A stretch of DNA of 64,000 nt from Gemmatimonadota bacterium (lineage in GTDB: Bacteria; Gemmatimonadota; Gemmatimonadetes; Longimicrobiales; Gaopeijiaceae), in NCBI GenBank assembly GCA_029262115.1, contig JAJCZZ010000031.1, positions 62,001-126,000 of the forward strand, in the 5' to 3' direction. The translations under genes and the position numbers were made by a program. Under the pieces are notes generated by a model. That model saw nothing but the letters and a program-made list of their open reading frames with translations, did no database searches and had not been told where the DNA came from. Below, one piece after another: positions 1 to 64,000 of this stretch (its first letter is position 1; each line of letters starts with the position of its first letter).

Positions 1-1
1 A

Positions 2-1012
2 ATGGTACAGTCGACTTCGCACGTTGGAGGCTCCGCGTGGTCCGAGCCTCCCCTCCAGATTCTCTACGAACACCCGGACTGGTTCCGTCCGCTGTTCGCC
101 GAACTCGATCGACGAGGCATCCCTTATCGGCGCATCGACGCGCACACCGCAACGTGGGATCCGGCGCGCGCACCATCCGGCTCGATCCTGTTCAACCGGA
201 TGAGCCCCTCCGCATGGCTGCGGAGCGGCGGCGCGGCCGTGTTGGCGACAGCCGACATCCTCGCCCGGGCCGAAGCGGCCGATCTGCGCGTCATCAACGG
301 CAGTCGCGCGTGGGCGACCGAGATCTCCAAGAGCCTCCAACTCGACCTGCTTCGTCGGGCCGGGGTCTGCGCCCCCGCGTCTCGGGCCGTACATGACAAC
401 AGGGCGGCCGTAGAGGCCGCGCGGGCCCTCTCCTTCCCTGTGGTGACGAAGCCGAACGTGGGCGGGAGCGGGGCAGGTGTTGTTCTGTGGGAGACCCATG
501 CGGCACTCGAGGAAGCCGCCTCTGCGGGGACGCTCAGCTTCGGCCTCACAGGCGTTGGGCTTGTACAGGAGGCCTTCCGACCGGAGGACGGGGCGATCCA
601 GCGCGTCGAGGTGCTCGACGGCAAGGTCCTCTACGGCATCCGGGTCTTCTCGCCCGAGGGCGAGTTCAACCTCTGCCCAGCCGACGCATGCCGGACCACG
701 GCGGGGGTCGAACTCTCGAGAGGCGCCTGTGCGGTCGACGGAGCGGACCAGGGTCTACGGGTCGAGGCCTTCGAGCCGGCAGCGGATATCGTGGAGGAGG
801 TCGAACGCATCACGGCACTCGCCGGAATCGAGATCGGGGGCGTCGAGTATGTCGTCGATGCAAGCTCGGGCGAGCGACTGTACTACGACGTGAACGCCCT
901 CTCGAACTTCGTGGCGGACGGGCCGGCCGTGCTCGGGTTCGACCCGTTCTCACGGCTGGTGGATTGGCTGGAGTTCGAACTCGGGGTCACGTCCGTGGGG
1001 GTGGCCCGATGA
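2..1012 (+). CDS. RimK-like ATP-grasp ligase
   Basis: A 336-residue ATP-grasp protein. The N-terminal ~100 residues form a pre-ATP-grasp domain with the motif ILYEHPDWFRPLF near residues 20-32. The central part has the ATP-binding strand VVTKPNVGGSGAGV around residues 147-160, and the C-terminal metal-binding end is LYYDVNALSNF near residue 300. Such enzymes (RimK, glutathione synthetase, peptide ligases) join a carboxylate to an amine through an acyl phosphate; the substrate here cannot be read. The stop codon shares ATGA with the flavin oxidoreductase downstream, so the two are translated together and probably act on one metabolite. The ATG lies at base 2 of the window, so an earlier start or an upstream operon partner could be missing, although the fold looks complete. 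Confidence 0.8.
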   Translation: MVQSTSHVGGSAWSEPPLQILYEHPDWFRPLFAELDRRGIPYRRIDAHTATWDPARAPSGSILFNRMSPSAWLRSGGAAVLATADILARAEAADLRVINGSRAWATEISKSLQLDLLRRAGVCAPASRAVHDNRAAVEAARALSFPVVTKPNVGGSGAGVVLWETHAALEEAASAGTLSFGLTGVGLVQEAFRPEDGAIQRVEVLDGKVLYGIRVFSPEGEFNLCPADACRTTAGVELSRGACAVDGADQGLRVEAFEPAADIVEEVERITALAGIEIGGVEYVVDASSGERLYYDVNALSNFVADGPAVLGFDPFSRLVDWLEFELGVTSVGVAR

Positions 1013-2031
1013 GGTACGGATTCTGGCTCCCCGTGTTCGGCGGGTGGCTCCGCAACGTCCACGACGAGGGCATGGAAGCGACCTGGCCCTACGTGAAGCG
1101 CCTGGCCCAGCGTGCCGAGCAGATCGGATTCGACCTCACACTGGTCGCCGAGCTCAACCTCAACGACATCAAGGGGGAAGAGGCCCCCTCGCTCGAGGCA
1201 TGGTCAACGGCATCGGCCCTCGCGGCGACGACGGAGAATCTCGAGATCATGGTCGCCGTCCGACCGGTCTTCCATCAGCCCGCTCTTCTCGCGAAGAAGG
1301 CCGCCAACGTCGACGGGATCTCAAGCGGACGGCTGTCATTGAACGTCGTTTCCGCTTGGTGGAAGACGGAGGCCGAGAAGTTCGGGATCGGCTTCGATGC
1401 GCATGACGATCGGTACGAGCGCTCGGAGGAGTGGCTCTCAATCGTTGATCGAGGGTGGCGCGAGCCGAGTTTCTCGCACGAGGGCCGATTCTACCGTACC
1501 GAGAACACCGTGATCGAACCCAAACCCGTTCGCACTCCGCGCCCAACCGTGTGGGCTGGCGGCGAGTCGGAGGCCGGGAAGGACTTTATCGCGCGCACCT
1601 GTGACGGGTGGCTCACGCACGGAGATCCGCCGGAGGTGCTGGCCCAAAAATTCGAGGCCATGGCCGAGCGACGGGCAGCGACGGGACGCGATCCGCTCAG
1701 ATTCGGTGTCGCAGGCTTCGCCGTGGTTCAAGATACGGAAAAGGAGGCGAAGGCCGAGGTCGCTCGGATTACCGACGTGCGACGGTCCGCGAGGGGGTAT
1801 GCCAACTACCAGGACTGGATCGAGAACACACAACTCGAGCGTCGAATGTCCATCGAGGACTACTCGGTGTCGAACCGGGGGCTGAGGACCGGACTCGTCG
1901 GCACGCCCGAGCAGGTGGCCGAACGCATCCGCGAGATCGAGAAGGCAGGAGCCGACCTTGTACTCCTGCAGTTCTCCCCCCAACTCGAGGAAATGGAGCG
2001 CTTCGCGCAGCAGGTCATGCCGTTGGTGTAG
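1009..2031 (+). CDS. LLM-class flavin-dependent monooxygenase, SsuD/SfnG-like
   Basis: A 340-residue TIM-barrel protein of the bacterial luciferase-like family. The first strand is MRYGFWLPVFGGWLR, followed by LNVVSAWW, a segment typical of the alkanesulfonate/dimethylsulfone monooxygenase branch (SsuD, SfnG), and a C-terminal TPEQVAERIREIEKAGAD motif. These enzymes use reduced FMN and oxygen, often to cleave C-S bonds, and need a separate flavin reductase, none of which is visible nearby. The start at 1009 overlaps the ATP-grasp stop (ATGA). The pairing with an ATP-grasp ligase rather than with sulfonate transport genes argues against simple sulfur scavenging and suggests modification of a ligated small molecule; that last step is inference. 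Confidence 0.85.
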   Translation: MRYGFWLPVFGGWLRNVHDEGMEATWPYVKRLAQRAEQIGFDLTLVAELNLNDIKGEEAPSLEAWSTASALAATTENLEIMVAVRPVFHQPALLAKKAANVDGISSGRLSLNVVSAWWKTEAEKFGIGFDAHDDRYERSEEWLSIVDRGWREPSFSHEGRFYRTENTVIEPKPVRTPRPTVWAGGESEAGKDFIARTCDGWLTHGDPPEVLAQKFEAMAERRAATGRDPLRFGVAGFAVVQDTEKEAKAEVARITDVRRSARGYANYQDWIENTQLERRMSIEDYSVSNRGLRTGLVGTPEQVAERIREIEKAGADLVLLQFSPQLEEMERFAQQVMPLV

Positions 2032-2172
2032 CTTCAGCGCCGGCGCCCATCGCGCTGCCGCAAGGACGGCGAGCTCGCCAAGGCACCCGATCTCCCCACC
2101 CCGACCCGAATGAAGCCGTCCGGTGTTCCCGAGTCCACTGGGAGACGCCCTGGGCGATGTAGGAAGCCCACC

Positions 2173-2763
2173 CTACCGGTACGCGAGGGCTTTCCGGATG
2201 ACCTCTTCGGACGAGCCGGCGGCGCCGTCCTCCATGGCCCGGCGCACGGCATGGTCGGCGTCCGCAAACGCGTATCCGAGCGCCACCAACGCCTGCACCG
2301 CCGCCTGGGCCTCCCCTCCGCCGCCGGTGCCTGATCCGGTCGGCTCCACGATCGCGAGGTCGGCCACTCTGTCCCCGAGTTCGAGCGCGATCTTCTCGGC
2401 CTTCTTCTTTCCCACGCCGCTGATCTGCTGAAGCGCGGCCAGATCCTTCTCGACCAGGGCGCGCGCGAGTCGCGGCGCCACATAGGTGCTCATCATCGAC
2501 AGGGCCAGCTTCCCGCCCACGCCCGAGGCCGTCAGAAGTCGGCGGAAGAGTTCACGCTCGAGCCCATCGATGAAGCCGTACAGCGCCACGGACGACTCCG
2601 ACACGACCTGCAACGTCCGGAGTTGGATCGGGTGTCCCGGGACTGGTAGACGTTGGAGCACGGTCAGAGGCACTTCCAGCTCGTACACGACACCACCGGA
2701 CGTCTCCACCTCGATGAAGTCGGGGTCGCGGGTGAGCAGCGTTCCGTGCAAGCGAGAGATCAC
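2173..2763 (-). CDS. ruvA: Holliday junction branch migration protein RuvA
   Basis: RuvA binds four-way DNA junctions and loads the RuvB motor. The protein begins ISRLHGTLL (OB-fold domain I), continues with ALYGFIDGLERELFRRLLTASGVGGKLA and ISGVGKKKAEKIALEL (the two helix-hairpin-helix motifs of domain II), and ends with the RuvB-contacting domain III (VQALVALGYAFADADHAV) after a Gly-rich linker. The start is GTG at 2763, because family members begin at this point; its GTGA overlaps the stop of the upstream histidine kinase. About 196 residues, normal for RuvA. ruvB is not adjacent and ruvC lies 4 kb away next to yebC, so the usual ruvCAB cluster has been split. Confidence 0.93.
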   Translation of the reverse strand: MISRLHGTLLTRDPDFIEVETSGGVVYELEVPLTVLQRLPVPGHPIQLRTLQVVSESSVALYGFIDGLERELFRRLLTASGVGGKLALSMMSTYVAPRLARALVEKDLAALQQISGVGKKKAEKIALELGDRVADLAIVEPTGSGTGGGGEAQAAVQALVALGYAFADADHAVRRAMEDGAAGSSEEVIRKALAYR

Positions 2764-3767
2764 GATTCGGTCCTTTTCTCCGAGGGGGCGGCGGGCCAGT
2801 GGAACCACGCGTGGAAGCCGGCCCCATCGATCGACGCTCCGGCGTACCCCTTCGACACCGCGATGCCACCGTTGCGCATACCGAACGCCGCCGCAACAAA
2901 GGACGCGACGTTGTGCATTCCGATCCCGGTCCCGCCATGTGTCACCCCACGGGAGAAGAGGGCGGCCAGGCTATCCGCCCCGACTTTTTTCTCCAACCAG
3001 GTTCGCTCCTCAGGTCGCACTGAATTGGTCACAACGAACTGAAGGAGTCCTTCGTCCGCGTCCCAGCACGCGATTCGGACACGGTCGTCGGCTGTGTGGC
3101 GGACCGCGTTATTCAGCAGATTGTAGAGGACCCGGTCGACCGCGGATGCCTCGAGGCATCGGGTGGCGACCCCCGCGTCGGTCAACAGGTCGACCTGCAC
3201 CCGAGGCCCGTCCTTCGACGGGTACGGTCGATCGTCCCACCGAGCCAACAGATCGGCGACAGAGTGCGGCTTCTCCGTCTTATCCGCGTCCCGCAGTGCC
3301 GTGTCGAGATCCACGACGGCATTCCGCATCATCTTGGCGTGGTCGCGCCCCAGAAGGGCGATGCGTTCGAGGGCCTCGAAGTCGTCGGGTCCGGCCAGCA
3401 AGTGGGCCTCCAGGATCATAGCCGCCAATGCACCACCCCGGACATCATGCAGGACGTTCCGCACGTCTTTGGGAGGGTCGGTGGCGAGGGTCTCGACACC
3501 AAGACGAGACCCCATCCCGGAGAAGTTACCGTGGCCCAAGGCCTCGCACCGCGAGTGGAGGGCCGACCAGTCCCGCCGGTCCCGCACGCGAAGCCAGGTG
3601 ACATAGACTTCCTGGGCATGATCGTGAACCCTCCTGAGCAAACCGGCATCCTCCTCATGGAACGCCGCCATCTCGACGCCAAAGCCACCGCCGTCGTATC
3701 GGGTGGGCGGTAGCGTCCAGTTGTGGGGTGGGGAGACCGAGAAGGTGGGGCGTGGTGGCTCGAACAT
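2760..3767 (-). CDS. Soluble sensor histidine kinase
   Basis: About 335 residues with no membrane segment. A helical region carries LHDVRGGALAAM, a HisKA-like H-box in which the His of LHD is the probable phosphorylation site. The ATPase domain follows, with N-box VDRVLYNLLNNAVRH and G-box GGTGIGMHNVASFV. The reading frame is open upstream to 3833, but ATG 3767 is preferred because a TATATT hexamer lies just 6 nt upstream of it, which would give a leaderless mRNA (tentative). The stop overlaps the GTG of ruvA. No response regulator is adjacent. A remnant of another sensor-type protein lies divergently just upstream, so this may be what is left of a larger regulatory locus. Confidence 0.75.
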   Translation of the reverse strand: MFEPPRPTFSVSPPHNWTLPPTRYDGGGFGVEMAAFHEEDAGLLRRVHDHAQEVYVTWLRVRDRRDWSALHSRCEALGHGNFSGMGSRLGVETLATDPPKDVRNVLHDVRGGALAAMILEAHLLAGPDDFEALERIALLGRDHAKMMRNAVVDLDTALRDADKTEKPHSVADLLARWDDRPYPSKDGPRVQVDLLTDAGVATRCLEASAVDRVLYNLLNNAVRHTADDRVRIACWDADEGLLQFVVTNSVRPEERTWLEKKVGADSLAALFSRGVTHGGTGIGMHNVASFVAAAFGMRNGGIAVSKGYAGASIDGAGFHAWFHWPAAPSEKRTES

Positions 3768-3879
3768 TGCGGTAATATATGGCGGCAAGGAGGAAACGGT
3801 TGCAATTTGCCTGATGCGGGGCGGCCGCACCAACCCGACGGCCGTCGCCCGATCGAAAGCATGGTGTCAAGCAACATGC

Positions 3880-4260
3880 TTGCTGAGGATCGGAGATGAA
3901 GGGTCAGCGCCAACATCGCGAACGCGTTCGTTCGCTGCATTCCTCTTGCTTGTTCGGGACTCCGCTGCCGGCCTACTCGACCCGGAAAGCATACGCGGAG
4001 CCAGCGCTGAGTTTCTGGAAAAACTCAGTCGCGCGCTCGGTCAGGAGCGCGGCCATGACAGTTGGCACGAGGTCGAGGACTTCCTGACGGAGTTGTCGCG
4101 TGTGCGGGCCATCGAGGGGCTGACGCCGGAGGAGACGGCGGGCTTCATCCTATCGCTCAAGCGCCCGGTGTTCGATAGCCTCCGCGAAGTGCGCGAGGAC
4201 GATCCAAAGGAACTGGCCGCATCGCTGTGGGAGAGCACGGTCCTCCTCGACCCAGGCTCG
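3880..4260 (+). pseudogene. Remnant of an RsbRD_N-type sensor domain protein
   Basis: An open frame whose only meaningful part is about 125 residues resembling the N-terminal sensor domain of RsbR/RsbRD proteins and of histidine kinases carrying that domain: LLLVRDSAAGLLDPES, then a helix with ELSRVRAIEGLTPEETAGF and ILSLKRPVFDSLRE, then SLWESTVLLD. After that point the similarity stops; the frame runs on to 4731 only as the antisense-looking shadow of the following hydrolase gene. There is no ATG in frame upstream; the nearest start is TTG at 3880. Missing are the PAS, STAS or kinase domains that normally follow. The family assignment is from motif memory. Confidence 0.5.
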
Positions 4261-4366
4261 GTAGTGGGCAGTGCGCACTTTGCGGAACCGGGGATCACCC
4301 CGCACGGATTGCGAGTAGACGGATCCTCAACGTCCGGACTGCACTCTCGCCTCCGCACCGCAATCC

Positions 4367-5191
4367 ATGGAAATGCCCACCAGCCGATCGCTTGCCGCCC
4401 TCGCGGCACGCCTGACCTTCTTCGTGGCCGGCGGGCTCATCAGCGGCTGCGCCTCCAGCCCATCGGGAGTCAGCGGCCCGTCTCACGAAGCGGTGACGTT
4501 CGAATCGGCGGATGGCGCACGCCTTTACGGAGATCTCCACCGTTCGGGCGCCTCGAACGCGCCGCTCGTTCTGCTCATGCATCAGGGCGGATCGAACGCT
4601 CGCGGCGAGTACGGTCCGATCGTTCCCCGACTCCTGGGCCGGGGGATGGACGCGCTGGCGGTGGACCTCCGCCGTGGCGGCGATCGGTTCGGGTCGGAGA
4701 ACCGGACCGTCGAGGCGCTCGGCCACAATGACACCCTGTACTGCGACGTCCTGCCTGATGTCGCAGCAGCGGTCGATGCGGCCCGCGAAGCGGCCGACGG
4801 ACGACCGATCATTCTGTGGGGGAGCAGCTACAGCGGCGCACTGGCCATACGCTACGCTGCCGAGCATCCGGGCCATCTTCGCGGCGTGCTGGCGTTCTCG
4901 CCCGCGTCGGGCGGTCCACTGGCCGCGTGCCCGCCCGACGCGGTTGCCGATCGACTTCCCCTCCCGGTGCTCGTCCTCCGTCCAACGTCCGAGGCGGCGA
5001 TTCCTGCGGTTCGGGCTCAACTCGACGTCTTCGGCGCGGCCGGACATGCGATCTGGGTCGCCGATCCGGGCACGCACGGATCCTCGATGCTCGTGGCCGA
5101 CCGGGTTGACGGGGAGGGAGGAGGGGCGTCGGGGGTGGAGGCTACCTGGGCGAGAGTGTGGGACTTTGTGGATAGGCTGGGTGCCAGCTGA
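4367..5191 (+). CDS. Alpha/beta-hydrolase lipoprotein
   Basis: A 274-residue predicted lipoprotein with signal LTFFVAGGLISGC (lipobox Cys ~28). The mature part is an alpha/beta-hydrolase: oxyanion-hole region VLLMHQGGSN, nucleophile elbow WGSSYSGALA with Ser in GSSYSG, and a C-terminal HGSSML that supplies the likely catalytic His. Family members are dienelactone-hydrolase-like esterases or peptidases; the substrate is unknown. It stands alone on the plus strand behind the sensor remnant and converges with the methyltransferase gene. Confidence 0.75.
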   Translation: MEMPTSRSLAALAARLTFFVAGGLISGCASSPSGVSGPSHEAVTFESADGARLYGDLHRSGASNAPLVLLMHQGGSNARGEYGPIVPRLLGRGMDALAVDLRRGGDRFGSENRTVEALGHNDTLYCDVLPDVAAAVDAAREAADGRPIILWGSSYSGALAIRYAAEHPGHLRGVLAFSPASGGPLAACPPDAVADRLPLPVLVLRPTSEAAIPAVRAQLDVFGAAGHAIWVADPGTHGSSMLVADRVDGEGGGASGVEATWARVWDFVDRLGAS

Positions 5192-5255
5192 CGGGGGTAC
5201 GCCGCAGACGCCCGAACGGAGCGAGCCCACGATCCGCCCGGCGGCCTAGTCCAGT

Positions 5256-6002
5256 CTACCTCTCCGGCGGCCTGCATCCCACGAACATTACGCTCGGATG
5301 CTCGACGCTCTCGTGGCGGTGTTCCAGCACCTCGACGTCGAAGCCGACCGCTTCCATGGTCTCGACCCACTGCGATCGCGCGAAGAGGCCTTCTTCATGG
5401 CGGTCGTGCCGCACAGACGTCGACCCGTCCGACTCGCGCAGGAGGTAGGCGTAGTCGGTCAGGTACGTTGTGTCCGCCGGGTCGGGGTCCCACGTCCATT
5501 CGAGATAGCGGAGAGCCCGGTCGGTGCCGTCATGGCCACCTCGCCCCGTGCTCGGAGTGAAGGTCTCTTGGACGAAGTCTGGAACGAACAGCGCGGTGCC
5601 CCCCGGGCGGCAGTGCAGCCACGCGGTCTCGACGGTCCGGTGAAGGTCGGCCAGCGTGAGGGCGTAGCAGATGGCGTCGTGCACGAACACGCAGTCGAAG
5701 GTGCGGCCCAACCGCACGAACCGCATGTCTCCGACGACGTGCGTACACTCCGGATTCAGCGCTCGGCTCACGTCGACCATCCGGGGAGCCCGGTCCACCA
5801 GTGTCACGGAATCGAAGGCGTCCTTCATGTGGTACGCGTTGTTCCCACCACCGCTCCCGAGTTCGAGCAGTGTCTTGGGCGGGGCTGTAGTGCACTCGCT
5901 CAACGTCCTCACGTAGAGCGCGGCTTCGTCCGCGTAGTCTTCCGGGGCGGACATCAACGGCCACCACGAGGCCAACTCGTGGTAGAGCAGTTCATCATTC
6001 AT
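5256..6002 (-). CDS. SAM-dependent class I methyltransferase
   Basis: The frame is open to 6353, but the family-like N-terminus MNDELLYHELASWWPLM begins at ATG 6002, which also leaves a 64-base divergent promoter region before the next gene. The 248-residue protein has motif I LLELGSGGGNNAYHMK, motif II VTLVDRAPRMVDVSRALNP and VFVHDAICYAL. It is a Rossmann-fold methyltransferase of the Methyltransf_25 type; the substrate cannot be told. Cytoplasmic, with no signal peptide. Confidence 0.8.
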   Translation of the reverse strand: MNDELLYHELASWWPLMSAPEDYADEAALYVRTLSECTTAPPKTLLELGSGGGNNAYHMKDAFDSVTLVDRAPRMVDVSRALNPECTHVVGDMRFVRLGRTFDCVFVHDAICYALTLADLHRTVETAWLHCRPGGTALFVPDFVQETFTPSTGRGGHDGTDRALRYLEWTWDPDPADTTYLTDYAYLLRESDGSTSVRHDRHEEGLFARSQWVETMEAVGFDVEVLEHRHESVEHPSVMFVGCRPPER

Positions 6003-6066
6003 ACGAACCTCGCCGGCACTGGGTTGTAGATGAGACAGGTCCATCCCCACCAAGTAAGGCGCGCAC

Positions 6067-6636
6067 ATGAAGGTTCCCTCACCCCCCTCCGCCCGTCCAA
6101 CGGTCGCGCTACTCCTCGTGACGCTGAGCGTCGCCGGATGCGCGACAGGGAATCGCAGTCGTGACACGGAGACACCTCCCGCCCACGGCGTGACACCGCT
6201 CTTCTCGATGATCGAAGCCTCCTTCATCGGCTTGGCCGAGAAGATGCCGGCCGATCGGTACGACTTCAGGCCCACGGACGGAGACTTCGAGGGAGTCCGC
6301 ACGTTCGCCGAGCAAGTGAAGCACGTTGCGTGTTCGAACTTCGCGTTCTTCAATCAGATCGAGGATATCGCTCCCCCTGACGACTGTGCGTCGGGCGGGC
6401 CCCATCCGGCAGCGGGCAAACCCGAGCTGGTGGAGTATCTCAGGGAGTCCTTCGCCTACGCCGTCCGGGTGATTGGCGCCATGACCGCCGAGAACGCGTT
6501 TGACCCAGTGAGTGGTCCATACGGCGGAGAGTGGACGCGCCTCGGAATGACGACCATGGGGGTGTGGCACGCCACCGATCACTACGGTCAGATCGTCGTG
6601 TACGCGCGCATGAACGGGGTGGTACCGGGCGGCTGA
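6067..6636 (+). CDS. DinB-family lipoprotein
   Basis: 189 residues: signal peptide with lipobox LSVAGC (Cys ~25), then a DinB/YfiT four-helix fold. The likely metal-binding histidines are in TFAEQVKHVACSN and the C-terminal WHATDHYGQIVVYARMNG. DinB-fold proteins are thiol- or metal-dependent enzymes of mostly unknown substrate; a lipoprotein form is common in Gemmatimonadota-like genomes. A second, cytoplasmic DinB paralogue lies at 47831. Confidence 0.75.
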   Translation: MKVPSPPSARPTVALLLVTLSVAGCATGNRSRDTETPPAHGVTPLFSMIEASFIGLAEKMPADRYDFRPTDGDFEGVRTFAEQVKHVACSNFAFFNQIEDIAPPDDCASGGPHPAAGKPELVEYLRESFAYAVRVIGAMTAENAFDPVSGPYGGEWTRLGMTTMGVWHATDHYGQIVVYARMNGVVPGG

Positions 6637-6641
6637 CCCCT

Positions 6642-7133
6642 CTACCCCATCATCCAGTGCGCCAGCGCAGCAGCCACCCCGTCCGCCGCATCGTCAGGCG
6701 TAGGGGCCACCCGCAGGCGGAGGTGCTTCGCGACCATGAAGCCGACCTGATCCTTGGTGGCGCGGCCGGTGCCCACCACCGCTTTCTTGATTCCCCGGGG
6801 GGCGTACTCGAAGATCGGGATGTCGCGTAAGGAAGCCGCCAGGAGAATCGCGCCCCGAGCGTGGCCGAGGGTCAGCGCGGTGCGCGCGTTCTTCCCGTGG
6901 AAGACGTCCTCCACCGAGACGGCGCTGGGCTCGTGCCGCGCCAGCAGCGCGTCGATGCCCTCGAAGATTTCACGGATCCGGTTCGGGAGCGGCTCGCCCG
7001 GCGACGTCCGAATCACCCCGCACTCGACGAGCGAAGCGACCCGCTCCGAGCTCACGGAAACGACTCCGAAGCCCGTCCGGGCCGTGCCAGGGTCGATCCC
7101 CATGATGAGGATGCGGCCCGAAGGGTGCGTCAT
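6642..7133 (-). CDS. ruvC: Crossover junction endodeoxyribonuclease RuvC
   Basis: RuvC resolves Holliday junctions by symmetric nicking. The RNase-H fold acidic residues are visible: Asp in IMGIDPGTARTGFG, Glu in SVEDVFHGKN, and the Asp pair in PDDAADGVAAALAH near the C-terminus. About 163 residues from ATG 7133 (MTHPSGRILIMGIDP), the normal length; the open frame reaches further upstream only as a shadow of yebC. It follows yebC with a 19-base gap, the classical yebC-ruvC order, but ruvA is displaced to 2.2 kb. Confidence 0.95.
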   Translation of the reverse strand: MTHPSGRILIMGIDPGTARTGFGVVSVSSERVASLVECGVIRTSPGEPLPNRIREIFEGIDALLARHEPSAVSVEDVFHGKNARTALTLGHARGAILLAASLRDIPIFEYAPRGIKKAVVGTGRATKDQVGFMVAKHLRLRVAPTPDDAADGVAAALAHWMMG

Positions 7134-7152
7134 GAGGTCCGTGCGACGATCC

Positions 7153-7899
7153 TCACATCGCCTCAGCCAGAATGGCTTCGTCGATGTCTGCGTTCGAGTG
7201 CACCTTCTGCACGTCGTCGAGGTCGTCGAGCATCTCCATGAGACGAACCAGCTTCTCACCGTCCTTTCCGGACACGGGCACCTCGTTCTGTGCAATCATC
7301 GTGAGCTCCGCGGAAGACACCTCGACCCCGGACGCCTTCAGCGCGTCCTGAACGGCCGCGAACTCGTTTACGTCGCACCGGACGATGAACTCCTCGTCCT
7401 CTGTCTGCACGTCCTCCGCGCCCGCCTCGATGGCGGCTTCGAACACGTCGTCCTCGTCGAAGCGGGTGGCGTCCACCACCACGATGCCTTTGCGGTCGAA
7501 CTGCCACGCCACGGACCCGGTCGTACCGAGCGACCCGTCCAGCTTGGTCAGAGCATGACGAACGTCCGCCACGCTACGGTTCGTGTTGTCGGTCAGGCAC
7601 TCGATGAAGATGGCAACCCCACCCGGGCCGTAGCCCTCGTACGTCACCTCTTCGTAGTTCACGCCCTCGAGTTCGCCCGTGCCCTTCTTGATGGCCCGGT
7701 CGATGTTCTCGGCCGGCATACTGGCCGCTTTGGCGGTATCGACGGCCAGCCGAAGGCGTGCATTGTACTCGGGGTCACCCCCACCGTCGCGCGCCGCGAC
7801 CGTGATCTCCCGGATCAACTTCGTGAATTGGGCACCGCGCTTCTGGTCGGTGACCGCCTTCTTGCGCTTGATCTTCGACCACTTGTTGTGACCTGCCAC
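7153..7899 (-). CDS. YebC/PmpR-family protein (TACO1-like)
   Basis: About 248 residues beginning AGHNKWSKIKRKKAV, the universal YebC N-terminus; the start codon is therefore GTG at 7899, not the upstream frame extension. The body carries EGYGPGGVAIFIECLTDNTNR, the family signature. YebC proteins are reported as DNA-binding regulators (PmpR) or as ribosome-associated factors that relieve stalling at proline stretches. It heads the yebC-ruvC unit and is divergent from the DUF5916 gene across 175 bases. Confidence 0.93.
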   Translation of the reverse strand: MAGHNKWSKIKRKKAVTDQKRGAQFTKLIREITVAARDGGGDPEYNARLRLAVDTAKAASMPAENIDRAIKKGTGELEGVNYEEVTYEGYGPGGVAIFIECLTDNTNRSVADVRHALTKLDGSLGTTGSVAWQFDRKGIVVVDATRFDEDDVFEAAIEAGAEDVQTEDEEFIVRCDVNEFAAVQDALKASGVEVSSAELTMIAQNEVPVSGKDGEKLVRLMEMLDDLDDVQKVHSNADIDEAILAEAM

Positions 7900-8074
7900 G
7901 GGAACCTCAGGGTGCGAGCGTGGTGTTCGACACCACACTCTATCGCGGGGTGTACATCGGGAGGAGTAGACGGACAAAGTAGGCGCGCCGGGGGTAGCCG
8001 ATCAATCGGGCGCTGTCGGGACACGCCCATCCTCCGTACGATCGTGGCGACCCTTCCGCTTACCGACACTTCCC

Positions 8075-10285
8075 GTGCGCATCTCCGCTCCTACCCTCCT
8101 GCTCGCCGCTGGCCTCTGGATCCCCTCGGTGGCCCCTGCGCAACAGGTCGCCCCGCAGCAGCCCACGGCCATCGATGTCGAGGCGGCACCCCGTCCCGAG
8201 ACGACCGCCACTCGAGCGCGCGGCCCCATCACCATCGACGGCGTGCTGGACGAGGCCACGTGGGCCGACGCCCCAGTCATCGATCGATTCACCCAGTCCC
8301 GACCCGACCGGGGTCTGCCGCTGACCGAGGCCACCGAGGTGCGCCTCCTCTACGACGACGAGACGCTCTACATCGGCGTGGAGATGTGGGATCGGTCGCC
8401 GGATCGGCTGACGATTCCGAGCCTCGAACAAGACTTCCAGAGCGGAAACTCGGACATCTTCGGGATCACGCTGGACACGTTCTTCGATCGACGGAACGCG
8501 TTCATGTTCCTCGTGAACCCGATGGGTGCGGTCAAGGAGGCCCAGGACTTCGACGACTCCCGCTACGAGAACGCCGCGTGGGAAGGCATTTTCGACGTCA
8601 AGACACGGGTTCACGAACGGGGTTGGACCGTCGAGTGGGCCATCCCCTTTACCACGGTACGCTTCGATCCCAGCCTGGAGGTGCAGGATTGGGGGCTCCA
8701 GTTGATGCGCCGGATCCGCCGCAACAACGAAGAGGGGTACTGGGCGCCGCTGGACCAGCGTGACCGGATCCACAAGATGTCCAAGGCGGGAACTCTGCGG
8801 GGTCTGCAAGGCATCCGATCGGGCAGAAACCTCCTGATCAAGCCGTACGCACTGTCAGCCCGAGCGGCACCCGGGACCACGCCCTCGGAGTGGACCTACG
8901 ACGCCGGTGTCGATCTGAAATACGGGATCACCCCGAGAATGACGCTGGATCTGACCTGGCGGACCGACTTCAGCCAGGTCGAAGTCGACCAGGAACAGGT
9001 GAATCTGACGCGGTTCAGCCTGTTCTTTCCCGAACGCCGCGACTTCTTCACGGAGAACTCGGGCGTCTTCAACTTCGGCGACATATCGGAGCGGAACTAC
9101 CGATCGGGAAGCTCGCTCCGGGACTTCTCGCTGTTCCATTCACGGCGGATCGGTCTCGAGGGCGGCCAGGAGGTGCCGATCGTCGGGGGTGGTCGCCTGA
9201 CCGGGCGCGCGGGAGGTTTCGAGGTCGGCGCCATCAGCATGCAGACGCGCCCTGACGAGGGGCTCCCCGCCGAGAACTTCTCCGTCCTTCGAGCGAAGAG
9301 GGCCCTCGGCGGCTTCGGGGACGTCGGCGGCATCTTCGTGAATCGCCAGTCGACGGACGGCGCGGGGACGTTCAACCGCACCTACGGGGCCGAAGCCAAC
9401 CTCTCTCCCAGCCGCTACCTCCGTATCAACTCCTACCTGGCGGCGGTGGAGGACTCCGAGCTTTCGGATGGATCGGGATGGGCAGGGCGCCTCTGGGCCG
9501 GATGGCGAGACGACTTCTGGAACGTGTCCGCCGGCGTGAAGCACGTCGGGGACGACTTCGTGCCGCGGGTGGGCTTCGTGCGTCGTCGGGGGGTTCGCAC
9601 GGGATACGCGACCGTCGGCGTCCACCACCGTCCGGTTTCGGCCGTCGTGAACGAGATCAACCCATTCGTCGAGACGGACGTCGTCACCGATCTGGACGGA
9701 CGGATCCTGACGCGGGTCCACAACGCCTCCTTCAGCGTCGGCCTTCAGGACGGGAGCCGCGTGGGAGTGGAGGTCACCGACAACTTCGAGCGGCTCGACG
9801 ACTCGTTCTCGGTCCAGGGCGACGCGGTCGTGCCCGCGGGCGACCACAGCTTCCAGGAAGTCTCGGCGAACGCCAGCACCAGCGCGGGACGGGAGCTATC
9901 CGGGCGGGTGCGCTTATCCCGCGGCGGCTTTTTCAATGGCGATCGCAACTCGGCTTCGGTCTCTGCGCTATGGAGGGTCAGCTATCGCCTCGCGGTCGAC
10001 GCCTCCGCCCAGCGGAACGCGCTTTCGATACCCGGCGCACCGTCGTTCGACGCCGACGTGTACGGCGGTCGAGTCACGTTCGCGGCGAATACGCGCTTCT
10101 TCACGAGCGCGTTCCTTCAGTACAACTCCGCCACGACCGACGTCGTTTCCAATCTGCGGCTGAACTTCATCCACTCGCCTCTGAGCGACCTGTTTCTCGT
10201 GTACACGGAACGTCGCAATCGTTCGGGCGAGCGCCCAACCGAACGGTTCCTCTCGTTCAAGGTCACGAAGGCGCTGGCGTTCTGA
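8075..10285 (+). CDS. DUF5916 protein: CBM9-like domain plus outer-membrane barrel
   Basis: 736 residues from GTG 8075. Signal peptide MRISAPTLLLAAGLWIPSVAPAQ; a CBM9-like beta-sandwich (ITIDGVLDEATWADAP at ~52-67, then LYIGVEMWD); then a long region rich in alternating polar and aromatic strands (FFPERRDFFTENSGVF) that ends FKVTKALAF with a C-terminal Phe, typical of outer-membrane beta-barrels. The family is common in Bacteroidota and Gemmatimonadota, often near peptidases or sugar enzymes, with no established function. Monocistronic here. Confidence 0.85.
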   Translation: MRISAPTLLLAAGLWIPSVAPAQQVAPQQPTAIDVEAAPRPETTATRARGPITIDGVLDEATWADAPVIDRFTQSRPDRGLPLTEATEVRLLYDDETLYIGVEMWDRSPDRLTIPSLEQDFQSGNSDIFGITLDTFFDRRNAFMFLVNPMGAVKEAQDFDDSRYENAAWEGIFDVKTRVHERGWTVEWAIPFTTVRFDPSLEVQDWGLQLMRRIRRNNEEGYWAPLDQRDRIHKMSKAGTLRGLQGIRSGRNLLIKPYALSARAAPGTTPSEWTYDAGVDLKYGITPRMTLDLTWRTDFSQVEVDQEQVNLTRFSLFFPERRDFFTENSGVFNFGDISERNYRSGSSLRDFSLFHSRRIGLEGGQEVPIVGGGRLTGRAGGFEVGAISMQTRPDEGLPAENFSVLRAKRALGGFGDVGGIFVNRQSTDGAGTFNRTYGAEANLSPSRYLRINSYLAAVEDSELSDGSGWAGRLWAGWRDDFWNVSAGVKHVGDDFVPRVGFVRRRGVRTGYATVGVHHRPVSAVVNEINPFVETDVVTDLDGRILTRVHNASFSVGLQDGSRVGVEVTDNFERLDDSFSVQGDAVVPAGDHSFQEVSANASTSAGRELSGRVRLSRGGFFNGDRNSASVSALWRVSYRLAVDASAQRNALSIPGAPSFDADVYGGRVTFAANTRFFTSAFLQYNSATTDVVSNLRLNFIHSPLSDLFLVYTERRNRSGERPTERFLSFKVTKALAF

Positions 10286-10303
10286 GGAGGGGCGTCCGGG
10301 CGC

Positions 10304-10380
10304 CACGCCCGAGCGGTTGCGGGCCGGCCCAGGAGAAGAATCGGCGGCGCAGTGCACGCCCGGGCGGTCGAGGGCCGGCC
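10304..10380. repeat. Imperfect 26-bp tandem direct repeat
   Basis: Two copies, 10304-10329 and 10355-10380, match at 23 of 26 positions. Each starts CACGCCCG and ends GGGCCGGCC. They sit in the 203-base gap between the DUF5916 stop and the amidase start with a 51-base period. Function unknown. Confidence 0.6.
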
Positions 10381-10488
10381 GAGAGGTGGTGGTGAAACCC
10401 GACACTCGTGTACCTTGCGCGCGACCACGGCGTCCCCGACTCTGAGTTCAGCCACCCCCCGTGGTGGGCCGAGCGACGGAGTTGTTCG

Positions 10489-11319
10489 ATGGCCCTGATG
10501 CTGACGGACCTGCCGCTGACGCCCGGCGAATGGATCGACGAGGTAACACCGAAGGACACGCTGTATATCCACCACACCGCCGGAGGGCACGATCCCGCCG
10601 GGGTCGTGTCGTGGTGGGACCGAGACGGCGATGGGGCTCGCCGTAGGGTCGGTACCGCTTACGTCATCGGTAGCCGCTCGACGCGAAACGGAGACGCGAG
10701 CATGGACGGGAGGGTCATCCGGTGCTTTCCCGAAGAGCACTGGGCGTACCATCTGGGCGTGAGAGGTACCCGCGGCGCCCTGGACCGCCGGTCCATCGGC
10801 ATCGAACTGTGTAACTATGGGTGGCTTACTCGCTCTCGCCAGGACGGGCGGTTCTACACCTACGCCCGCCACCCCGTACCGGATGACCAGGTCGTCGAGC
10901 TGCCCACGCCGTTTCGCGGCCATCGGTTCTGGCACCGATACACGGACGCTCAGCTCGAGGCGCTCCGGTCCCTCGTTCTGGAGATCGCCGAGCGTCATCC
11001 CATCGACCTGAAGCAAGGTCTGATGCCCAGGCTCGATCGAGAACGGCTGAAGCTGCCCGGCCACCTCTCCGTTCGCCGCCAGCAGGAGTGGTTGAACCGC
11101 CATGGCTTCACCGACAAGGACGGGAAGACGCTCCTCCTGGACGGCATCGACGGCGCGAAAACCGAGTCGGCACGAAGGAAGGTCGGCCGCCCCGCGTTCG
11201 AGTTCCAGGCGGAGGCCCGGGAGGGTGAGCCCGGCGTGTGGACGCATACCAACGTGCGAAAGGACAAGTCGGACTGCTCGCCGCAAACTGGGCTGCTGGA
11301 GCTTCTGCGCGGGCTGTGA
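10489..11319 (+). CDS. N-acetylmuramoyl-L-alanine amidase (Amidase_2/PGRP fold)
   Basis: The catalytic domain starts with KDTLYIHHTAGG (first zinc His), includes CFPEEHWAYHLGV (substrate groove) and RRSIGIELCNYG, and ends with HTNVRKDKSDCSPQ, which provides the second zinc His and the conserved Lys/Asp. It should cleave the lactyl-Ala amide of peptidoglycan. No signal peptide is visible. GTG 10408 extends the frame, but ATG 10489 is preferred: GACGGAG lies about 8 bases upstream and the extra 27 residues look unstructured. A 276-residue cytoplasmic or holin-dependent lysin-like amidase; no phage genes surround it. Confidence 0.78.
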   Translation: MALMLTDLPLTPGEWIDEVTPKDTLYIHHTAGGHDPAGVVSWWDRDGDGARRRVGTAYVIGSRSTRNGDASMDGRVIRCFPEEHWAYHLGVRGTRGALDRRSIGIELCNYGWLTRSRQDGRFYTYARHPVPDDQVVELPTPFRGHRFWHRYTDAQLEALRSLVLEIAERHPIDLKQGLMPRLDRERLKLPGHLSVRRQQEWLNRHGFTDKDGKTLLLDGIDGAKTESARRKVGRPAFEFQAEAREGEPGVWTHTNVRKDKSDCSPQTGLLELLRGL

Positions 11320-11358
11320 GCGTTTGCGGGTCGGGGGCGGGCGGCGGCCCAAAGCGAA

Positions 11359-11395
11359 CGAGGCCCCCCGGTCGAACCACCGACCGGGGGCCTCG
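11359..11395. terminator. Bidirectional hairpin between convergent genes
   Basis: A 15-bp stem (left arm 11359-11374 with one bulged C, right arm 11381-11395) closes the loop AACCAC. It lies between the amidase (+) stop and the M20 peptidase (-) stop, so it can serve both. No clear U-tract follows. Confidence 0.7.
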
Positions 11396-11450
11396 CACCC
11401 ATCCTCAGATCACTCCGTCCCGCGCACCAGCGGGCGCCCCCGTCCTCGTC

Positions 11451-13097
11451 TCAGCTCCCGCCGGGTCCTCCCTGGGGAGCGGCCGGCGCCGCCGCGTCGT
11501 CGCTGATCGGCGTCGACCGCACGGTCGGGTACTCGATACCGAGCTGCTCCAGATAGCTTCCGTACCGATCCGGATCGTAATAGAAGGGCCGCATCAGCGG
11601 ACGCCACCGCGCCATGATGTCCTCGTTCAGCCAGATGGCGGGCTGGTCGGTCGGTGAGATGAACGGGATGTACGTGGTCTCGGCCGTCTGAACGTCGTTG
11701 AAGTACTCCCAGGCTTCTTCCACGATGTCGTCGTCCAGGAAGAGGTCCATGAGCGTGCGAGCCTGGACCTTCGCACCGGCCACCGCGCCCTTGTGGGCGA
11801 TGGGCGTGGCCATGGCGATTCCGTTCGCCCAGTTGTGCCCCGGGCCGCCCGGAATGTTCGACGGGTAGCGCAGCGTCACGGTCGGCATGTTCCACGACAC
11901 GTCACCGATGTCGTCGGAGCCTCCGCCGAGTGACCGGTCGAGGTCGACCGGGCCTGCCAACTCGCCGAGCTCCGTGGGAAGCCCGCGCTCTTCGACGCCG
12001 AGTTCCCGCTGGAGTCCGCGCGCCAAGGTCAGATCGGCGTCGCTCCACTCCGGCAGCCCGACCTCTTCGATGTTGGCCCAGGTGGCTTCGGCCACCGGCT
12101 TGCTGAAGTGGCGTCCGTAGGCGGCACCCACCGTCATGATGGTATCGATCTCGGTGCCGGTCATGAGCGCGGCGCCCTGCGCCATGAGGACGGCGGCATC
12201 GTACTGTTCCTTCGTGAGCTCGTAGTTCCGCTCACGGAAGTAGAACCAGATCGTCGCGTGCTGGGGCACGACGTTGGGCTGGTCACCCCCCTCCACGATG
12301 ATGTAGTGGGAGCGGGCCGCCGGCCGGAGGTGCTCACGCTTGAATTCCCAGGCCTGTGCCATGAGCATGACCGCGTCGAGCGCCGACCGTCCCCGCCACG
12401 GCGAGCCGGCCGAGTGGGCAGTCTCGCCGGTAAAGCTGAATTGGGCCGACCAGAGGGCGTTCCCTCCGCTTTGCCCCCACGACATCCCGAAGCCCGAGCT
12501 GACGTGGGTGAAGAGGTTCACGTCCACGTCGTCGAAGACGCCCTCGCGGACGAAGAACGCCTTGGAAGCGACCTGCTCCTCCGCGATGCCCGGCCAGATC
12601 AGGAGCGTACCGTCGATTCCCTCGCGCTCCATGAGCTGCTTGGCGGCCAGCGCGGCGACGATGTTGACCGCCTGACCGGAGTTGTGCCCCTCGCCATGGC
12701 CGGGAGCCATGGAGACGATCGGGTCCCGGTAGCCGACACCGGGCTTCTGGTTCGACTGGGGGATGCCATCGACGTCGGACCCGAGCGCGATGACGGGCTC
12801 TCCCGTGCCATTCGACCAGCGCGCGGTCCACGCGGACGGCATACCCGCGACTCCTAGCTCGATGTCGAAGCCGTTTTCCTCGAGCAGCCCGGTGAGGTAC
12901 CTCTGGGTCTCGAACTCCTGCATGCCCAACTCGCCGAACGAGTAGAGCATGTCGACGATCTCCTGAACCATCTTGGCGTTGCTCTGGACGATCTCCTCGG
13001 CCTCGTCCTTGAGGTCGTCGAGATCCTGGGCGCTCGCCGGCACGGCCACGAGGGCCGCCGCCAGCGTAAACGCGGCAGTGCGCAGAACGCGATGCAT
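11451..13097 (-). CDS. Secreted M20-family amidohydrolase (AbgB-like)
   Basis: 548 residues with a Sec signal peptide (MHRVLRTAAFTLAAALVAVPASAQ). Metallopeptidase M20 architecture: the catalytic region GSDVDGIPQSNQKPG and GHGEGHNSGQAV, metal-binding WPGIAEEQVASKAFF with the Glu pair, the lid/dimerisation domain FSFTGETAHSAG, and a C-terminal metal His in GGPGHNWANG. Closest in style to aminobenzoyl-glutamate hydrolase subunit B and related amidohydrolases. Probably periplasmic hydrolysis of N-acyl amino acids or small peptides. A short Pro/Ala/Gly tail ends the protein. Confidence 0.85.
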   Translation of the reverse strand: MHRVLRTAAFTLAAALVAVPASAQDLDDLKDEAEEIVQSNAKMVQEIVDMLYSFGELGMQEFETQRYLTGLLEENGFDIELGVAGMPSAWTARWSNGTGEPVIALGSDVDGIPQSNQKPGVGYRDPIVSMAPGHGEGHNSGQAVNIVAALAAKQLMEREGIDGTLLIWPGIAEEQVASKAFFVREGVFDDVDVNLFTHVSSGFGMSWGQSGGNALWSAQFSFTGETAHSAGSPWRGRSALDAVMLMAQAWEFKREHLRPAARSHYIIVEGGDQPNVVPQHATIWFYFRERNYELTKEQYDAAVLMAQGAALMTGTEIDTIMTVGAAYGRHFSKPVAEATWANIEEVGLPEWSDADLTLARGLQRELGVEERGLPTELGELAGPVDLDRSLGGGSDDIGDVSWNMPTVTLRYPSNIPGGPGHNWANGIAMATPIAHKGAVAGAKVQARTLMDLFLDDDIVEEAWEYFNDVQTAETTYIPFISPTDQPAIWLNEDIMARWRPLMRPFYYDPDRYGSYLEQLGIEYPTVRSTPISDDAAAPAAPQGGPGGS

Positions 13098-13349
13098 GAA
13101 TCGCTACTCCGGTGGGGTTGGACGGGCCGCGTGGGGGCGGGCCGGTGTGGTCTCCGGTCAGGATGCGCTCGGGCGCGCATCCTGGCAAGCAGTCCCGGCG
13201 TCCGGCAAGGCCGAGCGCGATTCATCCCCGCCCCGATCCCGGCCGTCCCCGGTAACGACCACGGCATCCCTTCCGCCCTGTCCACGCGCGTGTGAAACGC
13301 CGTTCGTGAGGCCGTTCGCCTACGCCACGTCGCCACAGGGAGGATGAAG

Positions 13350-14126
13350 ATGGAGGATAGGAGAGGTGTGCCCACCAGTCTGCGTACCGGGTCGACTTCG
13401 GCCGTGCTGGCGGTTGTATGCCTCCTGGGGAACGCACCCGGCGCGGCGAGCCAGATGCCGACAGAGTTCACCAACCTCCAGCACTTCCCGGACGACATCG
13501 CGCGAGACGACCTGATCGAGAACATGCGGCATATCTCGCTCGCCCTCGGAGTCCGCTGCCAATACTGCCACGTCGGGGGGGACGGCGTCTCGTTCCAGGG
13601 CGTCGACTTCGCATCGGACGACGACCCGGACAAGATCAAAGCCCGGTGGATGCTGGGCATGATGGCCGACCTGAACCGTCGGCTGGACACGGAGCTTCTC
13701 CACCGGGACACGGTTCCCGTGGAGATGAGCTGCAAGACCTGCCACCGGGGAATCTCCCGGCCGATTCTGTTGGCCCAGGAGATCCGCATGGCGCTGGACA
13801 CGAGCGGACGGGATTCGATCGGCGCGGTGTACGACCGGGCTCGGGAGTCCCTGGAGGGTGGGGTCTACGACTTCAACCAGTGGGAGCTCAACCTCCTGGC
13901 GGAGCAACTCGAGGGCGAAGGACGCGCCGACGACGCCATCGCCGTCTGGGAGTTGAACCGGCGGCATCACCCGGAGTCGGTCAACATCCTCCGCAACCTC
14001 GGACGGATGTATGAAGCGGCGGGACGGACGCAAGAAGCGACGTGGGCGTGGGTCTCGATCCTCACGGTGGCACCGGGCAACAGAGAGGCCACCGCGCGGC
14101 TGGAGGCGCTGCGCGGCGGGTCGTAG
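13350..14126 (+). CDS. Dihaem cytochrome c of the reaction-centre cytochrome type, with TPR tail
   Basis: About 258 residues. ATG 13350 is chosen because GGGAGG (13338-13343) sits 6 bases upstream; the ATG at 13344 abuts it. After a signal peptide come ENMRHISLALGVRCQYCH and MSCKTCHRG, two CxxCH haem sites, in the layout of the photosynthetic reaction-centre cytochrome c subunit domain but with two haems rather than four. The C-terminal ~90 residues look like tetratricopeptide helices (EQLEGEGRADDAIAVWELNR, LGRMYEAAGRTQEATW). Periplasmic electron carrier; no photosynthesis genes are nearby, and related dihaem versions occur in many non-phototrophs. Confidence 0.82.
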   Translation: MEDRRGVPTSLRTGSTSAVLAVVCLLGNAPGAASQMPTEFTNLQHFPDDIARDDLIENMRHISLALGVRCQYCHVGGDGVSFQGVDFASDDDPDKIKARWMLGMMADLNRRLDTELLHRDTVPVEMSCKTCHRGISRPILLAQEIRMALDTSGRDSIGAVYDRARESLEGGVYDFNQWELNLLAEQLEGEGRADDAIAVWELNRRHHPESVNILRNLGRMYEAAGRTQEATWAWVSILTVAPGNREATARLEALRGGS

Positions 14127-14146
14127 ATCGACGCGGGTCCCACCGA

Positions 14147-14300
14147 GGGCTCCAGCGGGGGACCCCCGTTGAGGGAGGGAACCCGGCGCGGGGATTTGGT
14201 CGGCCGCGCGCCGTGTAGCGCAGCCTCCGCCTGATAGGACTTCCCAGCACGCCCTCAGGCGGAGCGATCCCGACTCAACGGGGGTCCCCCGCTGGAGCCC
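14147..14300. repeat. Structured intergenic element with 27-bp perfect inverted termini
   Basis: The left terminus 14147-14173 and the right terminus 14274-14300 are perfect 27-bp inverted repeats; each starts or ends with GGGCTCC/GGAGCCC and contains its own odd palindrome (GGGGGACCCCC). A second perfect 10-bp inverted repeat, 14225-14234 and 14255-14264, is nested inside. The element could be a non-autonomous transposable element (MITE), a REP-like element or a terminator. No target-site duplication is evident and no transposase is present. Confidence 0.7.
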
Positions 14301-14409
14301 AACCCAAGAAGCCCCCCCTACCTACGAATCCGCCCCGACCGCCTCGTTACGATTTCCACGGCGTGTCCTCGCCGATGGCCCGAGCCCGGAAGAACCCGCA
14401 CACTACGGA

Positions 14410-15534
14410 ATGTTCGAACTGACGCGTGCCGCCCGGATGAAGTGGCCCCTGTTTGCTGCCGGCTACCTGGCTATCTGGACCGTCCCGGGTCTGATCTCGA
14501 CGAGCCAGCTCATGCTGAGCTACACGCTGCGCGGAGACGACCCCCCTCTCCGCACGGTGCTCCTGCTCGCGCTGCCGGGGTGGTATGTGTGGGCGCTGCT
14601 CTCGCCTCTCATCTATCTGGCCGCCCGACGCTATCCGCTCGAAGGACCGCGCCTCTGGTCGCACGTCGCGCTGCACCTCTGCTTCAACGTCCTGCTGGCC
14701 GCCGCTTGGGTGGGGCTTCTGGTCGGCGTCAGGAGGGCCTTCGCGCTTCCGGGCGTGAAGGACTTCAGACTACAGTTGGTGAGCGCCATCGGGGCGAGCC
14801 TGCTCACCTACTGGGGCGTCACCCTCCTGGTCCAGTTGGCTCGGGACCGTCGTGAGCGGGAGCGGCGAGCGACACGGGCAGCGGAGTTGGACGCGCAACT
14901 GTCGGACGCCCGTCTGACCGCGTTGAAGGCCCAGCTTCATCCCCATTTCCTGTTCAACACCATGAACGCGATCTCCGCGTTCGTTCGCTCAGAGCCTCTG
15001 AAGGCCGAGCAGATGCTGGCGGAGTTGGCGGCGCTGCTCCGCACGGTCCTCGACACGTCCGATCAGCAACTCGTCCCCCTCCAGTCGGAGTTGGACTTCG
15101 TACGCCGCTACATCGGAATCCAGCAGATCCGCCTCGGCCATCGCCTCTCGGCATCGGTGACCGCGGACGACGATGTAGTGTGGACGCTCGTACCGTCCAT
15201 GATCCTCCAGCCGCTCGTGGAGAACGCGGTCGAGCACGGGATCGCCCGGCGACGGGAAGGAGGTCGTGTCGAACTCGAGGTGACCGAAGCAGGCGGTCGT
15301 CTGACGCTGGAGGTCCGTGACGACGGCCCGGGGTTCACGACCTCCGGCGAAGGCGAACGGGATCCAGGCGATGGGCGCATCGGACTCCGCAATACTCGGG
15401 AACGCCTGGAGCGACTCTACGGGGACCAATACGAGTTCTGTGTCGCGGATGGTCCGGGGGGCGGAACGACCGTCCGTATCGTGATCCCATCCGAGTCGAC
15501 CGGGCCGGACTCTCCAGGCGCTGAGCCATGCTGA
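14410..15534 (+). CDS. LytS/YpdA-type membrane histidine kinase
   Basis: 374 residues. Four hydrophobic segments occupy the first ~150 residues (AAGYLAIWTVPGLI, VLLLALPGWYVWALL, LCFNVLLAAAWVGLL, SAIGASLLTYWGVTLL). A short coiled coil leads to the His_kinase domain LKAQLHPHFLFNTMNAIS (phospho-acceptor His), then the HATPase N-box LQPLVENAVEHG and G-box DGRIGLRNTRERL. It overlaps the LytTR regulator by 7 bases, so the two form a two-component pair. Confidence 0.9.
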   Translation: MFELTRAARMKWPLFAAGYLAIWTVPGLISTSQLMLSYTLRGDDPPLRTVLLLALPGWYVWALLSPLIYLAARRYPLEGPRLWSHVALHLCFNVLLAAAWVGLLVGVRRAFALPGVKDFRLQLVSAIGASLLTYWGVTLLVQLARDRRERERRATRAAELDAQLSDARLTALKAQLHPHFLFNTMNAISAFVRSEPLKAEQMLAELAALLRTVLDTSDQQLVPLQSELDFVRRYIGIQQIRLGHRLSASVTADDDVVWTLVPSMILQPLVENAVEHGIARRREGGRVELEVTEAGGRLTLEVRDDGPGFTTSGEGERDPGDGRIGLRNTRERLERLYGDQYEFCVADGPGGGTTVRIVIPSESTGPDSPGAEPC

Positions 15535-16274
15535 AGGTCATGGTCGTCGACGACGAAGCGCCGGCCCGCAAGCGCCTTCGAGACCTGATCGAACGCGTCC
15601 CTGATCTGACACTGTCGGCGGAGTGCGTCGACGGCCCGTCCGCCGTCGCCGCGATTCGTGAAGAGGTGCCGGACGTCCTGTTTCTCGATGTTCAGATGCC
15701 GGAGATGGATGGTTTCGACGTGCTTCAGGCCGTGGGGACGGACGTCGTGCGCTCCGTGGTCTTCGTCACGGCATATCACGAACACGCCCTGGCCGCGTTC
15801 GACGCTCGGGCACTCGACTACCTGCTCAAGCCCTTCACGGAGGCACGCTTCCTGGAGACCGTGTCGCGCGCCCGTGAGGCGCGTCTTACGGATCGGGCCG
15901 CGTGGACCGGACGAATCGAGGCGCTCCTGGCGGAGGTTCGACCCGCCGACAGCCGACTCGCGGTGCCCAGCGGGGGCGGTGTGCGCTTCGTGGACGTCGA
16001 CCGGGTGGCCTGGATTGAGTCCGACGGCAACTACGTGGTGCTCCACCTCGAAGGCGAGCGTCTGCGGATGCGCCATACCCTCAAACGGATGGCGGAACGA
16101 CTCGAGCGGGACGGCTTCATCCGTATCCACCAGTCCTACGTGGTGAACACAGCCCACATCTTGGAGCTGCAGCCATGGAGCCACGGCGAGCTCGTCGTGA
16201 CGCTCCGGGACGGCACCAGCCTGGTCTCGAGCCGAACGTGGTCAGGGGCGCTCCGGGAGATGATGGGTCGGTAG
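15528..16274 (+). CDS. LytTR-family response regulator
   Basis: 248 residues. Receiver domain MLKVMVVDDEAPARKR with the phospho-acceptor Asp in VLFLDVQMPEMDG and the conserved Lys in YLLKPF; C-terminal LytTR DNA-binding domain (VDRVAWIESDGNYVVLHL, FIRIHQSYVVNTAHI). Cognate regulator of the overlapping LytS-type kinase. LytTR regulators usually bind paired imperfect direct repeats; I did not identify its target. It converges on the ADOP permease with 8 bases between stops. Confidence 0.92.
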   Translation: MLKVMVVDDEAPARKRLRDLIERVPDLTLSAECVDGPSAVAAIREEVPDVLFLDVQMPEMDGFDVLQAVGTDVVRSVVFVTAYHEHALAAFDARALDYLLKPFTEARFLETVSRAREARLTDRAAWTGRIEALLAEVRPADSRLAVPSGGGVRFVDVDRVAWIESDGNYVVLHLEGERLRMRHTLKRMAERLERDGFIRIHQSYVVNTAHILELQPWSHGELVVTLRDGTSLVSSRTWSGALREMMGR

Positions 16275-16282
16275 GAGCCGGG

Positions 16283-18943
16283 TCAATCCGAGCCGAGCGC
16301 GTCGACCAGCCGGACTCCTCGCGCCTTCGAAGCGGCTGGAACCGACGCAACCAGGCCGACCGCCGCCAGGAAGAGCGCGGTGCCGATCAGCACCCCGGGA
16401 TCACGCGGGTCGACCTGAAAAAGCAGCGCACCGAGTCGAGGTGCCAGCCCAAGGGCGGCGACCACGCCGAGACCGACGCCCCCGACGAGCGGGACGAACG
16501 CCGACGACACCAGCTTGCCGGTCACGTTTCCGGCGCTCGCGCCCAGGGCCCGTCGAATCGCCATCTCTCGGGTACGGAAGCCCGTCACGTAGTTGACGAC
16601 GCCGTACACGCCCACCGCGCCGAGCATCAGCGCTACCGCCGCCAGAATCGCGAGCAGCCGCACCCTGAAGCGGGCATCCGCGACCGCTTCCTGCATCACA
16701 TCGTCCATCGAGCCGACGTAAGCGGTGGGAAGTTCGGGATCGAGATTCTGAAGTGTGCTGCGTACCACCGGGATGAGCGCTTCTACGTCTCCGGCGGACG
16801 GACGGACCAGGATGTCACGCGTTGACCACCGGAAGCCCATCTGGGTGTCGGGTAGATAGAACTGGGGCTCTGGATCGGCATCGAGACGCTGGTGCCGAAT
16901 GTCCGAAATGACCCCCGCCACCACGTTGGCGGTCGGACCCAACGTGATCTGTTTCCCGATCGGATCTTCCCCCGGCCATAGCAGGTCGGCCATGGTTCGG
17001 TTGATGACCAACGAGGGTGGCCCGTTCTCGACGTCCGTCTCGTCGAAGAGCCGGCCACGCTCCAGGTGTACTCCCAGGGCTTCCAGGTATCCGATGCTCA
17101 CCGCCTCGAACCTCGCCAACTTACGGTCGGAGGGGCTGGCGGTCTCATGCCCCTCCGGCTCGTAGAACAGTTGGAACCCTCCTCGCGTGGGCAGGTGAGT
17201 GGTCACCCCTGCCCCTGACACCATCGGGAGAGCCTCCAAACGTGCCTCCAACGTGCTGAGGAAGGCGGTGACCGACGGATAGTCCGGATAGCGGCTCTCC
17301 GGAAGGTCCACACCAACCACCAGGGCCGGACCGGCGTCGAAGCCCGGATCGACCGTGCTGAGCCGGTAGAAGCTCTTCATCAAGAGCCCAGCACCCACCA
17401 GGAGGAGGACGACCAGAGCCGACTCTCCCACGATCAACAGGGAGAGAGTCCGCGAGGTGCCTGCCCTGCTCCCACGAGACACGCCGGAGCGTAGGACGCC
17501 CGCCGCCCCCGCATCCGTTCGCACGAGCACCGGGACCAGTCCGGTTATGAGGCCGGCACCGAGGGTCAGAACCGCCGCGAAGCCGAGGACCCGGGCGTCC
17601 AACGAAACCTCATGGAGCCGCGGGAGCCCCGGGGGCGCCGTGGCGAGGAGAGCCTCCGTCGCGACGCTGCCGAGGGCAACGCCGAGGGCCCCTCCGAAAA
17701 GCGCAATGACGAGCGTTTCCACCAACCGTTGGAACGAAATCCGCAAGCGCGACGCCCCGAGGGCCATGCGGACCGCGGTCTCTCCGCCTCGCCTCGTCGA
17801 TCGAGCCAGCGTGAGACTCGCGATGTTCGCACACGCTACCAGCAGAACGAGCATGACGGCGCCCATCAGAAGCCTGAGCGTGGGGCCGACATCCCCGAGG
17901 ACCTCATCTCTCAGCCACGACACACGCGCGCCCCACCCCTCCGCGAACGGCGCATCTCCCGCCGCCACGACGTCCTGAAAGATCGAATTGAGCTCCTTCT
18001 CGACCGCCCCGATATCAACGCCCGCCCGGGTGCGCCCGAAGAGACTGTAGAACGTTCCCCGCAATTGCCGCTCGGCCTCTCCGAAGGTCATGACGGTCCA
18101 GAGTTCGGCATCGCCCGCGAAGTCCAATTCGAAACCGTCCGGCGCCACGCCGGCGATCCGGGTCGGAACGCCCTGAAGCGTGATCGTAGTGCCCACGACG
18201 TCCGGATCCGCGCCGAACAGGCGCACCCAGACGCCGTGGCTGAGCACCGCAACAGAGCCCGCGCCCGGCACCTCGTCCGCGGCCGCGAAGCCGGCACCCA
18301 GGAGTTGGGACACGCCAAGGACGTCGAAGAAGTTGGCCGACACGCGGCCCCCCTCGATCTGGACCGGATCGCCGTTGCCCGTGAGCGCCATACTCATCGG
18401 GTCGATCAAGGCCAGCGATTCGAGCGTGCTCGAGCGTTCGCGCCAATCCAGGTAGGTGCCCGGCCCCACCTGCGCCTTGTCGCGTCCCGGCAGGGAGTGC
18501 CAGACCGCGACCAATCGGTCGGATTCCGGATACGGAAGCGGCGTCAGCAGCAGCGCGTCGAAGACCTGGAAGATCGCCGCGTTCGCACCGATGCCGAGCG
18601 TGAACGTAAGGACCATCACCGAGGTGAAACCCGGCCGGGTGCGGAAGCCGCGCACCGCCACCCTCACGTCCAACCCGATCCACTCCGCCACTCGACCCCA
18701 CCGTCTCGTTCCCGACCCCATCACAGCCCCCCACTCGAGAAGAATCGTCACCAACACATCCACGACGAACGCACCGCGCACCCATAGCACGGCTCGCCAA
18801 CGACCATCGCCACTCACCTGCCGAAGCGCGCTCCTGTAGACGTCGTACATCGCGTCGCCGTACCGAGCGCGGAACCGACCCGGGGCAAACCCCATCGCGA
18901 GCCTGTACCAGAGGCCGGCCGTCCGACCGGAACGGCTCCTCAC
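16283..18943 (-). CDS. ADOP-type ABC transporter permease (MacB/FtsX, PadR-linked)
   Basis: 886 residues. An N-terminal ~80-residue segment typical of acidobacterial duplicated orphan permeases (RFRARYGDAMYDVYRSAL), then two MacB periplasmic-core plus FtsX modules: the first starts at AVRGFRTRPGFTSVMVLTFT, the second at about 500 (LLIVGESALVVLLLVGAGLL), each with FtsX membrane helices; conserved MAIRRALGAS near 800. No ATPase is encoded here, which is usual for ADOP permeases. Its ATG overlaps the PadR stop (18940-18943). Confidence 0.9.
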   Translation of the reverse strand: MRSRSGRTAGLWYRLAMGFAPGRFRARYGDAMYDVYRSALRQVSGDGRWRAVLWVRGAFVVDVLVTILLEWGAVMGSGTRRWGRVAEWIGLDVRVAVRGFRTRPGFTSVMVLTFTLGIGANAAIFQVFDALLLTPLPYPESDRLVAVWHSLPGRDKAQVGPGTYLDWRERSSTLESLALIDPMSMALTGNGDPVQIEGGRVSANFFDVLGVSQLLGAGFAAADEVPGAGSVAVLSHGVWVRLFGADPDVVGTTITLQGVPTRIAGVAPDGFELDFAGDAELWTVMTFGEAERQLRGTFYSLFGRTRAGVDIGAVEKELNSIFQDVVAAGDAPFAEGWGARVSWLRDEVLGDVGPTLRLLMGAVMLVLLVACANIASLTLARSTRRGGETAVRMALGASRLRISFQRLVETLVIALFGGALGVALGSVATEALLATAPPGLPRLHEVSLDARVLGFAAVLTLGAGLITGLVPVLVRTDAGAAGVLRSGVSRGSRAGTSRTLSLLIVGESALVVLLLVGAGLLMKSFYRLSTVDPGFDAGPALVVGVDLPESRYPDYPSVTAFLSTLEARLEALPMVSGAGVTTHLPTRGGFQLFYEPEGHETASPSDRKLARFEAVSIGYLEALGVHLERGRLFDETDVENGPPSLVINRTMADLLWPGEDPIGKQITLGPTANVVAGVISDIRHQRLDADPEPQFYLPDTQMGFRWSTRDILVRPSAGDVEALIPVVRSTLQNLDPELPTAYVGSMDDVMQEAVADARFRVRLLAILAAVALMLGAVGVYGVVNYVTGFRTREMAIRRALGASAGNVTGKLVSSAFVPLVGGVGLGVVAALGLAPRLGALLFQVDPRDPGVLIGTALFLAAVGLVASVPAASKARGVRLVDALGSD

Positions 18944-19311
18944 GGAACCTCGGGTGCCAGATCCTTCGCCCGGGCGGACGCCAGGACGCCCGCCAACCGA
19001 TGAAGCTCGGACTCGAGAACCCGCCGCCCGAGGTCCGTGAGTCCGTAGTACTGGCGTCTCGGATCGTCGTCATCCGCCGGACCGGGCACGGACTCTGCCA
19101 GCCCCTGGTCCGTCAATCGGCTCAACGCACGATAGAGGGTTCCCGGACGGAGCTTGACACGCCCGGACGTACGCGCCTCCACCTCCAGCAAAACGCCGTA
19201 GCCGTGACGGATCTGATCGGCCAGGGCCAGGAGCACCTCCAAGGCCACCTCCGTCAGCGGAAGGAAGGACTCGGGCGCGTCGGATTCGGGTCGATCGAGG
19301 AACGGTGGCAT
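18940..19311 (-). CDS. PadR-family transcriptional repressor
   Basis: 123 residues from ATG 19311. The winged helix is HGYGVLLEVEARTSGRVKL followed by LRPGTLYRALSRLTDQGL, and the beta-wing DDPRRQYYGLTDLGRRVL, all PadR hallmarks. The frame is open to 19380, but that ATG lies at or upstream of the -35 element described separately, so it cannot be the start. Stop overlaps the ADOP permease start, giving a regulator-permease operon of the kind typical in Acidobacteriota and Gemmatimonadota. Confidence 0.9.
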   Translation of the reverse strand: MPPFLDRPESDAPESFLPLTEVALEVLLALADQIRHGYGVLLEVEARTSGRVKLRPGTLYRALSRLTDQGLAESVPGPADDDDPRRQYYGLTDLGRRVLESELHRLAGVLASARAKDLAPEVP

Positions 19312-19339
19312 CTCATCGGGACCATTCGGTGGCGTCGAT

Positions 19340-19380
19340 ACTCTCCCTGGGAGTGTAGTCTCCGAAGGAGAATAAGGCAA
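19340..19380 (-). promoter_or_regulatory. padR promoter with two operator palindromes
   Basis: On the minus strand, TTGCCT (19380-19375) and TACACT (19357-19352) are separated by exactly 17 bases. The palindrome TCTCC-GAA-GGAGA (19359-19371) fills the spacer, and a second, CTCCC-T-GGGAG extended by flanking bases (19340-19356), covers the -10 and the expected start point. This is the expected layout for autorepression by PadR. The 5' leader would be about 33 bases. Confidence 0.65.
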
Positions 19381-19442
19381 CGACGCTCTCCGGGGTGCCC
19401 GCGTCCATTTTCCTGGACGGCGGGTCGACGCTTACTGTCCGC

Positions 19443-20309
19443 TCATCTCGGCACGAACGCCACGATCCGTAGCGGCGCTCCGCTCCCGCCCTCGATCTTC
19501 ATGGGCAGCGCCACGACGAAGGCGCCCCGCTCGGGCAGGCTCGCCAGATTCGCCACGTTCTCGAACCCGGCAATGTTGTCCTCATAGAGCGCCACATGCG
19601 ACCCGAAGTCGGTGGATTGACCGCGGTCGATGCTCGGCGTGTCGATGCCCACCGCGACCACGCCCCGCTCGGCCACGAGCCAGCGGGCGGCCTCGGGCGC
19701 GAGTCCGGGAAAGTGCAGCTCGGGAATGGCGGCCTGCCCGACGAGGTCGGTGCCGAGGTAGCCGGCACGATCGCCCCACCGGCTGTCCCACCCGGTGCGC
19801 AGAAGGAGGATCCCACCGTCCGGGAGGGGACCATTGGCGTCCTCCCACTCCGTGAGGTCCGCCGTGCTCACGAGATAGTCAGGCGTCACCCGATCCGTGA
19901 CGTCCACGACCGCGGCCGGGCCGATGAGGCCCGACAGGGGAATCTGGTCGGCCGTCAGCCGCCCTTCCGCGAAGTGGATGGGCGCATCCAGATGGGTGCC
20001 GCCGTGCTCGGCCGTCGTAAAGGAATACGCCGAGTAGAACCAGCCGCCCTCCGTAGGTCCATACGCCAGTTCGGTCAGAGCAAAGCCGGCGGTATCGGTC
20101 GGCCAGTAGACGGTCTCGTCGGAGAACGCGTGGGTCAGATCGACCCACCGGCCGCCCGACCCATCGAACACGGCGGAGACGTCGACCGCCCCGTCCGTCG
20201 GGGGCGGCGCCCCGCACCCGACCAGAGCGACGACGACGAGCCCCGTCAGAGGGGGGCGCGGCTTGGGACGGGAGTGGACGCGCGGGAGCCGGGCGGAGGA
20301 AGCGCACAT
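19443..20309 (-). CDS. Cyclase-family (kynurenine formamidase-like) lipoprotein
   Basis: 288 residues from ATG 20309 (GAAAGAG upstream). Signal LTGLVVVALVGC gives a lipobox Cys. The cyclase domain has WVDLTHAFSDETVYWP, the metal signature TTAEHGGTHLDAPIHF (HxGTHxDAPxHF, the family hallmark), and the C-terminal VVAVGIDTPSIDRG. Such metal-dependent hydrolases open N-formylkynurenine or related amides; a surface-anchored form probably acts on an external substrate. Confidence 0.85.
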   Translation of the reverse strand: MCASSARLPRVHSRPKPRPPLTGLVVVALVGCGAPPPTDGAVDVSAVFDGSGGRWVDLTHAFSDETVYWPTDTAGFALTELAYGPTEGGWFYSAYSFTTAEHGGTHLDAPIHFAEGRLTADQIPLSGLIGPAAVVDVTDRVTPDYLVSTADLTEWEDANGPLPDGGILLLRTGWDSRWGDRAGYLGTDLVGQAAIPELHFPGLAPEAARWLVAERGVVAVGIDTPSIDRGQSTDFGSHVALYEDNIAGFENVANLASLPERGAFVVALPMKIEGGSGAPLRIVAFVPR

Positions 20310-20376
20310 GTGTGGTCTCTTTCTGTTCGGACGGACGGTGGACACGCATCGTTCCCGTTCGACGCCCACCCGGCAA

Positions 20377-20417
20377 GAGGTGTCGGCGCCGCGAGGGCCT
20401 CGCGACACCGACACCTC
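20377..20417 (-). terminator. Long hairpin after the DUF2911 gene
   Basis: A 19-position stem (20377-20395 against 20399-20417) with two mismatched positions and the loop GGC begins 15 bases after the DUF2911 stop. It separates that gene from the downstream cyclase. No strong U-run follows. Confidence 0.6.
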
Positions 20418-20431
20418 ACGACCGGGATTGC

Positions 20432-21088
20432 CTACATGGTCGGCCGGCGGATCGGCATGGGAACTTCCGTGTTCTCCCACGCCAGAACGAGCGTGCCGGC
20501 GTCCGGACCCTCGCTCTCCCAGCGGTACTCCATGACCTCGACCATCGCGTCCGACTCCCGTGGCGTGGTCATGAACGACCCGACCGCAGAGGCCTGGACC
20601 TCGTCCGTGATCGGAATACCCCAACGCTCGTACATCGGGCTCAGAAAGACTTCCCACTGGTCCGGCCCGGGGCGGGTGAAGATCGAGTAGCTCCCCGGCT
20701 GGAGCAGGACTTCCCCCATCTCGACCGGGAAGGTGATGTGCAGTGCCGTGGCCTCGTTGGCGCCGGAGCGCCACAGATTGCCGTACGGGACGAGGGCGCC
20801 CATGACCTCACGATCACGAGCAGAGGGAGCGCCGTAGCACACCTTCCCTACATCGCGACCCAGGACGATCGGCTCCTGATGAAGCGGGCTGGGGCGTTCA
20901 CTGGCCTCGCCCATGCTGGCGCCGTTCACGAAGCACTGAAGCCCTTCGACCGCCGCCGTGATTTCGGCCTGAGTCAGAGCAGCCTCGGCCACCGGTGCTT
21001 CGGCCGGAGGGGCCTCCTCCGAACCGCCGCAAGCGGCCATCGAAAGTCCAACGGCCGCGGTCACCATCGTGGTACGAAACAAGCGCAT
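20432..21088 (-). CDS. DUF2911 lipoprotein
   Basis: 218 residues with lipobox LSMAAC (Cys ~20) and an Ala/Pro/Glu-rich linker. The DUF2911 domain is recognised from IVLGRDVGKVCYGAPSARDREV, PYGNLWRSGANEATALHI and QPGSYSIFTRPGPDQWEVFL. Members are periplasmic or outer-membrane lipoproteins of Bacteroidota and Gemmatimonadota with no known biochemical role. It follows kbl on the same strand after 162 bases, so it has its own promoter or reads through. Confidence 0.85.
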   Translation of the reverse strand: MRLFRTTMVTAAVGLSMAACGGSEEAPPAEAPVAEAALTQAEITAAVEGLQCFVNGASMGEASERPSPLHQEPIVLGRDVGKVCYGAPSARDREVMGALVPYGNLWRSGANEATALHITFPVEMGEVLLQPGSYSIFTRPGPDQWEVFLSPMYERWGIPITDEVQASAVGSFMTTPRESDAMVEVMEYRWESEGPDAGTLVLAWENTEVPMPIRRPTM

Positions 21089-21250
21089 GGGGTCTCCTGA
21101 AGAGAGATGGAAAAACAGTTGGTCACGACGGCCCTCCCAACCCTTTCCCCACTCCCTCCGTCCGCCTGGCAGCGCCCACCCGGCGGTGCGCTGCAGCCGC
21201 AGAGTACGCCACTACCGCCGAAAGGTGTCTTCCGGCTCCGACATCGGACG

Positions 21251-22474
21251 CTACGTCCGCTTCTCCAGCAAGTCCAATACGTAGTCGATGTCGTCTTCCG
21301 TATGGTCCGCGTTGATCTGCGTGCGGATCTCCTCGTCGCCGCGCGGAACCACCGGGTACGCGAGTCCAGTGACCAGCACACCGCTATCGAACAGGTAACG
21401 CACCAGCTCCTTGGTCGCCGCCGTGTCACGGATCATCATCGGCACGACCGGGTGCTCTCCCGGGATGGTCTCGATGCCGACGCGTCCCAATCCTCCCTCG
21501 AACCGAGCCGTGAGGGCCCTCAGGCGCCTCAGCCGCTCCAGACCTTCGTCGGAGTCCACGATCTCCACGGAGCGGAGGGCCGCCGCTGCCTCTCCGACGG
21601 TGATCGGGTTCGAGTAGATGTACATCATCGACGTTTCCCGGAGATAGCGGGTCACGGAGGCGGCCGCCGTAACGTACCCGCCGTTCACCCCGAAGGCCTT
21701 GCCGAGCGTCCCGACCAGAACGTCCACCGGCGGGCAGTCGGTAAACTGCTCGGTCCCCCGCCCTGTCCGACCGAACGCCCCCACTCCGTGTGAGTCATCG
21801 ACGACCAGAACCACATTCTCCTCGAAGTGGACGTCGTGGGCTCGGCACACCTCGTTGATCTCGGCCAGAGGGGCGTGGTCTCCCCGCATGGAGAAGATCC
21901 CATCGGTCACGACGACCGCCCGCTTTGCCTTGCCACGCCACTCGGTCAGGGCGTCGTCGAGGCTCTCGACGTCGTTGTGGCTGTAGACCGCCTTCCCGGC
22001 GGGCCGGGACAGGCGCATCGCGTTGATGATACAGTTGTGGTTCAACTCGTCCGAGATCAGAACTGTTTCCGAGGTGGTGAGCGGAACCAACGTCGACACG
22101 ATCGTCGCATAGGCGGACGAGAAGACCATGGCGGCTTCCCTGCCATGGAAGGCCGCCAATCGTGCCTCCAGATCCGTGTGGGCCTTGTACGTTCCGCTGA
22201 TGAAGCGCACGGCGCCCGGCCCGGCTCCGAAGTCCGCCGTCGCGCGCTCCTCAGCCACCACCACATCGGGGTGGAGGCCCATGCCGAGGTAGGAATTGGA
22301 GTTCATCCGAAGGAACTCCGTCTGCCCCTCGCCCTCGAGCAGGAATCGAGGGCCCCGCGACCCTTGTGCCGATCGCACGCCCACGACCACGGCCTCATGC
22401 CCTTTGGCGGTCCCGGCCTCCTCGAGTCCGGCGACGTGTCGGTCGAGCAGGGGAGAAAGTCGGTCGAGCGGCAT
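21251..22474 (-). CDS. kbl: Glycine C-acetyltransferase (2-amino-3-ketobutyrate CoA ligase)
   Basis: 407-residue alpha-oxoamine synthase family enzyme, PLP-dependent. The Schiff-base Lys is in VGTLGKAFGVNGGY; other family motifs are GAGPGAVRFISGTYKAHTDL, VFSSAYATIVS, DELNHNCIINAMRLS and VDDSHGVGAFG. It cleaves 2-amino-3-ketobutyrate with CoA into glycine and acetyl-CoA. The ATG shares TGATG with the stop of the threonine dehydrogenase gene, which supplies its substrate, so the KBL assignment within the AOS family is well supported by context. Confidence 0.88.
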   Translation of the reverse strand: MPLDRLSPLLDRHVAGLEEAGTAKGHEAVVVGVRSAQGSRGPRFLLEGEGQTEFLRMNSNSYLGMGLHPDVVVAEERATADFGAGPGAVRFISGTYKAHTDLEARLAAFHGREAAMVFSSAYATIVSTLVPLTTSETVLISDELNHNCIINAMRLSRPAGKAVYSHNDVESLDDALTEWRGKAKRAVVVTDGIFSMRGDHAPLAEINEVCRAHDVHFEENVVLVVDDSHGVGAFGRTGRGTEQFTDCPPVDVLVGTLGKAFGVNGGYVTAAASVTRYLRETSMMYIYSNPITVGEAAAALRSVEIVDSDEGLERLRRLRALTARFEGGLGRVGIETIPGEHPVVPMMIRDTAATKELVRYLFDSGVLVTGLAYPVVPRGDEEIRTQINADHTEDDIDYVLDLLEKRT

Positions 22475-23427
22475 CAGGTGGCTCCCTTGGGAAGGGTTGC
22501 GACGTTATTGAGCATATCCACGGTCATGGCTTCGATGTCGTATTCAGGCGCCCAGCCCCACTCGGCGCGTGCCGCGGTGTCGTCGATCCGGTCCGGCCAT
22601 GACTCCGCAATGGCCTGCCGAACGGGATCCACGTCGTACTTGATCTCGAAACCGGACACGTGTCTCCGTATGACCTCCGCCAGCTGTGCCGGGGCGAGTT
22701 GGAACGCGGTCACGTTGAAGGCGTTCCGGTGCTCGAGTACATCCGGGTCCGCCTCCATCACGTCGATGGCGGCCCGCACGGCGTCCGGCATGTACATCAT
22801 GTCGATGTAGGTGTCCGGCCCCAGGAAGCACGTGTACAGGCCCTGCTCGACCGCCTGATAGTAGATATCGACGGCCCAGTCCGTCGTCCCTCCGCCGGGA
22901 GGCGCGCCGTACGAGATCAGACCGGGAAAGCGCAGACCGCGGGTGTCGACCCCATAGCGCCCATGGTAGTAGTCACACAGCAGCTCACCCGCGACCTTCG
23001 TGACGCCGTACATCGTCTCGGGACGCATGACGGTGTCCTGCGGCGTGGGGTCCTTTGGGCTGCTCGGCCCGAACACCGCGATCGAACTGGGAGTGAACGC
23101 GCTGCACCCGTGCTCGCGCGCGACCCCGAGCACGGCCAGAAGGCTCGACATGTTCACGTCCCAGGCACGGCGTGGGTTCTTCTCCCCCACGGCGGACAAC
23201 ATAGCGGCCAGGTGAAAGATCGCGTCGGCTCGGTGCTCCCGGACGGCCTCACCGAGGGCGTGGCCGTCGGTCGCGTCCAGTACCCTGAACGGGCCCGACT
23301 CAGACTCACCGCCGATCTCCCGGATATCGGTCGCAAGAACGTTCTCGGTTCCGTACCGGGCACGGAGTTCGGGCACCAGCCAGGAGCCGATCTGGCCGCC
23401 TGCCCCGGTCACGACGATACGCTTCAA
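22474..23427 (-). CDS. L-threonine 3-dehydrogenase, SDR/epimerase type
   Basis: About 317 residues, start TTG 23427 (LKRIVVTGAGGQIGSWLV, the Rossmann nucleotide site); the longer upstream frame is a shadow of the S10 peptidase. SDR catalytic residues are Ser in FTPSSIAVFG and the Tyr-Lys pair in MYGVTKVAGELL. This short-chain threonine dehydrogenase oxidises threonine with NAD to 2-amino-3-ketobutyrate, passed to KBL. TTGA overlap with the upstream stop and TGATG with kbl make one coupled operon. Confidence 0.87.
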   Translation of the reverse strand: MKRIVVTGAGGQIGSWLVPELRARYGTENVLATDIREIGGESESGPFRVLDATDGHALGEAVREHRADAIFHLAAMLSAVGEKNPRRAWDVNMSSLLAVLGVAREHGCSAFTPSSIAVFGPSSPKDPTPQDTVMRPETMYGVTKVAGELLCDYYHGRYGVDTRGLRFPGLISYGAPPGGGTTDWAVDIYYQAVEQGLYTCFLGPDTYIDMMYMPDAVRAAIDVMEADPDVLEHRNAFNVTAFQLAPAQLAEVIRRHVSGFEIKYDVDPVRQAIAESWPDRIDDTAARAEWGWAPEYDIEAMTVDMLNNVATLPKGAT

Positions 23428-24932
23428 CGGCCCACCGGTCGGTGCATTGCCGGCCCGTCTCGCGTGGCCTGGACCGCCGTCGCGATGAAGTCCCGGATAT
23501 GCTGGTTCGACGTGACGATATCCTCGGCTCGCAGATACATCATGTGGCCGCTTCTGTATCCCTCCCAGCGCATCCGATCCTGGAGGCGCCCGGCAGGGTC
23601 GAGGTTCCACATGGTGTACTTGGCGCTGAAGTAGTCCGTCCCTCCGTCGTAGTACCCACTCTGCACGAGCAGATGGAGATACGGGTTCTCCGACATGGCC
23701 TGTCGTAGATCCTCGCCGGTGTCGTCTCCCTGACGGTTCCACGGGTTCACCGGACCGAACAGGTAGTACTGGAGGTCGGTCTCGAATCCGAGGTCGTTTC
23801 GGATGTAGTCGTTCATGGCCGGTGCGAAGGCATGGTTCCAGGCACTCAGGGCCGGATCGTAGTCGTAGGACTCGCCGGCGTCCTGAGCGTCTACGCCGCG
23901 GTAGCGGGCATCCAGGCGGCCGACCGTGAGTCCTTCGGCGCGAAGAAGCTCCTTTCGGAACTCCCCGACGCTGGGACGTAGATTGTGATCCAGGTACCAC
24001 TGGGGGGACACGCCGGCCCATCGAGCGGCCTCTCGGGCGATCGCCTGACGGCGGGAGGGGTCCAGGCTCCCTGCTCGCGCGAGCGCTGGCAGGTAGGTAT
24101 CGAGCGTCCAGCCCTCCACCTCGGCGAGCACGTCGTCCAGGTCGCGGTTCTGCAGAGCCGGCTCCAACTGCCCGTGGTACCATGCGGTCGCGGTGAAGTT
24201 GGGCAGGGCCAGCGCATCTCGGGTCGGGCCCGCCCGGTCGACTCCAAGACCCGTCGGCGACACCAGGACGACGCCGTTGAGATACATCCACTGCCGGCCC
24301 TGCAACGCGCGGGCCAGGCCCGACACGCGGGTCGTTCCGTAGCTCTCACCGATCAGGAACTTCGGGTTCAACCAGCGGTCGTAGCGCGTCACGAACGTGC
24401 CGATCCATCCCGCGAGGTATGCAATGTCCTCGCCGACGCCGAAGAACTGGCTGCCGTCCGCGTCACCCACGATCCGACTGAAGCCGACATTGACTGGATT
24501 CACGAACACGATGTCGGTCACGTCCAGGATCGACTGCGGATTGTCCCGCACGCCGTACGGCTGAACAGGGTACCCCTCGTCGTCGATCCTCAGTTGCTTC
24601 GGGCCGGTATATCCGATGTGCATCCACAAGGAAGCCGAGCCCGGCCCCCCATTGAACGAGATCGACAGCGGGCGATCCGCGCCCTCCGCGACATCGGTCC
24701 GCTCGTAGAAGGTGTACAGCAACGAGGCAATGGGCTGCCCGTCATCTGAATACACAGGCAGCGTCCCCACCGTCGCGTCGTAGGCCACACGCTGCCCGCG
24801 GATCGTGACCTCGTGATGGGTGGTGATAGCGGTATCCACCGGAAGGCGCATGTCCTGGGCGCCCAGGGGCGCGGACAGCAGGCCGAGAGCGAGAACAACC
24901 TGGGCAGGGAGCGAAAGAGAGCGCATCGACAT
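23424..24932 (-). CDS. Secreted S10-family serine carboxypeptidase
   Basis: 502 residues with signal peptide SLPAQVVLALGLLSAPLGAQ. Alpha/beta-hydrolase of peptidase family S10: oxyanion region ISFNGGPGSASLW, nucleophile in FLIGESYGTTRV, catalytic Asp in YYDGGTD and His in YRSGHMMYL. Removes C-terminal residues from peptides in the periplasm or outside the cell. ATG 24932 or 24926 both possible. Downstream coupling to TDH and KBL suggests that released threonine is oxidised in the same pathway (inference). Confidence 0.87.
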   Translation of the reverse strand: MSMRSLSLPAQVVLALGLLSAPLGAQDMRLPVDTAITTHHEVTIRGQRVAYDATVGTLPVYSDDGQPIASLLYTFYERTDVAEGADRPLSISFNGGPGSASLWMHIGYTGPKQLRIDDEGYPVQPYGVRDNPQSILDVTDIVFVNPVNVGFSRIVGDADGSQFFGVGEDIAYLAGWIGTFVTRYDRWLNPKFLIGESYGTTRVSGLARALQGRQWMYLNGVVLVSPTGLGVDRAGPTRDALALPNFTATAWYHGQLEPALQNRDLDDVLAEVEGWTLDTYLPALARAGSLDPSRRQAIAREAARWAGVSPQWYLDHNLRPSVGEFRKELLRAEGLTVGRLDARYRGVDAQDAGESYDYDPALSAWNHAFAPAMNDYIRNDLGFETDLQYYLFGPVNPWNRQGDDTGEDLRQAMSENPYLHLLVQSGYYDGGTDYFSAKYTMWNLDPAGRLQDRMRWEGYRSGHMMYLRAEDIVTSNQHIRDFIATAVQATRDGPAMHRPVGR

Positions 24933-25046
24933 CCGTGGTGAGTGGACCGGCCAGCGAGAGGCGTGAAGCTGGTCGCGAATCGGGGCGCGGGTCAAGCCGA
25001 GAGCCGCCGATGGACGGGAGGCCGGTCCGTTTCCAGATTGGGCCCC

Positions 25047-25490
25047 ATGCGCTACGTCCACACGAACATCGTCGCCCGCGACTGGCGGGCCCTGGCTGCC
25101 TTCTACGAGACCGTCTTCGGCTGCCGACGAGTCGGGCCGCAACGCGATCAGCGTGGAGCCTGGCTCGACCGGGGAATTGGGATCGAGGGCGTCACGCTGG
25201 AAGGGGTCCACCTCCGTCTACCTGGATGGGGCGGTGACGGTCCGACCCTCGAAATCTACTCCTACTCGCCCATGGCCGAGGGAGTGCATCCCATGCCTAC
25301 CCGGCCGGGTTTCGGACACATCGCGTTCCGGGTGGAGGACGTACCGGGAACTCTGCGCGCCGTGGTCGCAGCCGGCGGCTCGGCGCTCGGCGAGGTTTCG
25401 GGGGCGGACGTAGACGGTGTCGGTCGTCTGACCTTCGTCTACGCCCGCGACCCAGAGGGGAACGTGCTGGAGCTTCAGAGCTGGAGTTGA
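25047..25490 (+). CDS. VOC/glyoxalase-superfamily protein
   Basis: 147 residues from ATG 25047. Two beta-alpha-beta-beta-beta modules with the four expected metal ligands: His in MRYVHTNIVARD, Glu in TLEIYSYSP, His in GFGHIAFRVED and Glu in GNVLELQSWS. Catalytic type could be lyase, dioxygenase or resistance protein; nothing in the context decides. Divergent from the S10 peptidase. Confidence 0.82.
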   Translation: MRYVHTNIVARDWRALAAFYETVFGCRRVGPQRDQRGAWLDRGIGIEGVTLEGVHLRLPGWGGDGPTLEIYSYSPMAEGVHPMPTRPGFGHIAFRVEDVPGTLRAVVAAGGSALGEVSGADVDGVGRLTFVYARDPEGNVLELQSWS

Positions 25491-25727
25491 GCGGGCCTTG
25501 GCGCCGGGATGCTACACAAGCGCTTCCCGCCGAACCACGAGCAGTCGCCACCGCATCTGAAGGCCAAACCATACCACGGCGGCGAAACCGAAATCAGCGT
25601 TCCGGTAATCGAGCTCAGTAGCGAGACACGAAAGCCGCCCCAGAGGAGGCTCGTGGCCACTTGCCCGCTGTGGTCTTGGAACTCTCCACGAGACGACCCG
25701 GGTGAGCGGTCGCGGTGGACGTCCAAT

Positions 25728-26828
25728 TCAGACCGTGTTGATCAGCCCGCGTAGTGTCCCGAAGAACATTGCCTGTTCCCGCGCCTTCTTGAACGCGGAT
25801 CCGGGAGTGCGATCCGCGCTGTGGTTGAAGAGCCCGGTCACGGCTCGGTCGTCTTGAACTTCTTCCGGCAGGTCGTCGAACAGGCGATAGCATTCCGTGA
25901 ACGGGATCAGCCGGTCGCCGCGACCGTGGATGAGGCGGGTGGGCACCGCAACCTTGTGGAGATAGCCGGCCGGCTCCAACAAGGGCTCCACCCGGCGGCA
26001 CGCCTCGGCAAGCGAACGGGCCATCTCCGCACAGGCGGCCTCGTCCGGCCGCGTCCCGTCCCTGGGCGTGGCGAACAGGTCGTAGAGTTCGCGCTGGTGC
26101 TTGGGGAGCGATCCTCGTAGCGACCGGATCAGAGGGTCGTGGTGGGACTCCCACGCGGAGATCCGCTCCTCGCTCGCGGCCGCGCCGAGTTGCCGGAGGG
26201 CTTCGGCCACATCGACCGCGTCCTGATGGCCGGGAACGTCCGTCAGGTGATTGGCGCCAACCACGTACCTTCCGTACGGATCGGGATCCAACTCGAAGCT
26301 CTCACCGTCCCACTCGTGCTTTCCCGTGAACTGACACACGAGGGTCCGTTCCAGGCAGCAGTACGCCCCGAAAAGAACGGCGCCGGCCACACGGTCGGTG
26401 ATATCCGGGAGACCTGAGGCGATGGCCACCTGTGGCGCGCCGAACGAAAACCCGATGAGGCCGGCCTTGCCGTCCCGCACATCGCAGCGCGTATCGAGGT
26501 AGTCCAGACACCCCTTCAGGGTGGCCGATACGGGTCGCGGAGTCACTTCGAGGTCCCGCCACTCGGGTACCTCCGGGATGATGACGGCGGCCCCGCTGGA
26601 CGCCAGTGACTCGGAGAACCGCACCAACTGTGGGTGGAACCGACCCATGCGGGACACACCGCCGAGCGCGATCCACCCGGGAAGAGGCCCTTTTCGCCGA
26701 GCTGGCAGGACGAGCGTCGCGGGAATCGACTCGCCGTCCCGCAGAATTTCCACGGCCTCGGAAACGACTTCGGCGCCCGCGCCCCAACTGCGCGCGTAGC
26801 GAATGGTCCGCAGCGTGCCGGTCAGCAC
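25728..26828 (-). CDS. Alpha/beta-hydrolase (dienelactone hydrolase-like)
   Basis: About 366 residues if started at GTG 26828; the open frame reaches 27245 but the upstream part is low-complexity and antisense to the next gene, so the start is uncertain. The nucleophile elbow is GLIGFSFGAPQVA (Ser in GFSFG), the acid and His are likely in RLIHGRGDRLIPF and the C-terminal GLFNHSADR. VVSEAVEILRDGESIPATLV at the N-terminus is the usual first beta-strand pair. Cytoplasmic; substrate unknown. Confidence 0.7.
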   Translation of the reverse strand: MLTGTLRTIRYARSWGAGAEVVSEAVEILRDGESIPATLVLPARRKGPLPGWIALGGVSRMGRFHPQLVRFSESLASSGAAVIIPEVPEWRDLEVTPRPVSATLKGCLDYLDTRCDVRDGKAGLIGFSFGAPQVAIASGLPDITDRVAGAVLFGAYCCLERTLVCQFTGKHEWDGESFELDPDPYGRYVVGANHLTDVPGHQDAVDVAEALRQLGAAASEERISAWESHHDPLIRSLRGSLPKHQRELYDLFATPRDGTRPDEAACAEMARSLAEACRRVEPLLEPAGYLHKVAVPTRLIHGRGDRLIPFTECYRLFDDLPEEVQDDRAVTGLFNHSADRTPGSAFKKAREQAMFFGTLRGLINTV

Positions 26829-27132
26829 CGGGCGTCGCCGCCCGTCCAGGTCGAGAACATCGTCGTCACGCCAGCGTACTCCAGATGAATGGTCCCTCGC
26901 ACACCAGCCCCCAGGCCATCCCCGGATAAAGATTAGCCCAAGTCTACCGCGGCGGCACACAAGGGAGCGTGCCCCGGTATGCCGCACGATTCGGTCCATC
27001 GCGACGTGGTGGCCGCTTCGTCGACCATCGCAAGCCCCTCGGCCCCGACGGCGCGTCCCCTCTTGCCCGGCTCCGGCCGGACGGTTATCCCCACTCCAGT
27101 GCCATCGTCTGCAGACACGGAGTCCGACCATC

Positions 27133-27765
27133 ATGAAGACCCTGACCAAGACCCTCGCTCTGGCTGTCCTCCTTCCCGTCGGGGCGTCTGCCCAGGCGGC
27201 GGTCCACGCCCACATCGGACACGTCGGTGACGGCTGGAACGACACACCGGACGGGATGGGCCTCTTGCCGACCGCCGTGGCCGAGGCGGGAGTGGCGGCC
27301 AGCCATGCCGGCTACGCGATGCGCGACCTTTCGAACCTCGACGCCATGCAGGGACACGCCCGGCACGTACTCCACGCGGTGGACCCTTCCGCCGTCGACG
27401 GAGGTCCGGGCGCAGGGTACGGGGTCATCAAGGCCGCCACCGGCGCCGCGCGTCACATCGAGTTGGCCGCCCGCGCGGACGGCGCGCCCGACGGAGTGAA
27501 GACCCACGCGACCCACGTCGCGACGTCGGCTCGGAATGCCGTGACCCGCGCCGAGCGGATCGCCGTTCTCGCGGGGCAGATCGCCGCCGCCCGGACGGCG
27601 GACGCGGCGGCCCCCCTGGTTCGTGAGATGGCGGCGCTGGCCACGGCGCTGGTCGACGGGGTGGACGCCAACTCGGACGGGCGGGTAGGCTGGCAGGAGG
27701 GTGAAGGCGGTCTGGCGGTCGCTGAGACCCACCTGGGACTGCTCAAGCGGGCTGCGGGTATGTAG
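27133..27765 (+). CDS. Secreted His-rich helical protein with a C-terminal EF-hand
   Basis: 210 residues, signal peptide ending at VGASAQ (~21). The mature protein is Ala-rich and helical, with 11 histidines, several spaced i, i+3 (25/27/30; 75/78/81; 125/128), which puts them on one helix face. Near the end is a canonical 12-residue EF-hand loop, DANSDGRVGWQE at 178-189. I do not recognise the family. The layout suggests a periplasmic metal- or haem-binding helical bundle with a calcium site; this is inference. Alone on the plus strand, ending at a terminator hairpin. Confidence 0.75.
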   Translation: MKTLTKTLALAVLLPVGASAQAAVHAHIGHVGDGWNDTPDGMGLLPTAVAEAGVAASHAGYAMRDLSNLDAMQGHARHVLHAVDPSAVDGGPGAGYGVIKAATGAARHIELAARADGAPDGVKTHATHVATSARNAVTRAERIAVLAGQIAAARTADAAAPLVREMAALATALVDGVDANSDGRVGWQEGEGGLAVAETHLGLLKRAAGM

Positions 27766-27788
27766 TCGCTACCCACATCGCAGCCAGG

Positions 27789-27810
27789 CTGGCTCGGCCG
27801 ACCGAGCCAG
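27789..27810. terminator. Hairpin between convergent genes
   Basis: Perfect 9-bp stem CTGGCTCGG / CCGAGCCAG with the loop CCGA, 23 bases past the stop of the His-rich protein and upstream of the LVIVD gene stop on the other strand. Confidence 0.7.
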
Positions 27811-27864
27811 TCCGCCGAGGAATCGGTTCGAACCATTACGGAAGAACACTCCGGCGAACGTCCA

Positions 27865-29883
27865 CTACGAGATCGGTCGCGTGGCCGGCGACATCTGTAC
27901 GGCCCACATCCCCGAGTTGATGTCGCTGAAGAAGATGTTGCCCTTGTAAGGCATCACGCTCCACGCCCCCGGCGAGTTCGGGATGTACCCGGTCGGGTCG
28001 TGAGCCTTGAAGACCGCCATCTCCCGGCCCTGCGTGTAGAGGTTGCCCATGAGGTCGCCTGAGAGGTCGACCATGCGAACGCCGCCCTCGTAGTACGCCT
28101 GGTAGAGGATGTCGTCCTCGACCCACATGTTGTGCGTGCCATACTCGCTGACCTCGTACCGCGCGAGTTGAACCGGGGCCATCGGGTCCGTGAAGTCCAC
28201 GATCTGGATGTACCCGGAGGTGGCGCGGGGATAGCCACCACGACCGGTCTCCGGATCGTACTTCATGCGGTGATCCGGTCCACTACCCTCCCAGGCGAGG
28301 CCGCGGCGCTGAACCCGCTCGTCCCCCACGACGAGCAGAAAGCGCCCCGTGGATTCCTGATAGTAGGGGAAGACCGCGTGCGTGGAGCCGGTGGTCAGCG
28401 GAAAGGACGTCACGAAGACCGGTGCCTCGATGGAGCCGCCCCAGCGCCCATTCCCGACATCGACCACGACCACCCCCGTGCCCCACTCGGCGGAGTACGC
28501 CAGTCCGTCATGAACCCACACGTCGTGGACGCGTGAGTCGGGGTGGTTGTACTCGCTCACGTAGCGGGGGTCGTAGATGTCGGACATATCGAGAATGACG
28601 TACTTGTCGCCGCCCGCCAGGACGAAGAGATGGTCGTCCGTAGCGAACATGTTGTGGACGCCGCCCGTCACCCCGTTCCCCTCGAACGTCGAGGCCACGA
28701 CGGGGTGCGCCGGGTCCGCGAGGTCCAGGACCACCACTCCGTTGCGGCGGTTCGAGGCTCCTTCGCGAGAGATGGCGCCGTACCGTCCGTCCGGCGACAC
28801 CTTCACGTCGTTGGTGGTCCGCGCGTCCACCGATATCGAATCGGTCTTCACGATGTTCGTCGGATCGGTGACGTCCCATACGAACGAAATGCCGTCGCCG
28901 AACTTGGAACCGGTCAGCGCGTAGTCACGGCCGTCGACCCCCTCCCAGATCCAGAAGTCCGTGCTGAAGACGCGCTCCTCCCGGCCCTGGCCCACGACCT
29001 CGACCGTGCGCACGACGTCGCGCGGGACCACCCGGAACGAGTAGTCCCCGGACGCTCCTCCGGCCGATGCGACCGCGGTGTACACACCAGGCACGTCCGC
29101 GACCATGCGCCCATCCATGATCTGGGCCGGACCCGCAGGCGCGGCAATCGAGTCGTCGGGCTGGTAGATGTAGCTCCACGACACCGCAGCACCCTCGACC
29201 GGCCTGCCTACCCCGTCCAGCGGCGTGGCCGTGAAGTTCTGGACATCGCCCGTACGGACACGCTCCGAGCCGCCGCGGACTTCAATGGCCACGATCGGCG
29301 AGGGGGTCACCGAATGCGTTCGCGCCCCGGAGATGCCCTGGACCGTGGCCGTGACCGTCACCCGCCCCGGGGCGACCGCCCGAACGTTGCCGAACGCATC
29401 GACGGTCGCGACGTCGGGATTCGACGATGACCAGCGAGCCTCGGGATATGGACGGGTCGAACCGTCCGCGTGTCGCGCGATCACGGAGTGGGCGAGCCGA
29501 CTTCCAGTGAACAACTCCACGTCCTGTGTCGTCACTTCGACGGACGTGACCGCGGGCCAGTCGACCACGACCGGGACGTTGAGCACCAGGGGCTGCCCAT
29601 CTCCCTCCGGTACCGAGGATACGATCACCCGGTACTCTCCGGCGGCCAGCCCGTGAACCCGACCGTTCACCACCCTGAGGCCTTCACGGGGCGCAACGAT
29701 CCGGAGTGGCACATCGACCGTGTTCCCGGCCGCGTCGACCGCGCGCACCGTCATGGGCACGCTCGCGCCCGCCATCACACGCAGCTGAGCCGGTTCTGAG
29801 ATCAAACGCGCGACGCTCTGGCCCGACACCACGTTCGGTGCGAGAATGAGCGCGGCAAACGCGAGGGTGCGGGTGCGGTTCAT
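27865..29883 (-). CDS. Secreted LVIVD-repeat protein with Ig-like (BIG2) domain
   Basis: 672 residues, signal peptide ending NVVSGQ. The first ~300 residues hold Ig-like/BIG2 modules (TVDAFGNVRAVAPGRVTVTA). From ~330 on, beta-propeller-like LVIVD repeats appear: GVVVLDLADPAHPVVAST, YVILDMSDIYDPRYVSEY, IQIVDFTDPMAPVQLARY, VRMVDLSGDLMGNLY. Surface or periplasmic protein of unknown ligand. Diverges from the receiver gene at 30052. Confidence 0.82.
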   Translation of the reverse strand: MNRTRTLAFAALILAPNVVSGQSVARLISEPAQLRVMAGASVPMTVRAVDAAGNTVDVPLRIVAPREGLRVVNGRVHGLAAGEYRVIVSSVPEGDGQPLVLNVPVVVDWPAVTSVEVTTQDVELFTGSRLAHSVIARHADGSTRPYPEARWSSSNPDVATVDAFGNVRAVAPGRVTVTATVQGISGARTHSVTPSPIVAIEVRGGSERVRTGDVQNFTATPLDGVGRPVEGAAVSWSYIYQPDDSIAAPAGPAQIMDGRMVADVPGVYTAVASAGGASGDYSFRVVPRDVVRTVEVVGQGREERVFSTDFWIWEGVDGRDYALTGSKFGDGISFVWDVTDPTNIVKTDSISVDARTTNDVKVSPDGRYGAISREGASNRRNGVVVLDLADPAHPVVASTFEGNGVTGGVHNMFATDDHLFVLAGGDKYVILDMSDIYDPRYVSEYNHPDSRVHDVWVHDGLAYSAEWGTGVVVVDVGNGRWGGSIEAPVFVTSFPLTTGSTHAVFPYYQESTGRFLLVVGDERVQRRGLAWEGSGPDHRMKYDPETGRGGYPRATSGYIQIVDFTDPMAPVQLARYEVSEYGTHNMWVEDDILYQAYYEGGVRMVDLSGDLMGNLYTQGREMAVFKAHDPTGYIPNSPGAWSVMPYKGNIFFSDINSGMWAVQMSPATRPIS

Positions 29884-30051
29884 GGTGTAGCTCCGGTAAC
29901 GTAGCGCGGATGAGCAAGCCCTGTCGGATTCTCCAGCGAGGAGCAGCCTTTGGCAACCAGCTGGCCGTCGGTCGACGCGGGCCCGGGAATTGCGTTACAG
30001 GAGACGATAGTGGGGTTCGGTCCGAGCCCACCCCCTTTCGAGGCCTTCCTG

Positions 30052-30432
30052 ATGGCCACCATCCTCGTCGTCGACGACGAAGCCGTAATCCGACGGATTG
30101 TCGACAACGCAATGAGCGTAGACGGCCACACCGTCCTCAGTGCCGAGAACGGTGAACAGGCGTTGGCACTCGCTCGCGAGCAGCCGGTCGATCTCGTACT
30201 CATGGATCTGCTCATGCCCGGCTCCAACGGGCTGGAGGCGATCCGGAAGCTGGAAGAACTGGAGACGCCGCCCATGGTCGTGGCGATGTCGGGGATGACA
30301 TCGGATAGCCGCGGCACCTTCCTCGAGATCGCGTCCGTGCTGGGCGCGGTCGCGACCTTGTCCAAGCCCTTTTCCACCGATGAGTTGAGGTCGGTCATCG
30401 AGCGCGTTCTCCAGATAGCCCCAAGCGGATGA
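30052..30432 (+). CDS. Single-domain response regulator (receiver only)
   Basis: 126 residues from ATG 30052. Receiver motifs complete: acidic pair in ILVVDDEAVIRR, phospho-acceptor Asp in LVLMDLLMPGSNG, switch Ser in VVAMSGMTS and Lys in LSKPFSTDEL. No output domain. Its stop overlaps the start of PEP carboxylase (ATGA 30429-30432), so it is translated with that enzyme. The cognate kinase is not adjacent; orphan kinases occur at 2.8 and 42 kb. Confidence 0.88.
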   Translation: MATILVVDDEAVIRRIVDNAMSVDGHTVLSAENGEQALALAREQPVDLVLMDLLMPGSNGLEAIRKLEELETPPMVVAMSGMTSDSRGTFLEIASVLGAVATLSKPFSTDELRSVIERVLQIAPSG

Positions 30433-33275
30433 CCTCCACGACAGCCGAGCCGATTCCGCCGACCCTCACATCGGCGGAACCGACGGACGGGATCACTCGT
30501 CCGCTCAGCCAGCAGGTGAATCTGGTAGGCGACCTGCTGGGGTCCGTGGTCGAAGAGCGCTTCGGGGTCGAGACGCTCGAACGAGTGGAGCGACTGCGCC
30601 TTCTCTGCCGCGACGCTGAAGTCTCCGGTGACCCGGGGCCTCGAGCGGAAGCAGCCGCCCTGATCCACGCACTCGACATTCCGACGATCGACCGGCTTGC
30701 CCGCATCTTCACCACGTATTTCCACCTCGTGAACCAGGCCGAAAAGCAGGAGATCGTCCGGATCAATCGTGACCGCGCGCGCGGTGTGGACGCCGAAGCC
30801 GCACGGCCGGAATCGATCGCCGAAGCGGTGGACGACCTCAGGAACAAGGGCTTCACCGCCGACGAGATCCGCGGGATGATCGGCACGCTCGACATCCAGC
30901 CGACGCTCACGGCGCACCCGACCGAAGCGCGACCCCGCCCCGTCCTGGCCAAACAGCGCAATGTGGGCCGGATCCTCGCGGTGCTCGGGAGGGCCGCTCC
31001 GACCCCGCGAGAGCGGGTGGTCGCGACCGACGCTCTTCGCAACGAGATCGCGCTTCTCCTCGCCACCGAGGAGGTCCGATCTCGGCGGCCCGAGGTTCGG
31101 GATGAGGTCGAGGCGGGCCTCTGGCACCTCACGGGGGTGATCTGGGATGTGGTGCCCCGGGTCATGGACGACCTCCGACGTGCACTGCCCGACCCCGGCA
31201 AGGGCGAGCCGTGGTCCCCACCGCCCGTGGTCCGGTTTCGCTCGTGGATCGGGGGAGATCGGGACGGCAACCCGAACGTGACGGCCGAGGTCACGGCGTG
31301 GACGCTGGGGCGCCACCGGACGGCCGCCCTCGAGCGCCATCTCGAGGAGTTGGAGGCTCTCGACGCCGAACTCACCATTTCCTGCGACCAGGCGTCGGTG
31401 TCTCCGGAAATGCGCGCCGCCCTCGACGGGCTCCCCCACACGGCGGACGCCCATGAGCAGCCGTACCGACGGATGACGGCGCACCTCCGCCACCTGCTCC
31501 GCGCCGAGCTCCGGGCGGCCGAAGAGGGCGCGGTCCAGGGGGGTTCGGACGAGGAGGGGCCGGACGATCCGGGCTACACCAGCGCGGCCTTCCTCGCGGA
31601 TCTCCACACGATCCGGGGCAGCCTGCTCCAGACGGGCTTCGTCGGTGTGGCGCGCACCGGTCGGATCACGCGTATGATCGACCTCGTCAACGCTTTTGGC
31701 TTCCACCTCGCCACGCTCGATCTTCGCCAGCACAGCAGGATCCACGAGCGGGCGGTGGCGGAGCTTCTGGCGGTCGGCGGTCTCGCGGACTCGTACGATC
31801 AGCTGTCCGAAGCCGATCGGGTCGACGTTCTACATGCGGCACTGCGCGGGGAACCTCTGATACCGCCCAACCACGAGCACGGCGAGGAACTCGGCGATCT
31901 CCTCGACGTCCTCGGCGTGCTTCGCGAAAGGGCCTCCAGCGAACCCCGAGCGGTCGGCGCGTACATCGTGAGCATGACCCACTCGGCCAGCCATCTCCTG
32001 GAACCGATGCTCCTGGCCAAGGAGGCGGGCTTGTGGAGACTCGATGGCGAGCGGGTGACCTCGGTCTTGGACTTCGTGCCCCTCCTCGAGACGGTCGAGG
32101 ACCTGGACGAGGGGGCCGAGAGGCTGAAGGAGCTGTTCACCGACCCGGTCTACCGGCTCCAGTTGGAGGCGAGGGACGGATTTCAGGAGGTGATGCTCGG
32201 CTATTCGGACAGCAACAAAGACGGGGGGTACTGGAGCGCCAACTGGGCCCTCCACCGCGGGCAGGAAGTGCTCGGCGATATCTGTCGGAAACACGACGTC
32301 CGGCTCCGTCTCTTCCACGGGCGCGGAGGGACGGTGGGTCGAGGGGGTGGCCGGGCCAACCACGCCATCCTCGCGATGCCCGACAGCGTTCACGACGGGC
32401 GGATTCGCTTCACCGAACAGGGCGAGGTCATCAGCTTCCGGTACGGCATGTCCGAGCTGGCGCATCGGCACCTCGAGCAGGTGGTGAGCGCGACGCTACG
32501 CACGCTCGCCTCGGGGCCTGATTCTCCGCACCGGTCCGGCGCGGAGGGCGAGCCGACCGATGAAACGGACGACGGCCCGACCGGGTCGGAGCGACGGCTG
32601 ATTCAGAGAATCGCCGACCTTTCCATGGAGGCGTACCGCGCATTGGTTTCCGATCCAGACTTCTGGAACTGGTATCGGACGGTGACGCCGGTCGACTACA
32701 TCAGCCGGCTGCCACTCGCGTCGAGGCCCGCATCACGGGGGGTCGGAGCCGAGCGGGCGTTCGATGACCTCCGGGCCATTCCCTGGGGGTTCGCCTGGAC
32801 GCAGACGCGGTACCTCGTGCCCGGTTGGTACGGAACCGGGCGCGCGCTCGAACAGATCGTCGGCAGCGACGAGAGCGCCTTGGATGCGCTGAGGAGACTC
32901 TACGCGAAGTGGCCGTTCTTCCGGGCGGTCGTATCGAACGCGGAACGCGAGATGGCCCGAGCGCGGATGCCGATTGCCGAGGCGTATTCCGAGCGCAGCG
33001 AGGACGGCCCCGACTTCCACGAGCGAATCGCGGACGACTTCAATCTCGCCCGAGGGTGGCTCCTTGCCATCACGGGCGGGAGCGAGTTGCTCGACTCGTC
33101 ACCCGTGATCCGAAAGTCCATCCGGCTGAGAAATCCGTACACGGACGTGCTGAACCTGCTGCAATTGGAGTTGTTGGAACGGGCGGGCTCCGCCGATGCG
33201 GCGGAAGACGACGTACTGGAGGCCGTGTTCCTGACCATCAACGGCGTGGCGGCCGCGATGCAGAGCACGGGGTAG
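30429..33275 (+). CDS. ppc: Phosphoenolpyruvate carboxylase
   Basis: 948 residues, the normal size. Fixes bicarbonate on PEP to give oxaloacetate, the anaplerotic entry to the TCA cycle. Signatures: LTAHPTEARPR near residue 158 (catalytic His), MLGYSDSNKDGGYW near 590, LFHGRGGTVGRGGG near 630 (active-site loop), and the C-terminal tail ending in QSTG, close to the family's invariant NTG end. Coupled by ATGA to a receiver domain, an arrangement I do not know from classical ppc loci. Confidence 0.95.
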   Translation: MTSTTAEPIPPTLTSAEPTDGITRPLSQQVNLVGDLLGSVVEERFGVETLERVERLRLLCRDAEVSGDPGPRAEAAALIHALDIPTIDRLARIFTTYFHLVNQAEKQEIVRINRDRARGVDAEAARPESIAEAVDDLRNKGFTADEIRGMIGTLDIQPTLTAHPTEARPRPVLAKQRNVGRILAVLGRAAPTPRERVVATDALRNEIALLLATEEVRSRRPEVRDEVEAGLWHLTGVIWDVVPRVMDDLRRALPDPGKGEPWSPPPVVRFRSWIGGDRDGNPNVTAEVTAWTLGRHRTAALERHLEELEALDAELTISCDQASVSPEMRAALDGLPHTADAHEQPYRRMTAHLRHLLRAELRAAEEGAVQGGSDEEGPDDPGYTSAAFLADLHTIRGSLLQTGFVGVARTGRITRMIDLVNAFGFHLATLDLRQHSRIHERAVAELLAVGGLADSYDQLSEADRVDVLHAALRGEPLIPPNHEHGEELGDLLDVLGVLRERASSEPRAVGAYIVSMTHSASHLLEPMLLAKEAGLWRLDGERVTSVLDFVPLLETVEDLDEGAERLKELFTDPVYRLQLEARDGFQEVMLGYSDSNKDGGYWSANWALHRGQEVLGDICRKHDVRLRLFHGRGGTVGRGGGRANHAILAMPDSVHDGRIRFTEQGEVISFRYGMSELAHRHLEQVVSATLRTLASGPDSPHRSGAEGEPTDETDDGPTGSERRLIQRIADLSMEAYRALVSDPDFWNWYRTVTPVDYISRLPLASRPASRGVGAERAFDDLRAIPWGFAWTQTRYLVPGWYGTGRALEQIVGSDESALDALRRLYAKWPFFRAVVSNAEREMARARMPIAEAYSERSEDGPDFHERIADDFNLARGWLLAITGGSELLDSSPVIRKSIRLRNPYTDVLNLLQLELLERAGSADAAEDDVLEAVFLTINGVAAAMQSTG

Positions 33276-33371
33276 CTGGGGCTCGACGCCGGATCGCCGA
33301 AGTGGGGGTGATCCAGGCCCATCACGACCCTGGGTTGTAACAAACGGAGGATGCACGGCAATGGAGGGGTA

Positions 33372-33935
33372 ATGAACTACGACACCCCGAAGCCGAGTGA
33401 ATGCGAGAGACGAACGGACGACGCCCTCGCGTCGTCCGCGTCGCGTGGCTCCCGTCCCGCCCTGGCCGAGCTCTTCCGGCGCCACGCTGACACCGTGTAT
33501 GGTGCGGCCCTCCGGGTACTGGGGTCTACGTCCGACGCCGAGGACGTACTCCAGGATGTGTTCGTCGGACTTCCACGGGCCCTCCAGCGCTACGATGCAC
33601 GCGGTCGATTTCCTGGGTTCATCCACACCGTCGCGACGCGAGCCGCCCTCATGAAGTTGCGAGGCGAGCGCAGGCGGCCGTGGACGGTCCTCCCCCCGGA
33701 CATGCCGGGTCAGGGGTCCCGCCCAGACGCCACCGTCGAGCGCGTCGATCTGGGGCGCGCTCTCTCCGATATGCCAGAGGGGCTACGGCGTGCCTTCCTG
33801 CTCCGCGAGATCGACGGGTTCGGTCACGAGGAGATCGCGGCACTCCTCGGCATCAGCGCGGGAGCCTCCCGTGCGCGCGTTCACCGAGCGTGGGCGTGGT
33901 TACGTCGCCGGCTGCCCAAGGAAGAAGAGGCATGA
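33372..33935 (+). CDS. ECF-family RNA polymerase sigma factor
   Basis: About 187 residues. Region 2: LFRRHADTVYGAALRVLGSTSDAEDVLQDVFV; region 4: MPEGLRRAFLLREIDGFGHEEIAALLGISAGASRARVHRA. ATG 33372 is favoured: GGAGGGG ends 2-4 bases before it, while ATG 33351 directly abuts another GGAGG. Stop overlaps the anti-sigma start (ATGATG). It probably drives its own four-gene operon. Confidence 0.92.
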   Translation: MNYDTPKPSECERRTDDALASSASRGSRPALAELFRRHADTVYGAALRVLGSTSDAEDVLQDVFVGLPRALQRYDARGRFPGFIHTVATRAALMKLRGERRRPWTVLPPDMPGQGSRPDATVERVDLGRALSDMPEGLRRAFLLREIDGFGHEEIAALLGISAGASRARVHRAWAWLRRRLPKEEEA

Positions 33936-34735
33936 TGAAGTTCCATCCACGGCCCGGCACCCTTGCAGCGTATTCGCGTGGCCAACTCTCGCGGCGAAGG
34001 ATCCAGAGCCTCCGAGAACACCTGGCCGGGTGCACGGCGTGCCGCCGAACCGTCACCTGGACGTCCTCGGTACGAGACCTGGCGTCAGTGGCGACCTCGC
34101 CGCCGGCACCCGAAGTATTCGCCTTGATTGCGGCACGGATCGACAGCGGCGAGACGGTGCTTCTCCCCGAGGGCTCTCTGTCCTCGGGGCCGGGCACTCG
34201 AAGGAGGATCGCAGGGTGGCGGGTGGCGGTCGCTGGCCTGCTGATCGCAGTCGCCGCGACGTCGGTCGCCGCGGTCCAACACGGCGGTCTGTCCTGGATC
34301 CGTACGATCCTCACCCCGGTCCGACCGAGCCAGCCCCTGGAAGCCGAAGCGGATGCCAGCGCGACCGGCGTGGACATCCACGTCCCGGCGGAGGGATTAG
34401 AGATCGCGCTCGAGGCGCCGGCCCCAGACGTGGTCGTGAGCCTGGCGACCCAGAAACGGGAACTGCTCTCCCTCACGGGTAGGGGCGATGCTGCCGGGGC
34501 GCGCTACGGAGTGGCGGCACGTAGGGTGACGGTCCACGCACTCCACGGTGGCACGCTCGAGATCTCGGCACCGGCTGACGGAGCTGGCGTCATCCGTCTC
34601 ACCGTGGATGGGGTCATGGTCGGAGTGGTTCGGAACGGGCGCGTCACCCTCCCGGGAGCGGCCGTGGAGCGCGACCGCGGGCCCATAACCGTTGCGGAAC
34701 TGGTCGCACGCGCGCGGCAGGGAGGAACGCGGTGA
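33932..34735 (+). CDS. Membrane anti-sigma factor with zinc finger
   Basis: 267 residues. The cytoplasmic N-terminus has the ZAS-type motif LREHLAGCTACRRT (HxxxCxxC) that should hold the ECF sigma factor. One membrane helix at ~95-115 (VAVAGLLIAVAATSVAAV). The outer domain is beta-rich (EISAPADGAGVIRLTVDGV) and may contact the TonB receptor signalling chain. ATGA overlap with the sigma gene and GTGA overlap with the receptor gene. Confidence 0.85.
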   Translation: MMKFHPRPGTLAAYSRGQLSRRRIQSLREHLAGCTACRRTVTWTSSVRDLASVATSPPAPEVFALIAARIDSGETVLLPEGSLSSGPGTRRRIAGWRVAVAGLLIAVAATSVAAVQHGGLSWIRTILTPVRPSQPLEAEADASATGVDIHVPAEGLEIALEAPAPDVVVSLATQKRELLSLTGRGDAAGARYGVAARRVTVHALHGGTLEISAPADGAGVIRLTVDGVMVGVVRNGRVTLPGAAVERDRGPITVAELVARARQGGTR

Positions 34736-37362
34736 GTTGGCTCACGCTGGGAATGGTGTTGATGGTGTCCGGCGTGGTCGAGGGGCGGGTTCTCTCGGAT
34801 CCGGACGGCTTGCCCATCGCCGGAGCCGTGGTCACGATCGAGGATGCCGGTTTGACCGCCACGTCACAGGCAGATGGCCGCTTCAGGTTGGAGGGAGTCG
34901 GGGTTGGCGCTTGGACGCTCCGGGTGTGGGCGGAGGGACACCAGAGTGTCACGCTGGGCGTTCGCATCTCAGCGGAAGAGGCGGTTCGTCTCGACATCGC
35001 GTTGTCGCCCGACCCTCAGCCGACCGCTGACGGCTTGGTGCTGGTGGCGGGCCGTGTGTTCGACGAGGGTCGGCTTCGGCCCGTTGGGACAGCCTTGGTG
35101 CAAGCGTCCCCTCTCGTTTCGGGGGACCGGAGAGAACAGGCTACGCCCGCACCGGGGCCCGTCAGCACGGACGCTGACGGCTGGTTCAGCCTGCGCCTTA
35201 CTCGTGGCTCTTGGTCGATTCGTACCACCGCCCCAGGCTACCGGCCCGACGACAGCACCATTGACCTGTCCGATCCTCGCTCCAGGGAAGTCGAGGTCTT
35301 CCTCGAGCTCCAGCCGCTCCCCCTGCCCGGCCTCTTGGTCGGTGGATCAGGCGAGTCACGTGCCCCGGCCCGTGGCCAGCTTCACTCCCCGTCGGCGCGC
35401 GTTCTGGATTCGGCCTTTGTCCGACTCACACCAACGACGGTCGAGCGGGACGTCATGCGCACGGTCCAGTCGCTCCCCTCGGTCACGCCCGCGTCGGACT
35501 ACTCCACCGCTCTGTACGTACGGGGAGGAACGCCGGACCAGACCCGCATCTTCCTGGATGGCACGCCGGTCTACAACCCGTTTCACGTCGGAGGATTCGC
35601 AGCAGCGTTCTCACCGTCCTATGTGGACGCGAGCGTACTGAGTTCCGGCGGGCTGCCTGCCTCGTCACCCGCCGCACTCGGCGGCGTGCTGGAAGTGCGA
35701 ACCGTGGATCCCACCCCGGACTCCCTCGTCGCCGCGGGGAATGTGGGCTTGTTGTCCACCTCGGCGACCGTCTCCGGAGGGCTACCGGGAAGTCGAGGCG
35801 CCTTCCTCCTATCCGGCCGGCGGACCTACCTGGACGTAGCCTCGCGCGCGACGGACGCGCTCGGCCTCATCAACGGCGTCATCCCCTACTCGTTTGACGA
35901 TGGCTTTGCCAAGCTGCGCCTCGGTCGACTTCCGGGCGGGGCGCTGACGGTGTCGGGATACCTCAACCGCGAGCGCTTCGTCTTCGAAGAGACCTCCGGG
36001 CCGGACGAGGTGAAAGCGCGTTGGGGTAGCGACATGGTGGCCCTACGTGGTGAACGGATTCTCGGGGACTGGGGAGCGGTTGAGGGCGGTGTGGGCACCA
36101 GCGGGTTCGGCGGGAGGATGTTCCTGGTTGAGGACCGCCTGGTGTCGCCCGGCTCCCTCGATCAGAGCCCGGTCTTACGTCCCGACAGCTCGAACACCTC
36201 GGTGTCGCTTCGCACGTTCGTCGCTGACGTCACCCTCCGATCCGACCTGGGGCGCCATCTGGTCTCGGGCGGTATGCACGTGGAGCGGACGCATCTCGCG
36301 ACTGACTTCGCCCCTCGGATCTCCCGGGAGTTCAACATTCCCGAGCTGAGAACCGACAGTCGTATAGGGGGGATATCCGCATATCTAGAAGATCAATGGG
36401 CTGTCTCTCGACGCTTCCGCTTCGATCTGGGCACTCGGTTTCAGCGTCCGACCGGGCGCTCGTGGCACGTCCTTCCCAGGGGCCGCGCGGCATGGGAGTC
36501 AAAGGGGGGGTTCGATGTGGCCGTCTCCGGCGGAATGTACCTGCAGGACTGGTGGAGTCTGCGAAATGAGGAGTCGGTCGCGGCCTCACTCGTCGCGTAC
36601 GACCTCCTCGCTCCGGTGGCCGCCTCGGATCCCCTTCCAACATCATGGGACGCCGTCGTGGAAGCCTCGGGACGGGTCCGGGGCTGGAGCGTGTCCGTGG
36701 GCGTCTTCAACAAGGCACTCAGCACGATCCCGACCGCGGTGCCGGACGTAGACCCGACGGGCCTGGACTTCCTGATTCATCCCGATTCCGTGCAACTCGG
36801 TCAAGGAACGGTCCGAGGCGCCGAATTCAGCATTTCGGGTCGCGTGGGCGCAACGACCGTGGCTGTCGGATATCGATGGCAACAGGAGTCACGAAGCGTG
36901 GGCGGAGTCACCTTCACGCCCCGCACCGATCGGCGCCACCGAGCCACGCTCGCAGCCACCCGGCCCTTCTGGGGGGAGCGAGAGTTGGCGCTGTCGGCGA
37001 CCTGGATGAGCGGGATTCCGCTGACTCCGGTCCGGGGCACGCTCCCCCCGTTCAGCGGAGTCCAGCCCGACGGTCGTCCCTTTCGTCCGGAGAGCGGGGC
37101 CGGCCGGTTGGTCTATGGAGATCCAAACGCCGATCGGCTTGATGCGTACCTCAGGATCGATCTGGAGACCCGAGGAGCCTGGGACGTCACCTTGTTCGGC
37201 CGCCGCGGCCTGATCGAGCCGTATGTGAGCATCCTGAATGTGCTCAACCTGCACAACGGACTCGCCGTAGACTACAGGGTGGATCACGAAGGACGCGTCG
37301 TCCGGCAGATCGGCCCGCAACTTCCGATCTTCCCGAGCCTCGGACTGAGGTGGCGGTTCTGA
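34732..37362 (+). CDS. TonB-dependent receptor-like outer-membrane protein with two carboxypeptidase-regulatory domains
   Basis: 876 residues from GTG 34732. The N-terminus holds two CarboxypepD_reg-like modules (VVEGRVLSDPDGLPIAGAVV; VAGRVFDEGRLRPVG), then the plug (RTVQSLPSVTPASDYSTALY, VRGGTPDQTRIFLDGTPVYN, GGVLEVRT) and a 22-strand-type barrel ending in SLGLRWRF with C-terminal Phe. No TonB box or separate signalling domain is recognised. Ligand unknown; not obviously iron. Confidence 0.85.
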   Translation: MSWLTLGMVLMVSGVVEGRVLSDPDGLPIAGAVVTIEDAGLTATSQADGRFRLEGVGVGAWTLRVWAEGHQSVTLGVRISAEEAVRLDIALSPDPQPTADGLVLVAGRVFDEGRLRPVGTALVQASPLVSGDRREQATPAPGPVSTDADGWFSLRLTRGSWSIRTTAPGYRPDDSTIDLSDPRSREVEVFLELQPLPLPGLLVGGSGESRAPARGQLHSPSARVLDSAFVRLTPTTVERDVMRTVQSLPSVTPASDYSTALYVRGGTPDQTRIFLDGTPVYNPFHVGGFAAAFSPSYVDASVLSSGGLPASSPAALGGVLEVRTVDPTPDSLVAAGNVGLLSTSATVSGGLPGSRGAFLLSGRRTYLDVASRATDALGLINGVIPYSFDDGFAKLRLGRLPGGALTVSGYLNRERFVFEETSGPDEVKARWGSDMVALRGERILGDWGAVEGGVGTSGFGGRMFLVEDRLVSPGSLDQSPVLRPDSSNTSVSLRTFVADVTLRSDLGRHLVSGGMHVERTHLATDFAPRISREFNIPELRTDSRIGGISAYLEDQWAVSRRFRFDLGTRFQRPTGRSWHVLPRGRAAWESKGGFDVAVSGGMYLQDWWSLRNEESVAASLVAYDLLAPVAASDPLPTSWDAVVEASGRVRGWSVSVGVFNKALSTIPTAVPDVDPTGLDFLIHPDSVQLGQGTVRGAEFSISGRVGATTVAVGYRWQQESRSVGGVTFTPRTDRRHRATLAATRPFWGERELALSATWMSGIPLTPVRGTLPPFSGVQPDGRPFRPESGAGRLVYGDPNADRLDAYLRIDLETRGAWDVTLFGRRGLIEPYVSILNVLNLHNGLAVDYRVDHEGRVVRQIGPQLPIFPSLGLRWRF

Positions 37363-38204
37363 GCCCCGCTCGACTCCGTCGATGGCCGGGGAGCATGGCG
37401 ATCCTGGTGGCGCTCGCGCTCACGTCGTGCACCGAGGAGGCCACTCTCCCAACCGCCGAACCGCTGACGTTCGTGATCGCGACGCCCGTGGCATTCGCTG
37501 ACTCCATCTTCCTTGTGGCCGGAACCACTCCAGGCGGTTTCGTGGAGCCTCTCGGTGGGGCTGCGTTCTCGATCCGGACACGGGACACCACCCTTCGCCT
37601 CTCCGAGGCTTCAACAGGAGATTGCGGCTTCCCAACGGGATCCGCCTGTTACCGAGGGGTGACCCACGGACGGATCCTTCCCGGCGATTCCCTCCGGTTG
37701 GTGGGCACGACGGGGTCGGGACGAGAGGTCAGCGGCGCGGCCCGGGTACCGGACGTGCCGGACCTCACCATCCTCGGGTACGGCAACGCGGACACGATCC
37801 GTGGGCGCGTCGCGGCCTTTGACGAGGTACCCGCGACCGTCCTGGGTTTGGAGGGTGTGCCGGGCATGGTCACGTGGAGCGACACGCTCGCCCCTACAAC
37901 CGTCTGGACGCCCTCGGGCGCCGTGTCGTGCGGGACTCGCCCCTTCGATCTTCCGCGGGGCATCGACCTGCGCGGCTTCACCTTGATACTACGAACTCCG
38001 GATCGACCGTGTGCAGTCGAACCAGATTTCCCCTGGGATTCGGTCGCGGTCGACTTCACCTTCCTCGCGTACGACCAGCACTTCACCGCGTGGTCCGCCC
38101 TTTCGGCCCAGCGCCAGCCCGGAGCCAGCCACGGTATCGAGGGAGTGTTCGGCGTGTTTGGAGCCGCGACCCCGAAGCGCTTCGTTCTGGTTCAACTGCC
38201 GTAG
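37350..38204 (+). CDS. DUF4249-like lipoprotein, partner of the TonB receptor
   Basis: 284 residues from GTG 37350 (13-base overlap with the receptor) or 269 from ATG 37395. Lipobox LALTSC. The body is beta-rich, with two Cys pairs (GDCGFPTGSACY; SCGTRPF...PC) and DTIRGRVAAF. The position after a TonB receptor and the general look resemble DUF4249/SusE-like surface lipoproteins; this assignment is tentative. It may present substrate to the receptor. Confidence 0.7.
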   Translation: MAVLSPARLRRWPGSMAILVALALTSCTEEATLPTAEPLTFVIATPVAFADSIFLVAGTTPGGFVEPLGGAAFSIRTRDTTLRLSEASTGDCGFPTGSACYRGVTHGRILPGDSLRLVGTTGSGREVSGAARVPDVPDLTILGYGNADTIRGRVAAFDEVPATVLGLEGVPGMVTWSDTLAPTTVWTPSGAVSCGTRPFDLPRGIDLRGFTLILRTPDRPCAVEPDFPWDSVAVDFTFLAYDQHFTAWSALSAQRQPGASHGIEGVFGVFGAATPKRFVLVQLP

Positions 38205-38251
38205 CCGCAGCCCATCCCCACCCCTCCGCGTCACCTCTCGAGCGTGGCCTC

Positions 38252-38314
38252 TCATCGGTCGCACGCCTCGGCACAGGCGCGACACGCGTCAGCGCAGACG
38301 CGGCAGTGCTCCAT
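38252..38314 (-). pseudogene. C-terminal remnant of a Cys-rich four-helix copper-binding (Csp/DUF326) protein
   Basis: A short minus-strand frame immediately downstream of the GH6 gene encodes MEHCRVCADACRACAEAC followed by DR and a stop. Regular CxxC/CxxxC spacing with MEHC is the signature of the last helix of Csp copper-storage proteins (DUF326). Nothing recognisable as the first three helices lies upstream; the GH6 stop is 51 bases away. Reads as a truncated remnant, though a tiny peptide cannot be excluded. Confidence 0.5.
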
Positions 38315-38365
38315 GTCGCCTGGCGACGCGGTCGTCCGGGTGGAGCCGGGCCTGTCAGTCCTGGA

Positions 38366-39268
38366 TCAGTCCAGCGGACTGGGCGTTCCGCGCCAGATCC
38401 AAAGCATCCTCTTCGTACCACTGACCCGCGGACGGCCCCCGTTACACTCTCCGTCGGACTCACCCGGCCGCTTGATCCACAAGAACGCATCGACGAGAGG
38501 GTGCGCCGTCTCGGTGGTGGGTGCCTGCCCCAACGCCCGACCGCCCGGGTTGCACCACTCCCCATCGGACGGGGCGCCGACACCGTTACGGCTCGTGTCG
38601 ACGACGAAGTGGAGCCCGTTCGTGAGGCGGGAGATTTCCTCACCGTAGCGTATGTTGCGATCGGTGTCCCACGTGTTCGACACGTTGAGCGCGAACCCGT
38701 CCAGCATTCCGCCGACCTCCTGGATCCTCCGCGCCACCGTCTGCGGCGAGTGCCAACTCGGGTGCCCGGCATCGAGGTAGACCGTCGCGTTCGTCTGGTC
38801 CTTCAACAGATCCACGGCCACACGCAGCATGGCAATCCGCTCCACCCGTGCCTCGGGTGTGAGACAGTCGAGCGCAGCGAGAGCGTCCGGCTCGAGGATC
38901 ACGACCGCGCGACGATTGCCGATGCCTTCCGCGAACCTCCCTAACCAGTCCCGATAGTCATCCAATCCACCGGCCCCGCCCGCCGACCACTGCCCGCAGT
39001 CCCGGTTGGGGATGTTATACGCCACCATGACCGGAATCCCGTCGACGCTCTGCGCGGCATCCACCGTACGATCGACGTCTCCACGCACGTCCTCGTTCCA
39101 GTCACCAAACCATTCGGCCTGTGAATTGCTGGCGATGTACTCGAGCAGTCGCGCCTCGTACGGGCTGCGATCGCTGAGATCCGCCGCGCGCCGCGCCGGA
39201 GTCGAGGCTACGTTCACGTACAGCTTGGCCCCCCGGATCGGGTCGGGCGGGGTTGCAGGGGGCCGCAC
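38366..39268 (-). CDS. Glycoside hydrolase family 6 (endoglucanase/cellobiohydrolase), N-terminus frameshifted
   Basis: 300 residues of GH6 catalytic domain. Both family signatures are present: YNIPNRDCGQWSAGG (with the catalytic Asp of the RDC loop) and VVILEPDALAALDCL (EPD catalytic acid region), followed by VYLDAGHPSWH, GFALNVSNT and FVVDTSRNG. It hydrolyses beta-1,4-glucans. The only in-frame start is GTG 39268 and a TGA closes the frame at 39298, so this frame lacks a signal peptide; a lipoprotein signal lies just upstream in another frame (39378). The gene is probably secreted only if the shift is a sequencing error. Confidence 0.82.
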   Translation of the reverse strand: MRPPATPPDPIRGAKLYVNVASTPARRAADLSDRSPYEARLLEYIASNSQAEWFGDWNEDVRGDVDRTVDAAQSVDGIPVMVAYNIPNRDCGQWSAGGAGGLDDYRDWLGRFAEGIGNRRAVVILEPDALAALDCLTPEARVERIAMLRVAVDLLKDQTNATVYLDAGHPSWHSPQTVARRIQEVGGMLDGFALNVSNTWDTDRNIRYGEEISRLTNGLHFVVDTSRNGVGAPSDGEWCNPGGRALGQAPTTETAHPLVDAFLWIKRPGESDGECNGGRPRVSGTKRMLWIWRGTPSPLD

Positions 39269-39378
39269 GTTGGCGGACGCTGCAGCCCTGCGGCGCGGTC
39301 ACCCGCGGGAGTCGAAGCCGTCGCGTCACAGGACGCGATACACGTACCCGCTAGGGCGATGGCTAACAGGCTCGTCAT
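39214..39378 (-). other. Out-of-frame lipoprotein signal peptide for the GH6 gene
   Basis: ATG 39378 opens MTSLLAIALAGTCIASC, an ideal lipoprotein signal with lipobox IASC, followed by the linker DATASTPAGDRAAG; the frame then runs into the GH6 coding region and stops at 39214. A one-base shift anywhere between 39214 and 39297 would join it to the GH6 frame. So the intact ancestor was very likely a GH6 lipoprotein. Confidence 0.65.
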
Positions 39379-39409
39379 CGACTGGTCATCTCTCGAGACT
39401 CGTGTGGGG

Positions 39410-39699
39410 TCATTTCTCCAGGGTGAACTGCCAGATCCATGCCGAACCGCCGAACGGGTCGGCAGACCGTCGAATGCGCGCGATCAACCGAAGGCGGAGC
39501 GCCACGCCGCGATCCGAAGAGACGGGCCAGTCGTGGATGGCCTGAAGGCCGCATTGGGTCTGAGGCCGACGGCCCCATTGTGGCTGGCCCGAGGACCGCC
39601 ATATTCGCTCGCGCACCGACGGGGTACGCGCCGGCACCCACACCGTCGGAGCCCTCCTCCCCTCACATCGCCATTGCTCTGAAAGGTCTGATCTGAATC
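39410..39699 (-). other. Gap between GH6 and lysA-like gene; possible protein remnant
   Basis: The 321-base gap 39379-39699 holds no convincing gene. One minus-strand frame ends at 39410 with DWPVSSDRGVALRLRLIAR and then SADPFGGSAWIWQFTLEK, which reads like a real C-terminus; its upstream part (to 39721, overlapping the start of the next gene) is low-complexity. I do not recognise the family. Could be the decayed upstream neighbour of the GH6 gene. Confidence 0.3.
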
Positions 39700-41895
39700 G
39701 TGACGTCACAGGACCCGTCATGGGTCGTTCTCCGTTTCCGCGGGACCCCGGATGCCGACCCGGCCGCCTGGGCCACCTTCTCCGAAATCGCCCGAGTCCG
39801 CGCGCGGGGCGGCGAGCAACCGATCGTGGTGCACGACGGCCCTCAGAGGGCCGAGGACGCGCTGAGCTTCGTAAAGACGGTTGAGGTGGCGATCGGGGAA
39901 GTACGGGCGAAGGTCGAAGCCGGCCTGGACCGAGGGGGGAGCGACGAGGCCGCCGCCCGGATCGCTGTGGCTCTGGGTGTTTCGCTCCTGGAGGTCTGGA
40001 CCGGCCTGCCCGGGATGTTCACGGCGGACCCTCACGTCGTACCGACGGCGCGACGCCTCAACCGCCTCTCCTACAATGAGGCGCAGGAGATCGTCACGAC
40101 CGGCGACCAGGCGCTCCACCCGCAGTGCATTCCCATCGTTCGCGACTCGGGGATTGCCATCCGAATCCGTTCGCTCGGCGAGCCCACCGCAGCCGGCACA
40201 GCCATTTCCAGCCGCAGCGGAGCCGGCGGCCCTGGCCTGAAGGCCATCTCCATGAAGAAGGGGGTCGTGCTCATTTCAATGGAAACCGTGGGGATGTGGC
40301 AGGTCGTCGGATTCCTCGCACGCGCGTTCCAGTGCTTCCAGGCGCACGGGCTCTCCGTGGATCTGGTCGCCACGTCCGAGACCAACGTGACGGTCTCGTT
40401 GGACGCTCGTGCCAACACGCTCGACCGAACGACCCTGGACGGGTTGGTTCGCGACCTCTCCGAGCTGGCGGTCGTGCGTGTCATCGAGCCATGCGCGTCC
40501 GTCAGCCTGGTGGGCCGGGGGATCCGCGGGCTCCTGCCACGCCTCTCCCCCGCCTTCGAGGTCTTCGATGAGGAGCGAGCCCACATGGTCACCCAGGCGG
40601 CGAACGACCTCAACCTGACGTTCGTCGTCGACGAAGACCAAGCCCCCCGGCTCGTGAAACGGCTGCATCACCTCTTCTTTTCGGCCGGTGGTGGTGGTGC
40701 CGACGTGGGTCCAACGTGGGATGAATTGCGGGCCGGCGGGCCCGTCCCCGTGCGCGGGTCGGCACGCGTCCCGGACGCCTTCTGGGTCGACCGTCGCGAA
40801 GAACTCATGGCTCTGCTCGACGGGCGTGACGCCGCTTACGTGTACGACCTGGAAACCATTCGAAGTAGAGCACGCGCTCTACGCGCCATCGACAGTCTGG
40901 ATCAGGTGCTCTACGCCATGAAGGCGAATTCGCACGCCGACGTCATTCGTGCGGCCGTCACCGAGGGCCTCGGTCTGGAGTGTGTCTCCGAGGGCGAGAT
41001 CGATCACGCCCGAGCCTCCGTGGGGGGTGACGTCCCGATCCTGTTTACGCCCAACTTCGCACCGCGAAGCGAATACCGGGACGCGTTCGAACTCGGTGTG
41101 CACGTCACCGTCGACGGGCTTCACCCCCTCAGGGCCTGGCCCGAGGTCTTTCGTGGGCGACCGATCTTCGTCCGGGTCGACGCCGGGGACGGACGGGGAC
41201 ACCACGAGAAGGTCCGAACGGTGGGACCGGGAGCGAAGTTCGGGGTTCCCCTCGACGACCTCCCCGAGGTACGCGCCATCACGGACGGTATCGGAGCGAC
41301 GGTCGTGGGACTCCATGTACACTCCGGGAGCGGCATCCTCGAACCGAAGCATTGGGAACGGAATGCGGTCGCACTCCTGGCCGCGGCCGATTCATTTGCA
41401 AACGTGCGCTACGTCGACCTTGGCGGGGGCCTTGGTGTTCCTGACCGGCCGGGGCGCCCCCACCTCGACCTGAGCATGTTGGGCGAGGGACTCGCTTCGG
41501 TTCGGCACACAATCGGTGAGCGCCAGCTATGGCTGGAGCCTGGCCGCTTCGTGGTCGCGGAGGCCGGCGTACTCATCGCACGGGTCACGCAGGTAAAACG
41601 AAAAGGCGAGCGGCACTTCGTGGGCATCGCCACGGGAATGAACTCCCTGATCCGACCCATGCTGTACGGGGCGCACCACGACATCGTGAACCTCACGCGC
41701 CTGGACGCCCCACCCACTCGTCTGACGACCGTCGTGGGGCCGATCTGCGAAACCGGAGACCGACTCGGTGTGGACCGCCTGCTTCCCCCGACCGAGGAGG
41801 GCGACGTCATCCTCATCGACCAGGCCGGAGCGTACGGCCGGGTCATGGCTTCGTCATACAACATGCGGCCGCCCGCGGAGGAGCTGGTGATCTGA
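39700..41895 (+). CDS. LysAC-like fusion: degenerate aspartate kinase plus diaminopimelate decarboxylase
   Basis: 731 residues from GTG 39700. Residues ~1-170 match aspartate kinase but are broken: the start KFGGT reads RFRGT, the middle ~130 residues are missing so that GGSD follows soon after, and WTDVPG is WTGLPG. Two ACT-like modules follow (ISMKKGVVLISMETVGMW). From ~360 the DAP decarboxylase half is intact: PLP Lys in VLYAMKANS, HVHSGSGI, GPICETGD with the catalytic Cys, and AGAYGRVMASSYN. It should make lysine from meso-DAP; the kinase is probably inactive. Compare the ~860-residue LysAC of Xanthomonas. Confidence 0.85.
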   Translation: MTSQDPSWVVLRFRGTPDADPAAWATFSEIARVRARGGEQPIVVHDGPQRAEDALSFVKTVEVAIGEVRAKVEAGLDRGGSDEAAARIAVALGVSLLEVWTGLPGMFTADPHVVPTARRLNRLSYNEAQEIVTTGDQALHPQCIPIVRDSGIAIRIRSLGEPTAAGTAISSRSGAGGPGLKAISMKKGVVLISMETVGMWQVVGFLARAFQCFQAHGLSVDLVATSETNVTVSLDARANTLDRTTLDGLVRDLSELAVVRVIEPCASVSLVGRGIRGLLPRLSPAFEVFDEERAHMVTQAANDLNLTFVVDEDQAPRLVKRLHHLFFSAGGGGADVGPTWDELRAGGPVPVRGSARVPDAFWVDRREELMALLDGRDAAYVYDLETIRSRARALRAIDSLDQVLYAMKANSHADVIRAAVTEGLGLECVSEGEIDHARASVGGDVPILFTPNFAPRSEYRDAFELGVHVTVDGLHPLRAWPEVFRGRPIFVRVDAGDGRGHHEKVRTVGPGAKFGVPLDDLPEVRAITDGIGATVVGLHVHSGSGILEPKHWERNAVALLAAADSFANVRYVDLGGGLGVPDRPGRPHLDLSMLGEGLASVRHTIGERQLWLEPGRFVVAEAGVLIARVTQVKRKGERHFVGIATGMNSLIRPMLYGAHHDIVNLTRLDAPPTRLTTVVGPICETGDRLGVDRLLPPTEEGDVILIDQAGAYGRVMASSYNMRPPAEELVI

Positions 41896-41933
41896 GCAGG
41901 GACGTGCAGGTGGCTTACGCGCCTAGTCCACGC

Positions 41934-43049
41934 CTAGCCCAGCGGAAGCGACACTCGCATGGTCGTGCCCACGCCGAGCTCGCTCTGAGCGGTGATGTCG
42001 CCGCCGTGTGCCTGAGCGATGACACGGCACAGGTAGAGGCCCAGACCGAGCCCACGTCGGCTGTCGTCGCTTCTCTGCCAGAACCGCTCGAAGATATGGG
42101 GCAAAGCATCTGCGGGGATTCCAGCGCCGTCGTCCCGAACGACGTATACGAGATGCTCGTCGTCGGACTCAACGTGGACGGACACCGTCCCTCCGGGAGG
42201 GGTAAACCTCATCGCGTTGCCGAGCAGGTTCGAAATCAACTGCATGAGGCGATCGTGATCGAACGAGGCGACGATATCCGCCACCGGCACGTCGATGCCG
42301 AAGCTGACCCCGCGAGCGTCGAACGTGGGGAGAAAGGCACGGTGAACTTGCGATGTGAACGCGCCCACGTCGTGGGGTCGCTTCGTCAGCGGAAAGCTCC
42401 CCACGTCGACGCGAGCGACATCGAGCAGGTCGGTCAACAGGCGCCCCATCCTCGCCGCGGCCAGCGTCACGTCGTCAGCTGCGCCACGCGCGGCCTCGTT
42501 GGCAGCGGTTTCCGCTAGGAACTCCGCGTTCAAGACGATCCCGCACAGCGGAGTCCGAAGGTCGTGCGTCACCATCGCCAACACGTCAGAGTGGTCAGCC
42601 TCGATGGCGTCCGCGTCGCTGCGCTCACCCTGCAGGCGCTCATTCGTATCGGCCCGCCGCACCCCCTGCGCGACATCTGCCCGCGCTCGCATGTCGCGCC
42701 GGGTTCCGGCGCGTGCGTCGACCCGTCGTCGTTCGTGGTCGATCAAAGCGTCTGCGGCGGAGCGCTCGGCTCGCATGCCATCATCGGCGACGGCGCGCTC
42801 CTCCTCGACCCGGACAGAGGGCTCGGAGGACGCGGCACGCTGGCCAGCCAACACCGCGTCGGCATTCTCGCGAAACATCGTGAGGCGCTGATCGGCGACT
42901 ACGCGATCACGGGCGATGAGGACGTCCAACTTTCGCTGGATGTTCGCCGCAGTTCGAACGAGCGCGGCGTCGGCAGTCGCCCGTTCCGCATCGAGACTCG
43001 CGTCGGTCCTTGCGCGGCCCTCAGCCACGACATCTCGATCGTCGTCCAC
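41934..43049 (-). CDS. Cytoplasmic histidine kinase with charged repeat coiled coil
   Basis: 371 residues from GTG 43049. The first ~145 residues are a highly charged helix with an R-x-x-A-D-x-x-L-x-x-E-R type repeat (ASLDAERATADAAL, RAVADDGMRAERSAADAL, DTNERLQGERSDADA). Then HisKA AMVTHDLRTPLCGI with the phospho-acceptor His, N-box LISNLLGNAMRF, and HATPase VRDDGAGIPADALPHIFERF and GLGLGLYLC. No membrane segment, no linked regulator; the receiver at 30 kb is a possible partner (speculative). Confidence 0.85.
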   Translation of the reverse strand: MDDDRDVVAEGRARTDASLDAERATADAALVRTAANIQRKLDVLIARDRVVADQRLTMFRENADAVLAGQRAASSEPSVRVEEERAVADDGMRAERSAADALIDHERRRVDARAGTRRDMRARADVAQGVRRADTNERLQGERSDADAIEADHSDVLAMVTHDLRTPLCGIVLNAEFLAETAANEAARGAADDVTLAAARMGRLLTDLLDVARVDVGSFPLTKRPHDVGAFTSQVHRAFLPTFDARGVSFGIDVPVADIVASFDHDRLMQLISNLLGNAMRFTPPGGTVSVHVESDDEHLVYVVRDDGAGIPADALPHIFERFWQRSDDSRRGLGLGLYLCRVIAQAHGGDITAQSELGVGTTMRVSLPLG

Positions 43050-43207
43050 TCGTACACCCCCGATGCCCGATACCTGGCGAGCCGGATGCTCCGTCCGCTC
43101 AACAGGCGGGCTGAGTTAATGCATACATCGGCGGGTACCACGCGGGCAAGGGGTGGACCTGGTCTCGGCGGGAGTCAGAACACATCCGTTCAGTTAATCC
43201 GGCGCGG

Positions 43208-43402
43208 TCACTCTTCGTAGAAGAAGATGTCCTCGATCCTCCGTTCGAAGAGTCGGGCAAGCTTGAAGGCAAGGGGTAGCGAGGGGTCGTAGCGCCCGGC
43301 TTCGAGAGCATTGACGGTCTGGCGGGACACCGAGAGCCGCGCCGCAAGATCGGTCTGCGTCCACCCTTGTTCCGCTCGGAGTTCACGAAGAACGTTCCTC
43401 AA
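43208..43402 (-). CDS. Small Xre-type HTH regulator (YozG-like)
   Basis: 64 residues from TTG 43402, whose TTGA overlaps the stop of the upstream membrane-protein gene. Helix-turn-helix LRAEQGWTQTDLAARLSVSR then QTVNALEAGRYDPSLPLA and the tail FERRIEDIFFYEE, the standard YozG/YgzD-type regulator. Such regulators commonly pair with a small membrane protein, as here. Confidence 0.88.
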   Translation of the reverse strand: MRNVLRELRAEQGWTQTDLAARLSVSRQTVNALEAGRYDPSLPLAFKLARLFERRIEDIFFYEE

Positions 43403-43806
43403 CGCTCTCGAACGCCTTGGATGAAGAGGACGATGGAGTAGACGACGGCGAAGGCGGGCAGAAGCAGGTATCCCGGCAATTGGGGTGCATCCAACATCTC
43501 CTCGAAGAGCCCCCAGAGAGAAGCCAGGAAAAGAACCAGCCCGCCGCCGATCGAAACGGCGCGAAGCTGGAGCAGGTGCATCATCTCGTCCTCCCGCCGG
43601 ATCATCCGCGCGAATGCGCCCCCCCACAGGATCAGGATCACGGTGGGGAGGACGACAGCCGCGATCCGGGCCTCCCCGTGACCCGTAGCTCGCGTGAGGA
43701 GGGCGCCGGCGGCGAGCGTTACCGCGAATAGTGTCATCAGCAGAGCCTGGAGCCGGATGAACCGCGTGCGCGCGGCGTCGGGTCCGCTTGGGCGTTCCGA
43801 CGTCAT
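43399..43806 (-). CDS. Four-helix small membrane protein, partner of the HTH regulator
   Basis: 135 residues from ATG 43806. Four membrane segments: LLMTLFAVTLAAGALL, IAAVVLPTVILILWGGAFA, VSIGGGLVLFLASLWGLF and YLLLPAFAVVYSIVLFI. The loop MIRREDEMMHLLQLRAVS is typical of DUF2178-like proteins that occur next to YozG-type regulators. Function unknown. Confidence 0.8.
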   Translation of the reverse strand: MTSERPSGPDAARTRFIRLQALLMTLFAVTLAAGALLTRATGHGEARIAAVVLPTVILILWGGAFARMIRREDEMMHLLQLRAVSIGGGLVLFLASLWGLFEEMLDAPQLPGYLLLPAFAVVYSIVLFIQGVRER

Positions 43807-43859
43807 GGATCTACCTGATGGCGGGCCCCATAGCACTCCCGTCGTATCATCGCTCGTCC

Positions 43860-43916
43860 TTGACAAATGGAAAGGATCCTTTCCATTTGGAAAGGACGCT
43901 TTCCATTCAGTCTACT
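43860..43916. promoter_or_regulatory. Tandem palindromic operators in a divergent promoter region
   Basis: A perfect 26-bp palindrome at 43864-43889 has core TGGAAAG-GATC-CTTTCCA; exactly 20 bases on, 43888-43905 repeats the same arms with a different centre, TGGAAAG-GACG-CTTTCCA. TTGACA (43860-43865) abuts the first; TTGGAA (43887-43892) with TCTACT (43911-43916) at 18 bases could serve the amidohydrolase. Sites lie between the membrane-protein/HTH pair (-) and the amidohydrolase (+). Confidence 0.65.
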
Positions 43917-43949
43917 GGGTCAACTCAACGGACTCAAGGAGTAGTCAGG

Positions 43950-45395
43950 GTGTTTCCCACGCATCATCTGCTGGCCTCACTCGTCGGCATCGCGCTGCTT
44001 GCGGGCTGTTCCGCAAGGGTCGATTACCGGGGCGCGAGCCTCTATACCGGCTTCATCCTCGTGGACCCCCAGGCCGAAACGAGCACCTTGAACAGTTGGC
44101 TCGTGATCAAGCAAGGAGCCATCCTCGAAATGGGAGCGGGAACGCCGCCCAGTGGCGACTTCGAAGACGTTCACGACCTTTCCGGCCTCTACGGAATGCC
44201 CGGTCTGATCGACGCCCACGCCCACGTCACGGCGGGACCGCTCGACTCGGGCATCGAGGACGGGTCCCCCTACGTGGGCGTCCGGTCCGGCGGCGCATAT
44301 GCCCGTTTCAACGCGGCGATCGCCCTGGCATTCGGCATAACGTCCATACGGAACCCGGGCGGCGCAACCGAAGCGAATGCGGAATACGACCGCATGATCG
44401 CGACTGGAACGTGGGTCGGCCCCGAGGCCGTGCACGCTGGCTCGGTGATCGAGCCGCCACCCTTCGGCGGTCCGTCGTTCGCGTACCCGACGACTCCTGA
44501 GGAGTGGGATGCCGAGGCCGCTCGCCAGGCAGCGGCGGGCATGACGTACTTCAAGCTCTACACGGATCTGACCGAGGCGGAGTTGGGCGAAGGTGCGCGG
44601 ACCGCCAAGGCCCATGGCCTCATTCCGATCGCTCATCTGAATGCCGTGAGTTGGTCGCGAGCGGTGGAGCTCGGTGTCGAGCAACTCGAACACGCCCTGC
44701 CGACCAGCCCGGAACTCCTGGAGCCGGACGTGCGCGCAGACTACGTCAATCCGGATCCCACCGGTCGGTACATGTTCCGCTGGTTCGAGCTGGCCGATCT
44801 GGGCGGACCCCTGGTCGGAGAGATGATTCGGACTCTGGCGGCGCGGCGAATACACGTGGATCTGACGCTCATGGTGCAGGACATCACCTTCCACGCCGAC
44901 GACCTGACCGAGATCTTTCCGGCCTCCGAGAGGCGGTACTACCATCCGGAAAGCTTCGCGACCGCGATGGCCAACTATGAAGCCATCGCCGGGTTGTGGA
45001 CCGAGAACGAGTTCGACCGGGCGCGCGCCGCCTGGCCGCGGGTGCTGGAGTTGGCCCAAAGACTCCATCGAGCCGGTGTCCCCCTGATGATCGGTACAGA
45101 CGGTACGGGTGGGGCCCCCGTATACGCTCGAGAGCTCGGACATCACGTGGCCGCGGGCATTCCCGTGTGGGAGGTGCTTCGAATGGCCACGGCTAGGAAT
45201 GCCGAGTTGATGGGGTGGGGTGACAAGACTGGCCGCATTGCGGTCGGAATGGAGGCCGACCTCGTCTTCCTGCGGTCCGATCCGGTAGAAGACGTACGCC
45301 ACGTTCGCGAGGTCGAGATCGTGGTGACCGACGGTCATCCTTATCGGGCCGATGAGTTGCGGGCGGTTGCACAAGCCATCCTGGACGGCTCGTAG
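43950..45395 (+). CDS. Amidohydrolase-superfamily lipoprotein
   Basis: 481 residues from GTG 43950, with AAGGAG 8 bases upstream. Lipobox LLAGC. Metal-dependent hydrolase barrel: PGLIDAHAHVTAG (HxH), YFKLYTDL (possible carboxylated Lys), HLNAVSWSR and EQLEHALP (His ligands), IGTDGTGGAP (Asp). Resembles imidazolonepropionase/prolidase-type amidohydrolases found as surface lipoproteins. Substrate unknown; likely controlled by the tandem palindromes just upstream. Confidence 0.85.
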   Translation: MFPTHHLLASLVGIALLAGCSARVDYRGASLYTGFILVDPQAETSTLNSWLVIKQGAILEMGAGTPPSGDFEDVHDLSGLYGMPGLIDAHAHVTAGPLDSGIEDGSPYVGVRSGGAYARFNAAIALAFGITSIRNPGGATEANAEYDRMIATGTWVGPEAVHAGSVIEPPPFGGPSFAYPTTPEEWDAEAARQAAAGMTYFKLYTDLTEAELGEGARTAKAHGLIPIAHLNAVSWSRAVELGVEQLEHALPTSPELLEPDVRADYVNPDPTGRYMFRWFELADLGGPLVGEMIRTLAARRIHVDLTLMVQDITFHADDLTEIFPASERRYYHPESFATAMANYEAIAGLWTENEFDRARAAWPRVLELAQRLHRAGVPLMIGTDGTGGAPVYARELGHHVAAGIPVWEVLRMATARNAELMGWGDKTGRIAVGMEADLVFLRSDPVEDVRHVREVEIVVTDGHPYRADELRAVAQAILDGS

Positions 45396-45452
45396 GGTGG
45401 CTCGGCTCGCTTCGCTCGCCGATCCCGACCGGACTCGGTGGAGGGCCCCCGT

Positions 45453-46706
45453 CTACCGCCCCCCCAACCTCGCACCCGTCAGCCGCGACAGCGCGGCCAA
45501 CGTCGTCTGAGCCGCGTTCAGACCTAGCCGGAAATCGTCATCGGTGAACGTCGTCCACACGTCGAGCGGGGTATGCCAGGTCGGGTTCCAGCCGGCACCG
45601 GTCTGGGCCCCTCGCTCGTTCTCCCGGAGGCTGATCGACGGGACGATGTTCATGAAGGGACTCGAGTCCGTGTTCGTCATGTGCGGACCCACCGACGCCG
45701 GGTAATCCGTGTTGTACGCGTCCGCCGCGGCCTTGAACACGAAGGCCAGCTTCATGGACTCCTCGGCCAGTTCGGACTCCGACTGGAACTCGATGTTGAC
45801 GTCGGCTTCCGGCCGTTGATCGCGGCTGACCGTGCCATCCGCCGCCGGAGCCCCGTGGTCCCACAGCATCATGTCGTGCTGGATCATGCCGAGCCACCGT
45901 GGCTCCGGATACTGACCAGATCCCGCCGGCTGCTCGATGCCCTGGAGGGCCCGCCGCTGCTCGACGTAGGCGGTCGAACCGTTCAGACCGGTCTCCTCGT
46001 TGTTCCAAAGGGCGAAGCGGATGGAGACGTCGGTCCGCACATCCGGCGCGTTGAGGATCCGGGCCAGTTCCATGACCAGCGCCGTGCCCGACCCGTCGTC
46101 GTTGACCGCCTCGTTCACGCCGTGTCCGTCCATATGCGCACCCACGATGTACATCTCGTCGGGCCGGGTCGTGCCGACCTTGGTGCAGTAGACCTCGCTC
46201 CGCTCTCCGTTGACCGGCTCCTCACGGTTCAACTCGCGGATACGCTCGTCGGGCTGCGCGTCCAGGTCGCGGTTCACACCCGTGCGCGCCCGGTATCCGA
46301 AGATCGAACTGCCTCCAGGACCGCTGCCGTTCCGCCCCACCAACCCGCCGGTCGGCGTGGTCAGGTCCGGGGGATCGGCAGCGGCGCGGGGGGCACCGCC
46401 TCCGGTGCTTCGCGGCGGGCGGGGTGCGGGATCGAAGATGTAGGTGATCCGCTCGGTGTTGGTGCATCCGACGGCGCGAAGCTGTGCTTCGATCCAGTCC
46501 ACGGCATCACGATTACGCTGCGTGCCCTGCCGCCGGTCCCCGAACTGCGTCAGACCCTTGAGCGCGGTCTTGAAGTTTTCGAGGGTGAGGCGGTCGACCA
46601 GGGTCTGCGTGGCGCCGGCATCGTCAGCCTGTGCGGTCGCGGGCTTCGGTGCAGCGCCAATGAAGGCGATGGCCGTGACGAGGGCGAGGGTGATGCTTCT
46701 GAGCAT
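45453..46706 (-). CDS. Secreted M28-family metallopeptidase
   Basis: 417 residues from ATG 46706, signal peptide ending PATAQ. Zinc site: GAHMDGHGVNEAVNDDGSG (His and bridging Asp), WNNEETGLNGS (catalytic and metal Glu), IQHDMMLWD (Asp), WHTPLDVW (His). Aminopeptidase or carboxypeptidase of the periplasm. An insertion rich in Pro/Gly near residues 95-150 is not part of the core. Converges with the amidohydrolase. Confidence 0.87.
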   Translation of the reverse strand: MLRSITLALVTAIAFIGAAPKPATAQADDAGATQTLVDRLTLENFKTALKGLTQFGDRRQGTQRNRDAVDWIEAQLRAVGCTNTERITYIFDPAPRPPRSTGGGAPRAAADPPDLTTPTGGLVGRNGSGPGGSSIFGYRARTGVNRDLDAQPDERIRELNREEPVNGERSEVYCTKVGTTRPDEMYIVGAHMDGHGVNEAVNDDGSGTALVMELARILNAPDVRTDVSIRFALWNNEETGLNGSTAYVEQRRALQGIEQPAGSGQYPEPRWLGMIQHDMMLWDHGAPAADGTVSRDQRPEADVNIEFQSESELAEESMKLAFVFKAAADAYNTDYPASVGPHMTNTDSSPFMNIVPSISLRENERGAQTGAGWNPTWHTPLDVWTTFTDDDFRLGLNAAQTTLAALSRLTGARLGGR

Positions 46707-46748
46707 AGTCGAGTCCAGCGGAAGGCGTCGAACAAAGTGGGCGTATGA

Positions 46749-47009
46749 GCCAAGTCCGACCATACGCGACGGGGAGCGGCGAGACAACGGGAGTGGGGGG
46801 CGCGGCGCCCGGCCATCTGGCGTGCCTTTGGCCCCTTCCTGGCCTACCACACCTTTGGCTTCACAGGAAATCCATGGATCGACACAGTATTGCTCACCGT
46901 GCTACAGGTGACGATCCTCGTCATGATGGTGAGCGGGTGGCGTCTGGCTCGGCGATCAACCCGGGAGGCCGGGGGAGAGTCCCCCGTGCCTGGTCGCGGA
47001 CACCCCTGA
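46749..47009 (+). pseudogene. Membrane-protein fragment without a start codon
   Basis: The 344-base gap 46707-47050 contains an 86-codon plus-strand frame bounded by TGA 46746 and TGA 47007. From about 46809 it reads AIWRAFGPFLAYHTFGF then TGNPWIDTVLLTVLQV and TILVMMVSGWRLARRS, a convincing membrane helix with a positively charged end. No ATG, GTG or TTG precedes the helix. Probably the C-terminal remnant of a membrane protein; the family is not recognised. Confidence 0.45.
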
Positions 47010-47050
47010 CCTCGTGACCCTGCCCACCCGACCTCACGGAGAATCGTCGA

Positions 47051-47791
47051 ATGCGGGTCGATGTCCGGCCAGTCGAAGTTGAGGTGATCGAACCGCTCCG
47101 CGATCTCTTCCGAGCCGAAGCGGACTGTCAGATCGTCCGCGACTCGATTCTTCCTCGCGGGCTGGCAGACGCATATCTCGCGACGTGTGACGGGGAGGCG
47201 GCGGGTTACGGGGGCGTGTGGAACGAACACTTCCCGAACCGGGTGGTCGAGTTCCACACCATCGAGCAGTACAGGGAGACTCACTCCGCCCTCTTCCGGG
47301 CGTTCATCGCGTCGAGCGGAGCGCGGGACCTGGAAGCTCAGACGAACATGCCCGGGATGTTGGGGCTCCTCGAGGAGTTCGGGTCCGGCCCGGTGGAGGA
47401 GCATATCCTCTTCAAGGACGGCCCGTCGACGAGGTTGGAATGCCCCGGCGGACAGTTCCGCCGTCGCCGCACCGAGGACGAGGGTCCGGAAGGCGAGTGG
47501 GTCGTGGAGGTCGAGGGAGAGGTCGTCGCAGGTGGTGGGGTACTCACCCACTACAACCCTCCTTACAGGGACATATACATGGAGGTGGACGTCTCGTGGA
47601 GGCGGGCCGGAATCGGATGCTTCATCGTCCAGGAATTGCGGCGGGTCTGCCACGACCGTGGTTGGGTGCCCGCCGCTCGGTGTGATCCCGGGAATGTGGG
47701 GTCGAGGCGAACACTGGAGCGGGGCGGGATGGTGGAATGCGGTCGACTCCTGGCCGCCCGGATCCGACCGGAGTACCTCGGCCAGGTATGA
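47051..47791 (+). CDS. GNAT-family N-acetyltransferase
   Basis: 246 residues from ATG 47051, preceded by ACGGAG. The C-terminal GNAT core shows acetyl-CoA pyrophosphate loop SWRRAGIGCFIVQELRRV and CDPGNVGSRRTLERGGM. The N-terminal half (CDGEAAGYGGVW) looks like a second, degenerate GNAT fold. Acceptor unknown. Confidence 0.8.
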   Translation: MRVDVRPVEVEVIEPLRDLFRAEADCQIVRDSILPRGLADAYLATCDGEAAGYGGVWNEHFPNRVVEFHTIEQYRETHSALFRAFIASSGARDLEAQTNMPGMLGLLEEFGSGPVEEHILFKDGPSTRLECPGGQFRRRRTEDEGPEGEWVVEVEGEVVAGGGVLTHYNPPYRDIYMEVDVSWRRAGIGCFIVQELRRVCHDRGWVPAARCDPGNVGSRRTLERGGMVECGRLLAARIRPEYLGQV

Positions 47792-47830
47792 GTTCCTGGG
47801 TCATCCGACAACCCTTCAGGAGAGAGCAAC

Positions 47831-48355
47831 GTGAAAAGGAGCGAACTCGAGGATCTGACCGAACATCTGGAACGGTATCGATCGATCACGCTCCAGCTGT
47901 TTGATCTGGTCGGTGAAGAGGATCTGCGGTGGAGACCCCGGCCTGACCAGTACAGCCTCGGGCAACAGCTTCTCCACATCGCCCAGGCGGAGGACCGCTT
48001 CGCCCACGGGCTGTTCGAGGGAGACTGGACCTTCGACCGGGTCCGACTTCCCCGAGAGCTGCCGACGGCGGAGGAGATGAAGGTGTTCTTCCGCGACGTG
48101 CGGACCTACACGCTGGAGCAGCTAAGCACGCTGGACCCGGCCGAGCTGGGTCGCGTCATCGAAGTCCCCGACGCTCCGGTCGAGCACTCCTTGCGCTCGT
48201 GGCTGTGGTTCATCCTGGAGCATGAGCTTCACCACCGGGGTCAGGTATGGGGATACTTGCGCACAATGGGACACACGCCCCCCTTCTATGCCATCCCGCT
48301 CCCGCTGGGCGAACGGCCGGACGTGAAGGCTCGAGAGGAGTTGGGCGGTTTCTGA
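47831..48355 (+). CDS. DinB-family protein
   Basis: 174 residues from GTG 47831 with AGGAGAG upstream. Four-helix DinB fold: LGQQLLHIAQAEDRF (first His) and FILEHELHHRGQVWGYLRTM (paired His metal ligands), the standard HxxxHHxxQ layout. Cytoplasmic paralogue of the DinB lipoprotein at 6067. Thiol-transferase or metal-dependent hydrolase activity possible. Confidence 0.83.
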   Translation: MKRSELEDLTEHLERYRSITLQLFDLVGEEDLRWRPRPDQYSLGQQLLHIAQAEDRFAHGLFEGDWTFDRVRLPRELPTAEEMKVFFRDVRTYTLEQLSTLDPAELGRVIEVPDAPVEHSLRSWLWFILEHELHHRGQVWGYLRTMGHTPPFYAIPLPLGERPDVKAREELGGF

Positions 48356-48400
48356 ATGGGACTGGGCCAGTCTGCGGCCGCCCCGAACATCTCTTTAATC

Positions 48401-48429
48401 TTGACCTTTGGGGCTTCGGCCGGTACCGT
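48401..48429 (+). promoter_or_regulatory. Sigma70-like promoter for the cupin gene
   Basis: TTGACC (48401-48406) and TACCGT (48424-48429) at 17-base spacing, 66 bases upstream of the cupin ATG, in an otherwise GC-rich stretch. Confidence 0.4.
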
Positions 48430-48494
48430 GTCAGCCCTTGAGTAAGACCCGTGCGGCGCCCCGCAGCTGCCGTTCTCAACCTCGGAGGAAGGAC

Positions 48495-48809
48495 ATGGCC
48501 TACGTAGATCCCTGTGAAGTCTCGCCGGACTACTACAAGAAGCTCTTCGAGAATGACGCACTTCGGGTCGTCGAGATGACCTTGCCGCCGGGGCACAAAG
48601 ACACGCAACACTCGCACCCGGACGAGACCGTCTACTTCATCAGTGGCGGGAAGGCGCGCATCCATGTGGATGGTGACGCGATGGAAGTCGACGTGCCAGA
48701 CGGCCATGTCATGCACCACGAATCGTGGACGCACACCGTGGAGAACATTGGGAACACGACGATCCACGCGATCATCTTCGAGCCGCACATGGACACGTCC
48801 CACCTGTAG
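48495..48809 (+). CDS. Cupin-domain protein
   Basis: 104 residues from ATG 48495, GGAGGAAGG just upstream. Single small cupin barrel: HSHPDETVYFISGG (motif 1, with metal-binding His and Glu) and DGHVMHHESWTHTVENIG (motif 2). No catalytic type can be assigned. Monocistronic with its own promoter. Confidence 0.83.
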   Translation: MAYVDPCEVSPDYYKKLFENDALRVVEMTLPPGHKDTQHSHPDETVYFISGGKARIHVDGDAMEVDVPDGHVMHHESWTHTVENIGNTTIHAIIFEPHMDTSHL

Positions 48810-49035
48810 CGCCAGCCGCGCCCACCCTTCGGCGGCATTTCGCTGCCAACCGCTCCATATTCGCTGCGACGGCTCCAACCATCTCCAGGCCCCAGGTCGC
48901 GGCGACTACAGCCCGCCGGAGATCACTGGCGGGCGTGGGATCAGCGGCGGGAGCGTGTCTCCGAACCAAAAAGGGAGTGGGAGGATCCGGGGGTGACGGG
49001 GTACTACCCTGGAGACGCTCCAACGTGAGGCGGGT

Positions 49036-49365
49036 ATGGCGGACGAACAGGCGACGGTCGAATTGCCGGAGGAGCTCATCGCCTGCTTCTGGGACTACGA
49101 CCCGCACCAGCTCTCCTGGGAGCGGAGCCGCCATACGATCGCGCTCCGGCTGCTCGAGAAGGGCGGTATGCACGCCGTTCTCTGGCTGCGCGAACACATG
49201 AGTGATGAGGAGATCCGGGAGTTCATCGCCCTCAGGCGTGGCCGGGGCATCAGCCCGCGGCGCCTCCGTTTCTGGAGCCTTCTGGTCGGCATTCCCCGCG
49301 GTGACGTCGACGAGTGGATCGAGACAGCTCGCAGCAATCCCTGGCACCGCCGGACTCAGGGATGA
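49036..49365 (+). CDS. DUF6922-like antitoxin-type protein
   Basis: 109 residues. The opening ELIACFWDYDPHQLSWER followed by RHTIALRLLEKGGMHAVLWL and MSDEEIREFI matches the pattern (FWD..., hxxxIxxRxLexG) of DUF6922 proteins that sit immediately before AbiEii-like nucleotidyltransferase toxins. An extra tail (PRGDVDEWIETARSNPWH) follows. Its stop overlaps the next start by ATGA. Family assignment from memory of the pattern. Confidence 0.6.
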   Translation: MADEQATVELPEELIACFWDYDPHQLSWERSRHTIALRLLEKGGMHAVLWLREHMSDEEIREFIALRRGRGISPRRLRFWSLLVGIPRGDVDEWIETARSNPWHRRTQG

Positions 49366-49553
49366 CCTTCTACCCGGAGGTGATGCCGCTCACGCAGCAG
49401 AAGATGCTCCATCGGCTCGAGCGGGAGCACCTTCCTGAGATGCTTTGGCCGATCGAATGGGACGAAGTCAGGCGCATGATCGAACGCTGGGTCCTAGCGT
49501 ACCTGAATGCGCAGGCACCACCCCGGTCCGGCGACCAAGGCGTTCGGGGCTAG
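49362..49553 (+). pseudogene. Internally deleted AbiEii-like toxin
   Basis: 63 residues coupled to the DUF6922-like gene. The start MTFYPEVMPLTQQKMLHRL looks like the N-terminus of AbiEii-type nucleotidyltransferases and LPEMLWPIEWDEVRRMIERW like their C-terminus, but the ~150-200-residue core with the GGTxLxL and DxD motifs is absent. Best read as an in-frame internal deletion; a short natural partner protein is the alternative. Confidence 0.5.
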
Positions 49554-49571
49554 AGCCAATAGCCGCCGGCG

Positions 49572-51608
<2,037 letters not shown>

Positions 51609-51790
51609 CTCTGAAGCTAGGGTCGAGCGCCCCGGGTGTCACGGTCTCTATGTCAATGCGTGTTTCGGCCCCACACTTGCATGTCATCTGGGCGCCGCGA
51701 TTTGGGCGCTCGCGCCCGTGTGGGGAACCGTAACCGGACCCGGCCGGTTCGCCCTCGGCAGCCAATCCTCACCACCAGGGACGAAATATC

Positions 51791-52138
51791 ATGGCCGTGA
51801 TCGAGCTCACTGACGCCAACTTTCAGGAAACCGTCGACGAGGACGGAATCACCGTCGTGGACTTCTGGGCACCGTGGTGCGGCCCGTGTCGCGTGGTCGG
51901 CCCCGTTATCGAGGAGTTGGCCGAGGAGAACCCTGATATCCGGTTCGGCAAGCTGAACGTCGACGACAACCAGGAGACGGCCGGCGCCTTCGCGGTTCGC
52001 TCGATTCCCACCATCGCCTTCTTCCAGAACGGCGAAGCACTCGGCGCGGTGGTCGGAGCCTACCCGAAGGAGGCGCTGGAAGACGTGCTCAAGCAGATCC
52101 GTGAGGGCAAGGTCGAGACCGAAGAGACGGCGCCGTAG
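51791..52138 (+). CDS. trxA: Thioredoxin
   Basis: 115 residues: VVDFWAPWCGPCRVVGPVIEE with the WCGPC redox site and the cis-Pro segment VRSIPTIAFFQNGE. General cytoplasmic disulfide reductase. Slightly long C-terminal acidic tail (EGKVETEETAP). Diverges from thiC and converges on the EF-G-like gene. Confidence 0.95.
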   Translation: MAVIELTDANFQETVDEDGITVVDFWAPWCGPCRVVGPVIEELAEENPDIRFGKLNVDDNQETAGAFAVRSIPTIAFFQNGEALGAVVGAYPKEALEDVLKQIREGKVETEETAP

Positions 52139-52276
52139 GGCTGAAGTGGGGCCAGCCTATTCCAGGGGGGCGGTCACGTCGTCGCTGCCCGTGGCTCCAT
52201 CGTCCTCGGTGGTGGTCAACCAAGACGACCCCACTTTCCGAGCTCGCTAGCCAGAGCGGTGCCCCGAGGCGGCCCC
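52139..52276. other. Convergent gap with a long-range inverted repeat
   Basis: Between the trxA and EF-G-like stops, AAGTGGGG near 52144 pairs with CCCCACTT near 52232, about 80 bases apart, with smaller self-complementary parts (TGGTGGTCAACCA). Possibly a two-way terminator; no U-tract. Confidence 0.35.
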
Positions 52277-54370
52277 CTAAGCCTCGGCCACGCTCCGCTC
52301 CGAGGCGACCTTCTTCGCAACGTGCTCCGGCGCAGCTTCATAACCGGATAGGCTGCGACTGTGGTGCGCTCGACCATGACTCATGGACCGGAGCGCCGCA
52401 GCGTACTTGTACATCTCCGACGCCGGCACCGTCGCCTTGATGACCGTGCGTCCCCCTCCGGTCTCCATCCCCTGGACCCGACCTCGACGAGAGGTCAGAT
52501 CACCCATGATATCCCCGGTGAACTCGTCGGGGGTCGTGACCTCGACGTCCAGAATCGGTTCGAGGAGGACCGGGCGGCACTTGGCTGCCACAGACCTGAA
52601 AGCAGCCGAACCCGCCAGCTTGAACGCGATGTCCGAGGAGTCGACCGAGTGATACGAGCCGTCGTAACACTCCGCCGCGAAGTCCACCATCGGATACCCG
52701 GCCACCACCCCTCGGGCGGCGGACTCCTGGATGCCCCGGTCCACGGACGGGAGATACTTCGACGGAATCACACCCCCTTTGATCGAGTCGACGAACTCGT
52801 AACCTGCACCTCTCGGGAGCGGCGCCAGCCGGATCCAACAGTCGCCGAACTGCCCCCGACCCCCGGACTGCTTCTTGTGGCGCCCCTGACCCTCGGCTGC
52901 CTGTGAGATCGTTTCGCGGTATGCGATGCGCGGCTGCTCCGTCTCGACATTCACGCCGTATTTCCGTGCCATGCGCTCAAACTGGATCTCCAGATGCATC
53001 TCGCCGAGGCCACGTGCGATCGTCTGGTGCAACTCCGGGTCGAATGCCGCCGTGAACGTCGGATCCTCCTCATGGATCTTCGGAATCACCTCGCCCAGTT
53101 TGTCCTCGTCGTTGCGGGTTCTACCGCGAATCGCCACGGAGATGTCAGTGGGGGGAAACTCGATCCGTGTCAGCGCGATCGGCCGCTCCGGGCTCGAAAG
53201 CGTATCGTTCGTGTGCGTGTGCTTCAGCTTCGCCACCACGCCGATGTCGCCTGCGTGGAGGACGGGAACCTCCAGCCGCTCCTTACCAAGAGAGATGCTA
53301 AGGTGGTTCAGCTTCTCGGGCGCGCCATCCGACGCGTTCACGACTTCCATGCCATTCGACACCTTGCCCGAGAACACACGAAAATACGACAGCTCCCCGA
53401 CGTGTGGTTCGGCCGCCGTCTTGAAGACCAGCGCCGCGAGCGTGTCATCGTCGGTCGCATGGATCTCGATCACGTCGTCGAGCCCGACACGTTCGGCGGC
53501 CTCGGAAGGCGCCTCGGACGGGTTGGGGCACAGCTCCACCAGCTTCCGCAGCAGGGCACGCATACCGTACGTAAGAGGGGGCGACCCGCAGAATACAGGG
53601 AACACCTCCAGGCGGCCCATCCCGAGCGCCATGGCATCGATCGCTTCGTCCCTCGAGATATGCCCACCCTCCAGATACGCCTCCAGGAGGCTCTCGTCGG
53701 TGGTGGCCAGCGCCTCTTGAAGCTCCGTCACCCACTTGGCTTCACGGTCCCGGTACTCCTCGGGGATGCCGGCTTCCTCGTACTCCCCCGTTGCCGTGCC
53801 CTTCTTGTAGAGATGGGCTTTCTCGGAGAAGAGGTTGATGATGCCGTGGAAGTCCGGCCCTTCGCCGACGGGAATCTCCACGGGCAGAGCCTTGTCGCTC
53901 AGCCTCTCCTGGATCTGGCGGAAAACCCTCTCGAAGTCCGCGTTGTCACGATCCATGTTGGACACGAAAATGATTCGTGGGATGCCCCGCTCCTTGCAGT
54001 AGCGCCATACACGCTCCGTGCCGACCTCGACGCCGCTGGTCGCGCTGACGACGACGATAGCGGCGTCGGCCACACGAACGGCCGAGAGGGTCTCCCCGGT
54101 GAAGTCCAGATAGCCGGGCGTATCGAGCAGATTGATCTTGGTGTCGCCGTGCTCGGCAAACGCTGGCGTGAGCTGAATGGAAACGCCGTGCGAGACCTCT
54201 TCGGGCGTGTGCATGGTGACTGCGGACCCGTCGTTCACATCCCCGTGGCGTCGAGTCGTGCCCGAGACGAAACACAGGGCGTCGATCAGACTCGACTTAC
54301 CTGAACCGCCGTGGCCGACGACCGCGACGTTCCGGATCCGGTCCGTCGTGAATTCCTTTCCACTCGCCAT
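52277..54370 (-). CDS. Elongation factor G-like translational GTPase (EF-G2 type)
   Basis: 697 residues from ATG 54370 with AGAGGAG upstream. All EF-G domains: P-loop VVGHGGSGKSSL (G1), LLDTPGYLDF (G3), domain II ALVFKTAAEPHVGEL, domain III GLGEMHLEI, domain IV GGRGQFGDCWIRL, domain V TTPDEFTGDIMGDLTSRRG. The G1 sequence and the single-copy neighbourhood (no rpsL/rpsG/tuf) mark it as the paralogue, not the main EF-G. Odd: the G4 NKxD reads SNMD, so the guanine-specifying Lys is missing. Confidence 0.88.
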   Translation of the reverse strand: MASGKEFTTDRIRNVAVVGHGGSGKSSLIDALCFVSGTTRRHGDVNDGSAVTMHTPEEVSHGVSIQLTPAFAEHGDTKINLLDTPGYLDFTGETLSAVRVADAAIVVVSATSGVEVGTERVWRYCKERGIPRIIFVSNMDRDNADFERVFRQIQERLSDKALPVEIPVGEGPDFHGIINLFSEKAHLYKKGTATGEYEEAGIPEEYRDREAKWVTELQEALATTDESLLEAYLEGGHISRDEAIDAMALGMGRLEVFPVFCGSPPLTYGMRALLRKLVELCPNPSEAPSEAAERVGLDDVIEIHATDDDTLAALVFKTAAEPHVGELSYFRVFSGKVSNGMEVVNASDGAPEKLNHLSISLGKERLEVPVLHAGDIGVVAKLKHTHTNDTLSSPERPIALTRIEFPPTDISVAIRGRTRNDEDKLGEVIPKIHEEDPTFTAAFDPELHQTIARGLGEMHLEIQFERMARKYGVNVETEQPRIAYRETISQAAEGQGRHKKQSGGRGQFGDCWIRLAPLPRGAGYEFVDSIKGGVIPSKYLPSVDRGIQESAARGVVAGYPMVDFAAECYDGSYHSVDSSDIAFKLAGSAAFRSVAAKCRPVLLEPILDVEVTTPDEFTGDIMGDLTSRRGRVQGMETGGGRTVIKATVPASEMYKYAAALRSMSHGRAHHSRSLSGYEAAPEHVAKKVASERSVAEA

Positions 54371-54517
54371 GCTGGCTTTCTCCTCTACGCGTGATCGCGG
54401 GAAGCGCCGGCGCGGCCGAACTGGTCCGTCGGCGCCCCCCGCCTGTTCGGAGGGGGACGGCCATTCTAGACGCCGCCGGGACACGCTAGCAAGCTGAGCG
54501 CGGGGGGCCGCTCTTCC

Positions 54518-56785
54518 CTACCTCCCGCGCATCTCCCGGACCAACCGCCCCGCACCGTAGGCGTGTTCCAGCGCCGCCAGCACCGCGCGGATATCCACGG
54601 TCACGGATCGATTGAGTTCCGGCAGATAGATATAGTCGCCGGGGAGGCTCTCGATATTGCCGTCGAACACGACTCCGACGATCTCCAGTTCGCGGTCCAG
54701 GACCGGCGAGCCGGAGTTGCCGCCGATGATGTCGGCCGTCGATACGAAGTTGTACGGCGTGGCCAGGTCGAGGCCGGACGGCGGCGTCTGCCACCGGGGA
54801 GGGAGTGCCCACTCGGGGCGATCCGGGAAGGAGAAGTGCCGATCGTACATCCCGTAGAACGTGGTATGCCACGGAGCCTCCGTCCCATTGTATGCATATC
54901 CGCCCACCCGGCCGTCGGCGATTCTCAATGAGAAGGTCGCGTCCGGCGGGACGTCGGTGCCGTAGATTTCGAAGCGCGCGCGGCCGAGCTCCGAGGCAAG
55001 CGCCTCTTCCCGAGGGAAGGCGGCCGCCATCACCTCGTTCAAGCGGAGAAAGTCGGGCAGGAGCGCAACGACGGCCTGAATGGCCGGATCCTGGGGGTCG
55101 AGCGTGCCCGCCGTGGCGGCGCCGACCGCCCGTGCGGAGTCCGAGAGGAAGCTGCCCTCGACCACGGCACGGGCCGCGGCCTGTGGCGTGCGGCCACGAA
55201 GCAATCCTTGCGCGGAGGGCGCGCCATTGCCCAGATACTCCTGCAAATCCTCGATCCGCGCGGCCAGGAGCGCCACATCCAGATCGATCGGCATGGCCGG
55301 AGTGGCCTCCATCCCTTCCATGAGACCGTCGATCTGATCCTGTGGAGCTCCATTCTGCGTGGCCGCCACGATCTGCAGGCCCCAGAATCCGCGGGTCAAC
55401 GTCGACGACTCGAGGGCAGGTGAGCCGAATCCGGCGAACGCCCAGGTAACCTTGTCGATTGCAGCCTTCTGCGCCTGGATATCCGCCATCTCGGCGATGA
55501 GCGTTCCGTACCGTGAGCGGAGTTCCGGCGCTTCGTCGATGGCGGCCTGGAAGCGTCGCTGCGTGTCCATCCGGCGAGCCATGATGACCGGATCTTCGAG
55601 CCCCCGGATCTGTCCCTCGTACGCCTTCTCCGAGTTGGACAACGAGAAGTAGAGGTTGCGGAGATCGTACGTCTCGGCCTCCTCCGGATGCGCCTGGATG
55701 TACGAATCGAGAACGGCCATGCGGGACCGCAGCGCCGACAGGAGTGCACGGTCGCCGATGTCGCGCCGGTACTCCAGCTCGGCCACCGTCTGGAGCCGAC
55801 TGGTCGAACCGGGATTCCCGACGATGAACACCGCGTCGCCATCCTCCAGCCCTTCGTCGTCCACCGGAAACCACACGTCCGGGCGGAGCGGGGCCCCATT
55901 GTCGTCGTACACGCGGAAGAACGACACGTCCAGGTTGTACCGCGGATAGGTGAAGTTGTCCGGGTCGCCGCCGAAGAAGCCCATCTGCAGTTCGGGCGCC
56001 ATGACCAACTTCACGTTGGTGTAGCGACGGAAGACGTAAGCGGAGGTGCGGGCGCCGTTGTACAAGGACACCATCTCGACGACGATACCCGCGTCCTCGC
56101 CGCCGCGCTCGTCGCTCAGCCTCTCCTCGACCTCTTCGAGCACCTCCTCCCGGGCGTCGGCCCGCTCCTCGGGGCCGATCCCTACTAGGGCCGCGTCGAC
56201 CTCATCGGTGACGTCGATCAACTCGACGAGTTGATCCGCATCGAAGTCCTCCACGCTCCGCTCGTCGGCCAGGGTCGCGGCAAAGAATCCGTGGTCGAGC
56301 AGGTTCTCGCCCGAGCGCGACGCCTGGCTCACGAACTCACGACCGCAGTGGTGGTTCGTCATGACCAGACCGGTCGCCGACACGAACGAGGCCGAACACG
56401 AGGGAATACGGAGCGCGCCCAGTCGGGCCCGCTCGAACCACGCCGCGTCCGGACGGAATCCATACGCTTCCGCGAAGTAGTCGACGGGCGGGAACTCGAA
56501 CGTCCACATCTTGCCCTGGTCGAACGCGCCGGCACGCACGGTGTCGAGGTCGACCCCGAACACCATCGGTGCAGCGACCTGACCGGGCTCGGTGTCAGTG
56601 CGTGGCAGTTCGAGCCCCGGAATCGCGGTGCGGCCACCGGTGTCCCCCGTGGGCGGCAGCTCCGTGGTCGGGCCTGTTCCCGGAACCGCCGGGGCCGCGG
56701 GCTGGGGGCCACCCCCACATGCGCCCGACACCAATATCGCCGTCAGGAGCACCGCGCGCCGCCTCGATCTGATCAACCCCGTCAT
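54518..56785 (-). CDS. S46-family dipeptidyl peptidase (DPP7-like)
   Basis: 755 residues from ATG 56785, lipobox-like LVSGAC in the signal region then a Pro/Gly linker. Chymotrypsin-fold S46 peptidase: catalytic His in GLVMTNHHCG, Ser in IIGGNSGSPVLD, and the long helical insert between. The residue corresponding to the P1-specificity position reads Gly in FDGNIE; DPP11 carries Arg there, so this should be DPP7-like, preferring hydrophobic P1. Releases dipeptides from peptide N-termini in the periplasm. Confidence 0.9.
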   Translation of the reverse strand: MTGLIRSRRRAVLLTAILVSGACGGGPQPAAPAVPGTGPTTELPPTGDTGGRTAIPGLELPRTDTEPGQVAAPMVFGVDLDTVRAGAFDQGKMWTFEFPPVDYFAEAYGFRPDAAWFERARLGALRIPSCSASFVSATGLVMTNHHCGREFVSQASRSGENLLDHGFFAATLADERSVEDFDADQLVELIDVTDEVDAALVGIGPEERADAREEVLEEVEERLSDERGGEDAGIVVEMVSLYNGARTSAYVFRRYTNVKLVMAPELQMGFFGGDPDNFTYPRYNLDVSFFRVYDDNGAPLRPDVWFPVDDEGLEDGDAVFIVGNPGSTSRLQTVAELEYRRDIGDRALLSALRSRMAVLDSYIQAHPEEAETYDLRNLYFSLSNSEKAYEGQIRGLEDPVIMARRMDTQRRFQAAIDEAPELRSRYGTLIAEMADIQAQKAAIDKVTWAFAGFGSPALESSTLTRGFWGLQIVAATQNGAPQDQIDGLMEGMEATPAMPIDLDVALLAARIEDLQEYLGNGAPSAQGLLRGRTPQAAARAVVEGSFLSDSARAVGAATAGTLDPQDPAIQAVVALLPDFLRLNEVMAAAFPREEALASELGRARFEIYGTDVPPDATFSLRIADGRVGGYAYNGTEAPWHTTFYGMYDRHFSFPDRPEWALPPRWQTPPSGLDLATPYNFVSTADIIGGNSGSPVLDRELEIVGVVFDGNIESLPGDYIYLPELNRSVTVDIRAVLAALEHAYGAGRLVREMRGR

Positions 56786-56914
56786 GCCGTCGCCTCGATG
56801 TGGTGTTTCACACTGACTTCGCCGCAAAGACCCACTCCGAGGAGGGGCCGCCGAAAGCTCGCCCGTGCCCTGAACCCGGACAAGCGGGCATCACAGGGAA
56901 CGTGTCAACCGGTC

Positions 56915-57223
56915 TTACGACGTCGTCTGCACCGACTTCGCCACAGCTTCCACGTCGACCTGCCAGGCGTGGACCGGATGGGCGGGGTCGCTCACCGGTT
57001 GGTGGACGGACACCGCCTCCAGGAGATCACTGGCCTGCTCAGTGGGCACGACCGTGAAGAGGAGACGGGAGCGATACGGTGAAACCTCGCCGGACCACCC
57101 CACCAGCCCCCGGCCATGCCCCTCCACGGGCAGGTGGCTGTAGACCGCCACCCCGTGCCGTTTCAAGAGGGCCAGGACTGCCGTTTCCTCATCTTCCAGG
57201 AACATCACCAGCACCAACTTCAT
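56915..57223 (-). CDS. PII-like (DUF3240-type) protein of the efflux operon
   Basis: 102 residues from ATG 57223, which overlaps the RND permease stop (ATGA). Starts MKLVLVMFLEDEETAVLALL and continues RSRLLFTVVPTEQASDLLEA, a ferredoxin-like PII/CutA-type fold of the kind found at the end of metal-type RND operons. Probably binds a small molecule or metal and tunes the pump; inference from position. Confidence 0.65.
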   Translation of the reverse strand: MKLVLVMFLEDEETAVLALLKRHGVAVYSHLPVEGHGRGLVGWSGEVSPYRSRLLFTVVPTEQASDLLEAVSVHQPVSDPAHPVHAWQVDVEAVAKSVQTTS

Positions 57224-60200
57224 GACGGGACCTCCTTGGAGCGCGCGAGCAGGAAGTAGAGTCCGGGTACGACGATCAGCGTCAGCACCGTCGAGGCGAC
57301 GGCCCCGGTAATGAGGGCCACGGCCAGCCCCTGGAAAATCGGATCGAAGAGGATGACGGCCGCTCCGATGACCACGGTTCCCGCCGTCAGGGCGATGGGG
57401 CGCGTCCGGACCGCCCCGGCCTCCACCACCGCGTCGATGAGCGCCACCCCGTCGGCGGTGCGGGCCTCCAGATAGTCGATCAGGAGGATGCCATTTCGGA
57501 CCATCACGCCGGCCAGAGCGATCATGCCGATCATGCTCGTGGCGGTGAAGTATGCTCCGAAGATCAGGTGGCCGGGCGCGATTCCCACGAGCGTGAGCGG
57601 AATGGCCGCCATCATGACGAGCGGCGTCGTGAACGAACCGAACCACGCCACGATCAGCACGTAGATCAGGACGAGAGCGCCCGCGAACGCCAGACCCAGG
57701 TCCCGGAACACCTCGTAGGTGATCTGCCATTCGCCGTCCCACTTCACGACAGGAGCGTCGACTCCTCCCGGCTGGCCGGCGAACAGACGCACCACGGGCT
57801 CACCGTCCGGACCCACCATCTCGTCCAGGCCGTCTTCCAGGTCAAGGATGGCGTAGACGGGGCTCTCCTGAGCTCCGGCCACCTCGCCCATCACGTAGAT
57901 GACCGGTTGCCCGTTCTTCCGGTCCACGACGGGAGAAGCGGTGGTGTGGACCTGGCGAACCAGTTCGCCCACAGGAACCATGGCGCCTTCCACGCTGGCC
58001 ACCCGCACTTCCGACAGGCGGCCGAGCCCGGACCGGTCGGCCTCTCCTAGGCGGACGCGGACAGGCACGGCGGTGCGCGCGTCGGGCGCGGACAGGTGCG
58101 TCGCCGTGGCGCCCGAGAGCGCCGTTCTGAGAACGGATACCACCTGTGCCTTGGACACACCCGAGAGCGCGGCCTTCTCGGCGTCCACTTCGAGGCGGAC
58201 TTCAGGGCTGCGTGCCGTCAGCGACCAGTCGACGTCGACGACATCCGGATGGGCCTCGAAGCGGGCCATGAGTTCGGCGGCGAGCCGTTCCCTCTCGCCC
58301 GGATCACGCCCGTAGACCTCCGCGACCAGCGTCGACAGCACCGGGGGACCCGGAGGCACCTCGACCACCTTTGCCCGTGCACCGGTTCCCGAGCGGCGCA
58401 CCACCTCCTCCACCAGTGGACGGACGGCACGCGCCACTTCGTGGCTCGCGGGCCCACGGTCTCCCTTGTCCACCAGATTGACCTGCAGGTCGGCCACGTG
58501 GCTGCCGCTCCGCAGGTAGTAGTGGCGGATCATCCCGTTGAAGTTGAACGGCGCCGCCACACCCGCGTACACCTGCATGTCGGCGACCTCGGGCACCTGG
58601 CCGATGGCCCGGCCCACGTCCGTAGCCAGCGCCAGAGTACTCTCCAGCGCCGTGCCTTCCGGCAGGTCCAGGATCACCTGTAGCTCGTTCTTGTCGTCAA
58701 ACGGCAACATCTTCACGGCGACCGTCCGTGTCAGGAACATCCCGCCGGCCAGCAGGAGGAGGACGGACACCACGCTCAGAACCCCCACCAGGCGACGGGG
58801 AGCGGCCAGGAGGGGCCGCATGACGCGGCCGTACGCTCGGTAGGTCCGCGTCTCCTCCAGGATGTACGGGCTCTCCCCCTCGGCGGCCTCGTCGTGGCGA
58901 AGCACCTTGAACGCGAGCCACGGGGTGATGACCAGGGCCACCCCCAGACTGAAGATCATGGCCACGGTGGCGCCCACCGGCATCGGGCTCATGTACGGGC
59001 CCATCAGGCCGCGGACGAAGAGCATGGGCAGCACCGCCGCAATGACGGTGAGGGTCGCCAGGATCGTGGGGTTGCCCACCTCGTCGACGGCGGCGCGCGC
59101 GGCGGCACGTAGCGGTCGATCCCGCATGGAGAAGTGCCGTTCCATGTTCTCCGCCACGATGATGGAGTCGTCGATGACGATGCCCGTGACGAAGATCAGC
59201 GCGAACAGCGTGACGCGGTTGAGCGTGTACCCGAAGAGCTGGTAGACGAAGAGCGTCAGGGCGAACGTGACGGGCACCGCCATCATGACGACGACGGCGC
59301 TCCTCCATCCCATGGTCAGAAGGATGACGAGTCCCACGGCCAGGACCGCCATCAGCAGGTGCTCCTGAAGCGTCACGACCTTGTGGCGCGCGGTCTCTCC
59401 ATAGTTACGGGTGATCCGCACCTGCACGTTCCCCGGAACCAGGCCGCCTCGGGCCTGTTCGAGGCGCTCCTCCAGGGCCCTCCCCAGACGTGTGGCATCC
59501 GCCCCGGGGCGCTTGCTCACCCCCAGCGTGACGAGGGGCACCCAGTCGCCGCCGGCGTCGGCATGGAAGGCGTACTGGTCGACTTCCGCCGGACCGTCGA
59601 TCACCCGACCGACGTCGCGCACCTGTACGAGCGCGCCGTCGCGAACGTCGAGGACGACGGCTTCGACGTCGGCGGCACTCGTGAGGAACGGGCCGGCCGT
59701 GACGCGGAGGACCCGGCCGTCGCGCGTGAATCGTCCGGCCGGCACCTCGACGTTCTCGGCGCCCAACCGATCGACCACACGGGACGGGTCCAGCCCGTAT
59801 GCGGCCAACCGTTGTGGATCGAGCTCGACGCGAATCTCCCGTGGATATCCCCCGGTGACCTGGACGTCGCGTACCTCGGCCACGGACTCGAGCTCCACGC
59901 GGACTTCATCGGCGATGGCCCGGAGAGTCCCCGGGTCGACATCGGGGCCAAAGAGCGCCGCGGTGAAGAACGGGACGTCGTCGATCGTGACCGCTTTCAC
60001 GAGAGGAAACGCGAGTCCCGGAGGTAGTCGATCGGCGTGCTTCAGCAAGGTGCTGAACAGCCGCACCAGGCTCTCTTCCATGTCACGGCCGACTTCGTAG
60101 CGAACCGTTACCAGGCCGAAACCCTGCTCCGCATGGCTATAGACGAACTCCACGCCCTCCACCCCGCTGAGGACGTTCTCCAGGGGGACCAGCACCCGGT

Positions 60201-60396
60201 TCTCGACCTCCTTGGGCGACGCACCGGGAAGCGGCAGGTAAAGGTCGGCCAGCGGCACGATGATCTGCGGCTCCTCCTCGCTGGGCATGGTGCTGAGGGT
60301 CCAGGCGCCCAGCCCCAGTGCCGCCGCCATGATCAGGGGCGTCAGCTTCGACTCCAGGAAGAGCGCGGCGAGAGCGCCCGCCAGATTCCGGTTCAT
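57220..60396 (-). CDS. RND efflux transporter permease subunit
   Basis: 1058 residues from ATG 60396. AcrB-superfamily inner-membrane pump: N-terminal helix then MPSEEEPQIIVPLADLYLPL and GASPKEVENRVLVPLE, two large periplasmic loops, helix-4 region FVTGIVIDDSIIVAENMERH with the Asp pair for proton relay, and helix 10-12 MIALAGVMVRNGILLIDYLE. Substrate class (metal or organic) cannot be set. Coupled by ATGA on both sides to the adaptor gene and the PII-like gene. Confidence 0.93.
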   Translation of the reverse strand: MNRNLAGALAALFLESKLTPLIMAAALGLGAWTLSTMPSEEEPQIIVPLADLYLPLPGASPKEVENRVLVPLENVLSGVEGVEFVYSHAEQGFGLVTVRYEVGRDMEESLVRLFSTLLKHADRLPPGLAFPLVKAVTIDDVPFFTAALFGPDVDPGTLRAIADEVRVELESVAEVRDVQVTGGYPREIRVELDPQRLAAYGLDPSRVVDRLGAENVEVPAGRFTRDGRVLRVTAGPFLTSAADVEAVVLDVRDGALVQVRDVGRVIDGPAEVDQYAFHADAGGDWVPLVTLGVSKRPGADATRLGRALEERLEQARGGLVPGNVQVRITRNYGETARHKVVTLQEHLLMAVLAVGLVILLTMGWRSAVVVMMAVPVTFALTLFVYQLFGYTLNRVTLFALIFVTGIVIDDSIIVAENMERHFSMRDRPLRAAARAAVDEVGNPTILATLTVIAAVLPMLFVRGLMGPYMSPMPVGATVAMIFSLGVALVITPWLAFKVLRHDEAAEGESPYILEETRTYRAYGRVMRPLLAAPRRLVGVLSVVSVLLLLAGGMFLTRTVAVKMLPFDDKNELQVILDLPEGTALESTLALATDVGRAIGQVPEVADMQVYAGVAAPFNFNGMIRHYYLRSGSHVADLQVNLVDKGDRGPASHEVARAVRPLVEEVVRRSGTGARAKVVEVPPGPPVLSTLVAEVYGRDPGERERLAAELMARFEAHPDVVDVDWSLTARSPEVRLEVDAEKAALSGVSKAQVVSVLRTALSGATATHLSAPDARTAVPVRVRLGEADRSGLGRLSEVRVASVEGAMVPVGELVRQVHTTASPVVDRKNGQPVIYVMGEVAGAQESPVYAILDLEDGLDEMVGPDGEPVVRLFAGQPGGVDAPVVKWDGEWQITYEVFRDLGLAFAGALVLIYVLIVAWFGSFTTPLVMMAAIPLTLVGIAPGHLIFGAYFTATSMIGMIALAGVMVRNGILLIDYLEARTADGVALIDAVVEAGAVRTRPIALTAGTVVIGAAVILFDPIFQGLAVALITGAVASTVLTLIVVPGLYFLLARSKEVPS

Positions 60397-61475
60397 GAGG
60401 GGGTCCTGCTCGGATCCGGAGCCGCGAGGTCGCCGATGGCGCCGACGAACGGCTCTTCGGTGACGGTACGGATCGGGGCACCGTCCCTCAGGGCCGAATC
60501 CGGCCGGCGGACGAGAGGCGTGGTGGGTCCTGCCAGCATCTCCACGGCGTCGCCCGCCTCTCGGCCCGTTCGAATCCAGCGAAGACGCACCGTATCCGCC
60601 CGAACCGTGTACACACCCCGGAGTTGTCCCCGTTCGATGACCGCGTCCGCGGGGATCCACAGGGTGGCGGCGCCCTCGTTTCGAGAGCTCACCTGGAACG
60701 TGAGACGGGCCCAAGCCCCAGGCCGAGCGGTGACGGTGGTCCCCGGAAGGTCCGCTTCAATCTGACGAGTTCGGGTGCCCGGGGTGAGTGCCTCAGACAC
60801 CCGCGACACGCGCACGGGAACGGGACCCGCGATTCCCTCGATTTCGGCAGTCGCCCACTTCCCGACCCCGATTCGATCGGCCTGAGCGGACGGTACGTCG
60901 GCTCGGAGGGTTCGGGCACCCGGACCGACCAGAGCCAGCAGAGGGCGGCCGGGCACGGCCAGATCCCCGGGATCGACATCTCTACGGACCACGATCCCGG
61001 CGAACGGAGCGCGCAGTGTGGCGTACGCCGCCTGAGCGCGCGCGTCCGTCGCCGCCGCCTCGGCGGCACTGAGTTCCATGACGGCGACATCCAGCTCCGA
61101 CCGGGACGCCGCACCGGCGGCGGCCAGCCTGTCCATTCGGCCATGCGCCCGCTGAGCCAACTTCAGTCTTGCTTCGGCTGCTTCGGTACGGGCGTCGAGG
61201 TCTGAGGCCGCAAGGGTCACCAGAACATCTCCGGCGCGGACCCGGTCCCCCACGTCCACTTCGACCCGTTCGACCGACCCACTGGTGCGCGTGGCGATCT
61301 CCGCCCGATTGCGTGCGACGACCGTCGCGGGAAACGTCACGGTCGCTCCCCCGCGGCGAGGCGTGGAAACGGAGACGTCCACCGCCGGGATGTCACCGTC
61401 GGTCCGATCTCCCGCGGACGGGCCACACGCGCCGAGGGCCACCAAGGAAAGCATGGTCGTGGTCCTGAGCTTCAT
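60393..61475 (-). CDS. RND efflux periplasmic adaptor (membrane fusion protein)
   Basis: 360 residues from ATG 61475; lipobox LVALGAC. HlyD/CusB-like: barrel-sandwich half-motifs ATRTSGSVERVEVDVGDRV and LRAPFAGIVVRRDVDPGDLA flank a short coiled hairpin (ARLKLAQRAHGRMDRLAAAG). Bridges the permease to the TolC-type channel. ATGA overlaps on both ends. Confidence 0.92.
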   Translation of the reverse strand: MKLRTTTMLSLVALGACGPSAGDRTDGDIPAVDVSVSTPRRGGATVTFPATVVARNRAEIATRTSGSVERVEVDVGDRVRAGDVLVTLAASDLDARTEAAEARLKLAQRAHGRMDRLAAAGAASRSELDVAVMELSAAEAAATDARAQAAYATLRAPFAGIVVRRDVDPGDLAVPGRPLLALVGPGARTLRADVPSAQADRIGVGKWATAEIEGIAGPVPVRVSRVSEALTPGTRTRQIEADLPGTTVTARPGAWARLTFQVSSRNEGAATLWIPADAVIERGQLRGVYTVRADTVRLRWIRTGREAGDAVEMLAGPTTPLVRRPDSALRDGAPIRTVTEEPFVGAIGDLAAPDPSRTPS

Positions 61476-62839
61476 CGGTTCATTCCTGTGCGAGTGAGAT
61501 ATGCCAGACGGGCCATGCTTACCTGCCGCTCCACGGACGCGTCGACGGCCCTGGCGGTGAGGTCCGCAGCCCATGACTCGGTTGACAGCAGTCGTGCGGT
61601 GTCCACCAGGCCTTCCTCGAAACGGAGGCGCTGCAAGCGCACGGCCTCGGCGGCAGCCTCGGCGGCAGCAGAGGCGGCCCCAGCTCGCTGAGCCGACGTG
61701 GCCACCGCTCGGCGCGCGGCTTCGATCTCCGCCACTGCCATTCGGGTGCGCCCTTCGTGAGCGCCTTCTTCGGCTCGGACCTGGGCGGTCGCGGCGTCGC
61801 GACGAGCGGTCAACGAGAAGCCTGCGAAAAGCGGAACCGTGACCTGAACTCCGACCGTCCAGGCACCTCGTGCGCCCTCCCATGGTCGGGGCGCATGCGA
61901 CTCGATCCGAGCCGAACCTGAGAGATCGGGCCAACGCGCGGCCTCGGCCTGCCGCACCCGAGCCCGGGTCGCTTCCACGACTCGGGACGAGGCCAGGAGG
62001 TCGGGCCGGTCCCCGAGGGCCGGGTCACCCGCTGACGGCGGGCGGGGGTCGTCGGGGCCGAGCGGATCCAGGAGCGTGGTGTCCACCGGCGCTGGGACCA
62101 CACCGACGGGCCAGCCCAGGTCGGCGGCGAGGAACCCGCGGGCGTCGGCCACGGCTTGATCCGCCGCCATGAGGCGGGATCGAGCTTCCTCCACGTGCGC
62201 GGCCGCCAGGAGCAGGTCGGCTCGGGTGAGGAGGCCTTCGGACTCGCGGCTCTTCACCCAGCTCAGGTCTGCCTCGGCGGAGGCGAGCGAGGCTCGAGCC
62301 GCCGCCAGAGTCCGCTCCGCGCCGACCGCCCTCAGGTAGTCCACGTGCACCCTGAACGCCACGGAAGCGGTCACCCACTCCGCCGACAGATCGGCGGCGT
62401 CCGCCTCGAGAACGGCTGCCTCGTGTCTGCGAGCGTCCACCGGTGACAGGGGCGACCACCCGGCGGAGAGACCCGCCCGCCAGTCCGCCAGGGCCTCCGG
62501 GTCCACCAGTCGTGCGGGGTCGAAGTCGTCCCGGGTGAGTCGCCCCTGGAGGAGCCTACCGCCGAAGACCGCCACAGGATCGTTGGTCCGGACCCCACCC
62601 GCCTCTGCCATCAGCGTGGGCCACCGGTACGCACCTTCTGCCCGCGCGACGTGATCGGCGGCACGGGCGCGTGCCCGGGCCGCAATCGCCTCCGGACTGG
62701 CAGAGCGAGCTTCCGCGAGCGCCTCGGCCAGGGTGAGGGGTCGGAGCTCCTGGGAGCGCACCGGTGCCGCGCAGCTCCCCCCCGCACCCAGAAGTAGGAG
62801 CGCGAGCATCGGCCGACGTCGTAACATCTTAATATTCAT
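61472..62839 (-). CDS. TolC-family outer-membrane efflux channel
   Basis: 455 residues; ATG 62839 or ATG 62827. Signal peptide LALLLLGAGGSC. Two OEP repeats: LTLAEALAEARSASPEAIAA and, later, RPDLLASSRVVEATRARV with the long helical segments (AEIEAARRAVATSAQRAGAA) that build the tunnel. The second AT-rich operator covers the upstream start codon, which favours ATG 62827 or repression of this start. Confidence 0.9.
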   Translation of the reverse strand: MNIKMLRRRPMLALLLLGAGGSCAAPVRSQELRPLTLAEALAEARSASPEAIAARARARAADHVARAEGAYRWPTLMAEAGGVRTNDPVAVFGGRLLQGRLTRDDFDPARLVDPEALADWRAGLSAGWSPLSPVDARRHEAAVLEADAADLSAEWVTASVAFRVHVDYLRAVGAERTLAAARASLASAEADLSWVKSRESEGLLTRADLLLAAAHVEEARSRLMAADQAVADARGFLAADLGWPVGVVPAPVDTTLLDPLGPDDPRPPSAGDPALGDRPDLLASSRVVEATRARVRQAEAARWPDLSGSARIESHAPRPWEGARGAWTVGVQVTVPLFAGFSLTARRDAATAQVRAEEGAHEGRTRMAVAEIEAARRAVATSAQRAGAASAAAEAAAEAVRLQRLRFEEGLVDTARLLSTESWAADLTARAVDASVERQVSMARLAYLTRTGMNR

Positions 62840-62855
62840 ATAATCATATATTTAA
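62830..62855 (-). promoter_or_regulatory. ArsR-type AT-rich operator between arsR and tolC
   Basis: Minus-strand core AATATATGATTATAT matches the arsR-upstream site core AATATATGGTTATAT at 14 of 15 positions and in the same orientation. It lies in the 80-base arsR-tolC gap and reaches over the first tolC start codon. Confidence 0.6.
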
Positions 62856-62919
62856 GCTGCGAACAGGCTTCCGTGACAGAGGGGCGAGCCACTGAGTTCG
62901 GGCCTCGGCTGGGTCGTCA

Positions 62920-63222
62920 TCAGCATGCGGCCTGTCGGACACACGCCAACACTTTCAACGCGCGCTCATCCCCGATGCCGTAGTACGCGTGAACACCGTC
63001 CTTCCGCCGTGAGAGGATGCCCTTGTCCCACATCGTGATCAGGTGCTGGGAGGCCACGGCCTGCTCCACGTCGAGGGCCTCGTGAATTTCGGTCACGGTG
63101 CATTCCCCTGCCTGCTCCAGCAGATCGAGCAGCCGGAGGCGAAGGGGGTGCCCCAAGCACTTCAGCACATGGGCCGTGTCCTCGACGTCAGCCAACTGGA
63201 GAATGTCCCTGGTCCCCACCAC
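62920..63222 (-). CDS. ArsR/SmtB-family repressor of the efflux operon
   Basis: About 100 residues from GTG 63222, chosen because AGGAGG sits 6 bases upstream (inside the longer frame from ATG 63237). Winged helix LGHPLRLRLLDLLEQAGECTVTEIHEALDVEQAVASQHL and wing GILSRRKDGVHAYYGI. A Cys at the DNA-recognition start (GEC) and terminal CVRQAAC are candidate metal/thiol ligands. Heads the efflux operon. Confidence 0.9.
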   Translation of the reverse strand: MVGTRDILQLADVEDTAHVLKCLGHPLRLRLLDLLEQAGECTVTEIHEALDVEQAVASQHLITMWDKGILSRRKDGVHAYYGIGDERALKVLACVRQAAC

Positions 63223-63251
63223 CGCTCGCCTCCTCATCAGATCAAGGTTCT

Positions 63252-63277
63252 ATGATATATATATAACCATATATTCA
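63252..63277 (-). promoter_or_regulatory. ArsR-type operator upstream of arsR
   Basis: A 26-base A/T-rich island in GC-rich DNA, minus-strand core GAATATATGGTTATATATAT, with TATCAT just downstream as a possible -10. Same core as the arsR-tolC site, so the repressor likely binds both. Confidence 0.6.
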
Positions 63278-63292
63278 GGAGCGCGTCAACCC

Positions 63293-63402
63293 GCCACACG
63301 GTACTCCGAACAGCAGACCTGATGCGTCACCGCTGGGTTATCCGCGACGTCCGGGAAACCGAACGGCCACACGGTGCTCCGAACAGCAGACCTGATGCGT
63401 CA
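63293..63402. repeat. 37-bp direct repeat ending at the rhomboid stop codon
   Basis: Copies 63293-63329 and 63366-63402 match at 36 of 37 positions, 73 bases apart, each ending CCTGATGCGTCA. The second copy ends exactly with the rhomboid stop codon (minus strand), so the first copy is a duplicate of the gene's 3' end region. Confidence 0.75.
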
Positions 63403-64000
63403 GTTGCTGCGGCTGCGCTTCGATACCTCATCGAGCAGCCGGAGTTCTTCCGCCGTCAGCGCCGACATACCCTCAGCGCTGATCTTGTCGAGGACGGCAT
63501 CCACACGGTCGAGTAGCACCCGCTCGTCATCCGCGCCCCGGACGTCTGCCTTTGCGACCCGCCGCTCCGCTCGCTCTTCCCTCGGCACGATGGCGAGTCG
63601 CCGCCGCGGCGTGGCTCGCTTCGTGAGCGTCACAGGCCTCCGGCGTCCGGGACGCCAATCGCTCTTCAAATATGCGAACCCGGCCGCGAGGCCCCCCAGG
63701 TGCGCGAAGTGGGCCACGCCCCCGCCCCCGGAACCGGGATCGGACAGAGCACTCACCAAGCTGACGACGAACAGGAAGCCAACGAGCCACTTCGCCTTCA
63801 CGGGAAAGATGCCCCACACGTAGATCGGCGCGTCGGGCCAGTTCATGGCGAAGGCGAGCATCACTCCGTAGACGGCCGCCGATGCTCCGACCACGGACGC
63901 CGGCAGGAAGAGATAGCTGAGCGCCACCCCACCCAATCCACAGATGAGATAGAACTTCAGGAACTCGCGCGAGCCCCACCGCCCCTCGAGGGGCGGGCCG
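63400..64000 (-). CDS. Rhomboid-family intramembrane serine protease (5' end outside window)
   Basis: The frame runs to the window's right edge, so the N-terminus is missing; the last bases read LEGRWGSREFLKFYLICGLGG, the typical rhomboid L1-TM segment. Catalytic Ser in VVGASAAVYGVMLAF (GxS) and His in FAHLGGLAAGFAYL. A cytoplasmic C-terminal ~70-residue tail (VDAVLDKISAEGMSALTAEE) resembles the DUF6576-type extension of Gemmatimonadota/Bacteroidota rhomboids. Cleaves membrane proteins within the bilayer. Confidence 0.9.
   Translation of the reverse strand, partial: GPPLEGRWGSREFLKFYLICGLGGVALSYLFLPASVVGASAAVYGVMLAFAMNWPDAPIYVWGIFPVKAKWLVGFLFVVSLVSALSDPGSGGGGVAHFAHLGGLAAGFAYLKSDWRPGRRRPVTLTKRATPRRRLAIVPREERAERRVAKADVRGADDERVLLDRVDAVLDKISAEGMSALTAEELRLLDEVSKRSRSN

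Follow-up and report, generated by a model that had tools for sequence, protein, structure and literature searches.

A LysAC fusion from a Gemmatimonadota bacterium with a probably inactive aspartate kinase and a conserved ACT pair and DAP decarboxylase

The window, by which we mean the whole stretch of 64,000 nucleotides analysed here, contains a lysAC gene whose product has probably lost its aspartate kinase while its ACT pair and DAP decarboxylase seem to have been kept under purifying selection, the protein being likely to decarboxylate still. The kinase would have been lost through an in-frame internal deletion combined with substitutions at catalytic residues. What is left would be a dimeric PLP decarboxylase converting meso-DAP to lysine, the N terminus of which bears the collapsed remains of the kinase together with an ACT pair that binds lysine. 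The LysAC fusion is already known; the kinase-dead form appears to be new and was found once. The features of the gene are as follows.

39700..41895, plus strand: lysAC gene, 731 aa, putative kinase-dead aspartate kinase/DAP decarboxylase fusion (open reading frame and NCBIfam PRK08961)
39715..39876, plus strand: residues 6–59, N-terminal strand-helix-strand remnant of the kinase (HMM domain 1, 16 bits, i-Evalue 1.3e-7)
39877..39924, plus strand: residues 60–75, scar left by the internal deletion (16 residues in place of 148 model positions)
39925..40230, plus strand: residues 76–177, degraded part of the ATP lobe of the kinase (AA_kinase positions 145–234)
40231..40689, plus strand: residues 178–330, conserved ACT pair of the lysine type (MWQVVGFLA ... 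SVDLVATSETN; PF22468 and alignment with AKIII)
40780..41892, plus strand: residues 361–731, DAP decarboxylase with intact catalytic residues (PF02784 and PF00278)

The open reading frame is free of stops and frameshifts across 2.2 kb and begins with a GTG one codon past a stop, the earliest start possible after that upstream stop. The gene stands alone, both of its neighbours being on the opposite strand: upstream, a gene for a glycosyl hydrolase of family 6, a cellulase family (38366–39268, minus strand, 300 aa), and downstream, a histidine kinase gene. Its codon composition resembles that of native genes, with a third-position GC of 0.77–0.86 in the main domains versus 0.82–0.86 in native genes. 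A search of positions 38000–43500 returned no Rfam RNA at gathering scores, the lysine riboswitch included, and no sigma-70 promoter-like sites were found in 39200–42000, as would be expected by chance. Pfam recognises the last 40% of AA_kinase, then ACT_9 and the two decarboxylase domains, and the alignment likewise places the ACT pair and the LysA domain one after the other in a single chain, the arrangement that marks a LysAC. Against PRK08961 (NF006515), the protein scores 897.5 bits, above the curated cut-off of 802. Since it passes this cut-off for a bifunctional enzyme despite the apparent loss of one function, family scores can mislabel such proteins; judged by its sequence, this one descends from the LysAC family but should not bear the name bifunctional.

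We then examined the kinase half with an HMM for the gap, built from 89 relatives. The N-terminal remnant corresponds to model positions 3–56 and residues 76–731 to positions 205–858 (972 bits), such that 148 positions have given way to 16 unalignable residues. The result is a net loss of 132 residues, in frame, in agreement with the roughly 130 central residues that the preliminary description had reported missing. The deleted segment extends from the N-terminal strand to the GRGGSD motif. A GE at residues 66–67, within the scar, is equated with the GE motif of the kinase by one aligner and left unaligned by the HMM. Alignment with intact LysACs shows that the motifs on either side have also changed: KFGGT reads RFRGT, the SA of VVHSA is DG, LGRGGSD reads LDRGGSD and WTDVPG reads WTGLPG, so that none of the three motifs of a complete kinase (KFGGT, GRGGSD and WTDVPG) is retained. 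The first and last of these replacements had already been noticed in this reading frame. At N-terminal columns conserved in at least 99% of LysACs, the substitutions are K12R, G14R, S17P, S46D and A47G. One further position, Q137 in place of K257 of AKIII, was considered as a sign of kinase death and rejected, since intact LysACs vary among K, R, Q, S and G at this site. From its motifs, the protein is very unlikely to have kinase activity. Its domains follow one another as in PRK08961 proteins (kinase, ACT pair, decarboxylase), and it is about 50–58% identical from residue 76 onwards to the LysACs of related genomes, but differs from them in the absent model positions and key residues.

The deletion is confined to one genome among those compared. 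The comparison covered the best 80 LysAC loci in the database together with samples of the family, the order, the phylum and the Gammaproteobacteria, and no second carrier of an internal kinase deletion was found among these LysAC genomes. The best 80 are full length with their motifs in place, apart from one cut by a contig end (L079) and a few with single-motif substitutions. Every other complete LysAC of the family, order and phylum samples is full length, as are all 14 complete fusions in the gammaproteobacterial sample (369 genomes). The only other genome of the same genus that was compared, G018, has a full-length kinase half, and its contig stops within the decarboxylase.

Several variants were seen along the way. 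The full-length LysACs L012 and L014 (genomes G048 and G017, of one related genus), and also L055 and L062, have WSQVPG in place of WTDVPG, and with the conserved Asp lost their kinases may be impaired too. Four loci (L020–L023, in genomes G023, G050, G033 and G030) encode LysAC-type aspartate kinases without a decarboxylase, in open frames of 481–549 residues that stop near the fusion point. In one gammaproteobacterial genome, a copy that belongs to the LysAC branch but consists of LysA only (G611:C1:1712313-1713476) is separated from a full LysAC by about 6.5 kb.

The source genome has a separate aspartate kinase, a check that had been proposed in the preliminary description. The refuting condition given there, absence of any other aspartate kinase together with measurable kinase activity of the window protein, accordingly fails in its first half. 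Four of its proteins belong to AA_kinase, including the window protein and an intact LysC, and the other two, judging by sequence and length, are a UMP kinase and a protein resembling acetylglutamate kinase. The lysC gene (contig C4) is found in the order asd-lysC-dapB, on a different contig from lysAC. Its product scores 370 bits versus an aspartokinase cut-off of 208.7, contains KFGGTSV, GRGGGD, WTDVAG and AKVIHP, and has an ACT region of its own; it is about 29–31% identical to the LysAC-type kinases. Loss of the fused kinase could be tolerable because the genome has this LysC.

A second gene, missed by the preliminary description, is an intact stand-alone lysA (G000:C41, L120:10032-11300) in the order proS-lysA-guaA, with a score of 472.6 bits to TIGR01048. 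The oligonucleotide composition of the contigs bearing lysAC and lysA agrees (correlation 0.989). The same gene order, or the portion of it covered, occurs at nine non-LysAC loci of the family, and is the ancestral operon. Ten LysAC genomes of the family, G018 among them, preserve the synteny but have lost lysA from exactly this site, proS adjoining guaA directly, so that LysAC took over from lysA in those lineages. A stand-alone LysA above the cut-off was found in none of the 13 LysAC genomes scored, whereas the source genome, alone in this set, combines the gene with LysAC. In the tree, the window LysAC forms a weak grouping with the G006 and G042 sequences and stands apart from that of G018 (89/72 support), and a clade with G018 is marginally rejected by the AU test (p 0.038). 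The G018 sequence is fragmentary and the branches are long, so that an independent acquisition of LysAC by a genome which retained its own lysA, although plausible, is no more than a lead. In G006 and G042 (L133 and L134), guaA is just 39% identical to the guaA of other family members, and proS was not found beside it.

Given the intact lysA, the fused decarboxylase may be redundant. The PLP lysine and the HxHxGSG, GGG, EPGR, CE(T/S)GD and GAYG motifs of DAP decarboxylases are all present, and the residues kept are K408, H539/H541, GGG 575–577, EPGR 613–616, R652, Y656, C683/E684 and Y712. The predicted structure of this half matches solved DAP decarboxylases, 4xg1 among them (Z 39.6, rmsd 2.2 over 359). 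The protein has the decarboxylase domain and catalytic residues in common with stand-alone LysA and differs from it in the added N-terminal ACT pair and kinase remnant. Its score to TIGR01048, about 290–294 bits, lies just under the LysA cut-off of 297.9, as is common to many intact LysACs of the family. Retargeting of the decarboxylase to another substrate, considered on account of A654M inside the RP-LYG motif, was rejected, the other active-site residues being unchanged. We infer that the fused decarboxylase is most likely still active.

Selection on the separate domains was compared in two ways. Columns conserved in at least 99% of about 89 LysACs were first scored for changes in the window protein: five of eight are changed in the N-terminal piece and four of 21 in the remaining kinase portion, and all nine in the deleted segment are lost, whereas none of 18 is changed in the ACT pair and one of 71 in the decarboxylase. 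Terminal branch lengths were also estimated per domain with the topology fixed. The kinase branch of the window protein, at 1.44 substitutions per site, is the longest (the next is 0.62) and was the longest in 20/20 column bootstraps (2.5–97.5 percentiles 0.81–3.17). The ACT branch is 0.36 (7th of 30) and the decarboxylase branch 0.61 (2nd of 29). The ratio of the kinase to the ACT branch is 4.03, versus 0.86–1.85 in 16 other LysAC rows (z 5.3). Relaxation therefore appears to be limited to the kinase, the ACT pair and decarboxylase evolving at ordinary rates with their key residues kept, although a mild relaxation of the decarboxylase is possible given its second-longest branch. The earlier claims that the kinase half is dead and that the ACT-like and decarboxylase parts are intact are thus well supported, the former by motifs, gap and branch length and the latter by domain matches and conserved columns.

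This contrast between a relaxed kinase and constrained partners argues against both a plain pseudogene and an assembly error. A LysAC made redundant by the intact LysC and LysA of the genome might be an early pseudogene, decaying from its N terminus with the decarboxylase still undamaged, and the long decarboxylase branch would agree with this, as would changes at seven of the 109 decarboxylase columns that are at least 95% conserved. However, over the time implied by the kinase branch, damage would be expected in all domains and not in the kinase with so few ACT and decarboxylase columns touched, and the frame is unbroken, such that we regard this explanation as unlikely. Far less credible is a deletion produced by assembly or sequencing. 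The source is a single draft genome of 110 contigs, probably a MAG, and the gap is in frame; nevertheless K12R, G14R, S46D, G77D and D102G flank the gap on both sides and are independent of it, so that a dropped segment cannot explain them, nor the fast evolution of the remaining kinase.

The ACT pair is the best-conserved portion of the N-terminal half. AKIII of E. coli becomes insensitive to lysine when M318, G323, T344 or S345 is mutated (PMC10464499). Alignment with AKIII shows that all four are unchanged in the window protein, as M199, G204, T225 and S226, while T352 corresponds to S233, in agreement with most other LysACs. On the strength of the retained positions, lysine is the expected ligand. 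The preliminary description had proposed that the kinase remnant became a lysine/threonine-sensing domain for the decarboxylase. ACT conservation fits the lysine part of this proposal, but the decaying remnant would not itself be the sensor, and threonine sensing finds no support, the closest aspartokinases being lysine-binding (2CDQ and 2J0W/2J0X).

For the full-length protein, AlphaFold gave a model with a mean pLDDT of 82, with low confidence at about residues 48–79 and in the linker at about 330–356. Residues 1–331 modelled alone reach a mean of 85, with the ACT pair mostly at 88–97 and values below 50 over about 49–71, which are predicted to be disordered. This second model matches aspartokinases with Z 27.5–30.4, including the Arabidopsis enzyme in complex with lysine and SAM (2CDQ; Z 30.4, rmsd 2.5 over 324) and AKIII of E. 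coli (2J0W/2J0X; Z 29.7, rmsd 3.0 over 312). The modelled packing of the remnant is no proof that it folds in this way, since intact relatives in the alignment bias the model towards the full fold. The window protein resembles the E. coli and Arabidopsis enzymes in the fold of its ACT pair and in the positions at which mutation confers lysine insensitivity, but is without a working kinase core.

The likeliest role of the ACT pair is to hold the dimer of the fusion together and, as its conserved residues suggest, to bind lysine; control of the decarboxylase is possible. In a sharper form of the kinase-dead reading, compatible with it and equivalent to the proposal of the preliminary description limited to lysine, lysine on the ACT pair would exert feedback on the fused decarboxylase and so on the final reaction of the pathway, the stand-alone lysA being unregulated; we hold this only tentatively. 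The ordinary constraint on the ACT pair despite the loss of its kinase partner and the conserved lysine-response positions speak for it, and the retention of two decarboxylases suggests that they are regulated differently. Set against this, no LysAC has known communication between ACT and decarboxylase, the low-confidence linker separates the two, and the ACT pair may be retained merely for dimerisation. Improbable, by comparison, is an action in trans, in which the dead LysAC would pair with LysC and tune it much as the beta subunit does in alpha2beta2 aspartokinases. ACT-only regulatory subunits of aspartokinases are among the fold matches (2dtj, 2zho and 3s1t), and the superior conservation of the ACT pair would suit such a role, but LysC already carries an ACT region and is so distant from LysAC-type kinases that heterodimers are doubtful, and the two genes are on different contigs. 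An ACT pair without an active kinase is common to the window protein, the aspartokinase beta subunits and CASTOR1, in which such a domain can act as an amino-acid sensor (PMC5187391); here, in contrast, it is fused to a DAP decarboxylase.

For the ask-lysA fusion, described in Xanthomonadaceae, Fondi et al. (2007, PMC1885841) proposed that lysine acts back on the kinase more quickly. With the kinase apparently gone, this rationale is void for the window protein, and the ACT pair is kept nonetheless. The gene is in effect a natural domain-deletion experiment in which one catalytic half is probably dead and the regulatory domain in between is conserved, and it makes directly testable whether the ACT pair of a LysAC acts on the decarboxylase, where the 2007 study treated feedback on the kinase only. 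In its relatives, LysAC and the lysA of proS-lysA-guaA are mutually exclusive, the source genome being the one exception found, which makes this a clean example of an operon gene giving way to a fusion. If the ACT pair does gate the decarboxylase, a two-step fusion would have been turned into a lysine-controlled DAP decarboxylase, with the ACT pair selected as its allosteric sensor.
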